Origin: Stappia indica
Lineage (GTDB): Bacteria > Pseudomonadota > Alphaproteobacteria > Rhizobiales > Stappiaceae
Direction: 5' to 3'
NCBI RefSeq assembly: GCF_009789575.1
Contig: NZ_CP046908.1
Span: 1,178,001-1,242,000, forward strand
DNA: 64,000 nt
Shown here: piece after piece, positions 1 through 64,000 of the stretch
Numbering within the stretch: position 1 is the first letter of the stretch
Layout: every line of letters begins with the position of its first letter
Made by a program: the position numbers and the translations under genes
Notes under the pieces: generated by a model
The model's database searches: none
The model's input: only the letters and a program-made list of their open reading frames with translations
What the model was told of the DNA's origin: nothing

Positions 1-134
1 TCGAGCGTCACCGCACCATACCCCGCGCGGCCCAGCAGCTCCGCCATCGCCGGCACGGCCAGCGTCGACCAGGCGGTGATCACGGTCTCGTCGGCGCGAA
101 GGCGGGCGGCAAGGGAGGGAGCGGAAGCGGTCAT
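1..134 (-). CDS. HpcH/HpaI-family aldolase (5' part only)
   Basis: The first 44 codons of a leftward gene are present and the rest lies outside the window. The protein begins MTASAPSLAARLRADETV and continues into a segment ending in GRAGYGAVTLD. That layout, a small hydrophobic strand AWSTLAVP followed by helix and the AVTLD strand, matches the start of class II pyruvate/oxaloacetate-dependent aldolases of the HpcH/HpaI/citrate lyase family, in which the next residues normally carry the metal-site glutamine/histidine region. Full-length members have about 250 residues and cleave or form 2-keto-3-deoxy acids. Substrate cannot be told from this fragment. The only upstream neighbour is the convergent-side terminator of the DUF1476 gene. 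Other TIM-barrel aldolases remain possible. Confidence 0.65.
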   Translation of the reverse strand, partial: MTASAPSLAARLRADETVITAWSTLAVPAMAELLGRAGYGAVTL

Positions 135-294
135 GGCGGGGGTTTCCGAAATGGCAGGGTGGGAAGGACCCGCAACCGGGCCCGGTGGGCGGCGGCCCGC
201 ACCTGGCGCGGCCCGCGATCTTTCAAAGGTGCCCCGTGATTTTTTAAAACTGCAAAGGGCAATTCGGGAGGCGAGCCTCGCGTGCGAAACGCGA

Positions 295-320
295 AAGGGG
301 CAGCGTGTGCGCTGCCCCTT
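295..320 (-). terminator. Intrinsic terminator-like hairpin after the DUF1476 gene
   Basis: An 11-bp perfect stem (AAGGGGCAGCG / CGCTGCCCCTT) with a 4-nt loop begins 10 bp after the stop codon of the leftward DUF1476 gene. The following bases on the minus strand contain only a short interrupted T tract, so the U-run is weak. Confidence 0.6.
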
Positions 321-329
321 CGTGTCGTC

Positions 330-653
330 TCAGCCTTCGTTCTGGATCTGCTCGACCGCCTGATGCAGCAGCTCGTCCATGGTCCGGCGGATCTGATGGT
401 CCGACTGGGCGACGCCGGCATCGTCGAAATCCTTGCGGATCTTGCGGAACACGTCCTCGTCGCCCGGCTCCTCGAAATCGGCGCGGACCACTTCCTTGGC
501 GTAGTCCTGGGCCTTGTCGGCATCGAGGCCCAGCTTTTCCGCGGCCCACAGGCCGAGCAGCTTGTTGCGGCGGGCCACCGCCTTGAAGCGCAGCTCCTCG
601 TCGTGGGCGAACTTGGATTCAAAGCCCTCCTGGCGACGGTCGAAGGTGCTCAT
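330..653 (-). CDS. DUF1476 protein, F1FO-ATP synthase zeta-type inhibitor
   Basis: A 107-residue soluble, highly charged, mostly helical protein starting MSTFDRRQEGFESKFAHD. This N-terminus and the overall length match the DUF1476 family, shown in Paracoccus to be the zeta subunit that inhibits ATP hydrolysis by the alphaproteobacterial F1FO-ATP synthase. The N-terminal segment is the known inhibitory region of the family. The start is supported by a GGAG Shine-Dalgarno sequence 8 nt upstream. The gene is divergent from purC across a 406-bp gap and ends at a strong hairpin, so it is probably monocistronic. Family assignment is from remembered sequence character. The inhibitory role here is inferred from the family. 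Confidence 0.85.
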   Translation of the reverse strand: MSTFDRRQEGFESKFAHDEELRFKAVARRNKLLGLWAAEKLGLDADKAQDYAKEVVRADFEEPGDEDVFRKIRKDFDDAGVAQSDHQIRRTMDELLHQAVEQIQNEG

Positions 654-1059
654 GCGTCAGTCTCCTGCCTTCTAGCGGTGGCGCCCTCGGGCGCTGAAAT
701 CGGTTGCGGTGCCGCCATCATATGGGGATCCGATGCGCCCTTGCATATCCTTCGCGACACACCAAATCAACGCGTATCGGTCGCTTCCCGCCAGCTCAAT
801 CCGACATCGCCCCGCGAGCGGGCCGAACGCCGGAAAATCTCTTGAGCGGCTTCATTGTACTTTACGGGGCGATCGTGTAGGTTCCGCGCCATCGAGCGGG
901 GGGTCGAAAGCGCATCTGCCGTTCTCGCGCCCTTCCGATGACCGTCCCGGGTCCGGCCACGGCCGAACGAGACACTGTCCGACAAAGGGCACGGGACCGC
1001 AGTCAACCGGAGCATCTCCGCCAGTTATGGATTTTCTTTCTCCAACACGGTACGTGCCT
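654..1059. promoter_or_regulatory. Divergent intergenic region DUF1476 / purC
   Basis: No convincing gene lies in these 406 bp. The frame that reads through into purC upstream of its ATG has no family resemblance. The region must carry the promoters of both divergent genes. A short GCGCCC-N2-GGGCGC hairpin at 681-694 would sit in the leader of the DUF1476 message. I could not identify a clear sigma-70 -35/-10 pair or a purine riboswitch. Confidence 0.4.
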
Positions 1060-1824
1060 ATGAACCGCCGCAGGCGCATTTACGAGGGCAAGGGCAAGAT
1101 CCTCTATGAGGGCCCGGAACCCGGTACGCTCATCCAGCACTTCAAGGATGATGCAACTGCCTTCAACGCCAAGAAGCATGAGATTGTCGATGGCAAGGGG
1201 GTCCTGAACAACCGGATCTCCGAGTACATCTTCAACCATCTCAACGCGATCGGCATCCCGACCCACTTCATTCGCCGGATGAACATGCGCGAGCAGCTCA
1301 TCCGCGAGGTCGAGATCATTCCGCTGGAAGTGGTGGTGCGCAACGTCGCCGCCGGCTCGCTGTCCAAGCGGCTCGGCATCGAGGAAGGCACGCAGCTGCC
1401 GCGTTCGATCATCGAGTTCTATTACAAGAACGACGCGCTCGACGATCCGATGGTCTCCGAGGAGCACATCACCGCCTTCGGCTGGTGCTCGCCCCAGGAG
1501 ATGGACGACATCATGGCGCTGGCCATCCGCGTCAACGACTTCCTGACCGGCCTGTTCCTGGGCGTCGGCATCCGTCTCGTCGACTTCAAGATCGAGTGCG
1601 GCCGCCTGTGGGAAGGCGACATGATGCGCATCGTCGTCGCCGACGAGATCTCGCCGGACAGCTGCCGCCTGTGGGACATCCAGTCCAACGAGAAGATGGA
1701 CAAGGACCGCTTCCGCCGCGATCTCGGCGGTATGCTGGAAGCCTACCAGGAAGTGGCCCGGCGCCTCGGCATCCTCAACGACAACGACCGGCCGAATGGC
1801 ACGGGTCCGGTGCTCGTCAAGTAA
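1060..1824 (+). CDS. purC: Phosphoribosylaminoimidazole-succinocarboxamide synthase
   Basis: SAICAR synthetase, the ATP-dependent ligase that joins CAIR and aspartate in de novo purine synthesis. The 254-residue product starts [18 protein letters not shown], where the lysine-rich EGK segment is the N-terminal nucleotide-binding lobe, and has the family signature around residues 88-108 ([16 protein letters not shown]). The segment near residue 175 ([11 protein letters not shown]) fits the second PurC signature. Length is the usual one for the alphaproteobacterial form. An open frame extends further upstream, but homology begins at this ATG. The gene ends in a strong terminator, so it is apparently transcribed apart from purS and purQ although they lie only 1 kb downstream. 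Confidence 0.97.
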
Positions 1825-1856
1825 GATCGCCGCGCGCTGCGCCCGACGTAACAAGG

Positions 1857-1893
1857 AAAGCCCCGACCGGAAACGGCCGGGGCTTTCGGCTTT
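1857..1893 (+). terminator. Rho-independent terminator after purC
   Basis: A 13-bp stem with one mismatch (AAAGCCCCG... / ...CGGGGCTTT) and a GAAA loop is followed by TTTCGGCTTTT. It lies between the convergent purC and SDR genes and may serve both. Confidence 0.85.
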
Positions 1894-1916
1894 TCGGGGA
1901 AGCCTTGCGGCAAAGG

Positions 1917-2681
1917 TCAGGTGCGGTTGATCGAGACGCCGCCGTCGACCAGCATCGCCGTGCCGGTGGTGAAGCTGGAGGCCGGCGAGGCGAGGTAGAG
2001 CGCGGTCCCGGCGACCTCCTCAGGCGAGGAGATGCGCTTGAGCGCATGCAGGCTCTCCACGAAGGCGAGCGCCTCCGGCGTCGAAGCGGCCTCGCGCCCC
2101 ATCGGCGTGTCGATGCCGCCGGGCAGGATGGCATTGACCCGGATCCCCTTGGCGCCGACCTCGGCTGCCAGCACCTTGGTCAGGCCGACGAGCCCGGCCT
2201 TGCTGGCGGCATAGGCCGCCATGCCCGGCAGGCCGGCCGTATGGCCGACAAACGTGGACGTGAAGATCAGCGAGCCGCCGCCGCGCTCCTCCATGGCCGG
2301 GATCTGGTACTTCGCCCCCAGGAACCCGCTGGTCAGGTTGGTGGCGAGCACCGTGTTCCAGTCACCGAGCGACAGGGACGGCGCCGGTGCCATGGGGCCG
2401 ATCATGCCCGCATTGTTGAAGGCGATGTCGAGCCCGCCGAAGCGGTCCTTCGCCAGATCGACCAGCGCCCTGGCATAGTCCTCCTCCTGCACGTCGCCAG
2501 CCAGAACCGCCGCCCGGCCGCCTGCCCGCTCGATCTCCCCGGCAACCGCTTCCAACTCGCCCCGGCGCCGCGCGCCGAGAACGACCGCGCAACCTTCCGC
2601 GGCGAAGAGCCGCGCTGTCGCGGCTCCCAGCCCGGAGCTCGCCCCGGTGATGATCGCGACCTTGTCTTCCAGTATCGGCAT
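1917..2681 (-). CDS. SDR-family NAD(P)-dependent oxidoreductase
   Basis: A classical short-chain dehydrogenase/reductase of 254 residues. Visible motifs are the Rossmann cofactor loop TGASSGLG (about residues 12-19), the NNAG structural motif near residue 89, and the catalytic Ser142-Tyr157-x3-Lys161 set within YAASK. The C-terminus GTAMLVDGGVSI is typical of the fabG-like branch. I chose the ATG at 2681 because GGAGG lies 5 nt upstream; an ATG 12 nt earlier exists but overlaps that ribosome site. It faces purC and does not belong to the purine pathway by sequence. Substrate is unknown; sugar-alcohol, steroid-like and beta-keto substrates all occur in this group. Confidence 0.9.
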   Translation of the reverse strand: MPILEDKVAIITGASSGLGAATARLFAAEGCAVVLGARRRGELEAVAGEIERAGGRAAVLAGDVQEEDYARALVDLAKDRFGGLDIAFNNAGMIGPMAPAPSLSLGDWNTVLATNLTSGFLGAKYQIPAMEERGGGSLIFTSTFVGHTAGLPGMAAYAASKAGLVGLTKVLAAEVGAKGIRVNAILPGGIDTPMGREAASTPEALAFVESLHALKRISSPEEVAGTALYLASPASSFTTGTAMLVDGGVSINRT

Positions 2682-2924
2682 GAAACCCTCCATCGCCGTT
2701 GCAATGGCAGGCTTGGTAGGCGGGGAGAGAGCGCGGCGACACCCGATAGCAGATTGAGCGAAGCGCGGGCCCGAACGGGAACAGAAGCCCCTGAAACGCG
2801 TCCAGGCATTGCAAAGCGCACAAAAGCCCCTTCCTTCCGCGCGGCCAGCGCGCTAGAAGCGGGCCAACTGCCCAGCCGGCGGACGCCAACGCGCGCCGGC
2901 GCCGACTTGCGGAGACATCCCCCG

Positions 2925-3164
2925 ATGAAAGCACGCGTGACCGTTACCCTGAAATCCGGCGTCCTCGACCCGCAGGGCAAGGCGATCGAGGGTGGCCTTG
3001 CCGCGCTCGGCTTCGCCGGCGTCGACAGCGTGCGCCAGGGCAAGGTCTTCGATCTGGAGATCAGCGGCCGCGACGCGCAAACCGCGCGCGCCGACCTCAC
3101 CGCCATGTGCGAGAAGCTGCTCGCCAACACGGTGATCGAGAACTACGACATCGAGATCCTCTGA
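2925..3164 (+). CDS. purS: FGAM synthase subunit PurS
   Basis: The small subunit of the three-part phosphoribosylformylglycinamidine synthase (PurL/PurQ/PurS). The 79-residue product [20 protein letters not shown] has the typical PurS start, the [15 protein letters not shown] core and the [12 protein letters not shown]-terminus. PurS bridges the glutaminase PurQ and the synthase PurL. The ATG is preceded by a GGAG 10 nt upstream. It is followed after 44 bp by a tiny membrane-protein gene and then purQ, so these three are very likely one transcript. Confidence 0.96.
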
Positions 3165-3208
3165 AGAGGACCGCCCGCAACGCGGGCAGCGAGACGCGGG
3201 AGGCCGGC

Positions 3209-3316
3209 ATGGACGAAGACAGCGCCAGGGCCCTGCGTCTCCTGCTGATCAAGGCAGCGGTCTTCATCGCCCTGCCGGCCGCGCTGGCGCTCGCCGCCGC
3301 GCTGTTCCTGGTGTGA
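3209..3316 (+). CDS. Small membrane protein between purS and purQ
   Basis: A 35-residue open frame preceded by GGGAGG 5 nt from the ATG. It encodes an acidic/basic N-terminus ([15 protein letters not shown]) and one transmembrane helix made almost only of Ala, Leu, Val and Phe. I recall a conserved family annotated as a small membrane protein associated with phosphoribosylformylglycinamidine synthase at exactly this position in Hyphomicrobiales, so I consider it real. Its function is unknown. Membrane anchoring or modulation of the FGAM synthase complex is only a guess. Confidence 0.75.
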
Positions 3317-3354
3317 ACCGATCCTGGTGTGATCCGAAAGGGAGCCCTCCCGCC

Positions 3355-4029
3355 ATGAAGTCCGCCGTCGTCACCTTCCCCGGCTCGAATCGCGAGCGCG
3401 ACATGATGCATGCGCTGGAGCTGGTCTCCGGCCGCAAGCCCGAAGCCGTGTGGCATGCCGATACCAGCCTGCCGGATGTCGATCTGGTCGTGCTGCCGGG
3501 CGGCTTTTCCTACGGCGACTACCTGCGCTCCGGCGCCATCGCGGCCCGCGCGCCGGTGATGGATGCGATCCGCGCCTTCGCCGCGCGCGGCGGCCTGGTG
3601 CTCGGCGTGTGCAACGGCTTCCAGATGCTGACCGAGGCGGGCCTGCTGCCCGGCGCCCTGATGCGCAACGCGGGCCTCACCTTCGTCTGCCGCGAAGTGC
3701 TGCTGGAAACCGCCTCCACGGCCAACCGCTTCACCGCCGGCATGCGCAAGGGCGAGACCTGGCGCTGCCCCGTCGCCCATCACGACGGCAACTATTTCGC
3801 GGATGCCGAGACCATCGCCCGGCTCGAGGGCGAGGATCGCGTCGCCTTCCGTTATGCCAACGGCACCAACCCGAACGGCTCGGTCAACGATATCGCCGGC
3901 ATCGCCAACGAAGCGGGCAACGTGCTCGGCATGATGCCGCACCCGGAAAACTACGTCGACGCGCAGCAGGCGAGCACCGACGGGCGCGCCTTCTTCGAGA
4001 GCATTTGCGGAGCCTTCGCCGCCGCCTGA
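3355..4029 (+). CDS. purQ: FGAM synthase glutaminase subunit PurQ
   Basis: The class I glutamine amidotransferase that supplies ammonia to PurL. The 224-residue protein begins [17 protein letters not shown]. It has the nucleophile Cys86 in the [10 protein letters not shown] elbow and the partner His196 and Glu198 in MMPHPEN, so the Cys-His-Glu triad is complete. Length is that of the stand-alone alphaproteobacterial and Gram-positive PurQ, not the fused enterobacterial PurL. AGGGAG lies 9 nt before the ATG. The gene follows the small membrane protein gene by 38 bp. Confidence 0.97.
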
Positions 4030-4060
4030 TTTGAAAGCGGCGAGACAGGGGAGACAACCG

Positions 4061-4321
4061 ATGAGCCGTTCCGCCTCCGGGTCTCCCTTCAAGGCTGAGG
4101 AAAAGGCGGAACTCGCCCGACGGCTGCGCGATTACCTGCGCGACGAGCTGGGCGCCGAGGCCGGCATGCTGGAGACCGAGGCCTTCCTCGACTTCATCGC
4201 CGCCGAGATCGGCAACGCCTTCTACAATCGCGGCCTCTTCGATGCCCAGGCGGCGATTGCCGCCCGCCTGGAAGAGGCGACGGACGCGGTCTACGTGCTG
4301 GAAAAGCCCACCCGCGCGTGA
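4061..4321 (+). CDS. DUF2164 family protein
   Basis: A soluble 86-residue protein, MSRSASGSPFKAEEKAELAR, with the acidic-aromatic pattern GMLETEAFLDFIAAEIGNAFYNRGLFDAQ characteristic of DUF2164. The function of the family is unknown. AGGGGAG lies 8 nt before this ATG, better placed than for an upstream in-frame start at 4031. It follows purQ by 31 bp and could be the last gene of that transcript. Its last 31 bp overlap, tail to tail, the end of the AraC-type gene on the other strand. Confidence 0.75.
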   Translation: MSRSASGSPFKAEEKAELARRLRDYLRDELGAEAGMLETEAFLDFIAAEIGNAFYNRGLFDAQAAIAARLEEATDAVYVLEKPTRA

Positions 4322-5097
4322 CCGCTCGGCGGCTGGCCGAACTGGCGCGAATAGGCCCGGCTGAAGGCCGAGGCGCTGGAAAACCCGACCCGGCCGGCAA
4401 CGCTCTTCAACACCCCTCCCCGCTCGATCTCCTGCCGCGCCAGGCATAGCCGCCAGGCCTGCAGATAGGCGCCCGGCGTCTGCCCGACGATCCGGCGGAA
4501 GCCGGTGGCGAAGGCCGTGCGCGACATGCCGCAGACCGACGCCAGGTCCTCCAGCCGCCAGCGCCGCTCCGGCGCCTCGTGCATGGCGACCAGCGCCAGC
4601 ATGATCTGCGGATGGCCGAGCCCGGCGATCAGCCCGTCGCGCGCCTGCCCGGTCTCGATGGCATGGCGCAGGAAGCGGATCACCACGATCTCGCACAGAC
4701 GGTCGACGATGGCCTTGCCGCCGCAGCGCGGACTGGTCACCTCCTCGTGCAGCACGGCGGCAACCGCCGCCAGCGCCGGCGCCTCGGCAAGGTCGATGCA
4801 GACCTCTTCCGGCAGCGCGGTGGCGAGCGGCGAGCCCGGCCCGCCGAGATCGACCCTTGCCGCCACCGCCACCGGCCCTTGCAGCCGGCAGGCCTCGCGC
4901 GTGCCGTCGACGCGGAACACCAGCCGCCGCAGGGCGAGCGGCTCGTTCTCGCTAAGGTTCCCATCGCCCGTCAGCAGAAGATGCGCCGGCTCGCCCTGCG
5001 GCAGGGCCGTGCCCAGCACGCAGGCGGAAATGCGGAACCGGTCGATCAGGGCCGACAGCCGGTCGACCCGCCCTTGCGGCATGCTGGCATCGTTCAT
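4291..5097 (-). CDS. AraC-family transcriptional regulator (AraC_N/cupin type)
   Basis: A 268-residue regulator. The N-terminal half resembles the AraC_N (cupin_6) effector domain (ISACVLGTALPQGEPAHLLL). The C-terminal hundred residues hold two helix-turn-helix motifs, one within LEDLASVCGMSRTAFATGF and a second within SVAGRVGFSSASAFSRAY, followed by the usual FGQPP motif. It is divergent from the peroxiredoxin-like gene, and a perfect inverted repeat lies just before its start, so autoregulation and control of the neighbour are likely. I prefer the ATG at 5097 (GAGAG 4 nt upstream) to one 15 nt earlier, which lacks a ribosome site. The effector is unknown. Confidence 0.88.
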   Translation of the reverse strand: MNDASMPQGRVDRLSALIDRFRISACVLGTALPQGEPAHLLLTGDGNLSENEPLALRRLVFRVDGTREACRLQGPVAVAARVDLGGPGSPLATALPEEVCIDLAEAPALAAVAAVLHEEVTSPRCGGKAIVDRLCEIVVIRFLRHAIETGQARDGLIAGLGHPQIMLALVAMHEAPERRWRLEDLASVCGMSRTAFATGFRRIVGQTPGAYLQAWRLCLARQEIERGGVLKSVAGRVGFSSASAFSRAYSRQFGQPPSGHARVGFSST

Positions 5098-5110
5098 TGA
5101 ACTCTCGATC

Positions 5111-5140
5111 ATGAAAGGCGGACTGAACTTTTCCTTTCAT
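5111..5140. promoter_or_regulatory. Inverted repeat in the AraC / peroxiredoxin divergent gap
   Basis: Perfect 8-bp arms, ATGAAAGG at 5111-5118 and CCTTTCAT at 5133-5140, are separated by 14 bp. The repeat lies 14 bp upstream of the AraC-gene start and 72 bp upstream of the peroxiredoxin-like start. Position and symmetry suggest an operator for the AraC protein or another dimeric regulator. Confidence 0.5.
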
Positions 5141-5212
5141 ACATTACCTTGGCACAGCCAACAAGGATGGCCGGCGACGACCGCCCGCCAAGAGCTTCCC
5201 GAAAGGACGCCC

Positions 5213-5752
5213 ATGTCCCTCTTTCCCCGCCAGGCAGTTCCCGCGCTCGCGCTGGAGACGCTCGCCCACGGCCGCTTCGATCTTGCCGCCGAGAAGCCGG
5301 ACTTTGCGACGCTCGTCGTCTTCTATCGCGGCCTGCACTGCCCGATCTGCGCCACCTATCTGAAGGAGCTGGAGCGCCTGACCCCGGCCTTTGCCGAGCG
5401 CGACGTGACGACGCTGGCCCTGTCCTCCGACGATAGGGAGCGGGCAGAGGCGATGGCGGAGAAGATCGGGGCGCAGGCCCTGCGCATCGGCTACGGCCTG
5501 CCGCTGCAGGTAGCGCGCGACTGGGGGCTGTATGTCTCGGCCGGGCGCGGCACGACCTCCATCGGCATCGAGGAGCCGGAGCTGTTCTCCGAGCCGGGCG
5601 TGTTCCTGGTGCGCACCGACGGCACGCTCTACTTCGCCTCGGTGCAGACGATGCCCTTCGTGCGCCCGCATTTCCAGGAGATGGTCGGCGCGCTCGATTT
5701 CGTGCGCAAGAACGACTATCCGGCGCGCGGCGAGTACACCGCCGCGGTCTGA
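5213..5752 (+). CDS. Peroxiredoxin-like (AhpC/TSA) protein
   Basis: A 179-residue thioredoxin-fold protein without a signal peptide. The active-site region is FYRGLHCPICATYL, placing a possible peroxidatic Cys43 and a second Cys46 in a CPIC arrangement, more thioredoxin-like than the PxxxTxxC of typical peroxiredoxins. The DWGLYVSAGRG and PGVFLVRTDGTLYF segments fit the AhpC/TSA redoxin fold. GAAAGGAC precedes the ATG. It is divergent from an AraC regulator and convergent, with only 11 bp, with the YegS gene. A role in peroxide or thiol redox defence is inferred. The atypical motif leaves room for a redox-sensing or disulfide-reducing function. Confidence 0.82.
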   Translation: MSLFPRQAVPALALETLAHGRFDLAAEKPDFATLVVFYRGLHCPICATYLKELERLTPAFAERDVTTLALSSDDRERAEAMAEKIGAQALRIGYGLPLQVARDWGLYVSAGRGTTSIGIEEPELFSEPGVFLVRTDGTLYFASVQTMPFVRPHFQEMVGALDFVRKNDYPARGEYTAAV

Positions 5753-5763
5753 GAACCGGGTTT

Positions 5764-6663
5764 TTACTCGCCGGTGATGAAGCGCAGGGCGCCCGGCTCG
5801 ACCGCAACGTCGAGCCGGCTTGCCGACATCGGCTCGCCGTCGAGGTTGATCGCCAGATCCTCCTCGGCCTCGATGGTCAGCCTTGTGAAGCTCGCCTTGC
5901 GGGCATAGCCGTCGAACTGGCTGTCGGCCTCGCGCAGCAGGCCGGACAGGAGCGTCACCAGATGCTCCGCCTCCGGTTGGGGAAACAGCGTCAGGTCGAG
6001 GCGGCCGTCGTCGATGCGTGCATCGGCGCAAAGCGGCACGCCGCCGCCGGCCAGCCGGCCGTTGCCGATGGCCATCGCAATAAAATCGCCCTCCCAGGAA
6101 AACCCGTCCGCCTTGAAGACCGCGTGCATCGGCGACAGCTCGCCGATCCGACTGGCGCCGGCGATGAGATAGGCGGCACCGCCCAGCAGGCGCTTGGCAC
6201 GCGGATCGGTCTCGCGGGTGATGCGGGTGACCGAGCCGCCGCTCGCCACATTGACGAAGACCCGCCCGTTGATGCGCCCGACGTCGATGGGGCGCGGCGT
6301 TCCGGTGGCGCAGAGCTTCAGCGCGGCGACGAGGTCTTGGACTGGCAGGCCGAGCCCGGTGGCGAAGTCGTTGGCCGTGCCCAGCGGCAACACGCCGAAG
6401 GCGCAGTCGGTCGCGGGATCCGCCTCCAGCGCCGCCGCGACCACCTGGTTCACCGTGCCGTCGCCCCCACCTGCGATGATCACCTGCGGCCGCTCGCCCG
6501 GATCGCGCCGCACGGCCTCCTGCGCGAACTGCGTCGCGTCGTCCCCGTCATAGGTCACCCTGACATGCAGCTCGTGGCCTTCGGCCCGCAGCCGCTCGAC
6601 GGCCTCGCGCACATCCTCACGCTGGGAGGACTTGCCGTTCAGGATCAGCAGGAGACGACGCAT
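5764..6663 (-). CDS. YegS-type lipid kinase (diacylglycerol kinase fold)
   Basis: A 299-residue soluble kinase, the same length as E. coli YegS. The nucleotide-binding GGGDGTVNQV motif lies at residues 65-74, followed by GTANDFA (the second conserved loop), and a C-terminal beta-sandwich domain ends in NLDGEPM. It belongs to the DAGK catalytic family and phosphorylates lipid substrates with ATP. The start MRRLLLILNGKSS at 6663 gives the family length; a longer frame adds 25 unrelated residues. It is divergent from purL across 188 bp. The true substrate (diacylglycerol, phosphatidylglycerol or other) is unknown. Confidence 0.9.
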   Translation of the reverse strand: MRRLLLILNGKSSQREDVREAVERLRAEGHELHVRVTYDGDDATQFAQEAVRRDPGERPQVIIAGGGDGTVNQVVAAALEADPATDCAFGVLPLGTANDFATGLGLPVQDLVAALKLCATGTPRPIDVGRINGRVFVNVASGGSVTRITRETDPRAKRLLGGAAYLIAGASRIGELSPMHAVFKADGFSWEGDFIAMAIGNGRLAGGGVPLCADARIDDGRLDLTLFPQPEAEHLVTLLSGLLREADSQFDGYARKASFTRLTIEAEEDLAINLDGEPMSASRLDVAVEPGALRFITGE

Positions 6664-6851
6664 GCGGATGTTCCGTTCTGGTGTGGCAGAGGCAGGGGCT
6701 GCGGCGGAAGGAAGCGGATGACCGACGATCGGGAGCATAAAGGCAAGCCTTGTGATAGATGGGAACGCCGAAGGAGCATGTCTACAATTCCCTTTGGCCC
6801 TCCGGTTTGCTAAACGGGCGGCATCTTCCGCTTCAAAGGTTGCAGGCCCCC

Positions 6852-9050
6852 ATGATCCCCAACGACATCGCCATCACTCCGGAACTCGTCGAGGCGCACG
6901 GCCTCAAGCCGGACGAGTACGAGCGCATTCTGGCCTTGATCGGGCGGGAGCCCACCTTCACCGAGCTCGGCATCTTCTCGGCCATGTGGAACGAGCACTG
7001 TTCCTACAAGTCGTCGAAAAAGTGGCTGAAGACCCTGCCGACCACCGGGCCCCGCGTCATCCAGGGCCCCGGCGAGAATGCCGGCGTGGTCGATATCGGC
7101 GACGGCGAGGTCGTGGTCTTCAAGATGGAGAGCCATAACCACCCCTCCTATATCGAGCCCTACCAGGGCGCGGCGACCGGCGTCGGCGGCATCCTGCGCG
7201 ACGTCTTCACCATGGGCGCACGGCCCGTGGCGGCGATGAACGCGCTGCGCTTCGGCGCGCCCGAGCATCCGCGCACGAAGCACCTGGTCTCCGGCGTCGT
7301 TGCCGGCGTCGGCGGCTACGGCAACTCCTTCGGCGTGCCGACCGTCGGCGGCGAGGTCGAGTTCCACGCCCGCTACAACGGCAACTGCCTGGTCAACGCC
7401 TTCGCCGCCGGCATCGCCCGCGCCGACGGCATCTTCCTGTCCAAGGCCGAGGGCGTCGGCCTGCCGGTCGTCTATCTCGGCGCCAAGACGGGCCGCGACG
7501 GCGTCGGCGGCGCCACCATGGCCTCGGCGGAGTTCGACGAGACCATCGAGGAGAAGCGCCCGACCGTGCAGGTCGGCGATCCCTTCACCGAGAAGTGCCT
7601 GCTGGAAGCCTGCCTGGAGCTGATGACGACCGGCGCGGTCGTCGCGATCCAGGACATGGGCGCGGCCGGCCTGACCTGCTCGGCCGTGGAAATGGGCGCC
7701 AAGGGCAATCTCGGCATCACGCTCGATCTCGACGCGGTGCCGGTGCGCGAGGAGCGCATGACCGCCTACGAGATGATGCTGTCGGAGAGCCAGGAGCGCA
7801 TGCTCATGGTGCTGAAGCCCGAGAAGGAAGACGAGGCCAAGGCCATCTTCCGCAAGTGGGGGCTGGATTTCGCCATCGTCGGCGTGACCACCGACACGCT
7901 GCGCTTCATCGTCAACCACCAGGGCGAGACCGTCGCCGACCTGCCGATCAAGGAGCTGGGCGACGAGGCGCCGGAATATGACCGCCCGTGGATCGAAAGC
8001 CCCAAGCGCGAGACGCTGGCCGCCGGCACCATCGCCGAGCCGGACGACTATGCCGCCGCCCTCTTGACGCTCATCGGCAATGCCAACGGCGCCTCGCGCC
8101 GCTGGGTCTACGAGCAGTACGACACGCTGGTGCAGGGCAACACACTCGCCTCTCCGGGGGGCGATGCCGGCATCATCCGCGTCGGCACCGAGGGCAAGGC
8201 GCTGGCCTTCACCGTCGACGTGACGCCGCGCTACGTGGAGGCGGATCCCTTCGAGGGCGGCAAGCAGGCCATCGCAGAATGCTGGCGCAACCTGACGGCC
8301 GTCGGCGCCGAGCCGCTGGCCGCGACCGACAACCTGAACTTCGGCAATCCAGAGCGGCCCGAGATCATGGGGCAGCTGGTCGGGGCCATCAAGGGCATCG
8401 GCGAAGCCTGCCGCGAGCTCGACTTCCCCATCGTCTCGGGCAACGTCTCGCTCTACAACGAGACCAGCGGCGAGGGCATCCTGCCGACCCCGGCCATCGG
8501 CGGCGTCGGCCTGCTGCCCGACCTTGCCCGCCGCGCCGCCGCGGCCTTCGCGAGCGAGGGCGACGTGATCGCGGTGATCGGCGGCCACGGCACGCATCTG
8601 GGCCAGAGCGCCTATCTGCGCGATATCCTGGGCCGCGAGGAAGGCGCACCGCCCCCGGTGGATCTGGCCGCAGAGCGCCGCCGCGGCGACTTCGTGCGCG
8701 AGCTGATCCGCTCGGGCCGCGTCACCGCCGTCCACGACATCTCCTCCGGCGGCCTTGCCGTGGCGCTGGCCGAGATGGCCATGGCAGGGGCTAAGGGCGC
8801 GCGGGTCAAGGTGCCCGCCCCGGCCCATGCCGCGCTCTTCGGCGAGGACCAGGGCCGCTACGTGCTGACGTTCAGCGCCGACGAGGCCGCCTCCGTGCTG
8901 GAGGACGCGCTGGATGAAGGTCTCGAGATCGTCGAGATCGGCCGGGTCGAAGGCAGCGATTTGACGGTTGAGGACATCCTCACCATATCCGTTGCAAAGC
9001 TGCGCGAGACCCACGAGACTTGGTTCCCGCAGTACATGACGGGCGCCTGA
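6852..9050 (+). CDS. purL: FGAM synthase large subunit PurL
   Basis: Phosphoribosylformylglycinamidine synthase II, the ATP-dependent amidation step of purine synthesis, working with PurQ and PurS. The 732-residue form is the stand-alone type. Visible features are [12 protein letters not shown] near residue 50, the ATP/FGAR loop [24 protein letters not shown] near residue 90-115, and the repeated second half with [11 protein letters not shown] and [17 protein letters not shown] lies 5 nt before the ATG at 6852; an upstream in-frame extension is not supported by homology. The adjacent bolA and grxD follow by 78 bp and may be cotranscribed. Confidence 0.98.
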
Positions 9051-9128
9051 GCGCTCGTCCTCAAACTTTCAGGGCATCGGGGCAGGCCGCCGGCAAGGGC
9101 CGCCCCGGAGAGGGAAGGACGGAACGCA

Positions 9129-9362
9129 ATGGCAATGCAGGCGCGCGAGATCGAGGCTCTCATCAAGGAAGCCTTGCCCGATGCGCAGGTTGAAATCCGC
9201 GATCTCGCCGGCGACGGCGACCATTACGCCGCGGTGGTGATCTCCTCGGCATTCCAGGGCAAGACCCGGGTGCAGCAGCACCAGATGGTCTACCAGGCGC
9301 TCAAGGGCAACATGGGCGGGGAGCTGCACGCGCTCGCCCTGCAGACCAGCGCTCCCGAGTGA
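9129..9362 (+). CDS. bolA: BolA family protein
   Basis: A 77-residue protein MAMQAREIEALIKEALPDAQ with the BolA pattern DLAGDGDHYAAVVISSAF and the conserved QQHQMVYQAL helix-turn-helix-like segment. BolA proteins bind [2Fe-2S] clusters together with CGFS glutaredoxins, and the next gene, 69 bp away, encodes exactly that partner. This is the short BolA2/IbaG-like branch, so a role in iron-sulfur trafficking is more likely than the stress-morphology function of E. coli BolA. An in-frame ATG two codons later is an equally possible start. Confidence 0.92.
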   Translation: MAMQAREIEALIKEALPDAQVEIRDLAGDGDHYAAVVISSAFQGKTRVQQHQMVYQALKGNMGGELHALALQTSAPE

Positions 9363-9431
9363 TCCGCAACCAGGGCACCGGGCAATCCACGGTCGCCGGA
9401 CCTTGACCCGGCAGAACGAAAGGACAGTGAC

Positions 9432-9764
9432 ATGAGCATTCAGCAGTGGATCAAGAACGAAGTCGACACCAACGATGTCGTGCTGTTCATGAAGGGAACC
9501 CCGACCTTCCCGCAGTGCGGGTTCTCCGGTCAGGTGGTGCAGATCCTCGACTACGTCGGCGTGCCCTACAAGGGCATCAACGTGCTGGAAGACGACGAGC
9601 TGCGCCAGGGGATCAAGGAGTTCTCCCAGTGGCCGACCATCCCGCAGCTCTACGTAAAGGGCGAGTTCGTCGGCGGCTGCGACATCGTGCGCGAGATGTT
9701 CCAGAACCAGGAACTGCAGTCGCATTTCGCTGAAAAGGGCATCTCGACCCGCCAGTCGGCCTGA
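9432..9764 (+). CDS. grxD: Monothiol glutaredoxin, Grx4 family
   Basis: A 110-residue glutaredoxin with the single-cysteine active site CGFS in [14 protein letters not shown] (Cys around residue 32), the [20 protein letters not shown] glutathione-binding region and a KGTP motif. CGFS glutaredoxins carry and transfer [2Fe-2S] clusters and pair with BolA, encoded immediately upstream. AAAGGAC precedes the ATG. The gene ends before a clear intrinsic terminator, closing the purL-bolA-grxD stretch. Confidence 0.96.
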
Positions 9765-9773
9765 TCAAACAAG

Positions 9774-9788
9774 TTAATAAATGGTTAA
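9774..9788. promoter_or_regulatory. CtrA-type box TTAA-N7-TTAA
   Basis: TTAA at 9774-9777 and 9785-9788 are separated by exactly 7 bp, the full consensus of the alphaproteobacterial CtrA site. It lies between grxD and the small secreted-protein gene but upstream of the grxD terminator, so function is uncertain. Confidence 0.35.
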
Positions 9789-9789
9789 T

Positions 9790-9825
9790 AAAGGGCGGAT
9801 CGAAGTCGATTCGCCCTTTCTTTTT
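9790..9825 (+). terminator. Rho-independent terminator after grxD
   Basis: A stem of about 14 bp (AAAGGGCG...CGCCCTTT with one G-T wobble) is followed by CTTTTT. Confidence 0.88.
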
Positions 9826-9841
9826 GCAAAATTTGTCGACT

Positions 9842-9856
9842 AGGCAAAATTTGCCG
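9842..9856. promoter_or_regulatory. Dyad AGGCA-N5-TGCCG (FlbD/ftr-like)
   Basis: The dyad AGGCAAAATTTGCCG fits the form GGCA-N5-TGCC that recurs at three places in the flagellar region of this window. A degenerate copy lies directly before it (9826-9840). It is 107 bp upstream of the small secreted-protein gene. No -24/-12 promoter is evident downstream. Confidence 0.35.
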
Positions 9857-9963
9857 AATCACTCACGATGAATGCCAGATGAACACGCATTTCAGGCTAG
9901 GATCAGTGAAAGGGTGCTAGTCCTCGGTTGTACAGGGGTTCCCGTCACCGAAAGGAACGACAG

Positions 9964-10248
9964 ATGCGGATCGCAAAGCTTGCCGTTGCCGGTATTGCCC
10001 TCAGCCTGGGCCTCGGTCTTGCGACCGTAGCGCAGGAATCGGATGCAGGGCTCCGCCGCATCTCCTGCGTCAACCTCACCGTCTTCGCCCCGTCCGCCAG
10101 CGGTCTCAGCGACGCCGACACCTGCCGCGCCCATGGCGGGCTTGCGGCAAAGGGCGCGGCGGAAGCCTCCGCCGCCCTCGTCATCCTGGTGCGCAACCAG
10201 CCCGCCGGCTTCGACCGCGGGCTGACCATGGCCAGCAACGGATCGTAG
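9964..10248 (+). CDS. Small secreted protein of unknown function
   Basis: A 94-residue product that I do not recognise. MRIAKLAVAGIALSLGLGL followed by a probable signal-peptidase site after ATVA gives a convincing Sec signal. The mature part of about 70 residues has two cysteines (in ISCVNL and DTCRAH) that could form a disulfide in the periplasm. GAAAGGAACGACAG provides a ribosome site. It follows the grxD terminator by about 140 bp and is convergent with the Hsp70-like gene. A CtrA-type box and an FlbD-like dyad lie upstream. The reading frame is short but has a plausible signal peptide and codon use like its neighbours. Confidence 0.6.
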   Translation: MRIAKLAVAGIALSLGLGLATVAQESDAGLRRISCVNLTVFAPSASGLSDADTCRAHGGLAAKGAAEASAALVILVRNQPAGFDRGLTMASNGS

Positions 10249-10263
10249 CCGCTTCCCCGCAGC

Positions 10264-11532
10264 TCAGCCCGATCCGTATTTCCGCGCAGCGTCGAGGGCA
10301 AGTCCCGCCCCGACGCTGCCGAAGACGTCGCCCTGCACCACCCTTGCGCCCGGCAGCAGGCCGGTCAGCCGCTGCCGCACGAAGGGCACGGAGGCCGAGC
10401 CGCCGGTCAGGAACACCGACGAGATCTCCCCCGCCGCAACGCCCGCATCCGCCAGACAGGCCGACAGCGCCCCTTCCACGCCCGCGACCGCCTGGCCGAT
10501 GGCCTCGATCAGGTCGGAGCGCGACACGTCGACATCGAGCGCGCCGCCGCGCAGCGGAAACGCAAGGCGGTAGAGCTCCTCGTGCGACAAGGCGATCTTC
10601 GCCGCCTCGACGGCGCCGGCCAGCGCATGGCCCTGCCGCTCCGACACCACCGACATCAGCCGGTCGACCAGCTCCGGCCGGGCCGCATCCTGCCGCAGGT
10701 CCTTCAGCCGCGTGTCGATCTGCGGGGCGTAGAGGAAGTTGATCCGGTGCCACGTGGCGAGCTCGAAATAGGCCCAGTTCGGCAGGTCGCGGCGCGGATC
10801 GCGCGAGGGCGTACGGTAGCCGAGCTCCGGCATCACCCGGGAAAGGCTGAGCAGCCGGTCGAAATCCGTGCCGCCGATATGGATGCCGGTGCTGGCGAGA
10901 ATGTCCTCGCGCCGGTCCGTCTTCGCCCGCCGCTCCGGCGACACGCGCACCACCGCGAAATCCGAGGTGCCGCCGCCAAGGTCGACGATCACCGCCAGTT
11001 CCTCGCGGCTCACCGCGCGTTCGTAGTCGAGCGCGGCGGCAATCGGCTCGAACTGGAAGGCGACGGAGGAAAAGCCGGCCTTGCGGGCAATCGCTTCCAG
11101 CTCCGCCTCGGCCCGCCGGTCGGCCTCGTCGTTCTCGTCGACGAAACGCACGGGGCGGCCCAGCACCACCTCCTCGAAGGCGTGACCGGCGGCCTGCTCG
11201 GCCCGGTGCTTCACCTGCGACAGGTAGAGGCCGATGATCTCGCCGAAGGTCCAGCGCTGCGCCCGGATCGTCGTCTTCTCGGACATGGTGCTGGAGCCGA
11301 GGACGCTCTTCAGCGCCCGCATCAAGCGCCCCTCGATGCCTTCCACATAGGTGGCGACCGCATCGCGGCCGAAGCGCACATGCGAATCCTCGAAGGAAAA
11401 GAAGATCGTGCTCGGCAGGACGACGCTCTCCCCCTCCAGCGGCAGCAGCCGCGCCGTGCCGTCCCCCTGGAGCAGCGAGGCGGTGGAGTTGGAAGTGCCG
11501 AAGTCGATGCCGCAGGGGCGAAGGCTGGTCAT
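10264..11532 (-). CDS. Hsp70-family (YegD-like) chaperone/ATPase
   Basis: A 422-residue actin-fold ATPase that begins MTSLRPCGIDFGTSNST, the phosphate-1 loop of Hsp70 proteins. The phosphate-2 loop is IVDLGGGTSDFAVV and the adenosine motif is VFLTGGSASVPFVRQ. It has the nucleotide-binding domain only. The substrate-binding domain of DnaK is missing, as in E. coli YegD, which has similar length. It is therefore a DnaK relative of uncertain client. The ATG at 11532 sits at the start of homology; a longer frame upstream is not supported. It is followed by a small convergent gene and preceded by ttcA on the same strand's far side by about 100 bp. Confidence 0.9.
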   Translation of the reverse strand: MTSLRPCGIDFGTSNSTASLLQGDGTARLLPLEGESVVLPSTIFFSFEDSHVRFGRDAVATYVEGIEGRLMRALKSVLGSSTMSEKTTIRAQRWTFGEIIGLYLSQVKHRAEQAAGHAFEEVVLGRPVRFVDENDEADRRAEAELEAIARKAGFSSVAFQFEPIAAALDYERAVSREELAVIVDLGGGTSDFAVVRVSPERRAKTDRREDILASTGIHIGGTDFDRLLSLSRVMPELGYRTPSRDPRRDLPNWAYFELATWHRINFLYAPQIDTRLKDLRQDAARPELVDRLMSVVSERQGHALAGAVEAAKIALSHEELYRLAFPLRGGALDVDVSRSDLIEAIGQAVAGVEGALSACLADAGVAAGEISSVFLTGGSASVPFVRQRLTGLLPGARVVQGDVFGSVGAGLALDAARKYGSG

Positions 11533-11633
11533 GGTCGGATCCGGGTCAGGTCGCGCCGCGGCGGGCGCAAAACAAAAACGGCCGCGGCCGGGAGGCGGTC
11601 CTCCCGGCGCGGGCAGCGGTCTGGAAGGGGCGG

Positions 11634-12566
11634 TTATTCGGCGGCGAACAGCGTCCGCGTCATGGCAAGGCCGGCAGCGCAAGGCTCCTCCGCCTCGCCG
11701 CCCGGCGCTGCCGCATCGGCAGCACCTGGACGTATACCGGCGAAATCGAACAGCTGGATGTCATGCAGATGCGAGGGGCGGACCTGCGTCAGCGCCTTCG
11801 CCATGGTGGCGAGGCGGCCGGGGCTCTCCTTCTCCCAGCCCTGCAGCATGCGCTTCACCTCGGCGCGCTGCAGCCCGTCCTGGCTGCCGCACAGGTCGCA
11901 CGGGATGATCGGGAACTCCATGGCGCGGGCAAAGCGCGCGATATCATCCTCCGCGCAGGCGATCAGCGGCCGCAGGACCATCAGGTCGCCCTCGTCGTTG
12001 ACCAGCTTCGCCGGCATGGACGACAGCCGCCCGCCATGGAAGAGGTTCATGAACAGGGTCTCCAGCGCATCCTCGCGGTGGTGGCCCAGCACCACCGCCT
12101 GGCACCCCTCCTCCCGCGCCGTGCGGTAGAGCAGGCCCCGGCGCAGCCGCGAGCAGAGCGAGCAATAGGTGCGCCCTTCCGGGATCTTCGAGGTGACGAT
12201 GGAATAGGTGTCCTGCCGCACGATCCGGTGCGGGATGCCGTTGTCTGTCAGGAACTGGGGCAGGATATGCGAGGGGAAGCCCGGCTGGCCCTGGTCGAGA
12301 TTGCAGGCGAGCAGGTCGACCGGCAGCAGCCCGCGCCACTGCAGCTCCAGCAGGACGGCGAGCAGCGTGTAGCTGTCCTTGCCGCCGGACAGGCAGACGA
12401 GCCAGCGCGGCCGCTCTCCGCTCGCCTCCACCATCGCGTGGCGGGCGATGGTCTCGCGCGTTTCGCGCAGCAGCCGCTTGCGCAGCTTCTTGAAGCCGAC
12501 CGAGGACGGCGCATTGCGATAGAGCGCGGGAACGTCGCTCTCCACAGTGTCGGCAAGGTCGGTCAT
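11634..12566 (-). CDS. ttcA: tRNA 2-thiocytidine biosynthesis protein TtcA
   Basis: A 310-residue tRNA-thiolating enzyme that makes s2C32 using an iron-sulfur cluster and ATP. The PP-loop SGGKDS is at residues 60-65. Cluster-binding cysteines are visible as CSLC (135 and 138) and CDLC (223 and 226), the first pair and one of the second matching the three ligands known in E. coli TtcA. The [19 protein letters not shown] segment is also diagnostic. The start at 12566 is the usual TtcA length; the C-terminal 30 residues are Ala/Gly/Glu-rich and variable. It is upstream of the Hsp70-like gene on the same strand. Confidence 0.95.
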
Positions 12567-12678
12567 GGCTCGCGCGTGCCCCGGCTGGCTGTCATTCTCG
12601 TTTCGGTGGTCCCGCTGCAATAACGCCTCGCGCCGCCCGCGCCAAGCGGAAAGCCGCGCCCACCTCTCGGGCGGCGCT

Positions 12679-14475
12679 TCAGGCCTCGCCGGCGGGCGGG
12701 GCCGCACTCTCGTCGCCGAGGGTCTGGTTGCGGCCCGACGCCTTGGCCGCGAACAGGGCGGCATCGGCACGGCTGCGCACCGTGCCAACGCTCTTGCCGC
12801 CGCGATTGTCGGCAATGCCGATGGACACGGTGACGGTGCCGAGGATCCGCCCCGCATGGGAGAGCGTCATCGTCGCCATGCGCGTGCGGATATGCTCGGC
12901 GATCCGGTAAGCCTCCTCCGGCGAGACCTGCGGCAGCAGCACCGCGAACTCCTCGCCGCCGAAGCGGTAGCACACGCCGCGCTCGCCGACGATATCGGTG
13001 AGGATGCCGCCCACGGTCTGCAGCACCGTATCGCCCGCATCGTGGCCGAACTCGTCGTTGAAGCGCTTGAAGTGATCGATATCGATCACGAAGCAGGTCA
13101 GCTCCGGCTCTCCGTCCGCGCGCGCCCAGCCCGCCAGCGCCTCGTCGAGGGACCGGCGGTTGAGCAGGCCGGTCAGCGGATCGCGCACCGCCAGCCGGGT
13201 CAGGCGCTCGCGCAGCTGCAGGTTGGCCACCGCCAGCGCGACATTCTCGCCGATCATGCCGAGATAGGCCTGATAGTCGCGGATCACCTCGCGATTGCCC
13301 GACAGGTCGGCGAAGGAGAGCACACCGAGCGTGTCGCCATGGGCGCTCAAGGGTATGCACAGGACGGAGTCGGACGCCTGCGCCAGGTGCTGGCAGTCGA
13401 CATCCTCGCGCTCGCTGGTGCTGTGGTGCGGCTGGCCGCGGCGCAGGCCCCAGCATTCCTGCGGATCGAAGCTCGCGGCTGCCTCCTCCGGCAGCTTCCA
13501 GGAGCCAAGCCGCGACAGTTCCGTATTCGCCTCGTTGCGCAAGAACAGCGCGCCGCCGAGTTCGGGAAAGATCTGCGGCGAGAAGCGTCCAACCACCTCG
13601 GCGATCTCCGGCACCTTCTGGCAAGCCTGCATCCGGCGCATCATCTGCAGGATCAGGTCCTTCATCTTCAGGTCGCGCCGCCGCTCGGCATCCAGCCGCT
13701 CGCGCTCCAGCCCGTTCTCGCGGAAGACGCGGATCGCCGCCGTCAGCTCGCCGATCTCGTCGCGGCGCCCGTCATGCGGCACCTCGACGGCGAAGTCCTG
13801 GGTCGCAAGCCGCTTGACGATGCCCGCCATCTGGGTGAGCGGCACGGAGACCCGGCGGCGCAGCACGAAGTAGAGCACCGCGAGGAAGACGACCGCGGTC
13901 AGCGCCAGCAGGATGCGGGCGATCAGGCCGAGCCAGTCGGCCCGGATCTGCGCCCGCTGCAGCTCCAGGCCCGTGCGCTGGTCGACCATGGTGCGGAAGC
14001 GCTCGACATCGGCGACCAGGCGCACATGCTGGCCGTAGTGCTCGTCGCCGAACAGCGCATCGCGCGCGGCCTGCACATTGCCCGAACGATAGGTCTCGAC
14101 GGCACCGGTCTCGATCTCCTCCAGCCGGTCGACCGTCGCCGTGATCCGCTTGAGCAGCGCCAGTTCCTCGCCGCTCGCCCCGATGGCCTCGGCCCGGCGC
14201 GCCATCTCCTCCAGCCGGTGCTCCTCGTCGTTCACCCGCTCGAAGACCGCCAGATGCGCCGGATCGCCGCGCATCACGTACAGCCGCGCCTCGTCGGTGC
14301 GCAGCTCGGCGTCGACCTCCAGCTGCGCACCGAGATCGTTCAGCGCCAGATGCACTTCCACCGACTGCCGCTCGGCCGCGGCCATGCGGTCGGACAGGAT
14401 GAAGGCAAGGCCGGACAGGGCGGTGAGCAGGACAGTCACCGCATAGGCCAGATTGGTGATGGTGCTGATCTTCAT
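12679..14475 (-). CDS. Membrane GGDEF diguanylate cyclase with HAMP and GAF domains
   Basis: A 598-residue signalling protein. Order: transmembrane helix about 8-29; a periplasmic helical sensor region of roughly 150 residues; a second transmembrane helix about 185-207; HAMP linker ([22 protein letters not shown]); a GAF-like domain about 290-420 ([19 protein letters not shown]); and a C-terminal GGDEF domain starting at [16 protein letters not shown] with the active site GGEEF at about 506-510. The active site is intact, so c-di-GMP synthesis from GTP is expected. The RxxD product-inhibition site, normally five residues before GGEEF, is absent. The ligand is unknown. ttcA lies 112 bp downstream on the same strand. 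Confidence 0.92.
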
Positions 14476-14599
14476 GGGCGTTCCGAAGGCATTCGCGCTT
14501 GTTCGCGCTGTTATCCTTCCGGCCGTTTAGCACCCGCAAGCTATCCGAAAAACCAACAAGAGGTTTCGCCCGACCGATTATCGCCGTTTCGGCAACAAT

Positions 14600-14620
14600 C
14601 GCCCGGCTTTTATCCGGGCG
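14600..14620 (-). terminator. Hairpin downstream of the metallo-hydrolase gene
   Basis: A 7-bp stem CGCCCGG / CCGGGCG with a 7-nt loop lies between the metallo-hydrolase stop and the diguanylate cyclase start. No T-run follows on the minus strand, so termination is doubtful. Confidence 0.3.
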
Positions 14621-14674
14621 CGCGGCAGAAAGATCACAGGCCGGAGCAGCCCAGGGCGCCCCGGCCCGCGCGCC

Positions 14675-15646
14675 TCACGAGGCCGGAACGTAGCGCCAGG
14701 CGCCGTCCTTCGCCTCCGCCCGGCCGACACCGGGCCAGGGCAGATGGTAGCCGATCAGCATCAGGCCGTCGGTCGCCGCCCGGTCGAGCAGCTGCCGCCG
14801 CGTCGCGGCCGCGATCTCCGGCTGCTGGTCGGTGCTCGGCTGCCAGTCGGGCTTTGCGAAGGAGACGGACGGATGCGTCAAGGCATCGCCCAGCACCAGG
14901 AGCTGCTCGCCGCCATCCTCCACCAGCACGGACATGTGCCCCGGCGTATGGCCGGGCGTTGCGATCATCGTCACGCCCGGCACCACCGCGTGGTCCGCGC
15001 CGACGCGCTCGGTCTTTTCCGCAACAGCACCCAGATTGCGCTGCGCGCCGAGCGCGAAGGAATGCAGCGCTTCGGGATTGTTCGCGACGAAGCCGGGATC
15101 CATCCAGAAGTCCCACTCCGCAGAGCCGATCAGATAGGCGGCATTGGGAAAGCGCTCGCTCTCGTCGAAATCGTCAATGATGCCCCATACGTGATCGGGA
15201 TGGGCATGGGTCAGCGCCACATGCGTCACCGCCTCGCGGTCGATGCCCGCCTCCTTGAAGCTGTCGGCGAGCTGGCCGGCGGTCTCGAAGAAGTTCATAC
15301 CCGCGCCCGTGTCGACCAGCACAAGGGCATCGCCCCGGCGGATCAAGGTGATGTTGAGCGCGCTCGCCCGGGTGACGGGGTCATGGCCGTTCGCCTCCAG
15401 AAAGGCCGCGCGTTCCGCGTCCGGCACATTGGCGGCGAGCGTGGAGGCCGGCAGCGACAGCCCGCCATCGCTGAGCACGATGATCTCGGTCTCGCCGAGC
15501 TGGAAGGAATGCGCCTTCGGCTCGGCGCGGGCGCGTGTGGCAGCCAGCGGCAGGGCCAGTCCGGCACCGGTCAGCACCTGCCCGGCGCGAAGCGTCACGG
15601 GCGCGGCCAGTCCGCCGCCCAGAAATGCACGTCTCGAAAAGCTCAC
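14675..15646 (-). CDS. Tat-exported MBL-fold metallo-hydrolase
   Basis: A 323-residue protein using a GTG start at 15646, chosen because AGGGAGG lies 7 nt upstream. The N-terminus VSFSRRAFLGGGLA is a twin-arginine signal (SRRxFL), followed by a hydrophobic stretch ending near ATRARAE. The metallo-beta-lactamase zinc motif is THAHPDH at about residues 142-148, with further ligands in ATPGHTPGHM and LVLGDAL. Family members include lactonases, phosphotriesterase-like and sulfatase-like hydrolases; the substrate cannot be assigned. Tat export implies folding with metal in the cytoplasm and activity in the periplasm. It stands between the GGDEF gene and rpsD. Confidence 0.88.
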   Translation of the reverse strand: MSFSRRAFLGGGLAAPVTLRAGQVLTGAGLALPLAATRARAEPKAHSFQLGETEIIVLSDGGLSLPASTLAANVPDAERAAFLEANGHDPVTRASALNITLIRRGDALVLVDTGAGMNFFETAGQLADSFKEAGIDREAVTHVALTHAHPDHVWGIIDDFDESERFPNAAYLIGSAEWDFWMDPGFVANNPEALHSFALGAQRNLGAVAEKTERVGADHAVVPGVTMIATPGHTPGHMSVLVEDGGEQLLVLGDALTHPSVSFAKPDWQPSTDQQPEIAAATRRQLLDRAATDGLMLIGYHLPWPGVGRAEAKDGAWRYVPAS

Positions 15647-15744
15647 GGCGCATCCTCCCTTTATCTGGACCATCATATTCGAACGCACGAATATGAAAAG
15701 CCGAAAGCGGTGGGGGGATGCCGGGGGACGGACAACGCGGCGCC

Positions 15745-15776
15745 AAAAAGCAAAAGGGCGCGCCGATGGCGCGCCC
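15745..15776 (-). terminator. Rho-independent terminator after rpsD
   Basis: Perfect 9-bp stem GGGCGCGCC / GGCGCGCCC with a 3-nt loop. On the minus strand it is followed by TTTTGCTTTTT. Confidence 0.85.
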
Positions 15777-15807
15777 CTTCCAAGGCCTGGCGGTCCTTGT
15801 CAAAAAA

Positions 15808-16425
15808 TCAACGCGAGTAGAACTCGACGATGAGGTTCGGCTCCATCTGGACCGGATACGGCACGTCGGTCAGCGTCGGGACGCGCGAGAAGGTCGCGGT
15901 CATCTTGCTGTGGTCGGCGGTGACGTAGTCCGGCACGTCGCGCTCGGCCAGCTGGACTGCTTCGAGCACGGTGACGAGCTGACGCGACTTCTCGCGAACC
16001 TCGATCAGGTCGCCCGGGTTGCAGCGGTAGCTCGCGATGTTGACGCGGCGGCCGTTGACCTTGACGTGACCGTGGTTGATGAACTGGCGGGCAGCGAAGA
16101 CGGTCGGGACGAACTTCGCGCGGTAGATCACCGCATCGAGACGACGCTCGAGCAGGCCGATCAGGTTCTCCGACGTGTCGCCCTTCATCCGCGAGGCTTC
16201 CACGTAGATCTTGTGGAACTGCTTCTCGGAGATGTTGCCGTAGTAGCCCTTGAGCTTCTGCTTGGCGCGCAGCTGCACGCCGAAGTCGGAGAGCTTGCCC
16301 TTGCGGCGCTGGCCGTGCTGGCCCGGGCCGTACTCGCGGCGGTTGGCCGGAGACTTCGGACGACCCCAGATGTTTTCGCCCATCCGGCGGTCAATCTTGT
16401 ACTTTACACCATGGCGCTTCGACAT
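15808..16425 (-). CDS. rpsD: 30S ribosomal protein S4
   Basis: A 205-residue primary 16S rRNA-binding protein of the small subunit. It begins [20 protein letters not shown] and contains the S4 RNA-binding domain with [35 protein letters not shown]. It lacks the four zinc cysteines seen in some S4 proteins, as is usual for alphaproteobacteria. Rho-independent terminator follows. As commonly seen in this class it stands alone and not in the alpha operon. AGGGAAC precedes the start. Confidence 0.98.
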
Positions 16426-16564
16426 GCGCGGTTCCCTCGTTGTGTTTGCAGTCTTGCAAGGAAACGCGACCTCCTCTCCTCATCTCCCGCAATCGGAAGA
16501 TCAGGCGACAGGACCCCCGGCCAACAGCGCCGGCGCGAGGTTCCACGGTTGCGTGAAATGCAAA

Positions 16565-16583
16565 GCGGGCCGACAGGGCCCGC
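16565..16583 (-). terminator. Hairpin after murI
   Basis: A 7-bp stem GCGGGCC / GGCCCGC with a 5-nt loop is followed on the minus strand by TTTGCATTTC. It lies 37 bp beyond the murI stop in the 195-bp gap before rpsD. Confidence 0.5.
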
Positions 16584-16620
16584 AAAGCGAGAGGATGCCT
16601 ACTCCAAAGCCGGCATCGAG

Positions 16621-17442
16621 TCAAACGCTTGCTGCCGGCTCCACGGTGGAAATCGCCAGCGTTTCCGCCGAAAGCAGCTCCAGCACCGGCGACAGGTCCG
16701 CTCCCGAGGTGGCCAGCGCCCGCACGGGCGCGGCGGTGCGCCCCTCGCCGGTCGATGCCCCGCTCGCGGCCAGCACGTCGCGCAGGCGGCGGGCAATGGC
16801 AGGTGCCGGGTCGAGCCAGTCCACCGGCCAGGGCGCGATCTGCGCCATGTGCGGCGCCAGCAGCGGGAAATGCGTGCAGGCGAGCACCACGACATCCGTC
16901 CGCCGGCCGCCTTTTTCCACGAAACAGGGCGCGATCTCGGCCGCCAGCGCGGCCCGGTCGAGCCGCCCGCGCAGCAGCGCCTCCTCGGCAAGGCCCGCAA
17001 GATGGCGCGCGCCGACCAAGGTGATCGCCACGTCCGGCGCGAATCGGCGGATCAGGTCGAACGTGTAGTCGCGCGTGACCGTGCCGGGCGTCGCCAGCAC
17101 GCTGACGAGACCCGAGCGCGTGCGCTCCGCCGCCGGCTTGATCGCCGGCACGGTGCCGACGACGGGACAGGCGAGAGCAGCCCGCAAGGGCGGCAGGACC
17201 AGTGTCGAGGCGGTGTTGCAGGCAATGACCACGGCGGCGGGGCGCAACTCGCCGGCCAGCCGCACCACCACGTCGGTGCAGTGGCGGGTGAGCGCCTCCG
17301 CCTCCCAGGCGCCATAGGGGAAGCCGGCATCGTCCGCCGCATAGACCAGCGGCAGGCCCGGCATCAGCCGCCGGATCTCGCGGGCGACCGTGATGCCGCC
17401 GATGCCGCTGTCGAAAACGAGGACCGGAGCCGGTTCCGCCAT
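16621..17442 (-). CDS. murI: Glutamate racemase
   Basis: A 273-residue cofactor-independent racemase that supplies D-glutamate for peptidoglycan. It has the N-terminal strand [10 protein letters not shown] and the two catalytic cysteines, Cys75 in IACNTAST and Cys189 in LACTHFPLL. The start at 17442 follows a GGGGGAAGG and begins where homology does; a longer frame adds 11 residues. The gene is 57 bp downstream of the SpoU-type methyltransferase gene on the same strand and may be cotranscribed with it. Confidence 0.95.
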
Positions 17443-17499
17443 GCCTTCCCCCGGATGAGGATACGGGCGGGCCACCTGGCCCGCGCGACCCGCCTCCCG

Positions 17500-18285
17500 T
17501 CAGCCCCGCGGGCGGGTCGAGCGGCCTTCGAGCGCCGCCACCACCCCGCGCAGGGTCTTCACTTCCTGATCGGTGAGTGAGGCTTTTTGAAGGATGTTGC
17601 GCAGGTTGCGGACGATCGACGGGCGCTTCTCCACCGGGCGGAAGAAGTTCACCGTGTCGAGCGCTCCTTCCAGATGCTCGAACAGGCGCACGAGGTCTTC
17701 CTTGCTGGCCGGCGGGTTCTGCTCCTCGTCGAGACGGAAGGGCAGCGCCCCGTCATTCGCCTTCAGCCGCCATTCGTAGGCGCAGACCAGCACCGCCTGG
17801 GCGATGTTGAGCGAGGCGAAGTCCGGGTCGACAGGCAGGGTGACGATCTCGTCGGCGAGCGCCACCTCGTCGTTGTTGAGGCCCCAGCGCTCGCGGCCGA
17901 ACAGATAGCCGGTACGGGTGCCGCTGGCACCGAGCCGGGTCGTCGTCACCGCCGCCTCGTCCGGGCCGCGCACCGGCTTGGCGATCTCGCGCGAACGCGC
18001 CGTGGTGGCGAAGACGAAGCCGAGATCGGCAATCGCCGCCTCGACGCTATCGAACACCTGCACGGCCTCGATCACATGGTCGGCGCGGCTGGCCGCCGCC
18101 CGTGCCCTCTCGCTCGGCCAGCCGTCGCGCGGATTGACCAGGCGCAGGTCGCGCAGACCGAAATTGGCCATGGCGCGGGCCGCCGTGCCGATGTTCTCGC
18201 CGAGCTGCGGCTCGCACAGGATGATGCAGGGCGGGGGCAGGTCGCGGACCCTGGCCGCCGGGTCGATGGTGGCGTTGCGTGTCAT
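17500..18285 (-). CDS. trmJ: TrmJ-like SpoU/TrmH rRNA/tRNA ribose methyltransferase
   Basis: A 261-residue SPOUT (alpha/beta-knot) methyltransferase. The knot motifs are visible as LCEPQLGENIGTAARAMANFG (motif 1; the asparagine and arginine bind and methylate the ribose), LFGRERWGLNNDEVALAD (motif 2) and SLNIAQAVLVCAYEW (motif 3). The C-terminal helical extension of about 80 residues, with FLRPVEK-like text and NLRNILQKASL, is the TrmJ/XMJ1 type that 2'-O-methylates tRNA position 32. The symbol is by subfamily resemblance; other TrmH-family targets are possible. murI lies immediately downstream. Confidence 0.85.
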   Translation of the reverse strand: MTRNATIDPAARVRDLPPPCIILCEPQLGENIGTAARAMANFGLRDLRLVNPRDGWPSERARAAASRADHVIEAVQVFDSVEAAIADLGFVFATTARSREIAKPVRGPDEAAVTTTRLGASGTRTGYLFGRERWGLNNDEVALADEIVTLPVDPDFASLNIAQAVLVCAYEWRLKANDGALPFRLDEEQNPPASKEDLVRLFEHLEGALDTVNFFRPVEKRPSIVRNLRNILQKASLTDQEVKTLRGVVAALEGRSTRPRG

Positions 18286-18515
18286 GGCGCGCGAGATATC
18301 CCAATCCGCGCGGCTTTTCCAGCGCCAGCCGCGCCAACGCAGCCGGGAGGCGCAAATATTCCGTCGAAGCCCCTCGCCGGTTGCGATAACTTCACATATG
18401 GGGAGTTGAAATGCCCGTCGGCGACACCCCGGCCGACGCAAGCATGTCTTCCGCGCTCCGCCGACGCCAGGCCCGCCCTGCCCCTACCCGCACCCTCCGA
18501 CGACAGGATCCCACG

Positions 18516-19085
18516 ATGACCGACGTTCCCTCCCTCCCCGTCACCGAAGCCGTCCGCCAGAAGTGGGGCTGGTTCCTCGCCCTCGGCATCGTGCTGGTGA
18601 TCGGCGGCATGCTGATGATCGCGCTGCCGCTCGCCAGCTCCATCGCCGTGACACTGATCATCGCCATCGTCTTCGCCATCGGCGGCGCGGTGCAGATCTG
18701 GCACGCCTTCTCCGTGCCCGGCTGGGGCGGCTTCATCTGGAACATCGCAACCGGCGCCATCGCGCTGGCCGGCGGCATCGCCGTCTATTTCAATCCGGTG
18801 GTGGGCGCGGCCGCGCTGACGCTCGTGGTCGCGGCGATCCTGCTGGCCCAGGGCGTTGCCCAGGTGCTGCTGGCGCTGAAGATCCGGCCGCAGGACGGCT
18901 GGGGCTGGGTGATGTTCGCCGGCATCGTCTCGGCGCTTGCCGGCCTGTGCATCTGGTTCGAGTTCCCCTCCTCCGCCGTCTGGGTGCTCGGCCTGCTGGC
19001 CGGCGTCTCCGTGCTGATCAACGGCTGGAGCTTCATCGCCATCGCGCTCGCCGCACGCACCATCTCCAAGCGCCTGTCCGCCTGA
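18516..19085 (+). CDS. HdeD family acid-resistance-type membrane protein
   Basis: A 189-residue polytopic protein. Six hydrophobic segments of about 20 residues alternate with short loops, in the three two-helix units typical of HdeD (WGWFLALGIVLVIGGMLMI, then GAVQIWHAF, GGIAVYFNPVVG, WFEFPSSAVWVLGLLAG). A HdeD role in acid stress is known from E. coli, but most alphaproteobacterial homologues are uncharacterised. The cytosolic N-terminus has 17 residues before the first helix. A possible ribosome site is ACAGGATC. It is divergent from the TrmJ-like gene and convergent with the histidine kinase gene. Confidence 0.88.
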   Translation: MTDVPSLPVTEAVRQKWGWFLALGIVLVIGGMLMIALPLASSIAVTLIIAIVFAIGGAVQIWHAFSVPGWGGFIWNIATGAIALAGGIAVYFNPVVGAAALTLVVAAILLAQGVAQVLLALKIRPQDGWGWVMFAGIVSALAGLCIWFEFPSSAVWVLGLLAGVSVLINGWSFIAIALAARTISKRLSA

Positions 19086-19151
19086 GCGGGCAGGTCGCCT
19101 GAAACAACGAGACGGAAAGTCCGGAAACGGGGCCGGCGAAAAGCCGAACGG

Positions 19152-20576
19152 CTATTCGGCGGCCTCGACCATGTTCGGCAGACGCGCCACGCCGGGCATG
19201 AAGTCGATGCGGAAGTCCGAGCCGCGGCCCGGCTCGCTGACCGCGTCGATGTCCCAGCCGTGGCGGCGGGCGATCGCCTGGCAGATGGCCAGCCCCATGC
19301 CGGTGCCGGCATAGCGGTCGCGCGAATGCAGCCGGCGGAAGGGCTCGAACACCTGCGCCTTGTGCTGCATGTCGAAGCCGATGCCATTGTCGCGGATGAC
19401 GATGGCCGCCGTCGCGCCGGTACCGAGCCGCTCGGCCAGCACCTCCACCACCGGCGGCCGGTCGGGATGACGGAACTTGATGGCGTTGCCGATCAGGTTC
19501 TGGAACAGCTGCTCCAGGAACACCGCATCGCCCGAGAGCACCGCGTCGCTGTCGCGCAGCACGACTTCGGCCCCGTTCTCGCGGATCAGCTCCGACAGGC
19601 TGTCGCGGACGCGCTCGACCAGCTGCGCCAGCGGCACAGCCTCGCGCGACAGCTCCCGGTCGGAGGCGGCCGAATAGTTCAGCAGGTTGGAAATCAGCGT
19701 CTTCGCCCGCCCGGCCGAGGCCTTCATCACGTTGGCAGCGTAGTCGATGGTCTCGCGGTCCTTGTTGGCCACCCCCTCGAGCAGCAGATCGCTGAACACG
19801 GTGATCTTGCGCACCGGTTCCTTCAGGTCGTGCGAGGCGAGATTGTTGAACTGGGTCAGCCGCTCGTTGGCGGCCAGAAGGTCGGCATTGGCCTGTGCCA
19901 GCTCGCTGGTGCGCTCGGCCACCCGCCGCTCCAGCTGCGCCTGCAGCCGCATCAGCCGGCTGCGGTCGCGCAGGAGCAGCAGCCCCATGGAGACGCCGGC
20001 AACCAGCAGGCCGACGATCAGCGCCAGCACCAGGTTCACCGTGCGCTGCAGCGCCGCGCGCTGGCGCGAGGCCGCATCCAGCTGCAGCCGATAGACCGCC
20101 GAGCGGAACGAATCGATGGTTGCCTGCAGGGCGGCGAAATCGCTGCGCAGCTTGCGCGCGGCCAGGACATCGCCGGAGGCGATGGCGGACATCAGGGGAT
20201 CGGCGGCGCGCAGCACCGCCTCCAGCTCGCCCATCAGCGGCACCGAGCCATCGACCCGCACCAGCTCCTGGCCCGCCTCGCCCTCGCCAAGGCGCATGGC
20301 ACGGCTCCACAGGATGTCGAAGCGCGCGGTCACCTCCTGGGTGTGCTCGCTCGCGCCGTCATGCACGATCATCTTGTTGAGGGCATGAATCAAATCCTGA
20401 TACTCGACCACAAGCTGGGCCGTGTACCAGATCAGGCTCTGACGGTATTCGGAGCGGTCTTCGCTGTTCTGGCGGTTGAGCGTCGAGACCACGAAGAAGA
20501 GCGACGCAGTGATGATGGCGACGCCGATCAACAGGGACACGTAAAGCGTCCGCACCCATCTTGCGCTGAGGTCCAT
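19152..20576 (-). CDS. Membrane sensor histidine kinase
   Basis: A kinase of about 474 residues. Order: transmembrane helix about 10-32; a periplasmic helical region of about 150 residues; a second helix about 185-207; a coiled coil starting RLQAQLERRVAERTSELAQ; and the HisKA dimerisation helix with the phospho-acceptor His in LASHDLKEPVRKI. The ATPase domain follows (NLIGNAIKFR, DNGIGFDM, GTGMGLAICQAIA). The kinase resembles the bacteriophytochrome/PAS-kinase group. There is no receiver domain. The exact start is uncertain (20576 or 20633; neither has a good ribosome site). The gene directly upstream, on the same strand, encodes an exported molybdopterin-domain-like protein that could be its sensing partner. 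No cognate response regulator is adjacent. Confidence 0.9.
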   Translation of the reverse strand: MDLSARWVRTLYVSLLIGVAIITASLFFVVSTLNRQNSEDRSEYRQSLIWYTAQLVVEYQDLIHALNKMIVHDGASEHTQEVTARFDILWSRAMRLGEGEAGQELVRVDGSVPLMGELEAVLRAADPLMSAIASGDVLAARKLRSDFAALQATIDSFRSAVYRLQLDAASRQRAALQRTVNLVLALIVGLLVAGVSMGLLLLRDRSRLMRLQAQLERRVAERTSELAQANADLLAANERLTQFNNLASHDLKEPVRKITVFSDLLLEGVANKDRETIDYAANVMKASAGRAKTLISNLLNYSAASDRELSREAVPLAQLVERVRDSLSELIRENGAEVVLRDSDAVLSGDAVFLEQLFQNLIGNAIKFRHPDRPPVVEVLAERLGTGATAAIVIRDNGIGFDMQHKAQVFEPFRRLHSRDRYAGTGMGLAICQAIARRHGWDIDAVSEPGRGSDFRIDFMPGVARLPNMVEAAE

Positions 20577-20682
20577 GGCCGCCCGTTTCGCTCCCGTAGC
20601 CGTCCGCCCGCGCAAGACCGCAGGCCCGGACATGAAGCTTACAGCCGGGGAGGAAGCGAGGAAAGGCCGATTTCAACCAGAA

Positions 20683-21231
20683 CTATCGGGATCGTGAATC
20701 CACTACTATGATTTCGCGGATCTGCCAGATCGCGCGGGAGTAGTAGAGTTCCTGGCGCAGCTCCTCGTGGCCCGACCAGGGATAGATCAGCCACAGCGGT
20801 CCGCGGTCGCGGATGCTCATGTCCTTGCCGCCGACGCGCATGGCCAGAATCACGTCGTAGCCGGTCGCGTCCGACAGCGGGATCTCCACCCGGTAGTTGT
20901 TGAGCGCCACCGCCTCGATCCGGTCGCCGGTAGCGCCCACCCGCTCCAGCAGGTCGCGCAGCAAGGGTCCCTCGAACAGGACCTCGTCCGCCATCCACGG
21001 CGTTTCGGTGGTGAGCGACGTCATGCCGAGCGCCGTCAGTTCGGCGCGGGTGAAGCTGACCGGCGCACCGCCCTCGATCGCCCCGCTCACCACCAGCACC
21101 GGCTCCTCGTCGGCCCGCACGGTGCCGCCGGCCGGCAGCAAGGCAAGGCCGATCAGAAACGCAAGCGCCGCGACGACACGGCACAGACCCTTTCGGCCGG
21201 CGGCACACCAGCCTTCCATCGGTCCCTGCAT
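20683..21231 (-). CDS. Exported protein with an oxidoreductase molybdopterin-binding-like fold
   Basis: A protein of about 182 residues with a long signal-like N-terminus (hydrophobic stretch VVAALAFLIGLALLPAGG ending near VRADEEP). The mature part carries the pattern of the sulfite-oxidase-like molybdopterin domain: a loop DLLERVGATGDRIEAVALNNY, the IPLSDATGYDVILAMRVGGK strand region, and the DRGPLWLIYPWSG signature. I see no cysteine that could ligate molybdenum in the usual position, so it may be a cofactor-free or sensory relative. Such proteins often lie next to a signal-transduction gene, and here the kinase gene is 106 bp downstream on the same strand. The start at 21231 is tentative. 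Confidence 0.72.
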   Translation of the reverse strand: MQGPMEGWCAAGRKGLCRVVAALAFLIGLALLPAGGTVRADEEPVLVVSGAIEGGAPVSFTRAELTALGMTSLTTETPWMADEVLFEGPLLRDLLERVGATGDRIEAVALNNYRVEIPLSDATGYDVILAMRVGGKDMSIRDRGPLWLIYPWSGHEELRQELYYSRAIWQIREIIVVDSRSR

Positions 21232-21514
21232 CCGGTCCACCTGCACCGTTACCCTCCGAATCTTTGACAAGGAGATATGCGATGAATAGGCACTTCTCGC
21301 AAGCGGTCGAGGGTTGCATCCGCCGATATGGTTTCCAAGCGCGCCGAGCATGATTGACGAATGGCCGGCTTTCCGTTTGGCCGGCCCTTTGCTATAGGGG
21401 CCGCGCGGCCCCTGCGTCCGGCGGCGCCAACCTGCAACGGCAGGCGCCCGGCAGGGCCGGACGTATCGGGCGCATCAGGCGCGCAAGCCACCCAAGACGC
21501 GAGGTCATCTGCAC

Positions 21515-22729
21515 ATGGCGAAGATTAAGGTTGTCAATCCGGTTGTCGAACTCGACGGCGACGAGATGACCAGGATCATCTGGCAGTTTATCAAGGACAA
21601 GCTGATCCACCCCTATCTCGACATCGACCTGAAGTACTATGACCTTTCGATCGAGAAGCGCGACGAGACGGACGACCAGATCACCGTCGACGCCGCCAAC
21701 GCCATCAAGAAGTACGGCGTCGGCGTGAAGTGCGCCACGATCACGCCGGACGAGGCCCGCGTCGAGGAGTTCGGCCTCAAGAAGATGTGGCGCTCGCCGA
21801 ACGGCACGATCCGCAACATCCTCGGCGGCGTGATCTTCCGCGAGCCGATCATCATGCAGAACGTCCCGCGCCTGGTGCCGGGCTGGACCCAGCCGATCAT
21901 CGTCGGCCGCCACGCCTTCGGCGACCAGTACCGCGCCACCGACTTCCGGTTCCCGGGCAAGGGCAAGCTGACGGTCAAGTTCGTCGGCGAGGACGGCACC
22001 ACCATCGAGCACGAAGTGTTTGACGCACCGTCGTCGGGCGTGGCCATGGCGATGTACAACCTCGACGATTCGATCCGCGACTTCGCCCGCGCCTCGATGA
22101 ACTACGCCCTGCAGCGCAGCGTGCCGTGCTACCTGTCGACCAAGAACACCATCCTCAAGGCCTATGACGGTCGCTTCAAGGACATCTTCCAGGAAGTGTA
22201 CGACGCCGAGTTCAAGTCGGCCTTCGAAGCCAAGAAGATCTGGTACGAGCACCGCCTGATCGACGACATGGTCGCGGCCGCGCTGAAGTGGTCGGGCGGC
22301 TATGTCTGGGCCTGCAAGAACTACGACGGCGACGTGCAGTCGGACATCGTCGCGCAGGGCTTCGGCTCGCTCGGCCTGATGACCTCCGTGCTGATGACCC
22401 CGGACGGGCAGACGGTGGAGGCGGAAGCCGCCCACGGCACCGTCACCCGCCACTACCGCCAGCACCAGCGCGGCGAGGAGACCTCGACCAACCCGATCGC
22501 CTCGATCTTCGCCTGGACCCGCGGCCTCGCCCACCGGGCCAAGCTCGACGACAACCAGGAGCTGGCGAACTTCGCCGCGACCCTGGAGAAGGTCTGCATC
22601 GACACCGTCGAGTCCGGCCACATGACCAAGGACCTGGCGCTGCTCGTCGGCCCGGACCAGAAGTGGCTGACCACCAACGGCTTCCTCGACAAGATCGACG
22701 AGAACCTGAAGAAGGCGATGGCCGCCTGA
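21515..22729 (+). CDS. icd: NADP-dependent isocitrate dehydrogenase
   Basis: A 404-residue homodimeric (type II) enzyme oxidising isocitrate to 2-oxoglutarate with NADP+ in the TCA cycle. It starts [20 protein letters not shown], and the active-site loops [30 protein letters not shown] and [20 protein letters not shown] match the eukaryote-like alphaproteobacterial form rather than E. coli Icd. Mg2+/isocitrate aspartates lie in the region DGDVQSD. It is preceded by a 163-bp intergenic gap and ends at a strong terminator, so it is monocistronic. Confidence 0.98.
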
Positions 22730-22766
22730 AAAGCTGCCTGAAGAGCTGCCTGCCGACGAGTTTGCG

Positions 22767-22793
22767 AAAGGCGCCCCTCGCGGGCGCCTTTTT
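22767..22793 (+). terminator. Rho-independent terminator after icd
   Basis: Perfect 10-bp stem AAAGGCGCCC / GGGCGCCTTT with a small loop, followed by TTTGC. Confidence 0.92.
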
Positions 22794-22888
22794 GCATTTC
22801 GGCCCGCCCCGACCATCTTGCGGAGCGCGACGCGGCGCGCGCAAGCCGCTAACATGTCGGCATCATTCCTTTCAGGAGCCCCATCGCG

Positions 22889-23329
22889 ATGACCTTGCGC
22901 TTTCCTTCCGTCGTCCGTCTGCTTGCCGCCGCCCTCACCCTCTTCGCCCTCGCCCTTCCCGCCGCAGCGCAAGGCGCATACGAACCGGCCCGCGGCACGC
23001 CCGAGCGCGCCGCGCTGATGGATGCGATCCGCCCGCTGGTCGAGGTACGCGTCGGCGGTCCGGTGCAATTCGTGGTCGACCGCCTGCAGGTCTCCGGCGA
23101 CTGGGCCTTCGCGATCCTCGACCCGCAGCATCCCGGCGGCGCGCAGATCGACCCGGCCAAGACGATCTATGGCGAGGACGCGGAGTACATGGACGGCTTG
23201 CGCACCTTTGCCCTTCTCGTGCGCGCCAACGGCCGCTGGAACATCGTCGATTATGCGGTGGGCCCGACCGACGCCTTCTGGGACGGCAACCCGCTCTATC
23301 GCCAGATCCCGCGAGGCCTGCTTCCTTGA
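22889..23329 (+). CDS. Secreted protein of unknown function
   Basis: A 146-residue exported protein I do not recognise. MTLRFPSVVRLLAAALTLFA is a strong Sec signal, with a likely cleavage after ALPAAA. The mature region of about 118 residues has short beta-strand-like stretches (VEVRVGGPVQFVVDRLQV, WAFAILDP) and a C-terminal WNIVDYAVGPTDAFWDGN segment. It reads like a one-domain periplasmic protein, with no cysteines. It follows the icd terminator by 95 bp, so it has its own promoter. The JmjC-like gene starts 146 bp later. Confidence 0.7.
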   Translation: MTLRFPSVVRLLAAALTLFALALPAAAQGAYEPARGTPERAALMDAIRPLVEVRVGGPVQFVVDRLQVSGDWAFAILDPQHPGGAQIDPAKTIYGEDAEYMDGLRTFALLVRANGRWNIVDYAVGPTDAFWDGNPLYRQIPRGLLP

Positions 23330-23339
23330 GGGAGCCGAT

Positions 23340-23400
23340 CGCCCCTCCTGGAAAGCTCGTGTTTACCACGACGGAAAATTGACAGCATTCCGGAGGGGCG
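23340..23400 (+). repeat. Inverted repeat upstream of the JmjC-like gene
   Basis: Perfect 9-bp arms CGCCCCTCC (23340-23348) and GGAGGGGCG (23392-23400), extended by GGAA/TTCC with one bulged base, enclose 43 bp. A TTGACA lies within the loop at 23379-23384. The element starts 11 bp after the stop of the secreted protein gene and could act as a terminator or leader structure. Confidence 0.45.
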
Positions 23401-23437
23401 AATTGCCGGGATTGAACCCATCTTCACCTGAACAGGA

Positions 23438-23461
23438 CATCTTCGACGAAAGTCGAAGATG
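23438..23461 (+). promoter_or_regulatory. GAAA-tetraloop hairpin directly before the JmjC gene's ribosome site
   Basis: Perfect 10-bp stem CATCTTCGAC / GTCGAAGATG with a GAAA tetraloop. It is followed at once by GGGAGAGGGGACC and the ATG at 23475, so the ribosome site directly abuts it and translation control or message stabilisation is possible. Confidence 0.6.
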
Positions 23462-23474
23462 GGAGAGGGGACCA

Positions 23475-24344
23475 ATGACGACACTCGGGCTGCCGAAAGA
23501 CATCGCGGATATCTGGGACAGGGAGATCGTCCGCGTGACGCACGACCTCCCCGACAACCCGCTGTTCTCGGACGAGGCGCTGGCCGAACTCGTCGCCAAC
23601 AACCCGGACGCCGTGCGCGAGATCGCCACGATGGACACCAGCGTCGAGGACAAGAGCCGCTGGCGCGCCAGCGGCATCTCCGCCGACGACCCGCAAGGCC
23701 TGTTCAGCGCCGTGCGCAGCGGCGCGCTCTGGGTCAATATCGGCCATGTCGGCGGCCGCGACGCCCGCTACCAGCGGCTGATCGACGACATCATGGACCA
23801 GATCGACGCGGCCGTTCCCGGTCCGGCCAGCTACAGCCGCCAGATCGGCATCCTCATCTCCTCGCCCCGTGCCCGCGTCTACTATCATGCGGACGTGCCG
23901 GGCCAGGGCCTCATCCACATCCGCGGCGAAAAGCGCATCTGGCTCTATCCGGGCCGCGAGCCCTATCTGAAGCCGGAGGAGCTGGAGCGCGTGGTGACCG
24001 CCGTCACCGCCGAGGAGATCAGCTACGATCCCAGCTACGACGAGGCCGCCACGGTGATCGACCTGACGCCGGGCACCGCCCTGTTCTGGCCGCTCAACTG
24101 GCCGCACCGGGTCGTCAATGCCGACAGCCTCAACGTTTCGGCGACGGTCGAATACCACACGCCCAAGACCCGCCGGCACTTCGCGGTCAACTATGCCAAT
24201 GGCGTGCTGCGCCATGGCCTCGGCGTGACGCCGCGCTCGCGCGCCATCGACGGGCCCGGCTTCTGGGGCAAGGCGGCCTTCGCCTATGCCTGCCGCAAGT
24301 CCGGCCTCGCCAGGCGCTTGCTGCAGTCCGCCAAGGGAGCCTGA
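23475..24344 (+). CDS. JmjC/cupin-like iron(II)/2-oxoglutarate oxygenase candidate
   Basis: A 289-residue soluble protein. The middle contains an apparent JmjC/cupin metal triad: His138-x-Asp140 (YYHADVPGQG) and a distal His211 (FWPLNWPHRVVNAD). This is the order and spacing used by Fe(II)/2-oxoglutarate hydroxylases of the cupin-like JmjC group. The helical N-terminal 100 residues are not recognised. The C-terminal 60 residues contain a basic segment. The gene starts with a good ribosome site after a strong hairpin. It is followed only 4 bp later by an acyltransferase gene, so the two are probably cotranscribed. The substrate is unknown; a small molecule, lipid or protein are all possible. 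The oxygenase label is inference from the triad. Confidence 0.7.
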   Translation: MTTLGLPKDIADIWDREIVRVTHDLPDNPLFSDEALAELVANNPDAVREIATMDTSVEDKSRWRASGISADDPQGLFSAVRSGALWVNIGHVGGRDARYQRLIDDIMDQIDAAVPGPASYSRQIGILISSPRARVYYHADVPGQGLIHIRGEKRIWLYPGREPYLKPEELERVVTAVTAEEISYDPSYDEAATVIDLTPGTALFWPLNWPHRVVNADSLNVSATVEYHTPKTRRHFAVNYANGVLRHGLGVTPRSRAIDGPGFWGKAAFAYACRKSGLARRLLQSAKGA

Positions 24345-24348
24345 GCCG

Positions 24349-25557
24349 ATGGCGGATGTCGCCAGGCCGCTGGCCCGACGCTTCGACAGCATCCACGATC
24401 CGCACCTCGTCGAACGATGGACAAGGCTGGAGGAGAGCGGCGGTTCCACCGCCTTTCTCGGCCTCGACTTCGTGCGCTCCATGCAGGACGGGCTGGCGCC
24501 GGAGCGGCACGGCACGCCGCTCTATATCGCGATCGACGACGCACAGACCGGCGCGCCCTTGATGATCGTGCCGCTGCTCGCCGACACGCGCTTCGGCGTG
24601 CGGCGCCTCGGATTTCTCGACTACGGCGTCGTCGACTATCACTTCCCGCTGGTCGATCCCAAGGCCTGCGCCGACCCGCAGCGCTTCGTCGCGATCCGCC
24701 GGGCCTTCATCGCCGCCCTGCCGCCGCACGACGCCCTGCTGCTGCGCAAGGTCATCCGCGAATATCGCGGCGTGCCCAATCCGCTCTGGAGCGAAGACCA
24801 GCTGATCGACACCGGCGAGGGCGCCTCGCGCATCGACCTCGACCCGGAGAGCCTGGAGCGGGCGCAAAGGAACCATTCGGTCTATCCGAAGATGGCAAAG
24901 CAGCGGGCGAAGCTGGACAAGCTGCCCGGTTTCGAGATCGTCGAGGCCAGGACGCCCTGTGAGATCGACCAGATCCTTGGCGTCATGGCGCGCCAGCGCC
25001 AGCAGCGGATGTCGGCACAGGGTATCCCGGACCTTTTCCAGGACCCGGCGGTCTTTGCCCATTACCGCCGCCTGGCGATGGACGGATGCAAGGACGGGCG
25101 GATCCTGTTGCTGGGTTTGCGGGTCGGCGAGACATGGCTGGCGACCAGCTACTGCCTGTGCCACCGGGGCATCGTCACGGGCATCCTGTGCTCGCTGGAC
25201 GAAGGCCCCTATCGCAAGCATTCCCCCGGCCTCATCGCCACGATCCTGGAGATCGAATGGGGACAGCGCCACGGCTTTGCGCTCTATGACTTCGGCGCCG
25301 GAAGCTACGGCTACAAGGACCGTTTCGGCGGCCGGCACCGCGTCATCAAGGCGCTCGGCGTTTCGGCAACCTTGCGCGGCTCGGCCTATCTTGCGCTCTG
25401 CCGCGCACGCATCGGCCTGCGCCTGTGGCTGCGCGATCACCCCGCGCTGGCGCAAGCCGCGCGCCGGGCAAAGACGCTGCTCGCCGCCGCCATGGGGCGC
25501 AAGCGCGACCCGAAGAGCGGCGCCGTGAGGCGAAGCCGGCCGTTGCCGCTCAACTGA
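24349..25557 (+). CDS. GNAT (BioF2-like/CelD-type) acyltransferase
   Basis: A 402-residue protein with a BioF2-like double GNAT fold. The second half has the pattern of CelD/BcsL family acetyltransferases (HRGIVTGILCSLDEGPYRKHSPG, then LYDFGAGSYGYKDRFGG). The last motif is a classic one for this family. These enzymes use an acyl-CoA or acyl-tRNA donor in polysaccharide or capsule modification, or in unknown conjugations. It starts 4 bp after the JmjC-like stop codon, suggesting a functional pair. The basic C-terminal tail of about 25 residues is low-complexity. It is convergent with the ion-channel gene. Confidence 0.82.
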   Translation: MADVARPLARRFDSIHDPHLVERWTRLEESGGSTAFLGLDFVRSMQDGLAPERHGTPLYIAIDDAQTGAPLMIVPLLADTRFGVRRLGFLDYGVVDYHFPLVDPKACADPQRFVAIRRAFIAALPPHDALLLRKVIREYRGVPNPLWSEDQLIDTGEGASRIDLDPESLERAQRNHSVYPKMAKQRAKLDKLPGFEIVEARTPCEIDQILGVMARQRQQRMSAQGIPDLFQDPAVFAHYRRLAMDGCKDGRILLLGLRVGETWLATSYCLCHRGIVTGILCSLDEGPYRKHSPGLIATILEIEWGQRHGFALYDFGAGSYGYKDRFGGRHRVIKALGVSATLRGSAYLALCRARIGLRLWLRDHPALAQAARRAKTLLAAAMGRKRDPKSGAVRRSRPLPLN

Positions 25558-25604
25558 GGCCTCGCGGCGCGGCGTGCTCCTTTCCTGACGCCTTGCCGGG
25601 CCTG

Positions 25605-27098
25605 CTACGTCTTGTCGTCGGGCTTGACGCCCGGCGAGCCGCCCTCCGCCCCGCCGTCGTCGTCCTGGTCCCGGTCTTGTGCGTCCGGCAGGTCGGAGAA
25701 AAGGTCCGGCAGCATCTCGGTGTCCGGCCCCATGTCCGACAGGCCCTCGCCGTCGCTCGCAAGCGCATCCTCCGTCTCGTCCGCAGGCTCGCCGGCCGGC
25801 TCCACCTCGGCAGCCTCGGCGATCTCCTCCTCCACGATGTCCCCGCGGGGAAGATCCCGGCGGCGGCGCACCTCGTCCAGGATGCGGCGGGCGAGGTCCG
25901 GCTTGCGGATCAGCAGCGCATGCAGATCCTGCGAATCCAGCACCATCAGCTGAGCATCGGACGTCGCCATCACCGTCGCCGAACGCCGCCGCTCGCCGAG
26001 CACCGCCATCTCGCCGAAGAAGCCCCCCTCTTCCAGATGGACACGGCTCTGGCCAATCGTCATCTCGATGAGGCCGGAGGCGATGAAGAACATGCTGTTC
26101 GCCGGTTCTCCGCGCTGGCTGATCACCTGGCCGGCCTTGACCGACCGGCCGCGCAGCAGCCGGGCGATCTCCGCGATGTCGGCCGCCCGCAGATCCTGGA
26201 ACAACGGCACCCGGGCGACCATGCCCCAGGTCACCGCGAAGTCGCGCGAATGGATCTCCCGGGCAAACGCGGTCGCCACGATGCCGACCGGCAGGGCCAG
26301 CAACCCGTAGCCGAGCAGCATCACCAGCCCGCCGAGCACCTTGCCGGCCGGCGTCACCGGAACCACGTCGCCATAGCCGACCGTCGTCACCGTGGTCATC
26401 GCCCACCAGACCGCATCCGGGATCGTGCCGAAGGCCTGCGGCTGCACCTGGCGCTCGACCATGTACATGGCGGTGGCCGCCAGCATCACCACGCCGAAGA
26501 TGATGATCAGGCTGGCGCCGATGGCGTGGCGCTCCGACAGCAGCGCATTGGTGAGCGAGCGCAGCGCCGGCGAGTAGCGCGCCAGCTTGAAGAACCGGGC
26601 GAGCCGCAGGATCACCAGGACCTTGAAATCGGTGGGAACCAGAAGAATGCCCAGCACGAAGGGCAATACCGCCAGCAGGTCGACGATGGCAGCCGGCTGC
26701 AGCGCGTAGCGCAGACGCGCCATGAGCGGCCTGTCCTTGCGGTAGGGCGGATGCAGGTTCGCCACCCACAGCCTTGCAAGATATTCGGCAAGGAACGTCG
26801 TGCCGATCACCAGTTCGGCCAGCGCGAAGCTGTCGCCCCACTCGGACGCCAGCGAGGGCACCGTCTCCAATGCCACCAGCGCGACCGCAGCCAGCACCAG
26901 GGCGATCAGCAACCGGTCGAACCAGCGCCCCTGCGGGTCGCCTGCCGAGCCGAGCTCCAGCCAGCGATAGAGACGCCAGCGGAGCCGTGTCATGCGTCCC
27001 GCCGGCGCAGGCGCATCCTCGCCGGAATGCGGCCGGCCGGCCGCCGGCCGCGGCGGGTCGCCAGCCTCTCCGGAAAGAGGATCGCGACCCGTTGCCAT
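25605..27098 (-). CDS. Cyclic-nucleotide-gated potassium channel
   Basis: A 497-residue six-helix channel of the MlotiK1/voltage-gated K+ family. An acidic-basic N-terminus is followed by S1-S6 from about residue 60, with an S4-like segment ILRLARFFKLARY carrying regularly spaced positive residues, and a selectivity filter TVGYGD at about residues 237-242. A cyclic-nucleotide-binding domain follows at about 290-410 with the phosphate-binding cassette GEMAVLGERRRSATV. The C-terminal 85 residues are strongly acidic. The start codon lies 4 bp after the alaS stop on the same strand, so the channel is the distal gene of an alaS operon. Confidence 0.93.
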   Translation of the reverse strand: MATGRDPLSGEAGDPPRPAAGRPHSGEDAPAPAGRMTRLRWRLYRWLELGSAGDPQGRWFDRLLIALVLAAVALVALETVPSLASEWGDSFALAELVIGTTFLAEYLARLWVANLHPPYRKDRPLMARLRYALQPAAIVDLLAVLPFVLGILLVPTDFKVLVILRLARFFKLARYSPALRSLTNALLSERHAIGASLIIIFGVVMLAATAMYMVERQVQPQAFGTIPDAVWWAMTTVTTVGYGDVVPVTPAGKVLGGLVMLLGYGLLALPVGIVATAFAREIHSRDFAVTWGMVARVPLFQDLRAADIAEIARLLRGRSVKAGQVISQRGEPANSMFFIASGLIEMTIGQSRVHLEEGGFFGEMAVLGERRRSATVMATSDAQLMVLDSQDLHALLIRKPDLARRILDEVRRRRDLPRGDIVEEEIAEAAEVEPAGEPADETEDALASDGEGLSDMGPDTEMLPDLFSDLPDAQDRDQDDDGGAEGGSPGVKPDDKT

Positions 27099-27102
27099 CT
27101 CG

Positions 27103-29781
<2,679 letters not shown>

Positions 29782-30006
29782 CAGGATCCCATCCGTTGCG
29801 CCGCGCCTGCCCGCCTGTCCCGCGGTCTTCGAATGGTCCGGAAGGGGGAGCGCGCCTGTCTTCGTTCTTGTGCCCGCTTTTAGCTTTGTGCCGGCAGCAA
29901 GTCCAGCGCGCGCCACGCCTTCGGCGGCGTCTTGCAACAGCAACCCTGGGCGGACCGCAAGCCACCCTCCCGCGGACCTGCCCTCGCGTTCATTTGGCCG
30001 GCGCCC

Positions 30007-30038
30007 CAAAAACAAACAGCCGCCCCGAAGGGCGGCTG
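30007..30038 (-). terminator. Rho-independent terminator after recA
   Basis: Perfect 9-bp stem CAGCCGCCC / GGGCGGCTG with a 4-nt loop, followed on the minus strand by TTTGTTTTTGGGG. It lies 10 bp beyond the recA stop. Confidence 0.9.
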
Positions 30039-30047
30039 CGGCAGTTG

Positions 30048-31127
<1,080 letters not shown>

Positions 31128-31179
31128 GAGGCTACCATCCTTATTTCACGCCGCGCCCGGCGATTCAAACTGCGCTTTT

Positions 31180-31194
31180 GTACCAGTTTTGTTC
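31180..31194 (-). promoter_or_regulatory. Second, degenerate SOS-like box
   Basis: GTAC-N7-GTTC, one base away from the GTTC-N7-GTTC consensus, 52 bp upstream of the recA start and in the likely core promoter. It may be a weaker LexA site. Confidence 0.4.
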
Positions 31195-31246
31195 TCATCA
31201 AGCAACAAGCATCAACATACTGAATATGTTTGACTATTCGATATAT

Positions 31247-31261
31247 GTTCCGCTATTGTTC
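31247..31261 (-). promoter_or_regulatory. LexA SOS box of recA
   Basis: GTTC at 31247-31250 and 31258-31261, separated by CGCTATT. This exact GTTC-N7-GTTC form is the alphaproteobacterial LexA consensus, lying 119 bp upstream of the recA ATG. Confidence 0.75.
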
Positions 31262-31470
31262 ATGAACCCACGTCATTCGTGTTCTGCCGCCGGAGGGCGA
31301 GAATCGGTTGCAGGCGGAAGACAAGCCCAGCGGAAGACGTGGTGCGGGCGCGATCAGGAACGGTTCTGCCGGAACGCACAGGCCATCGGAACGGGCGGCA
31401 GAGGCGCGGCCGGAGCCGTGGGCAGGGCTGCCGCCGCGCGAGGGCGGACGGAGGAACCGGGCGGCGGGAT

Positions 31471-31504
31471 TGGGCAGCAGGACTGGGCAGCAGGACTGGG
31501 CAGC
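31471..31504. repeat. 13-bp tandem repeat
   Basis: The unit TGGGCAGCAGGAC is present in two perfect copies plus 8 bp of a third, in the non-coding recA upstream region. The unit length is not a multiple of three. Confidence 0.75.
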
Positions 31505-31602
31505 GAAACCCTGCCTCCAGGTGCGAGGCGCAACGGAGTTACAAGGAGATCAAAGGACCCGGAAGGACGGCAGGCGCGCAAGCGCGACGGCACAAGGCCG
31601 CT

Positions 31603-32181
31603 TCAAGTCCAGATGTCGTCCACGCCGTTTTCGACGACGTGGACGACGCCCTGCGGCTCTTTCAGACGCAGGATCTGCGCATCATCGAGGCCGAGGCAGA
31701 TGCCGCGGATGACCTTGCCGATCTGGCCGTGTGCCACGGCGATGGTCGGACGCGAGAGCATGCCGAGCCAGCGGCTCGCCCGCTCGCGAAGGTGGGCGAG
31801 CGTCTCCCCGCCCGGCGCGCCGAAATACCAGTCGTAGTCCGGCTTTCCGGCCATGTGTGCGGGAAACCGCTCGATCATCTCGGGCTTGGTGAGGCCGCTC
31901 AGCTGCCCGAGATCAATTTCCTTGAGCAGGTCCGTTGCGACCGGCCGGAGGTCGAAATGCTGCCGGATATTGGCGACCGTCTCCTGCACCCGCCCGATGG
32001 GGCTCGCCATCTGGTCGAAGCCGTCTGGCGAGTCGAGCTCCCGCGCCAGGATCTCGCCGAGCCGCTGCGCCTGCTGCCGGCCCGTCTGCGTCAGAGGAGA
32101 GTTCAGATGACCCTGGGCCCGGCCGGCCAGGTTCCACTCGGTTTCGCCATGGCGCATGAAGACAAGTCGCGGGTGCTGCAA
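31603..32181 (-). CDS. Histidine phosphatase (phosphoglycerate mutase-like) family protein
   Basis: A 192-residue acid phosphatase/mutase. The catalytic RHG motif is at residues 10-12 (FMRHGETEWNLAGRAQGHLNS), the second histidine lies in IAVAHGQIG, and the acidic ERA and ETLAHL segments fit the 2H phosphatase fold. Targets of the family range from alpha-ribazole phosphate and sugars to phosphoproteins; none can be assigned. Its stop is 475 bp from the recA start and it is divergent from the psuK gene. Confidence 0.88.
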   Translation of the reverse strand: MQHPRLVFMRHGETEWNLAGRAQGHLNSPLTQTGRQQAQRLGEILARELDSPDGFDQMASPIGRVQETVANIRQHFDLRPVATDLLKEIDLGQLSGLTKPEMIERFPAHMAGKPDYDWYFGAPGGETLAHLRERASRWLGMLSRPTIAVAHGQIGKVIRGICLGLDDAQILRLKEPQGVVHVVENGVDDIWT

Positions 32182-32371
32182 GGGATCGGTCCGCCATCGG
32201 TTGGGACATGACGCTCGAAAGGCGCCGGAGAGGAGCCCCGGCTACCCTTGCTGATCGGAAAAATCAACGCACGCCGCAGCGCTGGTGGCGGCAAGCCGGT
32301 GAAGCCCCTCCCCTCGCATTGCGCGAGCCGGTATAAGCGGTTGCAAGGACAAAGGCCGGAGACCTGCCCGC

Positions 32372-33313
32372 ATGCCGATTGCCGCCTTCGGCGCCATCCA
32401 TCTCGACACGATCGCCCATGCGGACCGCCGGATCCTGCGCGAAACCTCCACGCCGGCAGCACTTGCCATACGGCCCGGCGGCGTCGCGACCAACGTGGCG
32501 CGTGCGTTGGCGCGACTCGACTGCCGCATCGCGCTGGCCGGCCGGCTGGGACGCGAGGCGGAGGCCGACGGGCTGCTGGTGCAGCTGACGGCGGAAGGCG
32601 TGGAGACGGGAGCCATCCGCCGCAGCGACCTGCCGAGCGGGCGCTATCTCGCGCTGCACGATCCCGACGGAACGCTGGCGGCGGCGGTGGTCGATGCCCG
32701 CATCACCGAGACGCTGGAGCCGGGCGCGCTGCTACCACTGACCGAGGCGCAAGCGGCGGCGGGCTGCTGGTTTCTCGATGCCAACCTGCCGCAGCCGCTT
32801 CTGGCGGAACTGGCGGAGACGGCGGGAGAGCGGATGCTGGCTGCCGACGCGGTCTCGCGGGCCAAGGCCGCACGGCTCGGCCCGATCCTGCCGCGGCTCG
32901 ATCTGCTGTTCTGCAACCGTGCGGAGGCCGCCGCCCTGCTCGGGCGGGATGGCGAACAAGACGGGGAGCAGCAGGAAGAGGACGGCGCGGAGACGGCAAA
33001 CGCGCTGGTCGAGGCCGGAGTAAAGGCCGTTGTGATGACCCGCGGCGCGGCCCCCGTGCTTCTGGCGACCCGCTCCGGCATCGACGAGATCTCGCTGACG
33101 ACATGCGATGGCGCAGCCGCTCCTCCGCCGCGGGTCGTGGACGTGACCGGGGCGGGAGATGCGCTGATCGCCGGCACGCTGGCGGGCCTGGAGCACGGAT
33201 TGCCGCTTGCACGGGCGGTCGCGGCCGGCATGCGCGCCGCGGCGCTGACGCTGGAAAGCCCTGGCGCGGTGGCGGACACATTGACGTGGGCAGCAATCGC
33301 GCCGAGGAGATAG
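32372..33313 (+). CDS. psuK: PfkB-family kinase, probable pseudouridine kinase
   Basis: A 313-residue ribokinase-fold sugar kinase. It begins MPIAAFGAIHLDTIAHADRR. The N-terminal PfkB glycine pattern is RPGGVATNVARALARL and the catalytic/anion hole signature DVTGAGDALIAGTLAG is intact near residue 260. The substrate call, pseudouridine to pseudouridine 5'-phosphate, rests on the gene 131 bp downstream being PsuG, the next enzyme of the same pathway. A charged Gln/Glu-rich insert (GEQDGEQQEEDG) around residue 195 is unusual. The upstream neighbour is divergent. Confidence 0.82.
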   Translation: MPIAAFGAIHLDTIAHADRRILRETSTPAALAIRPGGVATNVARALARLDCRIALAGRLGREAEADGLLVQLTAEGVETGAIRRSDLPSGRYLALHDPDGTLAAAVVDARITETLEPGALLPLTEAQAAAGCWFLDANLPQPLLAELAETAGERMLAADAVSRAKAARLGPILPRLDLLFCNRAEAAALLGRDGEQDGEQQEEDGAETANALVEAGVKAVVMTRGAAPVLLATRSGIDEISLTTCDGAAAPPPRVVDVTGAGDALIAGTLAGLEHGLPLARAVAAGMRAAALTLESPGAVADTLTWAAIAPRR

Positions 33314-33444
33314 AAAAGGATGCGCGGCAGCCGCCACCCGGCCATGCGCAAACGGGGTGGCCGGGCGCCTCGACAGCGACGGGGCGCCGGCCCTATAAGG
33401 CGGTCCGCACCCGGCAGGGTACGGCAGGACGGAGCGAATTCGAC

Positions 33445-34419
33445 ATGCTGGACAAGGATATGACCGGGCTGGCTTCGGTACTGCAGCTGGGCGAAGAGGT
33501 CGCAGCGGCACTGGCCGAGAGGCGCCCCGTGGTGGCGCTGGAATCGACCATCATCACCCACGGCATGCCCTGGCCGAAGAATGTCGAGACCGCCCGGCTG
33601 GTCGAGGCGGACATCCGCGCCGGCGGCGCCGTCCCGGCGACGATCGCCGCCCTCGACGGCAAGCTGCATGTCGGCCTGTCCGACGGCACGCTGGAGCGGC
33701 TGGCCAAGGCCGAGGGCGTGATGAAATGCTCACGCGCCGATCTCGCCATCGCGCTAGCGACCGGCCGACCCGGCTCCACGACCGTCGCCGCGACGATGAT
33801 GGCCGCCCATGCGGCCGGCATTGCGGTCTTCGCCACCGGCGGCATCGGCGGCGTGCATCGCGGCGCGGAGACGAGCTTCGACATTTCCGCCGATCTCGAC
33901 GAGCTGGCGCGAACGCCCGTCTGCGTGGTGGCGGCCGGCGCCAAGGCGTTGCTCGACCTGCCCAAGACGCTGGAAGTGCTGGAAACGCGCGGCGTGCCGG
34001 TGATCGCGCACGGGCAGGACGCCTTTCCGGCCTTCTGGTCGCGCGACAGCGGCCTTGCCGCGCCCTACCGCATGGACACGGCGGACGAGATCGCCGGGCT
34101 GCTGGAGCTGCGCGCCCGGTTCGGCGACCATGGCGGCGTTCTGGTTGCCAATCCGGTGCCGGAGGCGGACGAAATCCTCCCCTCGCAGATCGCCTCGGCC
34201 ATCGAGCAGGCGCTGGCGGAAGCGGCAAGACGCGGCGTCAGCGGCAAGGCGGTGACACCCTTCGTCCTGGCGATGATCTACGAGCTCACCAAGGGGCGCA
34301 GTCTCGTCACCAACATCGCGCTGGTCCGCAACAATGCGAGGCTGGCAGCGGCAATCGCGGTTGAGCTGGCCGGACGACGGAACAAGGCCGCGGCAGACCG
34401 TCTCTCCTCTGACGTGTAA
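33445..34419 (+). CDS. psuG: Pseudouridine-5'-phosphate glycosidase
   Basis: A 324-residue enzyme that reversibly splits pseudouridine 5'-phosphate to uracil and ribose 5-phosphate. It has the conserved ESTIITHGMP, MKCSRADLA, the RPGSTTVAATMMAAH block, and FATGGIGGVHRGAE near the middle. The active-site lysine is expected in AAGAKALLDLPKTLE. The PsuG/indigoidine-synthase-A family is otherwise unmistakable. The start at 33445 has GGAG 10 nt upstream; a second ATG 15 nt later is also possible. Pseudouridine catabolism recycles RNA-derived C-nucleoside, and no transporter (PsuT) is present nearby. Confidence 0.93.
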   Translation: MLDKDMTGLASVLQLGEEVAAALAERRPVVALESTIITHGMPWPKNVETARLVEADIRAGGAVPATIAALDGKLHVGLSDGTLERLAKAEGVMKCSRADLAIALATGRPGSTTVAATMMAAHAAGIAVFATGGIGGVHRGAETSFDISADLDELARTPVCVVAAGAKALLDLPKTLEVLETRGVPVIAHGQDAFPAFWSRDSGLAAPYRMDTADEIAGLLELRARFGDHGGVLVANPVPEADEILPSQIASAIEQALAEAARRGVSGKAVTPFVLAMIYELTKGRSLVTNIALVRNNARLAAAIAVELAGRRNKAAADRLSSDV

Positions 34420-34574
34420 CTGCCGCATTTTATATGCTTAACTCGCTGCGACCGGCAGCCATGGGGGGCGCCGAACGATGCTCCCACCCGCGCCGGTCGC
34501 CGGAGTCCAATACGGCCCTGCCCAGCCCGTCCCTCGGGCGGCAACGAGGGCGAGACAGGAAGACAGAGGCTAAG

Positions 34575-35756
34575 ATGGCGGAAGCAGCAGCTCAGACCGG
34601 ACTTTCTCCGATGCAGTATCTCGACAAGGCGGTGGCCGCCCTGCGCGACATGGGCCTGATGCCCGACGGCACCGCCGAGGCGCCGATCAACGCGCTGCTG
34701 GAAAGGATCTCCGACCTGTCTCCGGACAAGATCGCGGTGATCACCCGCACGCTCGGCCAGTCGCAGACCTTCAACGAGGTGGTGCGCAACGAGATCCAGG
34801 CCATGTCGATCGGCGAACGCTACGAGGCGATCACCGAGGCCTTCAACTCGATCCGCGACGACGCCAAGGGCATGGTCGACCAGCTGGCCGACGGCAAGAT
34901 CTCCTTCATGGAGAACATGTCCAACAAGTGGCGCGACATGACGCGGGGCACCGTCTCCGACCGCTTCGGCAAGATCAGGGAGACCTATCTCGACGTCGCC
35001 CGCGACACCAAGGACCAGATCGAGCGCGAACAGCGCATCCTGGAGGCCTATCGCGATTTCCGCGGCGCGCTGAAGCAGGCCGAAGTCCTGGCGCTCGAAG
35101 TGCTGAACACCGCCACGGCCCGCCTGGAAGAGGCCAAGGCCGCGCTGGAGGCCTCCAACAAGGAAGTCGAGGCGCATGACGGCGGCGACGCTGCAGCCAA
35201 GGCTCGCCTGGAATTCGCCCGCGACGAGAAGATGCGCGCGATGCAGGACGAGGAGAAGCGCTACCAGATCGCCAAGGACCTCTCCGACAACCTGACCATC
35301 GGCTACAACACGTCGGAAGTGATCATGGCGCGTCTGATGCAGACGACCAACGCCAAGGAGCGGGTCTATGCGCAGTCGGTGACCTTCTTCTCCACCAACG
35401 ATTCCGTGCTGACCGCGCTGAATGCCTCCTTCACCGGCCTGCACGGTCTGCACGAATCGACCGAGGCGCTCAACGCCATGAAGGACGGCGTGTCGAAGTC
35501 GCTGGAGACCCTGGCGGAGATCGGCGATGCGGTGCAGGAAGCGGCGCTGAAGGCCGGCTACGGCCCGACCATCCAGGCGGCAGCCGTCAAGAAGCTGGTC
35601 GACTCGGTCATCAACTTCCAGGTCAACTCGCGCGAGATCATCAACGAGATGCGCGTCATGTCGACGAAGAACTCCGAGGAGATCCGCGACGCGGTCGAGG
35701 ACGGCAAGCGCCGTCTTGCAAAGCTCGCCGCGCAGGGCAACATGATCGGCGCCTGA
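34575..35756 (+). CDS. Long alpha-helical cytosolic protein, first gene of the membrane-lipid block
   Basis: A 393-residue protein with no signal peptide or transmembrane segment that is mostly helix. Heptad-like stretches occur at 145-240 (YLDVARDTKDQIEREQRILE, EAKAALEASNKEVEAH). The C-terminal half carries many aligned hydrophobic residues (NTSEVIMARLMQTTNAKERV). The family is unknown to me; the C-terminal layout is faintly like TelA (toxic anion resistance) proteins, which I cannot test. It starts a tight, same-strand series of eight genes ending in YnbA/YnbB/PlsC-type lipid enzymes. Such long helical proteins often act on membranes or as scaffolds. A ribosome site GAGGC lies upstream, with 155 bp from psuG. 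Confidence 0.7.
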   Translation: MAEAAAQTGLSPMQYLDKAVAALRDMGLMPDGTAEAPINALLERISDLSPDKIAVITRTLGQSQTFNEVVRNEIQAMSIGERYEAITEAFNSIRDDAKGMVDQLADGKISFMENMSNKWRDMTRGTVSDRFGKIRETYLDVARDTKDQIEREQRILEAYRDFRGALKQAEVLALEVLNTATARLEEAKAALEASNKEVEAHDGGDAAAKARLEFARDEKMRAMQDEEKRYQIAKDLSDNLTIGYNTSEVIMARLMQTTNAKERVYAQSVTFFSTNDSVLTALNASFTGLHGLHESTEALNAMKDGVSKSLETLAEIGDAVQEAALKAGYGPTIQAAAVKKLVDSVINFQVNSREIINEMRVMSTKNSEEIRDAVEDGKRRLAKLAAQGNMIGA

Positions 35757-35844
35757 GCCGCCCGCAAGGGAACCGCATCCATCACGGCCGGCCGCGGATA
35801 TCCGGGGCCGGTCCTGCCGCAAAAGGCTGCAGGGGAACGAGTGC

Positions 35845-36783
35845 ATGGCCTCCGACACCGCCTCGACCAGGGCGCCGCTCGATGAGCTGATGATGGCGAT
35901 GGACGTGGTCGACACGCTGCGCCACGACGAACGCATCGCGCTGAAGGAACTCGGCTCGGACGAGCGCGACGCTGCGATGATCCAGCGTCTGCGCGAGATC
36001 TATACGAGCCAGGGCATCGAGGTTTCCGACCGCCTTCTGCGCGAAGGCGTCGAAAACCTGAAGCAGAACCGCTTCGTCTACAGTCCGCCCGCAGCCGGCT
36101 TCCAGCGCACGCTGGCGCTGATCTATGTCACGCGCCTGCGCTGGGCGAAGGCCATTCTTGTCCTGCTGCTGCTGGCCGTTGCCGCAGCGCTGGCCTGGCA
36201 TTTCCTGGTGACCGCCCCGCGCGAGCGGGCCGCCGAGGCGCTGCGGATCGAGCTGACGCAGACCCTGCCGACGGAGATCGCCGCAACGGTGCGCCGGATC
36301 GGCGAGGTGAGCGAGGAAACCGCCGCCCGCGAACGGGCCGCGACGCTGGCCACCGGCGGCCAGGCGGCCCTTGCCGCGAACGACGCGGCCGCCGCCCGCA
36401 AGGCGCTCGCCGACCTCAAGGCGCTGGAGGCGCGCCTGCTGCAGGTCTACGACATCCGCATCGTGTCCCGTCCGGGCACGCCGACCGGCGTCACCCGCAT
36501 CCCCCAGGCCAACACCTCGGCGCGCAACTACTACCTTCTCGTCGAGGCAGTGGCGCCGGACGGAAAGATCGTGCCGCAGGAAGTCACCTCCGAAGAGGAC
36601 GGCGCCCGCAAGACGGTCGCCATCTGGGGCCAGCGGGTGCCGCAATCGACCTTCGACGCGGTGCGCCGCGACAAGGAGGAGGACGGCATCGTCAGCAATC
36701 CGGTACTCGGCAGCAAGGCGCGCGGCAGGCTGCAGCCCGAGTGGCAGGCCCGGGTGGAGACGGGAGCGATCACGCAATGGTAG
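35845..36783 (+). CDS. DUF6384-like bitopic membrane protein
   Basis: A 312-residue protein with a cytosolic N-terminal domain of about 90 residues (DELMMAMDVVDTLRHDERIA, then GIEVSDRLLREGVENLK and FVYSPP), one transmembrane helix at about residues 92-115 (AKAILVLLLLAVAAALAWHF), a helical stalk rich in Ala/Arg/Glu, and a C-terminal beta-like domain (NYYLLVEAVAPDGKIV). This order fits my memory of the DUF6384 family, which has no known function. Topology is likely N-in/C-out. It is 88 bp from the preceding helical protein gene. ACGAGTGC before the ATG gives a weak ribosome site. Confidence 0.68.
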   Translation: MASDTASTRAPLDELMMAMDVVDTLRHDERIALKELGSDERDAAMIQRLREIYTSQGIEVSDRLLREGVENLKQNRFVYSPPAAGFQRTLALIYVTRLRWAKAILVLLLLAVAAALAWHFLVTAPRERAAEALRIELTQTLPTEIAATVRRIGEVSEETAARERAATLATGGQAALAANDAAAARKALADLKALEARLLQVYDIRIVSRPGTPTGVTRIPQANTSARNYYLLVEAVAPDGKIVPQEVTSEEDGARKTVAIWGQRVPQSTFDAVRRDKEEDGIVSNPVLGSKARGRLQPEWQARVETGAITQW

Positions 36784-36877
36784 CTCTTGCCGGAACGGCA
36801 TCGCGCCGAACGACATTTGAGGGAGGGACCGGCGGGAGGCCGGCAGGCACGAACAGAACGGCAAGGGGCACGCGGGC

Positions 36878-38335
36878 ATGGTGAGCGGACGTCAGACCCT
36901 CGGCTCGATCGAAAGGGCGCTCGGTGAGGTCCGGCAGGAGGAAGACCTCCTGCGGCGGCGCGTCGACGACGCCATGCGCGAGATCAACGATCTGCGCGGC
37001 GCCGAGCTGGAAGCGTTCCGGGAGCTTGCCCGCTTTCGCCTGCGCGAAGGCGGCGACAAGGCCTTCGGCCAGCGCATCGACAAGGACGAGGCCGAGGCCC
37101 GTCGCCAGCTGGAACAACGGGAGCTGGCGCTATCGGCCTTACGCGCCCAGCATGATGCCCTGACGAGCGACGTCGCCGCGCTCACCGAGCAGCGCCGCCG
37201 CCTGACGCGCGAGCGCGATGCGGCGAGCGACCGGCTCGACGCCATTCTCGAGGCCGTCGACAAGAAGCTTGCCGGCGATCCGGCCTACACCGCCCAGCGC
37301 GAGGCGGCGGAAGCCGCGCAGCGCACCGCAGAAGCGGCGCGGTCCAAGGCACGGCAAGCGCAGGACGACCGGGCCGCCAAGAGCAAGGCCTACGAGGACG
37401 ACGCGCTCTTCGCCTATCTCTGGAAGCGCGGGTTCGGCACCTCGACCTATCGTTCGACCGGCCTCATCCGCATGCTCGACCGCTGGGTGGCACGGCTCAT
37501 TCGCTACAATGATGCGCGCCCCAACTACGCCATGCTGGTGGAGATCCCGCATCGGCTCGACGCCTATGCCAGCGACCGAGAGGCGGAGGCGCAAGCGGAA
37601 CTGGCCAAGCTCGGCGCCCTGTCGCGCCAGGCGGCCGCGGACGTCGCCGGCGAAGACCTTGCCGCGGCCATCGAAACCGCCGAACGCGAGATCGAGGACA
37701 CGACGGCAACGCTGGAGAAGCTGGAAGTCGAGCTTGAGGAACTGGGCAAGCGCGAGCAGCCCTATCTCTCCGGCGAGGATTCCGAGTTCCGCACCGCCGA
37801 GGAGGCCTTGCTGCGCTCGCTGCGCTCCGAGGAACTGACCACCCTGTGGCAGGAGGCGCTCGCCACCCCCTCGCCCGAGGACGAGCGGATCGTCCGCCGT
37901 CTGCAGGATCTCGACGCCCGCATCGAGATCCTGAACAGCGCAACGGAAAACGACCAGCGCACGCTGCGCGACCTTGCCCGCCGGCGCGACGAGCTGGCCA
38001 AGGTGACGCGCCAGTTCCGCCAGAAGCGCTACGACACCTGGGACTCCACCTTCGACAATGACAGCCTGACCGGCGTGCTGCTCGGCGAGCTGGCCAAGGG
38101 CGCCCTGTCGGGGGCCGACTACTGGGCCAAGGCCGAGAAGTCGCGCAAGCGGCGCAAGCGCCACGGCGGCGGCGTCGGCTTTCCCGGCGGCATCGGCCTG
38201 CCCGGCTCCATGGGTGGGTTCGGGGGTGGGTCCGAGGGCGGCTCGGGAGGTGGACGCGGCGGCTTCGGCGGCGGCGGCTTCGGAAGCGGCGATTCCTTCG
38301 GCGGTGGCGGCTTCAAGACCGGCGACACGTTCTGA
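36878..38335 (+). CDS. Long coiled-coil protein with glycine-rich C-terminus
   Basis: A 485-residue protein of unknown function. Residues 1-130 form one continuous coiled coil (RQEEDLLRRRVDDAMREI through RRRLTRERDAASDRL). A compact middle segment of about 60 residues (ALFAYLWKRGFGTSTYRS...NYAMLVEIP) is followed by a second coiled coil (240-400). The last 75 residues are a Gly/Ser/Phe-rich, disordered tail preceded by KSRKRRKRHGGG. There is no signal or membrane helix. It sits third in a block leading to lipid enzymes. A DUF-family name is possible, but I do not recognise one with confidence. Confidence 0.7.
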   Translation: MVSGRQTLGSIERALGEVRQEEDLLRRRVDDAMREINDLRGAELEAFRELARFRLREGGDKAFGQRIDKDEAEARRQLEQRELALSALRAQHDALTSDVAALTEQRRRLTRERDAASDRLDAILEAVDKKLAGDPAYTAQREAAEAAQRTAEAARSKARQAQDDRAAKSKAYEDDALFAYLWKRGFGTSTYRSTGLIRMLDRWVARLIRYNDARPNYAMLVEIPHRLDAYASDREAEAQAELAKLGALSRQAAADVAGEDLAAAIETAEREIEDTTATLEKLEVELEELGKREQPYLSGEDSEFRTAEEALLRSLRSEELTTLWQEALATPSPEDERIVRRLQDLDARIEILNSATENDQRTLRDLARRRDELAKVTRQFRQKRYDTWDSTFDNDSLTGVLLGELAKGALSGADYWAKAEKSRKRRKRHGGGVGFPGGIGLPGSMGGFGGGSEGGSGGGRGGFGGGGFGSGDSFGGGGFKTGDTF

Positions 38336-38528
38336 TCGTTCGCACCCGGACCTCCAACCGGGCACGCGCCTTGGCACATTCGCCGGGATGCCTGTGCCCG
38401 CAGTCTTTGTTAACTTCGCTGTCGCAAGCTTGCGCTTGCGCGAAAGATCCGCCGACACCGCCTTCCAGGTGCCGCCCGGATATCCTGCCCGTATCCGGGC
38501 CCTTACAGTCTTCTTGGGGATTGCCGCA

Positions 38529-39020
38529 ATGCTGCTCCGCCTGACCCTCGTCCTCGTCGCCGCCACGGCGCTTACCGCCTGCCAGTCCGGCCGGCGCGGA
38601 CCCGCCCCGGTCGAACCGCAGCAGGCGGTGCTGACCGTGCCGACCGGCGCGCAGTCGATCACCGTGCGGGCGAATACCGAGACGGTTCGCCAGACCATCG
38701 TCGCCAACGCGACGGAGCGCGGCACGCCGATCACCCAGAACCAGCCCAACATGGTGATTCTGGAGCGGACGGTGACGGGAGAGAACCCGGCCCTCGACAG
38801 CGAGTTCGGCCCCTCCGACAACGGCCCGCGCAAGTTCCGCATCCGCGTCCGCTTCCAGGGCACCGGCTGCGATACGCTGGTGGTGCAGGACGTCGCCGTC
38901 GTCAACAATGCCGGCACCGCGTTGGAGCAGGTCTTCACCCTGACCCAGCCGCAATACAACCCGCGCGACAGTCTTGTCGGCCTGAAGTCGAAGGCCGAAT
39001 CCGGCGCCCGCTGCATCTGA
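38529..39020 (+). CDS. Lipoprotein of unknown function
   Basis: A 163-residue protein with a lipoprotein signal: MLLRLTLVLVAATALTACQS. The lipobox is LTAC, putting the lipidated cysteine at residue 18. The mature part (RRGPAPVEPQQAVLTVPTG, then SITVRANTETVRQTIVANAT and FRIRVRFQGTGCDTLVVQDV) looks like a small beta-rich periplasmic domain with two further cysteines (in GTGCDTL and GARCI) that could pair. I recognise no family. An earlier in-frame ATG exists, but homology of the signal and lipobox decides for this one. It lies between the coiled-coil gene and the ynbA-like gene. Confidence 0.72.
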   Translation: MLLRLTLVLVAATALTACQSGRRGPAPVEPQQAVLTVPTGAQSITVRANTETVRQTIVANATERGTPITQNQPNMVILERTVTGENPALDSEFGPSDNGPRKFRIRVRFQGTGCDTLVVQDVAVVNNAGTALEQVFTLTQPQYNPRDSLVGLKSKAESGARCI

Positions 39021-39148
39021 CGGCAGAGCCGGCAAACCTGAGGGGAGCGACCTTGTCGCTTCCCTGCCGTTGCATGCGAGGCGAAAACGCGCTTGTCTCG
39101 CGGTCGGGTTGAATCGAACTTCCCCTCCCGCTCGCAACCGGCAGCGCC

Positions 39149-39766
39149 ATGGCCACCGTCTATGATCTGAAATCCCGCTTCCAGGACCTGCTGCGCCCGA
39201 TCGTGCGCGCCCTGGCGCGCGCGCGCATCACCGCCAACCAGGTGACGCTGGCGGCCCTCGCCCTGTCCGTGATCGCCGGGCTCGCGATTGCCCTGTGGCC
39301 GGCCGCCGGCCTGCCGCTCGCGCTCCTGCCCCTGGTGCTGTTCTTGCGAATGGCGCTCAACGCCATGGACGGCATGTTGGCCCGCGAGCACCATCAGCAG
39401 TCGGCGCTAGGCGCCGTGCTCAACGAACTCGGCGACGTCGTTTCCGACCTGGCGCTCTACCTGCCCTTTGCGCTTGTCCCCGGCGTCTCGCCGATGGCCG
39501 TCGTCAGCCTGTGCCTGCTGGCCGTGATCAGTGAGATGACGGGTGTCGTCGGCATCCAGATCGGCGCCTCGCGGCGCTATGACGGACCGCTCGGCAAGAG
39601 CGACCGGGCCGTCCTGTTCGGCACGCTCGGCCTGTTGCTCGGCATCGGCCTCATCGGCCCCGTCTTCGCCAACTGGGTGCTGGCAGTCGCGCTGCTTCCC
39701 GCCGCCCTCACCATCTTCAACCGCGCCCGCAAGGCGCTGGCCGAGGTCCGGGAGGGCCGTCCGTGA
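39149..39766 (+). CDS. ynbA: CDP-alcohol phosphatidyltransferase, YnbA-type
   Basis: A 205-residue integral-membrane phosphatidyltransferase with about six helices. The CDP-alcohol motif is at residues 71-96: N71-x2-D74-G75-x2-A78-R79-x8-G88-x3-N92-x3-D96. In typical enzymes positions 71 and 92 are aspartate, so two metal-binding residues are replaced by asparagine. I recall the same substitutions in E. coli YnbA (NALDGMLAR ... LNETGD), so this marks the YnbA subfamily rather than a degenerate copy. Product and alcohol acceptor are unknown. It overlaps the next gene (ynbB-like), whose GTG start lies in its stop region. Confidence 0.85.
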   Translation: MATVYDLKSRFQDLLRPIVRALARARITANQVTLAALALSVIAGLAIALWPAAGLPLALLPLVLFLRMALNAMDGMLAREHHQQSALGAVLNELGDVVSDLALYLPFALVPGVSPMAVVSLCLLAVISEMTGVVGIQIGASRRYDGPLGKSDRAVLFGTLGLLLGIGLIGPVFANWVLAVALLPAALTIFNRARKALAEVREGRP

Positions 39767-40707
39767 GCCTGTTCGACGACCTCACTCCGCTCCACCTCGC
39801 CATTGCCGGCATCTGGGGCATCCTGGTCCTTGCCAGCATCCTCGTCTTCGCGCTGAAGCGTCTTCAGCCCCATCGCGACCACTCCGAGCTGGTCAGCCGC
39901 ACGGTGAGCTGGTGGGGCATGATTGCCCTGTTCACCGCTGCCTTCCTGCTGAGCCGGACGCTCTCCATCGTGCTATTCGCGCTGGTGAGCTTCCTCGCCT
40001 TCAAGGAATACCTGTCGATGATCCCGACGCGCCGGGCCGACAGGCGGGTGCTGTTCTGGGCCTATCTGTCGATCCCCGTCCAGTATTACTGGGTGGCGGA
40101 CGGCTGGTACGGCATGTTCGCCGTGTTCATCCCGGTCTACATGTTCCTGTTCCTGCCCTTCTCCATGCTGCTGTCGCAGCAGACGGAAGGCTTCCTGAAG
40201 GCGATCGGCACGCTCAACTGGGGCCTCATGCTCTGCGTCTTCTCGCTGAGCCATGCCGCCTTCCTGCTGGTGCTGCCGGTGACCGGCAACACGGATCCGC
40301 AGGCGGGCGCCGGCCTGCTGCTCTATCTGGTCTTCCTGACCCAGTTCAACGACGTCGCCCAATACACCTGGGGCCGGCTGTTCGGCCGCCGCCCCATCGT
40401 GCCCGTCGTCAGCCCCAAGAAGACCTGGGAAGGCTTCCTCGGCGGATTGCTGACGACGACGGTGGTGGCGGTTCTCGCGGCGCCGCTGGTGACGCCCTTC
40501 GACTGGCAGCAGGCGGCGGCGGCAGGACTGATGATCGCGGCCGCCGGTTTCATCGGCGACGTCACCGTCTCGGCGGTGAAGCGCGATCTCGGCGTCAAGG
40601 ATACCGGCGCGCTGATCCCCGGCCACGGCGGCATCATGGACCGGATCGACAGCCTGACCTTCACCGCGCCGCTGTTCTTCCACTTCGTGCGCTACTTCCA
40701 CACGTGA
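39763..40707 (+). CDS. ynbB: Phosphatidate cytidylyltransferase, YnbB-type
   Basis: A 314-residue CDP-diacylglycerol synthase-like membrane enzyme. The GTG start overlaps the stop of the YnbA-like gene by 4 bp (GTGA), implying translational coupling. Eight or so hydrophobic segments precede the signature SAVKRDLGVKDTGALIPGHG followed by MDRIDSL, which carries the K-R-x4-K-D and H-G-G-x2-D-R residues of the CdsA family. NDVAQYTWGRLFGRRPIVP and SPKKTWEGFLGG are typical of the YnbB branch. It probably makes CDP-diacylglycerol for the adjacent YnbA-like enzyme. Confidence 0.88.
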   Translation: MSLFDDLTPLHLAIAGIWGILVLASILVFALKRLQPHRDHSELVSRTVSWWGMIALFTAAFLLSRTLSIVLFALVSFLAFKEYLSMIPTRRADRRVLFWAYLSIPVQYYWVADGWYGMFAVFIPVYMFLFLPFSMLLSQQTEGFLKAIGTLNWGLMLCVFSLSHAAFLLVLPVTGNTDPQAGAGLLLYLVFLTQFNDVAQYTWGRLFGRRPIVPVVSPKKTWEGFLGGLLTTTVVAVLAAPLVTPFDWQQAAAAGLMIAAAGFIGDVTVSAVKRDLGVKDTGALIPGHGGIMDRIDSLTFTAPLFFHFVRYFHT

Positions 40708-40714
40708 GGGCGCA

Positions 40715-41368
40715 ATGACGCGCGTGCTGCAGATCCTGTTCTTCCTGGCAGTGCGCATCGTCGTGCTGTTCGTGCTGGGGCTGAACGTGCGCCGGCGCGA
40801 ATGGCTGCCGGAGCACGGGCCGGCAGTGATCGTCGCCAACCACAACAGTCATCTCGATACGCTGGTGCTGATGTGCCTGATGCCCCTGTCGAAGCTGCAC
40901 CTGCTGCGTCCGGTCGCCGCCGCCGACTACTTCCTCGCCAACAGGGCGATGGCCTGGTTCTCGCTCAACATCCTGCGCATCATTCCCATCGTCCGCAAAC
41001 CGGGTGAGCGGAAGGACGGGGCGCCCGGCGCCGACCCGCTGGCCGAGTGCCACGCCGCACTGGCCAAGGGCGAAATCCTGATCCTGTTTCCCGAGGGCAG
41101 CCGCGGCGAACCGGAAAAGATGACCGCGCTGAAGAAGGGCATCGCCCATCTTGCCGAGAAGAACCCGCATGCCCCCGTCGTGCCGGTCTTCACCCATGGG
41201 CTCGGCAAGGCGCTGCCGAAGGGATCGTTCCTGCTGGTGCCGTTCTTCTGCGACATCTTCGTCGGCGAACCGATCCGCTGGCCGGGCGACCGCACCGCCT
41301 TCATGGAAACGCTCACCGCGCGCTTCGCTGCCCTCTCCGCGGAGAAGACCTTTGCGTCTTGGGAATAG
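40715..41368 (+). CDS. PlsC-type 1-acyl-glycerol-3-phosphate acyltransferase
   Basis: A 217-residue membrane-associated acyltransferase, beginning 7 bp after the YnbB-like gene. An N-terminal membrane helix (LQILFFLAVRIVVLFVLGL) is followed by the catalytic HX4D motif NHNSHLD (His43, Asp48), the second block IVRKPGE region, and the phosphate-binding FPEGSRGEP near residue 123. All four PlsC blocks are recognisable. Activity on lysophosphatidate would feed phosphatidate directly to the preceding cytidylyltransferase, but the true substrate is unknown. E. coli YnbC at the same locus position is not a PlsC, so the locus differs from that of E. coli. Confidence 0.85.
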   Translation: MTRVLQILFFLAVRIVVLFVLGLNVRRREWLPEHGPAVIVANHNSHLDTLVLMCLMPLSKLHLLRPVAAADYFLANRAMAWFSLNILRIIPIVRKPGERKDGAPGADPLAECHAALAKGEILILFPEGSRGEPEKMTALKKGIAHLAEKNPHAPVVPVFTHGLGKALPKGSFLLVPFFCDIFVGEPIRWPGDRTAFMETLTARFAALSAEKTFASWE

Positions 41369-41918
41369 CTGGTGGAATAGGCTGGTCACGCTGGGTGCCG
41401 GCCTGTGGGGCCTTGCCGAGGCGACCGTCTTCTTCATCGTGCCGGATGTGCTGCTGAGCTTCATCGCGCAGGTCTCGCTGAAGCGCGCGCTTCTTGCCGC
41501 CCTTGCAGCTGTGGCCGGAGCGCTGGTCGGCGGCGCGTTGCTCCACGCTTTCGCAAACGCCGATCCGCAAGCCGCGCAGGCGCTGCTCCTGAACGTGCCG
41601 GGCATCTCACCCGAATTGGTCGCGCGGGTGGCCGAGCTGACCGAGCACGGCCAGCTCGCGGGCATGGTCGCCGGCTCCTTGAGCGGCGCACCCTACAAGA
41701 TCTTCGCCGTGGACGCGGCGACGGCCGGAGTGCCGCTCTGGGCGTTCCTCATGGCAAGCGCGCCGGCACGCCTGCTGCGGTTTGCGCTCGTTGCCCTTGC
41801 GAGCTGGCTCGTCTTCGCAAGGCTGCTCGGGCACCTTGCGCTGCGTACCCGCCGTCTACTGCTCGCCGGCGCGTGGCTGGCGTTCTACGCGGGCTATTTC
41901 ACCGCGATGGGCTGGTAA
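41352..41918 (+). CDS. Polytopic membrane protein, possible VTT/DedA-like
   Basis: A 188-residue membrane protein on a TTG start at 41352, chosen because GGAG lies 7 nt upstream and no ATG or GTG exists in the relevant region. It overlaps the end of the acyltransferase gene by 17 bp. There are about five hydrophobic helices. The segment GSLSGAPYKIFAVDAATAG recalls the re-entrant loop of YqaA/DedA (VTT domain) proteins, which act as lipid scramblases or transporters, but the match is weak. Its position in a lipid-enzyme operon is consistent. It is convergent, 48 bp apart, with cckA. Confidence 0.65.
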   Translation: MRLGNSWWNRLVTLGAGLWGLAEATVFFIVPDVLLSFIAQVSLKRALLAALAAVAGALVGGALLHAFANADPQAAQALLLNVPGISPELVARVAELTEHGQLAGMVAGSLSGAPYKIFAVDAATAGVPLWAFLMASAPARLLRFALVALASWLVFARLLGHLALRTRRLLLAGAWLAFYAGYFTAMGW

Positions 41919-41966
41919 AAGGACCGGCGAGGGGCGGAGCCGCCGGCCCCGCCCCGCCGCAGCGGC

Positions 41967-44510
41967 TCAACTCGCCAGCACGTCCTTCACCATCGTTGCC
42001 AGCTGCTTCAGCGTGAAGGGCTTGGGCAGGAACGAGAACTTCTCGTTCTCCGGCAGGTTCTTCTCGAAGGCGTCTTCCGCATAGCCGGAGACGAAGATGA
42101 TCTTCAGATCCGGCTGGGTCTTGCGCAATTCGCGCAAGAGCGTCGGCCCGTCCATCTCCGGCATGACCACGTCGGAGACGACGAGATCGACCTCGCCATC
42201 GGTCTCTTCCATGATCTCGAGCGCCTCGGCGCCGCTGGACGCCTCGTGCACGGTATAGCCGCGCGAGGTCAGCGCCCGTGCCGCAAAGGCGCGCACCGCC
42301 TCCTCGTCCTCGACCAGCAGGATGGTCGCCGAACCGGTCAGATCGGTCAGCTGCGGCGCCTCGACCGGCTTCACCTCCACCTGCTCCGCCTCGTTGCGCA
42401 CATGGCGCGGCAGGAAGATGCGGAAAGTCGTGCCCTTGCCGATCTCGCTGGTGCAGAAGATGAAGCCGCCGGTCTGCTTGACGATGCCGTAGACGGTCGA
42501 CAGCCCCAGGCCCGTGCCCTTGCCGACCTCCTTGGTGGAGAAGAACGGCTCGAAAATCTTCTCCATCACCTCCGGCGTCATGCCGGTGCCCGTATCGGTG
42601 ACCTCGGTCAGCACGTATTCGGCGACCGGCATGCCGCGCGTACCCTCGTAGGACTGCGACTGATCCTCCGGCACATTGAGCGTGCGGATGGTCAGGTGAC
42701 CGCCCTCGGGCATGGCATCGCGCGCGTTGACGGCAAGATTGACGATCACCTGCTCGAGCTGGTTGAGGTCGGCCATCACCGGCCACAGGTCGCGGCCATG
42801 GACGACGCTGAGCTCCACCTTCTCGCCCAGCAGCCGGTCCAGCAGGATCGACAGGTCCGCCAGCACGTCGTTGAGCGCCAGCTCCTTCGGCCGCAGCGTC
42901 TGGCGCCGCGAGAAGGCAAGCAGCTGGCGCACCAGGCCGGCCGCCCGGTTGGCGTTCTGCTTGATGTTCATGATGTCCTGGAAGGACGGATCGCTCGGCC
43001 GGTGGCTGGCCAGCAGCAGGTCGGAGAAGCCGATGATCGCGGTCAGGACGTTGTTGAAGTCGTGCGCCACGCCGCCGGCCAGCTGGCCGATCGCCTGCAT
43101 CTTCTGGCCTTGCGCGAACTGCGCTTCCAGCACGCGCTGCGCGGTCGTCTCCAGCACATAGACGATGGCCGCATCCGAATCGTCCTCGCCGTCGCGCACC
43201 GCCGAGACGTAGACGGTGGCGGAGCGTCCGTCCTCGCGCTCGTCGAGACGCACATCGACCGGCGGGATCTCGCTGCGCCCCTCGGCGGCGGCGGCAAGCG
43301 CCTCCATCAGCGCCGGGCGCGAGGGAGCGGTGACGTGGTCGACGAGCTTCGGCGCGCCCTGCGTGGTGTCGGAGGTGCCGAACAGACGCACGAACGGGGC
43401 GTTGGTCTTGCTGATGCCGCCGTCATGGTCGATCGAGGCGATGGCAATCGGCGTGTTGTTGAAGAAGCGCGCGAAGCGCACCTCGGAGGAGCGCAGCGCC
43501 TCGGCCGCATCCTCGCCGCGCGAGCGGTTGAGCACCAGCGTGCGGCTCTCGCCCGGCAGCCCGCCGGCACCGAACGGCACCCGGTGCAGGATGCGCACCG
43601 GCACGGACCGCCCGCCGCGGGTGGTGAGGTCGAGATCGAAGGTCTCGGTCTTGACCTCGCCCGCCTTGCCCTGGACCGAGAGCAGGAGCTCCGCCCCGTC
43701 GCCGCGCATGAATTCGCTGACGCCGAGCGAGCCGGCCTCGAAGCTGACGAGGTCGTAGCCGAGCCAGTCGGCCAGCGTCGCATTGAGATAGACGACGCGG
43801 CCGGCGGCATCGCACGAGAAGAAGCCCGCCGGCGCGTGATCGAGGAAATTGATGACCCGCTGAAGCTCCTGGAAGGACGTCTCCTGCTCGGTGCGGTCGC
43901 CGCTGATATCCGACAGCTGCCACACGGTGCAGCCGCGCTCGCCGCCCCGCCCCGTGGCCAGCGGCAGCGGCCGCACGCGCACCCGGTACCAGCACGGCTC
44001 GCCATCATTGCGCCCGAGCGGATGCGGCAGGCGGATTTCCTCCTCCGCCGCGCGCTCGGCCTCGGCCGCCCGCGTCAGGTGGAAGATCGCGTCGGTCGCG
44101 GCCGGATCGCTGGAGAAGACACGCTCGACGCCGCGCATTTCGGTCGGCCCCTCGGCGCCGATCAGCCGCGCATAGGCATCGTTCGCATAGACGATGCGCC
44201 CATCGCGCTCGACCACGAGGACGCCGTCTTCCAGCGTGTTGAGAAAGGCGGCGGGTACGGGACTTGCCGGCGCGCGCGAGGAAAAGCGCAGGAGGCCGAT
44301 GGCCCCGGCGAACAGCGAGAACACGCCGACGACGGCAAGCACGCCCAGCAGCGCCAGCACGAAAGGCTCCGCCTGGCCGCGCTCCATCAGCGACAGGGCT
44401 GCGGCGGCACCGACAAGGCCGACCGCAAGCAGGATCAGCAACAGGATGCTGCCTGAGCGCTCCTGCCGCTCGACCGCGGGAGACGACGGACCCCGATCAC
44501 TTCTGCTCAT
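41967..44510 (-). CDS. cckA: Cell-cycle hybrid histidine kinase CckA
   Basis: An 847-residue hybrid kinase. Two transmembrane helices (about 20-42 and 51-75) are followed by PAS domains ([20 protein letters not shown], then [16 protein letters not shown]). HisKA carries the phospho-acceptor His in [19 protein letters not shown]. The ATPase domain includes [10 protein letters not shown] and [15 protein letters not shown], and a C-terminal receiver contains [10 protein letters not shown] with its phospho-acceptor aspartate. This arrangement is CckA. It transfers phosphate through ChpT to CtrA in the alphaproteobacterial cell cycle and flagellar control. It lies 83 bp downstream of flhB on the same strand. 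Confidence 0.96.
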
Positions 44511-44593
44511 TCACATATCCCGTGGCGCCAATCGCGCCAGCCTCCCCTTCGGCACCCACCGTGCGCCCATGCGCCCGGCGACAGGAGCCGCTC

Positions 44594-45670
44594 CTAGCTG
44601 CGCCAGGCGCGGCGTTCCCGCATTCGATAAACGAAACCGATCACTTCTGCCACCGCGCGATACTGCTCTTCCGGCACTTCCTGGTCGATGTCGATCGCCG
44701 CGAAGAGCGCACGGGCCAGCGGCGGGTTCTCGATCACCGGCACCTCGTTGTCGCGCGCGATCTCGCGGATCCGCAGCGCCACCGCGTCTGTGCCCTTGGC
44801 GACGCAGATGGGCGCCTGCATGCCCTGCTCGTATTTCAGCGCCACTGCGTAGTGGGTCGGGTTGGTGACCACCACCGTGGCCTCCGGCACCGCCGCCATC
44901 ATGCGCCGCCGCGACCGCTCCATGCGCAGCTGGCGGATCTTGCCCTTGACCAGCGGATCGCCCTCGGTCTGCTTGTATTCCTCCTTGATCTCGCGCTGGC
45001 TCATCTTCTGCTTGTCGAACCACTTCTTGCGCTGCCAGACATAATCGAGAGCCGCAACCACGGTCATGAACGCCAGGATCGCCGCGATCAGCTGCAGCAC
45101 GAGGATCTGCACCTCCTCCAGCATCACGATTGTGTCGCGGAAGATCATCGTGTCGATCGTGTCGCGCTGCGGCCACAGCACGGCGACCATCAGGCCGCTG
45201 ACCACCGCGATCTTCACCAGGCCCTTTGCGAAGTTGACGAGGCTTTCGGACGAGAACAGCCGCTTGAACCCCGCCAGCGGCGAGATCTTGGACAGTTTCG
45301 GCTTCATCCGTTCGGCAGACCAGATGAGCTGGTGCTGAATGATATTGCCGATGACCGCCGCCGCCAGCAGCAGGAGAAGCGGCAAGGCCAGGATGGCGCC
45401 GATCCGCAGCCCGGTGTCGCGCCACAACTGGCCGAGGCCGCGGGCATCGACAGGGATCTGGTGCGAATGGGCGAGATAGCCGCGCAGCGCAGCCTGCAGG
45501 TCGTCCGCCATGCCCGGTGCCAGCAGCGCCACCACCAGCCCGGTACCGAGCATGGTGAACCAGGTCGAGACCTCCTGGCTCTTGGCGACGTCGCCCTTCT
45601 CGAGCGCGTCGTCCAGCTTCTTTTGCGTGGGGTCTTCTGTCTTTTCGGCGTCGTCGTTCTGTTCGGCCAT
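44594..45670 (-). CDS. flhB: Flagellar export switch protein FlhB
   Basis: A 358-residue export-gate component. Four membrane helices lie in the middle and a cytosolic C-terminal domain with the autocleavage motif NPTH (VVVTNPTHYAVALKY), cleaved between Asn and Pro when substrate specificity changes from hook to filament. The N-terminal acidic stretch TQKKLDDALEKGDV is typical. It is the last flagellar gene of a leftward flgB-flgC-fliE-fliQ-fliR-flhB series and is 4 bp from fliR. Confidence 0.98.
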   Translation of the reverse strand: MAEQNDDAEKTEDPTQKKLDDALEKGDVAKSQEVSTWFTMLGTGLVVALLAPGMADDLQAALRGYLAHSHQIPVDARGLGQLWRDTGLRIGAILALPLLLLLAAAVIGNIIQHQLIWSAERMKPKLSKISPLAGFKRLFSSESLVNFAKGLVKIAVVSGLMVAVLWPQRDTIDTMIFRDTIVMLEEVQILVLQLIAAILAFMTVVAALDYVWQRKKWFDKQKMSQREIKEEYKQTEGDPLVKGKIRQLRMERSRRRMMAAVPEATVVVTNPTHYAVALKYEQGMQAPICVAKGTDAVALRIREIARDNEVPVIENPPLARALFAAIDIDQEVPEEQYRAVAEVIGFVYRMRERRAWRS

Positions 45671-45674
45671 CGCC

Positions 45675-46448
45675 CTACCCCGCGATGAACCGGCCGAGCG
45701 CCGTCTCGAAATGCGACAGATACCACATCATCATCGTCACCAGCAGGGCGAAGAGCATCAACCCTCCGATGGCGATGTTGAGCGGCATCGCGATGAAGAA
45801 GATCTGCATCTGCGGCATCAGCTTGTTGAGCAGGCCGAGCCCGAAATAGAAAACGAGCCCGACCACGATGAAGGGCGCGGCGATGCGGATCGCGATCGAG
45901 AACAGCTCCGCCGTCAGCATCGTGGCGAGCTCCGCCATGTCGCCGACGGGCATGCCGCTCCCGGGCGGAAACAGGCGGAAGCTGTCGTTCATCGCGGCAA
46001 TCACCAGATAGTGCAGGTCGAAGGCGAAGATCAGCGTGATGCCCAGCAGGCTCAGGAAGGAGCCGATCACCGCGCCCTGCTGGCCGTCCATCGTCGGATC
46101 GGTGGCCATGGCGAAGGCAAGGCCCGACTGGTTGGCGATGATCATGCCGGCGATGGACAGGACATAGGTGATCAGCCGCGCTCCCAGACCGACGAAAAAG
46201 CCGATCGCGAATTCGGACGCCAGCAGCACGCCGATGCGAGGCAGCGGCATGGTCGCATCGACCGAATAGAGCGGCGCAGCGACGGGATAGAAGACCAGCG
46301 TCAGCAACAGCGCCACCGCCAGACGGATATTCGGCGGAATCGACCCCTCCCCCAGGGCCGGCATCAGCATCAACATCGTGCCGAGCCGGGCGAAGAGCAG
46401 CATGAACAGCAGCGCCACCTGGGGAAGAAGGGAAATATCGAAGCTCAT
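45675..46448 (-). CDS. fliR: Flagellar export-gate protein FliR
   Basis: A 257-residue, six-helix membrane protein with the usual FliR pattern: MLMLMPALGEGSIPPNIRLA, then IADQSGLAF-type helix and LNKLMPQMQIFFIAMPLNIA, and a C-terminal stretch ending RFIAG. FliR forms the export gate with FliP and FliQ in the core of the flagellar secretion channel. It lies between fliQ (7 bp upstream) and flhB (4 bp downstream), so the three are cotranscribed. Confidence 0.97.
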   Translation of the reverse strand: MSFDISLLPQVALLFMLLFARLGTMLMLMPALGEGSIPPNIRLAVALLLTLVFYPVAAPLYSVDATMPLPRIGVLLASEFAIGFFVGLGARLITYVLSIAGMIIANQSGLAFAMATDPTMDGQQGAVIGSFLSLLGITLIFAFDLHYLVIAAMNDSFRLFPPGSGMPVGDMAELATMLTAELFSIAIRIAAPFIVVGLVFYFGLGLLNKLMPQMQIFFIAMPLNIAIGGLMLFALLVTMMMWYLSHFETALGRFIAG

Positions 46449-46455
46449 GGCCCGG

Positions 46456-46725
46456 CTATCCGGAGCCGGTGACGATGAGATCGGCGATGCGCGCCGTGTA
46501 CGCCTCGAGCGCCTGTCCCATGAAGGGCAACGTTATGATCAATGTCACGAAGATGGCGAGGATCTTCGGCACGAAGACGAGGGTCATCTCCTGGATCTGC
46601 GTCAACGCCTGGAACAGGGCGATGACGACGCCCACCATCAGGCCGACGACCATCGGCGGAGCGGACACGATGATCAGGGTCCAGATGCCCTGGCGGGCGA
46701 TATCGAGGACCTCCGGCCCGGTCAT
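46456..46725 (-). CDS. fliQ: Flagellar export-gate protein FliQ
   Basis: An 89-residue protein with two membrane helices connected by a polar loop (GLMVGVVIALFQALTQIQEM, then KILAIFVTLIITLPFMG). The central QALTQIQEMTL and FVPK are the family signature. FliQ packs in four copies around FliP in the export gate. It is 72 bp downstream of fliE and 7 bp before fliR. Confidence 0.97.
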   Translation of the reverse strand: MTGPEVLDIARQGIWTLIIVSAPPMVVGLMVGVVIALFQALTQIQEMTLVFVPKILAIFVTLIITLPFMGQALEAYTARIADLIVTGSG

Positions 46726-46797
46726 GACAGTCCTTCCGCTCCAGCCTTCCGCTCCGGCCTGCCGCGGGGCGGCAAGGACCGGCGGAGCCGCTCAGGC

Positions 46798-47112
46798 TCA
46801 GATCGGCATGCGCATGATTTCCTGATAGGCGGAGATCACGCGATCACGGACCGAAACGAGCGTTTCCAGGGCCACCTCGGTCTCGGCGACCGCAGTGACG
46901 ACATCGACGACATTCGCCTTGCCTTCGGTCAGCGCCAGCGTCTGCTTGTCTGCGCCTCGGCCCTGATCGACCACCTCCTCGACGGCCGACTTGACCATGT
47001 TGGCGAAGTCCGGCGTCGGCGTCGACGAAGTCTTAACACTTGTATCCTGATTCGCACCCGCAAGCGCGGACGTCATGCGGTAGGCGGTGGCGGCGATCGA
47101 CGGCGTGGACAT
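46798..47112 (-). CDS. fliE: Flagellar hook-basal body adaptor FliE
   Basis: A 104-residue basal-body protein linking the MS ring to the rod. The C-terminal KANVVDVVTAVAETEVALETLVSVRD-type segment, with the helical VISAYQEIMRMPI end, is the FliE signature. It follows flgC by 33 bp in a series whose gene order is conserved in alphaproteobacteria. The N-terminus is short and polar, and there is no signal peptide (it is exported by the flagellar system). Confidence 0.94.
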   Translation of the reverse strand: MSTPSIAATAYRMTSALAGANQDTSVKTSSTPTPDFANMVKSAVEEVVDQGRGADKQTLALTEGKANVVDVVTAVAETEVALETLVSVRDRVISAYQEIMRMPI

Positions 47113-47145
47113 GTCGTTCTACTCCGAAAGGAAGGCAGGCGCGGA

Positions 47146-47562
47146 TCAGGCGCGCAGGATCTCGATGGTCTTCTGCAGCATGCGCCGCGTCGCGCTGATC
47201 AGGTTGAGGTTCGCCTCGTAGGAGCGCTGCGCCTCGCGCATGTCGACCATCTCGACCAGGGTGTTGACGTTGGGCGTGCGCACATAACCGCGCTCGTCGG
47301 CGGCCGGATGACCGGGCTCATAGCGGGTCTTGAAATCGGAGCGGTCGAACTCGACCGGCCCCAGTTCCACCACCTCGGCCTTGATGTTGCGGTCGAGTTC
47401 GGCACTGAAGGTCGGGATCTTGCGCCGATAGGGATCCTCCTGCGGCGTGCGCCCGGTGGAATCGGCGTTTGCGATATTCTCTGCGATGATCCGCATGCGG
47501 CCGTTCTGGGCCTTCAGGCCCGTTGCGGCGATGAAGATCGACTTGACGAAATCCACGGTCAA
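47146..47562 (-). CDS. flgC: Flagellar basal-body rod protein FlgC
   Basis: A 138-residue proximal rod protein. The N-terminus FVKSIFIAATGLKAQNGRMRIIAENIANADST is the typical rod/hook N-terminal helix with the ANxxT pattern. The C-terminal helix MREAQRSYEANLNLISATRRMLQKTIEILRA is the second rod signature. It is 39 bp downstream of flgB and 33 bp before fliE. The residues DPYRRKIPTF mark FlgC. Confidence 0.97.
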   Translation of the reverse strand: MTVDFVKSIFIAATGLKAQNGRMRIIAENIANADSTGRTPQEDPYRRKIPTFSAELDRNIKAEVVELGPVEFDRSDFKTRYEPGHPAADERGYVRTPNVNTLVEMVDMREAQRSYEANLNLISATRRMLQKTIEILRA

Positions 47563-47601
47563 ACTCCCCGGCCCCGAAGGGCCTGATCACGGCGCGCGAG
47601 C

Positions 47602-48009
47602 TCAGCCGTTGCGCGACAGAGCGGTACGGATGAGGCCGAGCCCCTTCTGGTAGAGCGAGGCAACCGTCTGGTAGTCCATCTGGTTGGCCGTCACCTTCAT
47701 CATCTGCTCCTCGAGCACCACCGTGTTGCCGTCCGGCGTGATCTCGAAACCGCTGGCATCGTCGCGCTCCGCGCCGCCGCTCTCGCGCATCATCGAGCCG
47801 ACGATATGGGCACTGCTGGTGCGGGCCGTCGCGAGGCCGACCGTACGGCTGGCCAGAGCCTTGTCGAAGGTGAACTCCTCGAGGTCCTTGCCCCGGAAGC
47901 CGGGCGTATCGGAATTGGCGACGTTCTCGGCCAGCACGCCCTGCCGGCTCTGATGCCATTGCATCTTCGACTTGAGCGCCTGAAACAGCGGCAGGTCCGA
48001 GACCGACAT
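47602..48009 (-). CDS. flgB: Flagellar basal-body rod protein FlgB
   Basis: A 135-residue proximal rod protein, the first gene of the leftward class II flagellar series. It has the FlgB features SDLPLFQALKSKMQWHQSRQ (N-terminal helix), SDTPGFRGKDLEEFTF, and the C-terminal MDYQTVASLYQKGLGLIRTAL. A GGGAAG lies 8 nt before the ATG. A perfect CtrA box and two dyad motifs lie in the 409-bp intergenic region upstream. Confidence 0.96.
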   Translation of the reverse strand: MSVSDLPLFQALKSKMQWHQSRQGVLAENVANSDTPGFRGKDLEEFTFDKALASRTVGLATARTSSAHIVGSMMRESGGAERDDASGFEITPDGNTVVLEEQMMKVTANQMDYQTVASLYQKGLGLIRTALSRNG

Positions 48010-48045
48010 GGAACGATCTTCCCGTTGCAGCGAGGGTTAACGACT

Positions 48046-48060
48046 AGGCAGATCCTGCCG
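48046..48060. promoter_or_regulatory. Dyad AGGCA-N5-TGCCG upstream of flgB
   Basis: AGGCAGATCCTGCCG fits the GGCA-N5-TGCC form. It is 36 bp upstream of the flgB ATG, so it may overlap the flgB promoter. Confidence 0.4.
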
Positions 48061-48069
48061 GGTAGATGG

Positions 48070-48084
48070 TTAACGAGGAGTTAA
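48070..48084 (-). promoter_or_regulatory. CtrA box before flgB
   Basis: TTAA at 48070-48073 and 48081-48084 are spaced by CGAGGAG (7 bp), the full CtrA consensus, 60 bp upstream of the flgB ATG. Confidence 0.65.
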
Positions 48085-48170
48085 CGATTAACGTTTCCGA
48101 AAGGAGGGGCCTCCGGTTTCCCGCACATGAGAGGCGCAAGTTCCGGTGGCCGCTTGCATATTGGCGGCGG

Positions 48171-48193
48171 ATATCGGCATTTTTTGCCGATAT
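48171..48193. promoter_or_regulatory. Perfect 9-5-9 dyad in the flgB/fliO gap
   Basis: Perfect arms ATATCGGCA and TGCCGATAT flank TTTTT. The inner part CGGCA-N5-TGCCG is the same form as the candidate FlbD site before flgF. Confidence 0.5.
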
Positions 48194-48418
48194 GCGTTAA
48201 CCTTCCCTCTTTGAGAGAATCGTACAAAACAGCTAAACAGGATGCAGTAAGGCAGGATTCGCGCGCGTTCGCCGGGCAAGACCGGTTGCGCGATGCCATG
48301 GATCGGGGTTAAGGCGCGGGGAACTCCAACGCCGGACGGACGGGTAGACCGGACCGCAAGGCTCGCGTGACAGGCGGGCGGCGGGCGCACCCTCGAACAG
48401 GAAGAGGCCGAGAAAGGC

Positions 48419-50089
48419 ATGACAAGTTGGCTGGTTGACACCTTTCAGATGGAACCGGGTTGGGCCCGTGGCATAGGTTTCTTTCTCGCGGTGGCGATTG
48501 TCCTGGCGCTGATATCCGTCTTCATCTGGATCCTGCGCCGCATCGCCGGAAGCCGAAGCCTCGGCAGCCGCTCGCGCCAGCCGCGCATTGCGGTGATGGA
48601 CGCCGCCTCGCTGGACACCCGGCGGCGGCTCGTGCTGATCCGGCGCGACAATGTCGAGCATCTGCTGCTTGTCGGCGGGCCGAGCGATCTCGTCGTCGAG
48701 CAGAACATCGTGCGCGGCGTGCCGGTCTCCCAGGCCTATCCGCGCCAGCCGGCGATGGGCAACGAACTCTCCGCCGCCTTCAGCCCGGCCGAGATCGAAC
48801 CGCAGCCGGTTCCGGCCGCTCCTGCTCCCGTTTCGGCGCCGGCGAGCGCACCCGCCGCGCAGGCGGCGCCGCAGCCCGCCGCCCCGCGCCGCCAGCCGCT
48901 GGCGCCCGCACCGCGCCGCCCCGTGGAAGGCAGTGACGGCTCGCCGCTGAAGCGCGCCGGCGCCTCCGTGGCAGCAGCAGGCGCCGCGGTCGCCGGCCTT
49001 GCCCGCGCCGCGGCCCCGAGCCGCAGCGAACCGCAGGGCCAGGCCCCTGCCGCCGCTCCCTCCGCTTCCCGTCCCGAGGCGCCCGCCGCTCCGGCCCCGC
49101 GTCCGCCGCTGCGTCCGCTCGGCATGCAGCCGTCGGCACCTCAGGCGCCGCAGGCACAGCCGCCGCTGGGACAGGCGCCCGCTTCACAGGCCCCGATCTC
49201 GCCGGCTCCCATCGCGCAGGCTCCCGCTGCACCGGCTCCTGTCGCCCAGGCACCTGTGGCACCGCCGAAGGCTCCCGAAGTTGCCCCCGCCGCCGCTCAG
49301 TCTGCCCCCGTGCAGCCTCGGCGCGAACCGCTGCCGCCGATCCGCCGCAACGTGACGCCGCCGTCTTCCGGTCCGGCGGCCAATGCCCGCACCGCCTTCC
49401 CGCAGTTCAATGAACCGGCGGACAAGCCTGCAGCTGCCGGCGACAAGCCCGCGGCCCGCGGGGATCTGTCCGGCGTGACCGCAGGCGCGGCCGGCGGCGC
49501 TGCAGCCGCGGCGTCTACACCGGCCACACCGGCACCGGCCGCCCCCTCCGCTCCAAAGGCCGAGGTGAAGCCGGAGGCCAAGGTCGAGGTCAAGCCGGAG
49601 CCGAAGGACGAAGCAAAGCCCGGCGCGTCTACAGCCGCCCCTGCAGCCCCTTCTGCTCCGGCAGTGGCAGCGGCACCGACGGCAAGCCGTATCGAGCCGG
49701 ACCTTGCCTCGCTGGAGGATGCTCTGCTCGCCGAGCTGGACCAGTCGCGCAGCAGCGCGCCGGCCGCCCGCACCGAGCCGCGCGCCGACTTCGCTCCCGC
49801 AGCACCTGCCGCAAGCCCGGCACCGGCCGCTCCGAAGGTGGAGGCGTCTGCGCCTGAAGCTGCGCCAGCATCCCCGGCGAGCGAAAAGCCGGCGGCACCC
49901 GCAGCCACCCAGCAGGAGAACAAGCCGGACGCGCCCGAGGCCGAGGACAAGCCGGCGGCGGACGATGGCCCTGCGGCCGGCTCCGACAAGGGCGCGGAGG
50001 CCAAGAAGGACAATGGCCCGGTGACGATGGATGCCATCGAGGAAGAAATGGCGCGCCTGCTGAGCGAGATCGGCGGACCGCGCAAATGA
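48419..50089 (+). CDS. fliO: Flagellar biosynthesis protein FliO with an unusually long Pro/Ala-rich extension
   Basis: A 556-residue protein with one membrane helix (about residues 15-38, IGFFLAVAIVLALISVFIWI) and a short cytosolic FliO domain (RLVLIRRDNVEHLLLVGGPSDLVVEQNI). FliO is usually about 100-150 residues. Here about 400 residues of Ala/Pro/Lys/Glu-rich low-complexity sequence follow, with a conserved-looking amphipathic island (EPDLASLEDALLAELDQ) and a C-terminal tail (DAIEEEMARLLSEIG). FliO assists FliP oligomerisation in the export gate, and fliP is 13 bp downstream, confirming the call. The function of the extension is unknown. Confidence 0.85.
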   Translation: MTSWLVDTFQMEPGWARGIGFFLAVAIVLALISVFIWILRRIAGSRSLGSRSRQPRIAVMDAASLDTRRRLVLIRRDNVEHLLLVGGPSDLVVEQNIVRGVPVSQAYPRQPAMGNELSAAFSPAEIEPQPVPAAPAPVSAPASAPAAQAAPQPAAPRRQPLAPAPRRPVEGSDGSPLKRAGASVAAAGAAVAGLARAAAPSRSEPQGQAPAAAPSASRPEAPAAPAPRPPLRPLGMQPSAPQAPQAQPPLGQAPASQAPISPAPIAQAPAAPAPVAQAPVAPPKAPEVAPAAAQSAPVQPRREPLPPIRRNVTPPSSGPAANARTAFPQFNEPADKPAAAGDKPAARGDLSGVTAGAAGGAAAAASTPATPAPAAPSAPKAEVKPEAKVEVKPEPKDEAKPGASTAAPAAPSAPAVAAAPTASRIEPDLASLEDALLAELDQSRSSAPAARTEPRADFAPAAPAASPAPAAPKVEASAPEAAPASPASEKPAAPAATQQENKPDAPEAEDKPAADDGPAAGSDKGAEAKKDNGPVTMDAIEEEMARLLSEIGGPRK

Positions 50090-50102
50090 CGGGACTGCGT
50101 CC

Positions 50103-50870
50103 ATGACAGGGGCCCGGCACGCCGTCCTGCCCTTCCGCAAGACGGCGGTCGCAACCCTTGCCGGTCTGCTCCCGTTTTTCCTCGCCACCGGCGCGCAGGC
50201 GCAGGGCGTCTCGATTGATTTCGGCGAAGGCACAGGCCTGACCGAACGCGCGGTTCAGCTCGTCGCACTGCTGACGGTGCTGAGCCTCGCGCCCTCCATC
50301 CTGGTGATGGTGACGAGCTTCACCCGCATCGTGGTGGTGCTGTCGCTGCTGCGGTCGGCGATCGGCCTGCAGACGGCGCCGCCCAATGCGGTGATGACGT
50401 CGCTTGCGCTCTTCCTGACGCTCTTCATCATGGCTCCGACCTTCGAGGCCGCCTACAACGAAGGCGTCCAGCCGCTGGTTGAGGGCAGCATCGAGCTGCC
50501 GGAGGCCTTCGAGCGGGGCTCGCGCCCGTTCCATGCCTTCATGCGGGCAAATGTGCGCGAGAAGGACCTGGCCCTGTTCACCGAGCTTTCCGGGCAGGAA
50601 GCACCGGAAACGCCGGAGGAGATCAGCATGCGCGTGCTGGTGCCGGCCTTCATGATCAGCGAGTTGCGCCGGGCCTTCGAGATCGGCTTCCTGCTCTACC
50701 TGCCGTTCCTGATCATCGACCTGGTGATCGCCTCGGTGCTGATGTCGATGGGCATGATGATGCTGCCGCCAGTGGTGATCTCACTGCCGTTCAAGCTGAT
50801 CTTCTTCGTGCTGGTCGATGGCTGGAACCTGATCGCCGGAAGCCTCGTCCAGAGCTTCTCCAGCGGCTGA
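50103..50870 (+). CDS. fliP: Flagellar export-gate protein FliP
   Basis: A 255-residue export-gate subunit. The N-terminus holds a cleavable signal peptide (ATLAGLLPFFLATGAQAQG), as known for FliP. The signature regions include SFTRIVVVLSLLRSAIGLQ, MAPTFEAAYNEG, RVLVPAFMISELRRAFEIGF and the C-terminal PFKLIFFVLVDGWNLIAGS. Fifteen-residue membrane helices alternate as expected. The fliO stop precedes it by 13 bp. It is convergent with the giant TPR-protein gene; the 53-bp gap has a run of eight cytosines at about 50880-50887. Confidence 0.98.
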   Translation: MTGARHAVLPFRKTAVATLAGLLPFFLATGAQAQGVSIDFGEGTGLTERAVQLVALLTVLSLAPSILVMVTSFTRIVVVLSLLRSAIGLQTAPPNAVMTSLALFLTLFIMAPTFEAAYNEGVQPLVEGSIELPEAFERGSRPFHAFMRANVREKDLALFTELSGQEAPETPEEISMRVLVPAFMISELRRAFEIGFLLYLPFLIIDLVIASVLMSMGMMMLPPVVISLPFKLIFFVLVDGWNLIAGSLVQSFSSG

Positions 50871-50923
50871 GGCGCGGCGCCCCCCCCGCCATTTTCCCTT
50901 ACCTGTTTGCGCGACCGAAGGTG

Positions 50924-53900
50924 CTAACCGGCATCGCCGGCGGCGGCCGCATCGGCGGCTTGCGGCGTCGGGGCTGCCTCTCCGGTACGGGCGGCGGTCC
51001 GCTGCGCGTCGCCCTCGTCCGGCGCCTGCGACATCGGCAGCTCCGACGGCGCAACCGGCGCGGCATCGGGCGACGGCTGCAGGTACTTGCGGCGGTACTC
51101 GGCCAGGAAGATGTCGAGCGAGTCGACACTTTGCAAATTGTCGAGCACGGACATGAACTCCACCCCGCGGTCGGCCACCGGCCGGGTGACGATGTCGAAG
51201 GCCGCTGTGTCCGGGCTGTCGCTCATCTTGTCCGTGAACTTGGCCTTCAGCCGCGACAGGCTGAAATCGTCGTCGGCCAGCGAATAGCCGATGGCTGCTC
51301 GCAGGATATCGGTGCGCTCCTGGTCGGCCAGTGCGACCGAGTCCGACCACCGGCCGCCGACCAGGCCTTCCAGCAGCTCGCCCGCCTCGCGCCAGCTCTG
51401 TGCGGCCCATAGCGTATCCGCCTTCAACCGGTCGACATCCTCGCCGCGCATGTTGCGGACGATCTCAAGCGCCAGATCCGGGCGGCCGCTCTCCGTCAGG
51501 GCGCGCGCCTCCACCATATTGCGCTGGCGCTCCAGTTCGCGCGGGAGCTTGGCCTGGCGGGTCCGATTGAGAACACGCAAGGCCTCTTCCGGCTTGCGAT
51601 CCATCAGGTAGACGACACCGAGATCGGCGGCGATCTGGGCGCGGGCGGCGCCCTTCAGCCGATGATCGACCTGATGGCGCAAGAGTTCGGAGGCCTGCGC
51701 CAGAAGGTCCATGTCGATGAGCCGGCCGGCAAGACGGCGCACCATCTCGTCGCCGCGGCGGCCCACCGGGGTCATCTCGCGGAAATCGTAAAAGAGCGCC
51801 AGCGCCTTGACCGGATCCATCCGGTCCGCCTCGCCATTGAGGAACAGGTTGGCGAAGACCGCGCCCATCTCGTCCTGCAGCAGGCGCGTCGTCTCCGCAT
51901 CCGCATTCGCCTGGAGCGCCGATTGCATCGCCTCGAAGGCGCTGCGGTAGTTCCCGTTCTGGACTTCAAGCTGCGCCAGGAAGCGCAGGGTCTTCAGCTC
52001 GGTCTCGTCGCCGCGCCAGGAGGCTGCAAGGCCGGCAAGCTGGTCGATCGCCTCCTCGGTGGAAAGCTCCCCGTCGCGGTGGCGAACCCGCAGCGCCCGA
52101 TACGCCGCTTCCGCAGCCAGGGCCCGGTCCGGCGAGCGCTGTACCAGGTCGAAGGCCGTCAGCGCCTCGCGCGAACGGCCGGAAGCGTCGGCGATCTGAC
52201 CGCGGATGATGTCGTAGCGCGCCGCCTGGTGCGCGGACGCAAGGCTCGGGTCGATCTCGGAAAGAATGGCAGCCGCATGGCCGTAATCGCTCACCTCGAC
52301 CATCGCCTCGGCGGCGGCAAGGTGAAAATCGATCTGCACGCTCGCTGGGTAGTTGCCGACCACCGCCTGGCCGCGCGACAGGTTGTCCCGTGTCGTCGTC
52401 CAGTCGCGCCGGTCCGCCGCCGCAATCGTACGCCAGACGGAGGCATCGGCATTGTTGAGCAGTTCCGGCCGACCGAGATACTCGAGCGCCTCCCGCGGCC
52501 GCGCTGCCAGCGTTTGCGCGGCGCCCATCAGCAGATTGTAGCCCGAGTCTCGGACCAGCGCGGGGTCGTCTCCCGCCGCCAGTTTCATCAGCCCGAGCGC
52601 CTCGTGGGCGAAACCATGCGCCAGATAGAAACGCGACATCTCCATGCGCGGCACCCGCCGTTCCTCCTCCGGCGTGTTGGCGATCGCGTATTCCATCTTC
52701 TTGATCTTATCGAGAAAATCCTTGGTGTTGCTGCTCATCAGGTTGCCGAGGTCGACGTGACCGGGCGCGGCCGGATCGACCACCGGCGGCAGAATTTTCG
52801 ATCCCTTTGTGAGGTTGCCATTGGAGACGGCAAGCCCGCGCGGACGCTCCAGGATCACCGCATCGCCGTTCAGCTTGACCTCGAGATCATCCGCCTTGCT
52901 CAGTACGGCAACGCCATGCGCCGACATCAGGGCGTCGAACTCGGCAAAGCTCTGCGGCTTGAGCACGCCGCGTGCAGGCGCAAAGCCGGTCACCACCGTG
53001 ACCTTGTCGCCGGCGAAGGGATCGACGACCTCGCGCACCGCCGCCGGCGCCTGGAAGGGGATGGTGATGATCGTGCCGCCGTCGCCCCGCACGGTCCGCT
53101 CCAGGGCGAGCGGGCGGGACGGCTCGAGGATCATCTCGCCTATGGTCATCACCCAGGCACTGCCGTCGATGCCGACAGAGGCGAGCGCATCGCGCATCAG
53201 GTCGATACGGATCACCTGCCAGTCCGCATTGGCGGTCACTTCCACCGCCTCGACCCGGTCGGCAAGCACCGACCGCATGCCGCGGATGTCGACCGGATCG
53301 GCCGTGTCGAACACGAGGTAGAGGCTGCGGTAACGCCGAAAGACCGACGAGGCGACGGGCTCGGAGAAGGGAAACACGACCCGCACCGTATCGCCGATGC
53401 GACGTGCCTCGGCGACGACGAACCGGCGCGCCTCGTCGTCATAGCCGGCCGGCGGCATTTCGGGCGAGGAGGCGACCTCGGCAGAACCGGAGATCTCCTG
53501 CCCCGCAACGCCGCTGAGGTCGATTTCCGACGGCAGGATGTCTTCGGCCGCAGGCGCGGGCGAACCGGAGGTGGCAACGTTTTCCGGCGCGGGAGCTGCA
53601 GCCGGTTGGACCGGCTGGCTCTCGGCGGACGGAGCCGCCTTGGCGGCCTCTGAGACCTCAACCGTCTCGGCGGCAGGTGCGGCCTCCGCAGAAGGCTCAG
53701 CGGCAGGGGGCGCGGCCGCAGTTGCATCGCTCGCCTCAGCGCTCGGCTTTTCTCGCGGAAGCGGCGATGCCGATGCGGCCTCTTGCGCAGGAGCCGGCGC
53801 CGGCTCGGTGCTTTCGGGCGATGCAGCAACCTCGGCCGGGTTCGGCGTGGGCGCAACGCCTTCCGGAGTTCCGGCAGGCGCGTGACCATCGGCCATGCGC

Positions 53901-54892
53901 TGTTCGGCGGCGGCCTGCTCCGGCGGCACCTCGGCCGTCCCACCGGCGAAGACGACGGAGGTGGCATTGGCCGGGATCTGTTCCCCCGACTTCACGGCGT
54001 CGTCGATCGCGGCGTTGACGGGATCCTGCGCCATGCTGCGCGGGGTCACGTCGAGAATGTAGAAATTGTCCTCGCGGAAGGACCGGATGTCGACATCCGG
54101 CTCGACCCGCAACAGGAACTTCAGCCGTCCCTCGTCGATGAAGGACGTGGCATCCACCACGCCCGGCGGCAGGTGCGAGCGCAATTCCGACAGGTCGAGC
54201 GGGACGTCGTAGTTGAAGGTGACCTTGATCATGTCGCCTTCACGCACGAAGGCGGAATCGAAATTCAGGTTCCACTCGAAGGAAAGGCGCGTGAAGGTCG
54301 GATGGGTACCGATGGACAGCTCCACCTTCGGCTCGTCCTGCCCCTTCAGCCGCGCCTCCTCCAGCGCGCGGGCGCGGCGGATCGCCTCTTCGGCCCGCCG
54401 GGCCAGTTCCTGCACCACATCGTCAGGCAGGCCGGGTGGCAGGCCCTGCCATGTCGGCGGCAGCAGGTCGATGAACAGTTTCTCGCCCGCCTCCATGGTA
54501 TTCACGCGGAAGTCGCCCATCAGCGCGAAGCGCAAGGCCGAGCCGTCAGGGTCTCGCCGGGCGATGGAAATGAAGTTCGGCATGTCGATGGGTACGCTGT
54601 CGACATTGGCCTTCACTTCGTCGCGAAAGCGGATGCGCAGCACGCCGTTGGAGGCGAGCGCGTCGTATTCGGGAAGCAGGGTCCGGTCCTTGAAGGTAAG
54701 CACCAGACGGCCATAGCCGTCCTGCTGCGAAGCGCGCAGATCCGCCTGAAGGGGTTCCGCGCGGGCGTCCGAAACGAGACCGGAAACGGGAGCCAGCACC
54801 GTTGCAAGCAGGAGCACAAACGCAGAAAACGCCGCCGCGAGGTGCGCGACGACGGTTCGTAGCCTGTCTCTTTTCGAGCCGTCCTGCCTCAC
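50924..54892 (-). CDS. Giant exported TPR protein in the flagellar cluster
   Basis: A 1322-residue protein of unknown function. An N-terminal basic stretch and a hydrophobic segment at about 15-45 (HLAAAFSAFVLLLATVLAPV) form a signal or anchor. Three AMIN-like beta domains follow: about 50-130 (YGRLVLTFKDRTLLPEYD), 185-290 (FTRLSFEWNLNFDSAFV) and 490-590 (TVRVVFPFSEPVASSVFRRY). A Pro/Ala-rich linker of about 140 residues separates the second and third. Residues 770-1240 look like TPR arrays (VVGNYPASVQIDFHLAAAEA; VYLMDRKPEEALRVLNRTRQ), and the C-terminal 60 residues are low-complexity. It follows motE by 124 bp on the same strand and is probably periplasmic. I recognise no named family. Confidence 0.78.
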   Translation of the reverse strand: MRQDGSKRDRLRTVVAHLAAAFSAFVLLLATVLAPVSGLVSDARAEPLQADLRASQQDGYGRLVLTFKDRTLLPEYDALASNGVLRIRFRDEVKANVDSVPIDMPNFISIARRDPDGSALRFALMGDFRVNTMEAGEKLFIDLLPPTWQGLPPGLPDDVVQELARRAEEAIRRARALEEARLKGQDEPKVELSIGTHPTFTRLSFEWNLNFDSAFVREGDMIKVTFNYDVPLDLSELRSHLPPGVVDATSFIDEGRLKFLLRVEPDVDIRSFREDNFYILDVTPRSMAQDPVNAAIDDAVKSGEQIPANATSVVFAGGTAEVPPEQAAAEQRMADGHAPAGTPEGVAPTPNPAEVAASPESTEPAPAPAQEAASASPLPREKPSAEASDATAAAPPAAEPSAEAAPAAETVEVSEAAKAAPSAESQPVQPAAAPAPENVATSGSPAPAAEDILPSEIDLSGVAGQEISGSAEVASSPEMPPAGYDDEARRFVVAEARRIGDTVRVVFPFSEPVASSVFRRYRSLYLVFDTADPVDIRGMRSVLADRVEAVEVTANADWQVIRIDLMRDALASVGIDGSAWVMTIGEMILEPSRPLALERTVRGDGGTIITIPFQAPAAVREVVDPFAGDKVTVVTGFAPARGVLKPQSFAEFDALMSAHGVAVLSKADDLEVKLNGDAVILERPRGLAVSNGNLTKGSKILPPVVDPAAPGHVDLGNLMSSNTKDFLDKIKKMEYAIANTPEEERRVPRMEMSRFYLAHGFAHEALGLMKLAAGDDPALVRDSGYNLLMGAAQTLAARPREALEYLGRPELLNNADASVWRTIAAADRRDWTTTRDNLSRGQAVVGNYPASVQIDFHLAAAEAMVEVSDYGHAAAILSEIDPSLASAHQAARYDIIRGQIADASGRSREALTAFDLVQRSPDRALAAEAAYRALRVRHRDGELSTEEAIDQLAGLAASWRGDETELKTLRFLAQLEVQNGNYRSAFEAMQSALQANADAETTRLLQDEMGAVFANLFLNGEADRMDPVKALALFYDFREMTPVGRRGDEMVRRLAGRLIDMDLLAQASELLRHQVDHRLKGAARAQIAADLGVVYLMDRKPEEALRVLNRTRQAKLPRELERQRNMVEARALTESGRPDLALEIVRNMRGEDVDRLKADTLWAAQSWREAGELLEGLVGGRWSDSVALADQERTDILRAAIGYSLADDDFSLSRLKAKFTDKMSDSPDTAAFDIVTRPVADRGVEFMSVLDNLQSVDSLDIFLAEYRRKYLQPSPDAAPVAPSELPMSQAPDEGDAQRTAARTGEAAPTPQAADAAAAGDAG

Positions 54893-55016
54893 AGGGCTCC
54901 CCTGAACCTTTCGACCGAGCAGCCAGTCTAGCGGTCGCGGCTTAACGCTGCGTTTAACGGATGTCCCGGATTCCCGGGCATTCCGGTCAGGGAGCAGCTC
55001 CCCGGCGGAGCTTTCA

Positions 55017-55775
55017 TCAATTGCCCATGATCTTCGGCAGGTCCGGAGCGACGACCGGAACGGCCTCCTCCTTCGGCTTGCGCCCGGTGACGAGAGCCAC
55101 CGTCAACCGCTCGCTCGCCTCCGGCGTCATCCGCCCCATGATGTCGGCCATCTTGCGCGGCTTCATCTGCTTGGCGACCCGCACGAGAATGTCGAGATCG
55201 AGGCGGTCGAAGATGCGTGCTGCGTCCTTCGCCTTCATCGATTCGTACATGAGCACCAGATCCTTGAGCTCGTCCTCGCGCTTCTTCTCCTGCTCCTGGT
55301 TGAGCGTCCGGATGCGCTCCTCGATGGCCGCGATCTCGTCGGCCTTCTGCTGCAGCCGCTCTTCGGTGTCCTTCATCAACTGCTGGCGCAGCTCGAACTG
55401 CTTTTCGCGGTTGTCCAACTCGCGCCGACGGTCGCTGAGAGATTCGAGCACCTTGCGCTCGGCGATCGAGCCGCCGAGTTCCAGCCCGCCCGGCGCGGCA
55501 GGTGCATCGCCGCCCGGCAGCGGGGGAACGGCGGCTGGATCGGCAGCCGCCGTATCGGCGGGGGCGTCGGCGGCCGGCGTATCAGCTGCCGGCGTCTGGT
55601 TGTCGGAAGCTGCATCGGCGGGAGCGGCCGCCGTGTCGGCCGCCTGCTGCGCCATCGCCACGCTCACGCCGGCGGTGACGGAGGTTCCGCCATCGACTGC
55701 GAGCCCGAGCAGCTTCAGCACCAGAAGCGCGCTGGCTGCAAGGACGAGAACGGGGATCAGGCGCAGGTTTGTCAC
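55017..55775 (-). CDS. motE: Motility protein MotE (MgtE-N domain protein)
   Basis: A 252-residue periplasmic protein. An N-terminal hydrophobic segment (LIPVLVLAASALLVLKLLGL) is followed by an Ala/Asp-rich linker and a coiled coil (RRRELDNREKQFELRQQLMKDTEERLQQKADEIAAI in two parts, residues 120-170). A C-terminal MgtE intracellular N-like domain ends the protein (YESMKAKDAARIFDRLDLDI, then MKPRKMADIMGRMTPE). In rhizobia MotE is a periplasmic chaperone of the motor protein MotC. Its start overlaps the DUF6468 stop by 4 bp. Confidence 0.88.
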   Translation of the reverse strand: MTNLRLIPVLVLAASALLVLKLLGLAVDGGTSVTAGVSVAMAQQAADTAAAPADAASDNQTPAADTPAADAPADTAAADPAAVPPLPGGDAPAAPGGLELGGSIAERKVLESLSDRRRELDNREKQFELRQQLMKDTEERLQQKADEIAAIEERIRTLNQEQEKKREDELKDLVLMYESMKAKDAARIFDRLDLDILVRVAKQMKPRKMADIMGRMTPEASERLTVALVTGRKPKEEAVPVVAPDLPKIMGN

Positions 55776-56281
55776 GCGGCCTGCTCCGCAGCGCGCTTGC
55801 GGAACAGCTCAAGGCGAGCGGTCGCTTCCATGGCGGCCGAGCGGATATCGCTGGCCCGCATGGCGGCAGGACGGGCGGGCGCCGGCTCGGCGACCGGGGC
55901 CGCCGGAGCATGCGAGACGGGCGCAGGAGCCGCCGCATGCTGCTGCACGGTGCGGGCCGCCTCGGTGATCTGGGTGATACGCTCGAGCACGGTATTGCCG
56001 CGCGAGACATGGGCCGCGAGTTCCTGCGACAGCCGCTCGGCATCGACCAGACGCTGGCCGAGGGTGCGGTCAGCCTCGCCTGCCGTCGCCTTGAGGCCGA
56101 GGATGGCGCGCTCGGCGATTTCCGAGGCGGTGATCAGCTCGGAGATCGTGGCGCGCAGCGCCTCCTCGTCGGCACGCAGACGCTTCAGCCGCTTGTTGAG
56201 CACGACGCAATATCCGATCGTCACCACCAGCAGCAGCGCGACGAGGCTCTCGATCAACAGTCCGACAGGGAGCGTGCTCAT
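55772..56281 (-). CDS. DUF6468 flagellar-cluster protein
   Basis: A 169-residue bitopic protein with an N-terminal membrane helix (LLIESLVALLLVVTIGYCVV), a basic cluster (LNKRLKRLRAD), a long coiled-coil helix and an Ala/Pro-rich C-terminus. It matches my memory of the DUF6468 family, found only between fliM/fliL and motE in alphaproteobacteria. No function is known. ATGA overlaps both neighbours: it starts within fliM's stop region and ends within motE's start, so coupled translation is likely. Confidence 0.8.
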   Translation of the reverse strand: MSTLPVGLLIESLVALLLVVTIGYCVVLNKRLKRLRADEEALRATISELITASEIAERAILGLKATAGEADRTLGQRLVDAERLSQELAAHVSRGNTVLERITQITEAARTVQQHAAAPAPVSHAPAAPVAEPAPARPAAMRASDIRSAAMEATARLELFRKRAAEQAA

Positions 56282-57501
56282 GTTGGGTCCATTTCCTTCT
56301 GCATGGCACGCTCGAAAGCGGCCAAGGTCATCTTGGGCTTCTGCAGCCCGCGGTCGACGCGGATCGCTATGGAATCCTCGTCCTTGCCCATCGTCCCTTG
56401 CGTCAGCGGGATGCCGCCGCACTTGATCGACACGGGGTCGCTCGGGGAAATATCGAAGAGCAACGTCTCGCCCACCTTGAGATCGAGCACCCGCCCGAGC
56501 GGAATGTGCGTCTCGTAGAGGACGGCATCGACATCCACTTCCGCCGCATAGATCTCGGTGGCCAGGTGGCCTTCCCAGATCTGATCGCGGCCGAACTTCT
56601 CGCCCATGAACATCTGCAGGAGCAGATCGCGGATCGGCTCCAGGGTCGCATAGGGCATCATGATTTCGATCTTGCCGCCCCGGTCCTCCATGTCGATGCG
56701 CAGTTCGACGAGGATGGCCGCATTGGCCGGGCGCGAGATCGCGGCGAAGCGCGGATTGGTCTCCAGGCGCTCCAGGTTGAAATGGACGGGCGAGAGCGGC
56801 GAGAAGGCCTGCTCCATGTCGTGCATGATGATCTCGATCATCCGCCGCACGAGATTGCTTTCGATGGTCGTGTAGGGACGCCCCTCGACGCGCACGGCCG
56901 ACATGCCGCGCCCGCCGCCGAGCAGCACGTCGATGATCGAGTAGATCAGGCTCGATTCGACGGTGCACAGGCCGAAGCCGTCCCATTCCTCGGCCTTGAA
57001 GACGCCGAGAATGGCCGGCAGCGGAATCGAGTTCAGATAATCGCCGAAACGGACCGAGGAAATACTGTCGAGCGACACCTCGACGTTGTCGGACGTGAAG
57101 TTGCGCAACGACGTGGTCGTCAGCCGCACCAGGCGGTCGAAGACGATCTCGAGCATCGGCAGACGCTCGTAGGAGACCATCGCCGAGTTGATGAGCGCGC
57201 GGATGCCGCTCTGGTCGGCCGCGATCGTATCCTCGATGTTGAAGCCGAGGAGGTTGTCGATCTCTTCCTGGTTGAGGATTCGGTCGGCACCGCGAGTGGC
57301 GTTTTCAAGCTCCGGCTCGCTGTCGTCGATCATCGCCGCCCATTGGGCCGCCATATCGTCGCCGCCGGCGACGCCCTGCTCCTCGAGCGCAGCACCCCAG
57401 GCCGCGGCAAGGTCTTCTTCCTCGCCGTCGCCGTCCATCTGCTCGGCCAGGGCCTCGCCCCATGCCTCGTCGAGATTGCCGAGATCGTCGTCGTCAGCCA
57501 T
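56278..57501 (-). CDS. fliM: Flagellar switch protein FliM with N-terminal repeats
   Basis: A 407-residue C-ring protein. The middle domain is typical (MSYERLPMLEIVFDRL-type helix; GGRGMSAVRVEGRPYTTIE) and the C-terminal SpoA domain follows (IPLGRVLDLKVGETLLFDIS). The CheY-binding EIDNLLGF motif, usually at the extreme N-terminus, lies at residues 80-87. It is preceded by three Trp-centred repeats: LDEAWGEALAEQ (10-21), LAAAWGAALEEQ (31-42) and MAAQWAAMIDD (50-60). These resemble the N-terminal LDDLWADALNEQ that I recall from E. coli FliN. fliL lies 8 bp upstream and DUF6468 overlaps downstream. Confidence 0.94.
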   Translation of the reverse strand: MADDDDLGNLDEAWGEALAEQMDGDGEEEDLAAAWGAALEEQGVAGGDDMAAQWAAMIDDSEPELENATRGADRILNQEEIDNLLGFNIEDTIAADQSGIRALINSAMVSYERLPMLEIVFDRLVRLTTTSLRNFTSDNVEVSLDSISSVRFGDYLNSIPLPAILGVFKAEEWDGFGLCTVESSLIYSIIDVLLGGGRGMSAVRVEGRPYTTIESNLVRRMIEIIMHDMEQAFSPLSPVHFNLERLETNPRFAAISRPANAAILVELRIDMEDRGGKIEIMMPYATLEPIRDLLLQMFMGEKFGRDQIWEGHLATEIYAAEVDVDAVLYETHIPLGRVLDLKVGETLLFDISPSDPVSIKCGGIPLTQGTMGKDEDSIAIRVDRGLQKPKMTLAAFERAMQKEMDPT

Positions 57502-57509
57502 TGGAGACC

Positions 57510-58016
57510 TTACTGGACCAGAATTTCCTTGAAGAGCACACCCTCAATGCGGGCCGGATAAACCGCCGTATTGATGCGTCGCAGCAACTCTTCCTTGAGT
57601 CGGAACAAACCGGAAGACCCTTCGAGATCCGCCGGGCGAAGCTCGCGCAGATAGACCTGGAAGGCATCGAGAATGCGCGGCAGGTAAGGCTCGATCTTCT
57701 GCACCATGTCCCGGTCGGAAACCTCCAGCGAAATGCGAACGCGCAGATAGGTCGCACGCCCCTCGCTCGACAAGTTCACCGTCATTTCCGGCAGGTCGAA
57801 GAACACCGCAGGGCGCTGCTCGACCGCAGCATCGGGTGCCGCAGTGCCATCGGGAGCCACCGACTCGCCGCCGCCCATGAAGAAGTAATAACCGCCGCCT
57901 CCGGCCGCGGCCAACAGGACCAGACCTGCGACCCCGAAGATCAGCAGCTTCTTTTTCGACCGGCCGGCCCCCTCTTCCGGGGCGCCGGCTTCGGCTGCAT
58001 CCGCATCCGCCGTCAT
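57510..58016 (-). CDS. fliL: Flagellar stator-associated protein FliL
   Basis: A 168-residue bitopic membrane protein. A cytosolic Ala/Glu-rich N-terminus and KKKLLIFGVAGLVLLAAAGG membrane helix precede a periplasmic SPFH-like domain (VFFDLPEMTVNLSSEGRATYL, DMVQKIEPYLPRILDAFQVY). FliL supports stator function around the basal body. It heads the leftward fliL-fliM-DUF6468-motE-TPR series, and a CtrA array lies upstream, suggesting class II expression. Confidence 0.93.
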   Translation of the reverse strand: MTADADAAEAGAPEEGAGRSKKKLLIFGVAGLVLLAAAGGGGYYFFMGGGESVAPDGTAAPDAAVEQRPAVFFDLPEMTVNLSSEGRATYLRVRISLEVSDRDMVQKIEPYLPRILDAFQVYLRELRPADLEGSSGLFRLKEELLRRINTAVYPARIEGVLFKEILVQ

Positions 58017-58079
58017 GGTGGCTTGACCTCTCTGCGCTGCCCCTCCCGCGCGTATGATTAATTTCTAAAGCCACAATGG

Positions 58080-58105
58080 TTAACGAGAGGTTACCGAACC
58101 GTTAA
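58080..58105 (-). promoter_or_regulatory. Triple CtrA half-site array before fliL
   Basis: TTAA (58080-58083), TTAC (58091-58094) and TTAA (58102-58105) are each separated by exactly 7 bp. The middle half-site has one mismatch to TTAA, so two overlapping CtrA boxes can be read. The array lies 63 bp upstream of the fliL ATG. Confidence 0.6.
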
Positions 58106-58119
58106 CGCCTCGCAAAATG

Positions 58120-58134
58120 CGGCAAATTTTGCCG
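58120..58134 (+). promoter_or_regulatory. Candidate FlbD/ftr enhancer site before flgF
   Basis: Perfect dyad CGGCAAA-T-TTTGCCG. It is 84 bp upstream of the sigma-54 -24 element, in the usual range for enhancer-binding proteins such as FlbD. Palindromes of this GGCA..TGCC kind match my recollection of Caulobacter ftr sites. Confidence 0.55.
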
Positions 58135-58218
58135 GGCGGTAACCATCGATGGGGACAAACCTGCCGCCCCACCCTTTAGCCAACCCGAAAACACCAACAA
58201 AATCAAAGTACCACAAAC

Positions 58219-58234
58219 TGGCACGCTCCCTGCA
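58219..58234 (+). promoter_or_regulatory. Sigma-54 (RpoN) promoter of flgF
   Basis: TGGCACG-CTCC-CTGCA: the GG and GC dinucleotides are separated by exactly 10 bp, as -24/-12 elements require, with 15 of 16 positions close to consensus except TTGC being CTGC. It is 67 bp upstream of the flgF ATG and reads toward it. Confidence 0.75.
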
Positions 58235-58301
58235 AGAGGGTTAACGAGCATCCGCTCTGGGGAGGGTGGATGTTCGCTGGGGAGCACAGGAACGGTACGT
58301 T

Positions 58302-59039
58302 ATGGAGAATTCACTGCTCATCGGGCTGTCGCGCCAGACGGCCCTGCGCAACCAGTTGAGCGTGGTGGCCAACAACCTGGCCAACATGAACACGACGGGC
58401 TTCAAGTCCCAGCGTCTGCTCTTCGAGGAATACCTGATGCCGGTGGCCGAGGCCTCGTCCTTCGAGCGCCCCGACCAGAAGTATTCCTACGTCCTCGACT
58501 ACAGCGCCTCCTCGGACTTCGAGGCCGGCGCGATCTCGCTGACGCAGAACACCTTCGATGTCGCCATCGAGGGCGAGGGCTTCTTCGTCGTCGGCGATCC
58601 CGAGGGCGAGCGCTACACCCGGAACGGTGCCTTTCACCTCGACGCGACAGGCCAGTTGGTGACGGCCGACGGACGCCCGGTCATGGGTGACGGAGGCCCT
58701 CTCGTCTTCACCGCAGACGATGGCGACGTGACCATCGCCGAGGACGGAACCGTCTCCACCGAGCTCGGCGTCAAGGGCCGCCTGCGCGTCGTCCGCTTCG
58801 AGGACCCGCAGACGCTGGAGCGTGTCGGCGACAACCTGTTCGCCGGCGAGGCGCCGCTGGCGGCCGAGCGCGTGCGGGTCCAGCAGGGCGCCATCGAGAA
58901 GTCGAACGTCTCCGGCGTCGTCGAAATGACCCGGATGATCGAAGTCACCCGCAACTACACGACCGTGTCGAAGATGCTGTCTGACGGCGACGAATTGCTG
59001 CGCAAGGCAATCGAACGCCTCGGCTCCGTCCAGGCCTGA
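58302..59039 (+). CDS. flgF: Flagellar basal-body rod protein FlgF
   Basis: A 245-residue proximal rod protein. The N-terminus ENSLLIGLSRQTALRNQLSV and ANNLANMNTTGFKSQRLLFE are the rod-family signature, and the C-terminal VSGVVEMTRMIEVTRNYTTV matches FlgF. AGGAA lies 10 nt before this ATG; a GTG 36 nt upstream gives an unrelated extension. It is the first gene of a rightward class III series (flgF-flgG-flgA-flgH) behind the sigma-54 promoter. Confidence 0.95.
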   Translation: MENSLLIGLSRQTALRNQLSVVANNLANMNTTGFKSQRLLFEEYLMPVAEASSFERPDQKYSYVLDYSASSDFEAGAISLTQNTFDVAIEGEGFFVVGDPEGERYTRNGAFHLDATGQLVTADGRPVMGDGGPLVFTADDGDVTIAEDGTVSTELGVKGRLRVVRFEDPQTLERVGDNLFAGEAPLAAERVRVQQGAIEKSNVSGVVEMTRMIEVTRNYTTVSKMLSDGDELLRKAIERLGSVQA

Positions 59040-59065
59040 GCGAAGCGGAAGAAGGAACACTCGTC

Positions 59066-59848
59066 ATGAAGGCACTTCATATCGCCGCCACCGGCATGCG
59101 CGCCCAGGAGCTGAACGTCGAGGTCATCTCGAACAACGTCGCCAACATGCGCACCACCGGCTACAAGCGCCAGCGCGCCGACTTCCAGGATCTGCTCTAC
59201 CAGAACCTGCGCCGCATGGGCACGAACTCCTCCGCAAACGGCACGATCGTGCCGACCGGCGTGCAGATCGGCTCGGGCGTCAAGACGGCCTCCACCGCCC
59301 GCATCATGAGCCAGGGCAACCTGGCCCCGACCAACAAGGAACTGGATGTCGCGATCCGCGGCGAAGGCTTCTTCCAGATCCAGATGCCGGACGGCGGCAC
59401 CGCCTACACCCGCGACGGATCCTTCGAACGCGACCCCAACGGCCAGCTCGTCACCATCGACGGCTATTCCGTGCTGCCGGGCATCGTCATTCCCGAAGAC
59501 GCCCGCGACATCACCATCTCGAACGATGGCCAGGTGCAGGTGCTGGACGCCAACAATGCCGTGCAGGTGCTCGGCCAGATCCAGATTGCCCGCTTCATCA
59601 ACAAGTCGGGCCTGGAAGCCATCGGCGACAACCTGTTCCTGGAAACGGAATCCAGCGGCGCGGCCATCGTCGGCAATCCCGGCGAGGCCAGTTTCGGCGA
59701 CCTGATGCAGAAGCATCTCGAAATGGCGAACGTGGAAGCGGTCAGCGAGATCTCCGATCTCATCGCCGCCCAGCGCGCCTACGAGATGAACTCGCGCATC
59801 ATCAAGGCGGCCGACGAGATGTCCGCCACCACCTCGAACCTGCGCTGA
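59066..59848 (+). CDS. flgG: Flagellar distal rod protein FlgG
   Basis: A 260-residue distal rod protein. It has the N-terminal ATGMRAQELNVEVISNNVANMRTTGYKR segment and a C-terminal helix LIAAQRAYEMNSRIIKAADE. The segment QNLRRMGTNSSANGTIVPTGVQI includes the FlgG-specific insertion that straightens the rod. It is 26 bp from flgF and 29 bp before flgA. AAGAAGGA precedes the ATG. Confidence 0.98.
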   Translation: MKALHIAATGMRAQELNVEVISNNVANMRTTGYKRQRADFQDLLYQNLRRMGTNSSANGTIVPTGVQIGSGVKTASTARIMSQGNLAPTNKELDVAIRGEGFFQIQMPDGGTAYTRDGSFERDPNGQLVTIDGYSVLPGIVIPEDARDITISNDGQVQVLDANNAVQVLGQIQIARFINKSGLEAIGDNLFLETESSGAAIVGNPGEASFGDLMQKHLEMANVEAVSEISDLIAAQRAYEMNSRIIKAADEMSATTSNLR

Positions 59849-59877
59849 CGCGCCGGCTGACCGGAAGGATATCCGCG

Positions 59878-60840
59878 ATGTTCGCCAAACTCCTCCTTGC
59901 CGCCGCGCTGGCTGCCGCCTCTGCCGTTCCGGCACTGGCGGGCACGCTGCGGTCCGAAGTGGCAGTGACCGGCCCGGTCGTCACCATCGGCGATTTTTAT
60001 CCCGATGCCGGCGCCCATGCCGCAACCCCGCTGTTCCGCGCCCCCGATGCCGGCACCCGCGGCGCTGTGCCGGCCCACATGGTGGCCGAGCGGGCCCGCG
60101 ACGCCGGCTATGCGGCGGCCGGCACCGACGGTCTGCGTCAGGTCGTCGTCGAGCGCCTCGCCGTGACCGTCGGCGAGAACGAGGTGACCGAGGCCGTGCG
60201 CCATGCACTGCTCGCCCGCGAAAGCGATCTCGACGCCGAGGCGCTGGACGTCACGCTGACGGGATTCCGCGGCCCGCTGCTCGCCGATGCCGGCGGCACC
60301 GAGCCGGTCAGCGTCTCCGACCTTGCCTGGGACCGCTATTCCGGCCGCCTGTCCACGACGCTGCGCATCCGCACAGTCGAGGGCACCACCACGGTGCGCC
60401 TGACCGGCGTCGCCCGCGAGATGGTGAACGTGTACGTGGCCGCGCGACCCATCGAGCGCGGCACCATCATCGCCGCCTCCGACCTCGAGCCGCAGCGCGT
60501 TCCCGGCAACCGCCTGACGGCCCGCCAGATCACCGACCCGGCACAGGTCGTCGGCCAGTCCGCGCGCCAGGCCCTCCAGGTCGGCCGGCCGCTGCGTGCC
60601 GCCGATTTCGAGCCGCCGGTGCTGGTGCGCCGCGGTGCCAAGGTCACCCTGGTCTATCGGACGGCCGGCATGACGCTGACCACCGTCGGCCAGGCCATGT
60701 CCAACGGCGCCGCCGGCGACATGATCGACGTCCTCAACCTCCAGTCCCGCCGTACCGTCACGGGGATCGTCCGTGGCCGCGACCAGATCGAGGTCGGTTT
60801 CGCACGGCAGCGCCTCGCCCAGCTCCAGGAGACGAACTGA
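59878..60840 (+). CDS. flgA: Flagellar P-ring assembly chaperone FlgA
   Basis: A 320-residue periplasmic protein. Signal peptide MFAKLLLAAALAAASAVPALAG leads into an N-terminal domain, and the SAF-like C-terminal domain follows (VYVAARPIERGTIIAASDLE, GQSARQALQVGRPLRAADFE, then VRRGAKVTLVYRTAGMTLTT). FlgA binds FlgI and helps build the P ring. Its length is above the usual 230, due to an expanded N-terminal region. flgH begins within its stop codon (TGATG). Confidence 0.94.
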   Translation: MFAKLLLAAALAAASAVPALAGTLRSEVAVTGPVVTIGDFYPDAGAHAATPLFRAPDAGTRGAVPAHMVAERARDAGYAAAGTDGLRQVVVERLAVTVGENEVTEAVRHALLARESDLDAEALDVTLTGFRGPLLADAGGTEPVSVSDLAWDRYSGRLSTTLRIRTVEGTTTVRLTGVAREMVNVYVAARPIERGTIIAASDLEPQRVPGNRLTARQITDPAQVVGQSARQALQVGRPLRAADFEPPVLVRRGAKVTLVYRTAGMTLTTVGQAMSNGAAGDMIDVLNLQSRRTVTGIVRGRDQIEVGFARQRLAQLQETN

Positions 60841-61592
60841 TGGCTCCTCGCATGACCTTCGTGAAGCCCGCGCTGGCCGTTTCGCTGGCGCTCGCCACCG
60901 CCGCCTGCGGCACCGCCGACAAGCTGTCCCAGGTGGGGCAGCCCCCTGCCCTGTCGGCGATCCAGGACCCGACCACGACGGCCGGCTACCGCCCTGTGCA
61001 GATGCCGATGCCCATGCCCCAGTCGGACCACTACAACTCGAACTCCCTGTGGCGGTCCGGTGCCCGCGCCTTCTTCAAGGACCAGCGCGCTGCACGGGTC
61101 GGCGACATCCTCACCGTGCTGGTGACGATCTCCGACAAGGCCGAGTTCGACAACAAGACCCAGCGCAGCCGCACCGGCTCCTCGTCCTCCGGCACCGGCG
61201 GCGCCGTGGGCGCTGCGATCAACACGTTCCTGCTGCCCGGCGGCACCAGTGCCGATAACCTCGCCTCCGCCGAAGGCGCGTCCACGTTCCAGGGCAGCGG
61301 CAAGGTCGATCGCGAGGAGAAGCTGCAGACGCGCGTTGCCGCTGTCGTCACCCAGACCCTGCCGAACGGCAACATGGTGATCGAGGGCCGCCAGGAAGTG
61401 CGCGTCAATTTCGAGGTGCGCGAGTTGATCGTCGCCGGTGTGGTGCGACCCGAAGACATCGCCGCCAACAACACGATCGAAAGCGAGAAGATCGCGGAAG
61501 CTCGTATCGGCTATGGCGGCCGCGGCCAGATCACCGACGTCCAGCAGCCGCGCTACGGCGCCCAGGTGCTCGATATCGTCCTGCCGTTCTGA
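60840..61592 (+). CDS. flgH: Flagellar L-ring lipoprotein FlgH
   Basis: A 250-residue outer-membrane lipoprotein forming the L ring. Signal peptide with lipobox ATAAC at residues 19-23, then NSLWRSGARAFFKDQRAARVG and the C-terminal VVRPEDIAANNTIESEKIAE and YGGRGQITDVQQP signatures. It overlaps flgA by 1 bp. flgI, normally next to it, is not in this window. A long hairpin follows about 95 bp later. Confidence 0.96.
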   Translation: MAPRMTFVKPALAVSLALATAACGTADKLSQVGQPPALSAIQDPTTTAGYRPVQMPMPMPQSDHYNSNSLWRSGARAFFKDQRAARVGDILTVLVTISDKAEFDNKTQRSRTGSSSSGTGGAVGAAINTFLLPGGTSADNLASAEGASTFQGSGKVDREEKLQTRVAAVVTQTLPNGNMVIEGRQEVRVNFEVRELIVAGVVRPEDIAANNTIESEKIAEARIGYGGRGQITDVQQPRYGAQVLDIVLPF

Positions 61593-61687
61593 CGCTGCCT
61601 CTACGGTCCGCGGCCCAGCTCCCCGAAAGGCGCCGCGGACCTCTCCCCTCCCCAAGCCGCTCCACGCTCCCCAGGCACAGGACGGCA

Positions 61688-61740
61688 GGCGGGCACGGGA
61701 TCCCCCCGCTCCCCAGCGGACCCGTGCCCGCCGCATTTGC
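61688..61740 (+). terminator. Long hairpin after flgH
   Basis: A 12-bp perfect inverted repeat (GGCGGGCACGGG / CCCGTGCCCGCC) with a 21-bp loop, followed by GCATTTGCTT. It ends the flgF-flgH series. The T tract is weak. Confidence 0.55.
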
Positions 61741-61804
61741 TTCCCGCACGCACTACCGGAGGTTCTTGAAAATCAGCAGTGCAGATCGGCACTCACGCTG
61801 CCTG

Positions 61805-62974
61805 TCAGGCTGCGTCTTCCCGGTTCGCCCGGTCGAGCGGGTGCCTACCGCTCTTGAGGCAAGGCATCATGACGCCGTCACCCTCGCCCTGCTCGCCGCG
61901 CTTGGTCGTGAACACCGGCGCCAGCACCATGGAGCGGAACGCGGTGAACAGACGGGCATCCAGCTTGCTCTTCATCTCGCTCATAATCGCCAAGGCCTGA
62001 CGCGGCGACATCGCCGCCTTGTAGGATCGTTCCTCGGTCAGTGCGCTGTAGATATCGGCAATGGTGACGATGCGGGTCAGCGGTCCGATCGAGCTGCCGC
62101 CGATGCCGTTGGGATATCCGCTGCCGTCGAGAAACTCGTGATGGTCGCGCACCGCCTGGATGACCTCGACCGCGCTGCGGCCGCCACGCTGAAGCGCAAA
62201 GGCCCCGCGGGCCGGGTGAGTGTTGATCAGCCGCTTTTCCCCATCGCTGAGCGGGCCGTCCTTTTCCAGGACGGTGATCGGGATGAACAGCTTCCCGACA
62301 TCGTGCAACAGGCACGTCTCGGTGATCATCGCGATATCCGTGTCATGCAGCCCCAGGAACTGGCCGAAGGCACTTCCATTGCCCGCAACGCTCAGCATGT
62401 GACGACAGGTGCCGCTGTGATGCAGCTTCACCGCGTCGAGCCAACCGCCGAGCCCCTCCCGGCGCGTCGCCTCGCTGATCGCCCGGGTGGTCGCGTCGAG
62501 GATCTCGGGCGGCAACGGCCGGTCGGCACGCATGGCGGCGCCGATCTGGCGATACAGCACGTCGCCGTTCTCGATCGCCTTGGCCACCTGGGGAGAGCGC
62601 CCCGCGAGGTGGATCGCCAGGTCTCTGTTGAGAATGGACTGCACTGCCGTGCGGATATCGCCCGGCGGCCGAAAACTCGGAATGATCCTCTCGATCCCGA
62701 GCGCCTCTGCCTGGACCAGCCCTGCCCGGCCGCTGCACGGAGCAACGTAGATCGTGTCGCTCTTGCGACGCTCCTCGGGGAGGATCGAGGCAAGCAAAGA
62801 CACCTCGCTCTGGCGTCGCAGAGAACTGTGGAGGATCACGACGCGGGCGTCCGCGAGCTGATCGGCATTCGCGGTGGCAAGCGGGATACGCGCAACCTTG
62901 AAGGCGAGCGCCAATGCATTGGCGAATGCCGGCTCTGCGTTGTCCTGGTCCAGGAGAATGATGACGTCGATCAT
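61805..62974 (-). CDS. HD-GYP phosphodiesterase with a receiver-like N-terminus
   Basis: A 389-residue protein. The first 110 residues look like a receiver fold but lack the phospho-acceptor aspartate (ARVVILHSSLRRQ in the beta-3 position), suggesting a pseudo-receiver. The HD-GYP domain has all expected elements: LLHDVGKL (about 221-227), NTHPARGAFAL, VRDHHEFLDGSGYPNG with GYP near 284, and ADIYSALTEERSYK. It should hydrolyse c-di-GMP, linking it to motility. The ATG at 62974 is preferred over a TTG 12 nt earlier. It is convergent with flgH and follows dksA on the same strand. Confidence 0.92.
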   Translation of the reverse strand: MIDVIILLDQDNAEPAFANALALAFKVARIPLATANADQLADARVVILHSSLRRQSEVSLLASILPEERRKSDTIYVAPCSGRAGLVQAEALGIERIIPSFRPPGDIRTAVQSILNRDLAIHLAGRSPQVAKAIENGDVLYRQIGAAMRADRPLPPEILDATTRAISEATRREGLGGWLDAVKLHHSGTCRHMLSVAGNGSAFGQFLGLHDTDIAMITETCLLHDVGKLFIPITVLEKDGPLSDGEKRLINTHPARGAFALQRGGRSAVEVIQAVRDHHEFLDGSGYPNGIGGSSIGPLTRIVTIADIYSALTEERSYKAAMSPRQALAIMSEMKSKLDARLFTAFRSMVLAPVFTTKRGEQGEGDGVMMPCLKSGRHPLDRANREDAA

Positions 62975-63112
62975 GACAACCGCCAAACTGGAGTGACGCT
63001 GAATTTCCTCTGCGTCACTCTTACCCGGCGCAACTTGTCGAACCCTTAATCAACTCAAACAGAAAATATTAACGAGCTGTGAACGCCGCCCCCTCGCGAG
63101 GCCCCCGCCCGA

Positions 63113-63142
63113 AATGAAAAGGCCCGGACTCTGCCGGGCCTT
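63113..63142 (-). terminator. Rho-independent terminator after dksA
   Basis: Perfect 9-bp stem AAGGCCCGG / CCGGGCCTT with a 6-nt loop, followed on the minus strand by TTCATTTC. It lies 43 bp beyond the dksA stop. Confidence 0.88.
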
Positions 63143-63185
63143 GCAAGTTGGTCAGACGAATGCCGTCGGCAATGCCGGTGCGGCA

Positions 63186-63602
63186 TCAGTCGTCGCGATA
63201 AACTTTTTCACGGCGCTCATGGGCTTCCTGCGCTTCAAGCGACAGGGTCGCGATCGGGCGGGCTTCCAGCCGCTTGATGGAAATCGGCTCACCCGTTTCG
63301 ATGCAGTACCCGTAAGATCCGTCCGCGATACGCTCCAGCGCTGCGTCGATCTTTGCGATCAACTTGCGCTGACGGTCGCGGGCCCTGAGCTCGATCGAAC
63401 GATCCGTTTCGGAAGACGCCCGGTCGGCAATATCGGGGTGATTCTGGCTTTCCTCCTGGAGGTTTGCGAGCGTTTCGCGGCTTTCCTTTAGGAGCTCTTC
63501 CTTCCACCGCAAAAGCTTGTTCCGGAAATACTCGCGCTGACGCTCGTTCATGAAAGTCTCGTCCTCGCTGGGACGATACTCGGCATCCAGCTCAACCGTC
63601 AT
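63186..63602 (-). CDS. dksA: RNA polymerase-binding factor DksA
   Basis: A 138-residue transcription factor that enters the RNA polymerase secondary channel and works with ppGpp. The coiled-coil tip DxxDxA-type segment is present as DIADRASSETDRSIELRARD. The C-terminal region YGYCIETGEPISIKRLEARP followed by IATLSLEAQEAH aligns with the zinc finger of E. coli DksA, but three of its four cysteines are replaced (by Thr, Ser and Ala), so zinc binding is unlikely. This is usual in alphaproteobacterial DksA as I remember it. AGCCGGAGTAGAAC precedes the start. fliX lies upstream on the same strand. Confidence 0.95.
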   Translation of the reverse strand: MTVELDAEYRPSEDETFMNERQREYFRNKLLRWKEELLKESRETLANLQEESQNHPDIADRASSETDRSIELRARDRQRKLIAKIDAALERIADGSYGYCIETGEPISIKRLEARPIATLSLEAQEAHERREKVYRDD

Positions 63603-63775
63603 GTTCTACTCCGGCTCCCGTTAGGCCGCGCGGAATATAGCGATCCTGCGGGCGATGGACAACGCCGCCGACGTCGAAAAGTGCGCCAAATTTCTGTAAT
63701 ATTTTTCATATACTTAGACCGGCTGCCTCGAATTTTGGCACAAGTCCGGCCCGATAGGGCGGCATCAGCGGGCGT

Positions 63776-64000
63776 TCAATTCCCGTACAGTCCCAGCTTT
63801 GCCAGCTCCACTTTAGCGCGAAGCTCGATCTCGTCGATCACCTTCTCCAGCGCAGGATTGCCGCTGTCAGCCCGTCGCTCCAGCATCATCGCAAGGCGAT
63901 TGAGCCGCTCCGGCGAAACCCGTCCGGCCAGCAGATCCGCCTTCATTCCCTCCAGCGTGTCGAGCAAGTCGTGGCCCCGCGCCGTCGCCTTGCGCCGGCC
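63776..64000 (-). CDS. fliX: Flagellar assembly regulator FliX (C-terminal part)
   Basis: The open frame continues past the window edge at a codon boundary, so the N-terminus is missing; 74 C-terminal residues are visible. They contain RGHDLLDTLEGMKADLLAGR, SPERLNRLAMMLERRAD and end VIDEIELRAKVELAKLGLYG, which is the FliX signature. FliX acts with the enhancer-binding protein FlbD and the sigma-54 class III promoters in Caulobacter, consistent with the candidate FlbD site before flgF in this window. The 173-bp gap to dksA holds the dksA promoter. Confidence 0.85.
   Translation of the reverse strand, partial: GRRKATARGHDLLDTLEGMKADLLAGRVSPERLNRLAMMLERRADSGNPALEKVIDEIELRAKVELAKLGLYGN

Follow-up and report, generated by a model that had tools for sequence, protein, structure and literature searches.

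The region studied here lies in a window of 64,000 nucleotides (the whole stretch of DNA that was analyzed) from the complete genome of Stappia indica (Stappiaceae, Hyphomicrobiales; NZ_CP046908.1). It comprises eight reading frames between positions 34575 and 41918, all on the plus strand (Table 1), as had been described in the original prediction, which was made from the sequence alone. According to the coordinates, genes 1 to 5 are separated by 88, 94, 193 and 128 bp, and the tight packing is confined to genes 5-8: genes 5 and 6 share 4 bp, 7 bp lie between genes 6 and 7, and, with the TTG at 41352 as the start codon of gene 8, genes 7 and 8 share 17 bp. The last four genes are thus overlapping or up to 7 bp apart, as first proposed. 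The ATG taken as the start of gene 1 is preceded by a purine-rich stretch, and the in-frame ATGs upstream, at 34434 and 34461, are possible alternatives. No RNA family at gathering score and no tRNA gene were detected in the window, and the promoter and terminator scan returned one site each; these lie on the minus strand and do not usefully exceed the shuffled expectation.

Table 1. Genes of the Stappia indica locus (positions in the window)
Gene	Position	Strand	Description
Gene 1 (triad)	34575..35756	+	393 aa, all-helical, no membrane segment; possible remote relative of TelA
Gene 2 (triad)	35845..36783	+	DUF6384 bitopic protein, 312 aa
Gene 3 (triad)	36878..38335	+	485-aa coiled-coil protein; Gly-rich tail ends GGGFKTGDTF
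Gene 4	38529..39020	+	Small lipoprotein; LPAM_1 match below its cut-off; outside the conserved triad
Gene 5	39149..39766	+	YnbA-type CDP-alcohol phosphatidyltransferase; Asn at first and third Asp of signature
Gene 6	39763..40707	+	YnbB-type cytidylyltransferase; CDP-diglyceride synthetase signature intact
Gene 7	40715..41368	+	PlsC-type acyltransferase; NHX4D and FPEG motifs intact
Gene 8	41352..41918	+	Polytopic membrane protein; weak VTT-domain resemblance

In a simple hydropathy scan, gene 2 showed a single membrane region and gene 4 a signal segment; genes 5, 6 and 8 showed several segments each, gene 7 one at its beginning, and genes 1 and 3 none. The first three genes, referred to here as the triad, combine a protein that has a membrane segment (gene 2) with two helical proteins that have no such segment. 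In the Pfam search, gene 5 matched CDP-OH_P_transf (30.7 bits, cut-off 22), gene 6 CTP_transf_1 (231 bits, cut-off 24) and gene 7 Acyltransferase (73.5 bits, cut-off 23), and the VTT/DedA match of gene 8 was below its cut-off (18.1 against 33.9 bits). No Pfam or NCBIfam family was found above cut-off for genes 1, 3, 4 and 8, gene 4 having been entered one codon early (38526) and gene 8 from 41370. Gene 2 clearly belongs to DUF6384 (PF19911), with 434 bits against a cut-off of 25 over positions 2-308 of 308; it presents a hydrophobic segment at about residues 97-125 and a modelled C-terminal beta domain at about 202-312. The fold search of the PDB gave no solved structure for it at E<=0.001, no XpaC family match was reported in Pfam or NCBIfam at E<=1, and no paper naming DUF6384 was found in the literature searched. 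The gene-by-gene description given before is correct.

Genes 1-3 were found in a fixed order at 78 of 80 named loci, and the remaining two end, at contig ends, within 150 bp after gene 2. Furthermore, the triad, with gene 2 as its constant middle gene, was present at all 29 DUF6384 loci above the cut-off. Its order is kept on the chromosomes of Alphaproteobacteria as well as on the plasmids and in the phage described below. Alignment A1 contains 18 of 30 rows (the 29 loci and the window), since near-identical copies were mostly dropped. Relatives of gene 1 numbered 571 in 84,980 species, with many copies in genome contigs, and among 249 genomes sampled from Hyphomicrobiales, 66 carry the gene (about a quarter, the Stappia genome itself counted). 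The neighbors of the triad vary from group to group. In the annotated records examined, genes 1 and 3 are labelled hypothetical, "cell surface protein" or "merozoite surface protein 3b". The conserved cluster of genes 1-3 is probably an operon. Two isolated matches were also observed: a lone weak DUF6384 match (E 5e-4, below the cut-off) with no triad gene nearby, which was excluded from the flank analysis, and a divergent gene 1 relative standing alone in one genome.

The original prediction had joined the eight genes in a single system: the enzymes would make a special lipid for a membrane that the helical and bitopic proteins organize or sense. The eight genes are indeed present in order at 12 of the 42 loci of the Stappiaceae group, but these are the only ones among the 80 named loci, so that one conserved unit of eight genes was not confirmed. 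Genes 5-7, which we call the cassette, are found at a distance of up to about 10 kb from the triad at 17 of the 42 Stappiaceae-group loci and at none of the 38 others; in the available flanks, the triad is without the cassette at 25 loci inside the group and at all 38 outside it, where several flanks are short. At loci with both sets, the distance that follows gene 4 ranges from 112 bp to 5.2 kb, and one locus has the cassette upstream of the triad, the sole case on that side. Each set was also found without the other. One genome, assembled in one contig, carries the triad but lacks gene 6 at E<=1e-40; five genomes carry gene 6 and the triad on different contigs; and close relatives of gene 6 were detected in three genomes without gene 1. 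In addition, cassettes stand alone on plasmids of E. coli, Pseudanabaena and Bacteroides, none of which belongs to the 11 plasmid records that match gene 1. One conserved eight-gene system is contradicted by this distribution, and we consider it very improbable that the eight genes work as one. The triad is joined to the lipid genes by a local arrangement that belongs to the Stappiaceae group. What stands of the proposed union is a conserved membrane-linked set, restricted to genes 1-3. The wide occurrence of the first four proteins without the lipid enzymes, named beforehand as an argument against the union, was observed for genes 1-3; gene 4 has a narrow distribution, being present at 40 of the 42 Stappiaceae-group loci and at none of the 38 others.

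With regard to the lipid genes, the order of genes 5-7 is that of the enzymes in E. coli YnbA-YnbB and in plasmid YnbA-YnbB-PlsC cassettes, and gene 6 is 51% identical to an E. coli plasmid copy. In E. coli, the plasmid cassette also encodes a hydrolase/methyltransferase fusion, whereas in Stappia a VTT-like membrane protein follows. We compared the three proteins with the patterns that we take to be characteristic of their families: DxxDGxxARx8GxxxDxxxD for CDP-alcohol phosphatidyltransferases, the CDP-diglyceride synthetase (CdsA/YnbB) signature, and the PlsC motifs NHX4D and FPEG. Genes 6 and 7 conform to theirs, in addition to their Pfam matches. Gene 5 does not: the two Asn residues are present in the window copy and in all 20 relatives aligned (21/21), while among the six other family matches in the Stappia genome both Asp residues are present in five and the sixth is off pattern. 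The complete side-branch phospholipid route proposed earlier is doubtful, because the YnbA-type protein is devoid of two signature aspartates, and a standard route cannot be taken for granted.

The triad is also found on large mobile replicons. Among 72,556 plasmid records, genes 1, 2 and 3 each matched the same 11; these plasmids, of 0.32-1.39 Mb, include Pseudomonas and rhizobial ones. Eight of the 11 records with gene 1 were examined, six of them being incorporated in profiles A5-A7 and two, unannotated, being tested separately. In the 262-kb jumbo phage phiR1-37, gp190, gp191 and gp192 match the profiles of genes 1, 2 and 3 in the same order, with E-values, calculated for a 24-sequence set, of 2.7e-118, 1.5e-26 and 3.2e-6. 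The assignment of gp192 rests on its position together with a weak match (16.9 bits, part of the score coming from the tail). It should be noted that the g190 mentioned in PMC5312081 belongs to phage AR9 and not to phiR1-37. Three further IMG/VR contigs carry the triad, and a fourth stops inside gene 2; all of them may be host DNA adjoining a prophage. The presence on such plasmids and in this phage, as well as the CRISPR genes located at up to 13 kb from the triad on two plasmids, would agree with a device by which large replicons are organized or exclude, for instance, other phages or plasmids at the membrane, and which later became fixed in the chromosomes of Alphaproteobacteria. However, the many genome-contig copies, whose neighbors differ between groups, speak against this explanation, and the search for anti-phage families (PADLOC) gave weak matches only (best E 0.0067); we regard it as unlikely.

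Another aspect to consider is the possible relationship of gene 1 with TelA (PF05816), described as a toxic-anion or tellurite resistance and envelope-tolerance protein that is often encoded beside XpaC, as in the Listeria pairing. Like TelA, gene 1 codes for a long helical protein of about 400 aa and lies beside a gene for a protein with a membrane segment; unlike it, gene 1 gave no Pfam TelA match at E<=1, its partner is DUF6384 and not of the XpaC type, and the conserved neighbors of the alphaproteobacterial TelA loci that were examined are different ones. TelA was absent from the best 25 of 36 families for the 18 members searched at E<=10, and PF05816 had no match in the Stappia genome. 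The TelA profile was built with eight of 14 matches (three with frame problems, one with a stop, one short and one below the cut-off were dropped). When it was aligned with the gene 1 profile (A5) by hhalign, a score of 35.3 was obtained over 271 collinear columns, with a probability of 22.5%. A score of 35 was reached by none of 300 controls shuffled in blocks of 1, 7 or 14 columns and by three of 100 with 28-column blocks. The profiles of genes 1 and 3 scored 29.7 against each other; by this score and the 28-column shuffles, part of the TelA score is accounted for by generic helical similarity. Across runs the probability ranged from 9 to 23%, and the best alignment of one run was in a different register from that of two others.

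At the structural level, a TelA protein ranked first (E 5.9e-4, probability 1.00) when the gene 1 model was compared with viral predicted structures by Foldseek, and TelA or tellurite-resistance proteins occupied ranks 1, 3 (a tellurite resistance protein) and 37 among the best 50 of 520 matches, with TM-scores of 0.27-0.36 by query length for the TelA matches. The second-best match, of similar E-value, was an unrelated-looking poxvirus protein, and the model of gene 1 is itself of low quality (mean pLDDT 67.4). Against the PDB, no solved structure was found for gene 1 at E<=0.001, only weak generic helical matches to chemoreceptors and alpha-pore-forming helical proteins; sequence searches of the PDB gave nothing convincing with the profiles of genes 1, 2 and 3 or with the TelA profile (best E 0.00043, partial). 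The triad could instead be a structural complex, cytoskeletal or of another type, without relation to TelA, in which case the fold match would reflect long helices only. The weak PDB matches, the score between genes 1 and 3, the differing registers and the low model confidence are all in line with this explanation, but the ranks of the TelA proteins and an alignment collinear over 271 columns speak against it, and we consider it somewhat unlikely. We retain gene 1 as a candidate remote relative of TelA, suggested by low-probability profile alignments and by the fold match of a mediocre model.

The phage-shock system was also considered, as it has in common with the triad helical proteins and a possible role in membrane protection. 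None of the eight proteins matched PspA at E<=1 in Pfam, and membership was rejected. The main text of PMC11237479, which compares PSP partners, does not contain the terms tellur, SPFH and phosphatidyltransferase.

The explanation that we prefer, to which we assign a probability of roughly 45%, is that two independent gene sets adjoin at this locus, and that genes 1-3 are a compact TelA-like system for envelope protection, a function that we infer. Gene 2 would span the inner membrane and read the periplasm with its C-terminal domain, while the TelA-type helical protein (gene 1) and the coiled-coil protein with its low-complexity tail (gene 3) would assemble on its cytosolic side. The assembled triad might then brace or repair a membrane under attack by, for example, toxic anions, membrane-active peptides or phages. 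Genes 5-7, to which gene 8 is often appended, form a YnbA-YnbB-PlsC cassette with its own distribution, brought near by local synteny in the Stappiaceae group. The envelope-stress role suggested earlier for the helical and bitopic proteins is still plausible by way of the possible TelA-like fold, and not through lipid synthesis. A bolder proposal, which we find rather doubtful, is that the triad travels among chromosomes, large plasmids and jumbo phages as an undescribed, self-contained machine for membrane protection or exclusion. It would consist of a divergent TelA-type protein, a bitopic sensor of its own (DUF6384) and a tail-bearing coiled-coil partner, and would shield both the host and the phage-infected cell from envelope attack.

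The Asp-to-Asn changes conserved in YnbA put in question the product of the YnbA-YnbB-PlsC cassette. Being shared by Hyphomicrobiales, large plasmids and a jumbo phage, the triad is sufficiently conserved to matter, although genes 1 and 3 are uncharacterized in the annotated records examined. If the link with TelA is true, a TelA-type protein would gain a defined set of partners.

The eight genes of the run encode a helical protein (gene 1), a DUF6384 bitopic protein (gene 2), a coiled-coil protein with a Gly-rich tail (gene 3), a lipoprotein (gene 4), YnbA-, YnbB- and PlsC-type enzymes (genes 5 to 7, hereafter the cassette) and a membrane protein (gene 8). They are not one conserved block. 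The reading frames themselves were recovered where they had been predicted, in a genome that consists of a single contig of 5.1 Mb. The family names proposed for genes 2, 5, 6 and 7 hold above the Pfam cut-offs; gene 8 resembles the VTT domain, with a score under the cut-off. Genes 1, 3 and 4 match no family above cut-off in Pfam or NCBIfam.

Coordinates of the features discussed (window positions count from its start)
Feature	Sequence	Start	End	Strand
Eight reading frames, genes 1 to 8	window	34575	41918	+
Gene 5, YnbA-type	window	39149	39766	+
Divergent gene 1 relative	locus L186	9588	10586	-

Flanks of up to about 19.5 kb were surveyed around each above-cut-off DUF6384 match of the first two genome searches, giving 29 loci in 28 genomes, the window not counted. 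Genes 1 to 3 (the triad) were complete in 29/29 of these loci. Relatives of gene 4 were limited to loci of the window's own family, and the cassette was present in 11 loci of its own genus and in one further genus; in one own-genus locus (L048) it lies on the opposite side of the triad. Around a weak DUF6384 match under the cut-off (L032), none of the eight genes was found. A wider scan, covering 84,980 genomes of named species, yielded 571 relatives of gene 1, the best 80 of which were compared; the closest named one among these is from Stappia (L076, 99% identity). The triad genes were consecutive and in order in 78 of these 80 loci; L126 and L127, the two exceptions, lie on contigs that stop less than 150 bp past gene 2. 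A Stappiaceae group was defined with 42 loci (L076-L117), mostly of the Stappiaceae genera Stappia, Pannonibacter, Roseibium and Labrenzia; four loci named to class, order or Rhodobacteraceae only (L079, L093, L094 and L107) were assigned to it from the identity of their gene 1. In this group gene 4 was present in 40/42 loci, versus 0/38 of the others. The corresponding counts were 17/42 versus 0/38 for the cassette and 12/42 versus 0/38 for gene 8, and all eight genes stand in order in 12 of the 42 loci. These counts include some short flanks: 6 of the 38 other loci have less than 10 kb beyond the gene 1 start, and L098, a member of the group, stops shortly past gene 3. When the cassette is downstream, 112 bp to 5.2 kb separate it from gene 4; in L077 it is upstream of the triad.

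The lipid genes also occur on their own. A close gene 6 relative (E<=1e-40) was found in 25 of 61 relatives' genomes. It is present in three genomes where gene 1 is absent (G224, G235, G236), on a different contig from the triad in five (G208, G213, G223, G225, G228), and absent at the same threshold from the single-contig genome G196, which has the triad. Plasmids of E. coli, Pseudanabaena and Bacteroides carry the YnbA-YnbB-PlsC order, and these are outside the plasmid records with gene 1. Genes 1 to 3 therefore occur widely without the lipid enzymes, a situation that the original prediction, speaking of the first four proteins, had named as evidence against itself.

The catalytic signatures are intact in genes 6 and 7. 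The CDP-alcohol signature of gene 5 reads NxxDGxxAR...GxxxNxxxD, with Asn in place of the first and third Asp, as in 20/20 aligned relatives. These include plasmid copies from E. coli, the cyanobacterium Pseudanabaena and Bacteroides, and in the Bacteroides copy the signature Arg is missing too. Among the six other CDP-alcohol family matches of the window's genome, five have both Asp and the sixth has no match to the pattern. According to a passage of PMC6362211, E. coli YnbB does not substitute for CdsA, yet its overproduction increases MPIase; the cassette may therefore make a specialised glycolipid or carry out an unusual reaction, rather than supply bulk phospholipid.

Gene 1 was found in 66 of 249 genomes sampled from the Hyphomicrobiales. 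In wider samples it is rare, with 2/398 and 4/397 genomes of the phylum and 2/387 of the class, own genome counted each time, and all matches fall in the same class as the window's genome. Few candidates were scored per genome in these samplings, so that misses are possible. Two genomes carry two triad copies each, G091 (L033, L034), which falls outside the order, and G293 (L192, L193). A divergent gene 1 relative of 333 aa was seen in a Hyphomicrobiales genome (L186), where genes 2 and 3 were not detected.

Genes 1, 2 and 3 match the same 11 of 72,556 plasmid records; a twelfth, from Rhodanobacter, has a weak gene 2 match only. Pseudomonas plasmids, 0.32-1.17 Mb in size, account for seven of the 11. 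Five annotated Pseudomonas regions each show, side by side and in this order, a gene labelled 'merozoite surface protein 3b' or hypothetical, a DUF6384 gene and a hypothetical gene; the Bradyrhizobium region has the same gene order, with a 'cell surface protein' annotation, and the unannotated R. leguminosarum and M. extorquens regions contain all three triad genes in order. 'Merozoite surface protein 3b', a malaria name given to gene 1 relatives on three Pseudomonas plasmids (L211, L214 and NZ_CP017294.1), is apparently a carried-over misannotation. CRISPR genes were observed near the triad on two Pseudomonas plasmids (L211 and L262): on pMRCP2, type IV csf2 is about 5 kb away, and on pMPPla107, type I-F genes are about 12.5 kb away. 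On two Pseudomonas megaplasmids (L212, L213), a gene with a StiP domain and one for a peptidyl-tRNA hydrolase precede the triad; StiP is tied to tellurium systems. The annotation of pMPPla107 shows no ter gene within 50 kb.

In a phage collection of 50,697 records, the sole match was the Yersinia jumbo phage phiR1-37 (two records), whose gp190, gp191 and gp192 follow the order of genes 1 to 3 and match the three alphaproteobacterial profiles with E-values, for a 24-sequence set, of 2.7e-118, 1.5e-26 and 3.2e-6. The identification of gp192 with gene 3 leans also on position, because its score is only 16.9 bits and comes in part from the Ser/Gly tail (SSSDSF). Four more viral-collection contigs have gene 1 relatives; three carry the whole triad and the fourth stops inside gene 2. 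Since an integrase-like frame was seen by eye close to the triad in one (L224), these contigs may be host DNA beside prophage.

The product of gene 3, a coiled coil, has a central block that is conserved and a Gly/Ser-rich tail, with GF.TG..F invariant in 18 close members. Similar tail ends (SDSF, SDRF, SDSL, TGGSF) were observed in aligned members, six from plasmids and one from phage; the tails of the R. leguminosarum and M. extorquens copies have other ends. Gene 2 is a DUF6384 protein over its full length, and our literature search found no paper naming this family. Its model (mean pLDDT 83.8) has an N-terminal part of helices, a helix 97-155 containing the hydrophobic segment and two more helices, followed by a C-terminal domain of strands and one helix; it matched no solved structure at E<=0.001. 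Across 14 diverse members, nine residues do not vary, one of them a C-terminal tryptophan.

Gene 1 is highly conserved (mean column identity 78%, 18 rows), and a search for a membrane segment found none. By eye, its C-terminal third resembles the toxic-anion/tellurite resistance protein TelA (PF05816). Against profiles built from TelA proteins of the same class, probabilities were 9, 16 and 23% and scores 30.5, 33.2 and 35.3, rising with the diversity of the gene 1 profile. The final comparison is collinear over 271 columns. The first and third comparisons agree in register; the second shifts the N-terminal half, which counts against the TelA reading. Shuffling in blocks of 1, 7 or 14 columns never reached 35 (0/300, top 29.9), blocks of 28 columns did so in 3/100 (top 38.5), reversed TelA scored 13.4, and the gene 3 profile scored 29.7 against gene 1. 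The gene 1 model (mean pLDDT 67.4) matched nothing in the PDB at E<=0.001. Among predicted viral structures, a TelA protein was first of 520 matches (E 5.9e-4, probability 1.00) and tellurite resistance proteins ranked 3 and 37 among the 50 listed; a squirrelpox protein ranked 2, and TM-scores were low. We consider it probable, at roughly 60%, that gene 1 encodes a TelA-type protein.

Disruption of the Listeria TelA homologue reportedly makes the mutant more sensitive to nisin and tellurite, according to a passage of PMC12791056 citing Collins 2010. In 5/10 alphaproteobacterial TelA loci, a conserved frame lies immediately upstream of TelA, with a hydrophobic stretch seen by eye only. Such neighbours may be XpaC, a frequent partner of TelA, or SPFH proteins. 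In the working that we propose, the DUF6384 protein would anchor the set and read the periplasm, and the products of genes 1 and 3 would assemble beneath it. With TelA as the precedent, the resulting triad complex would shield the membrane.
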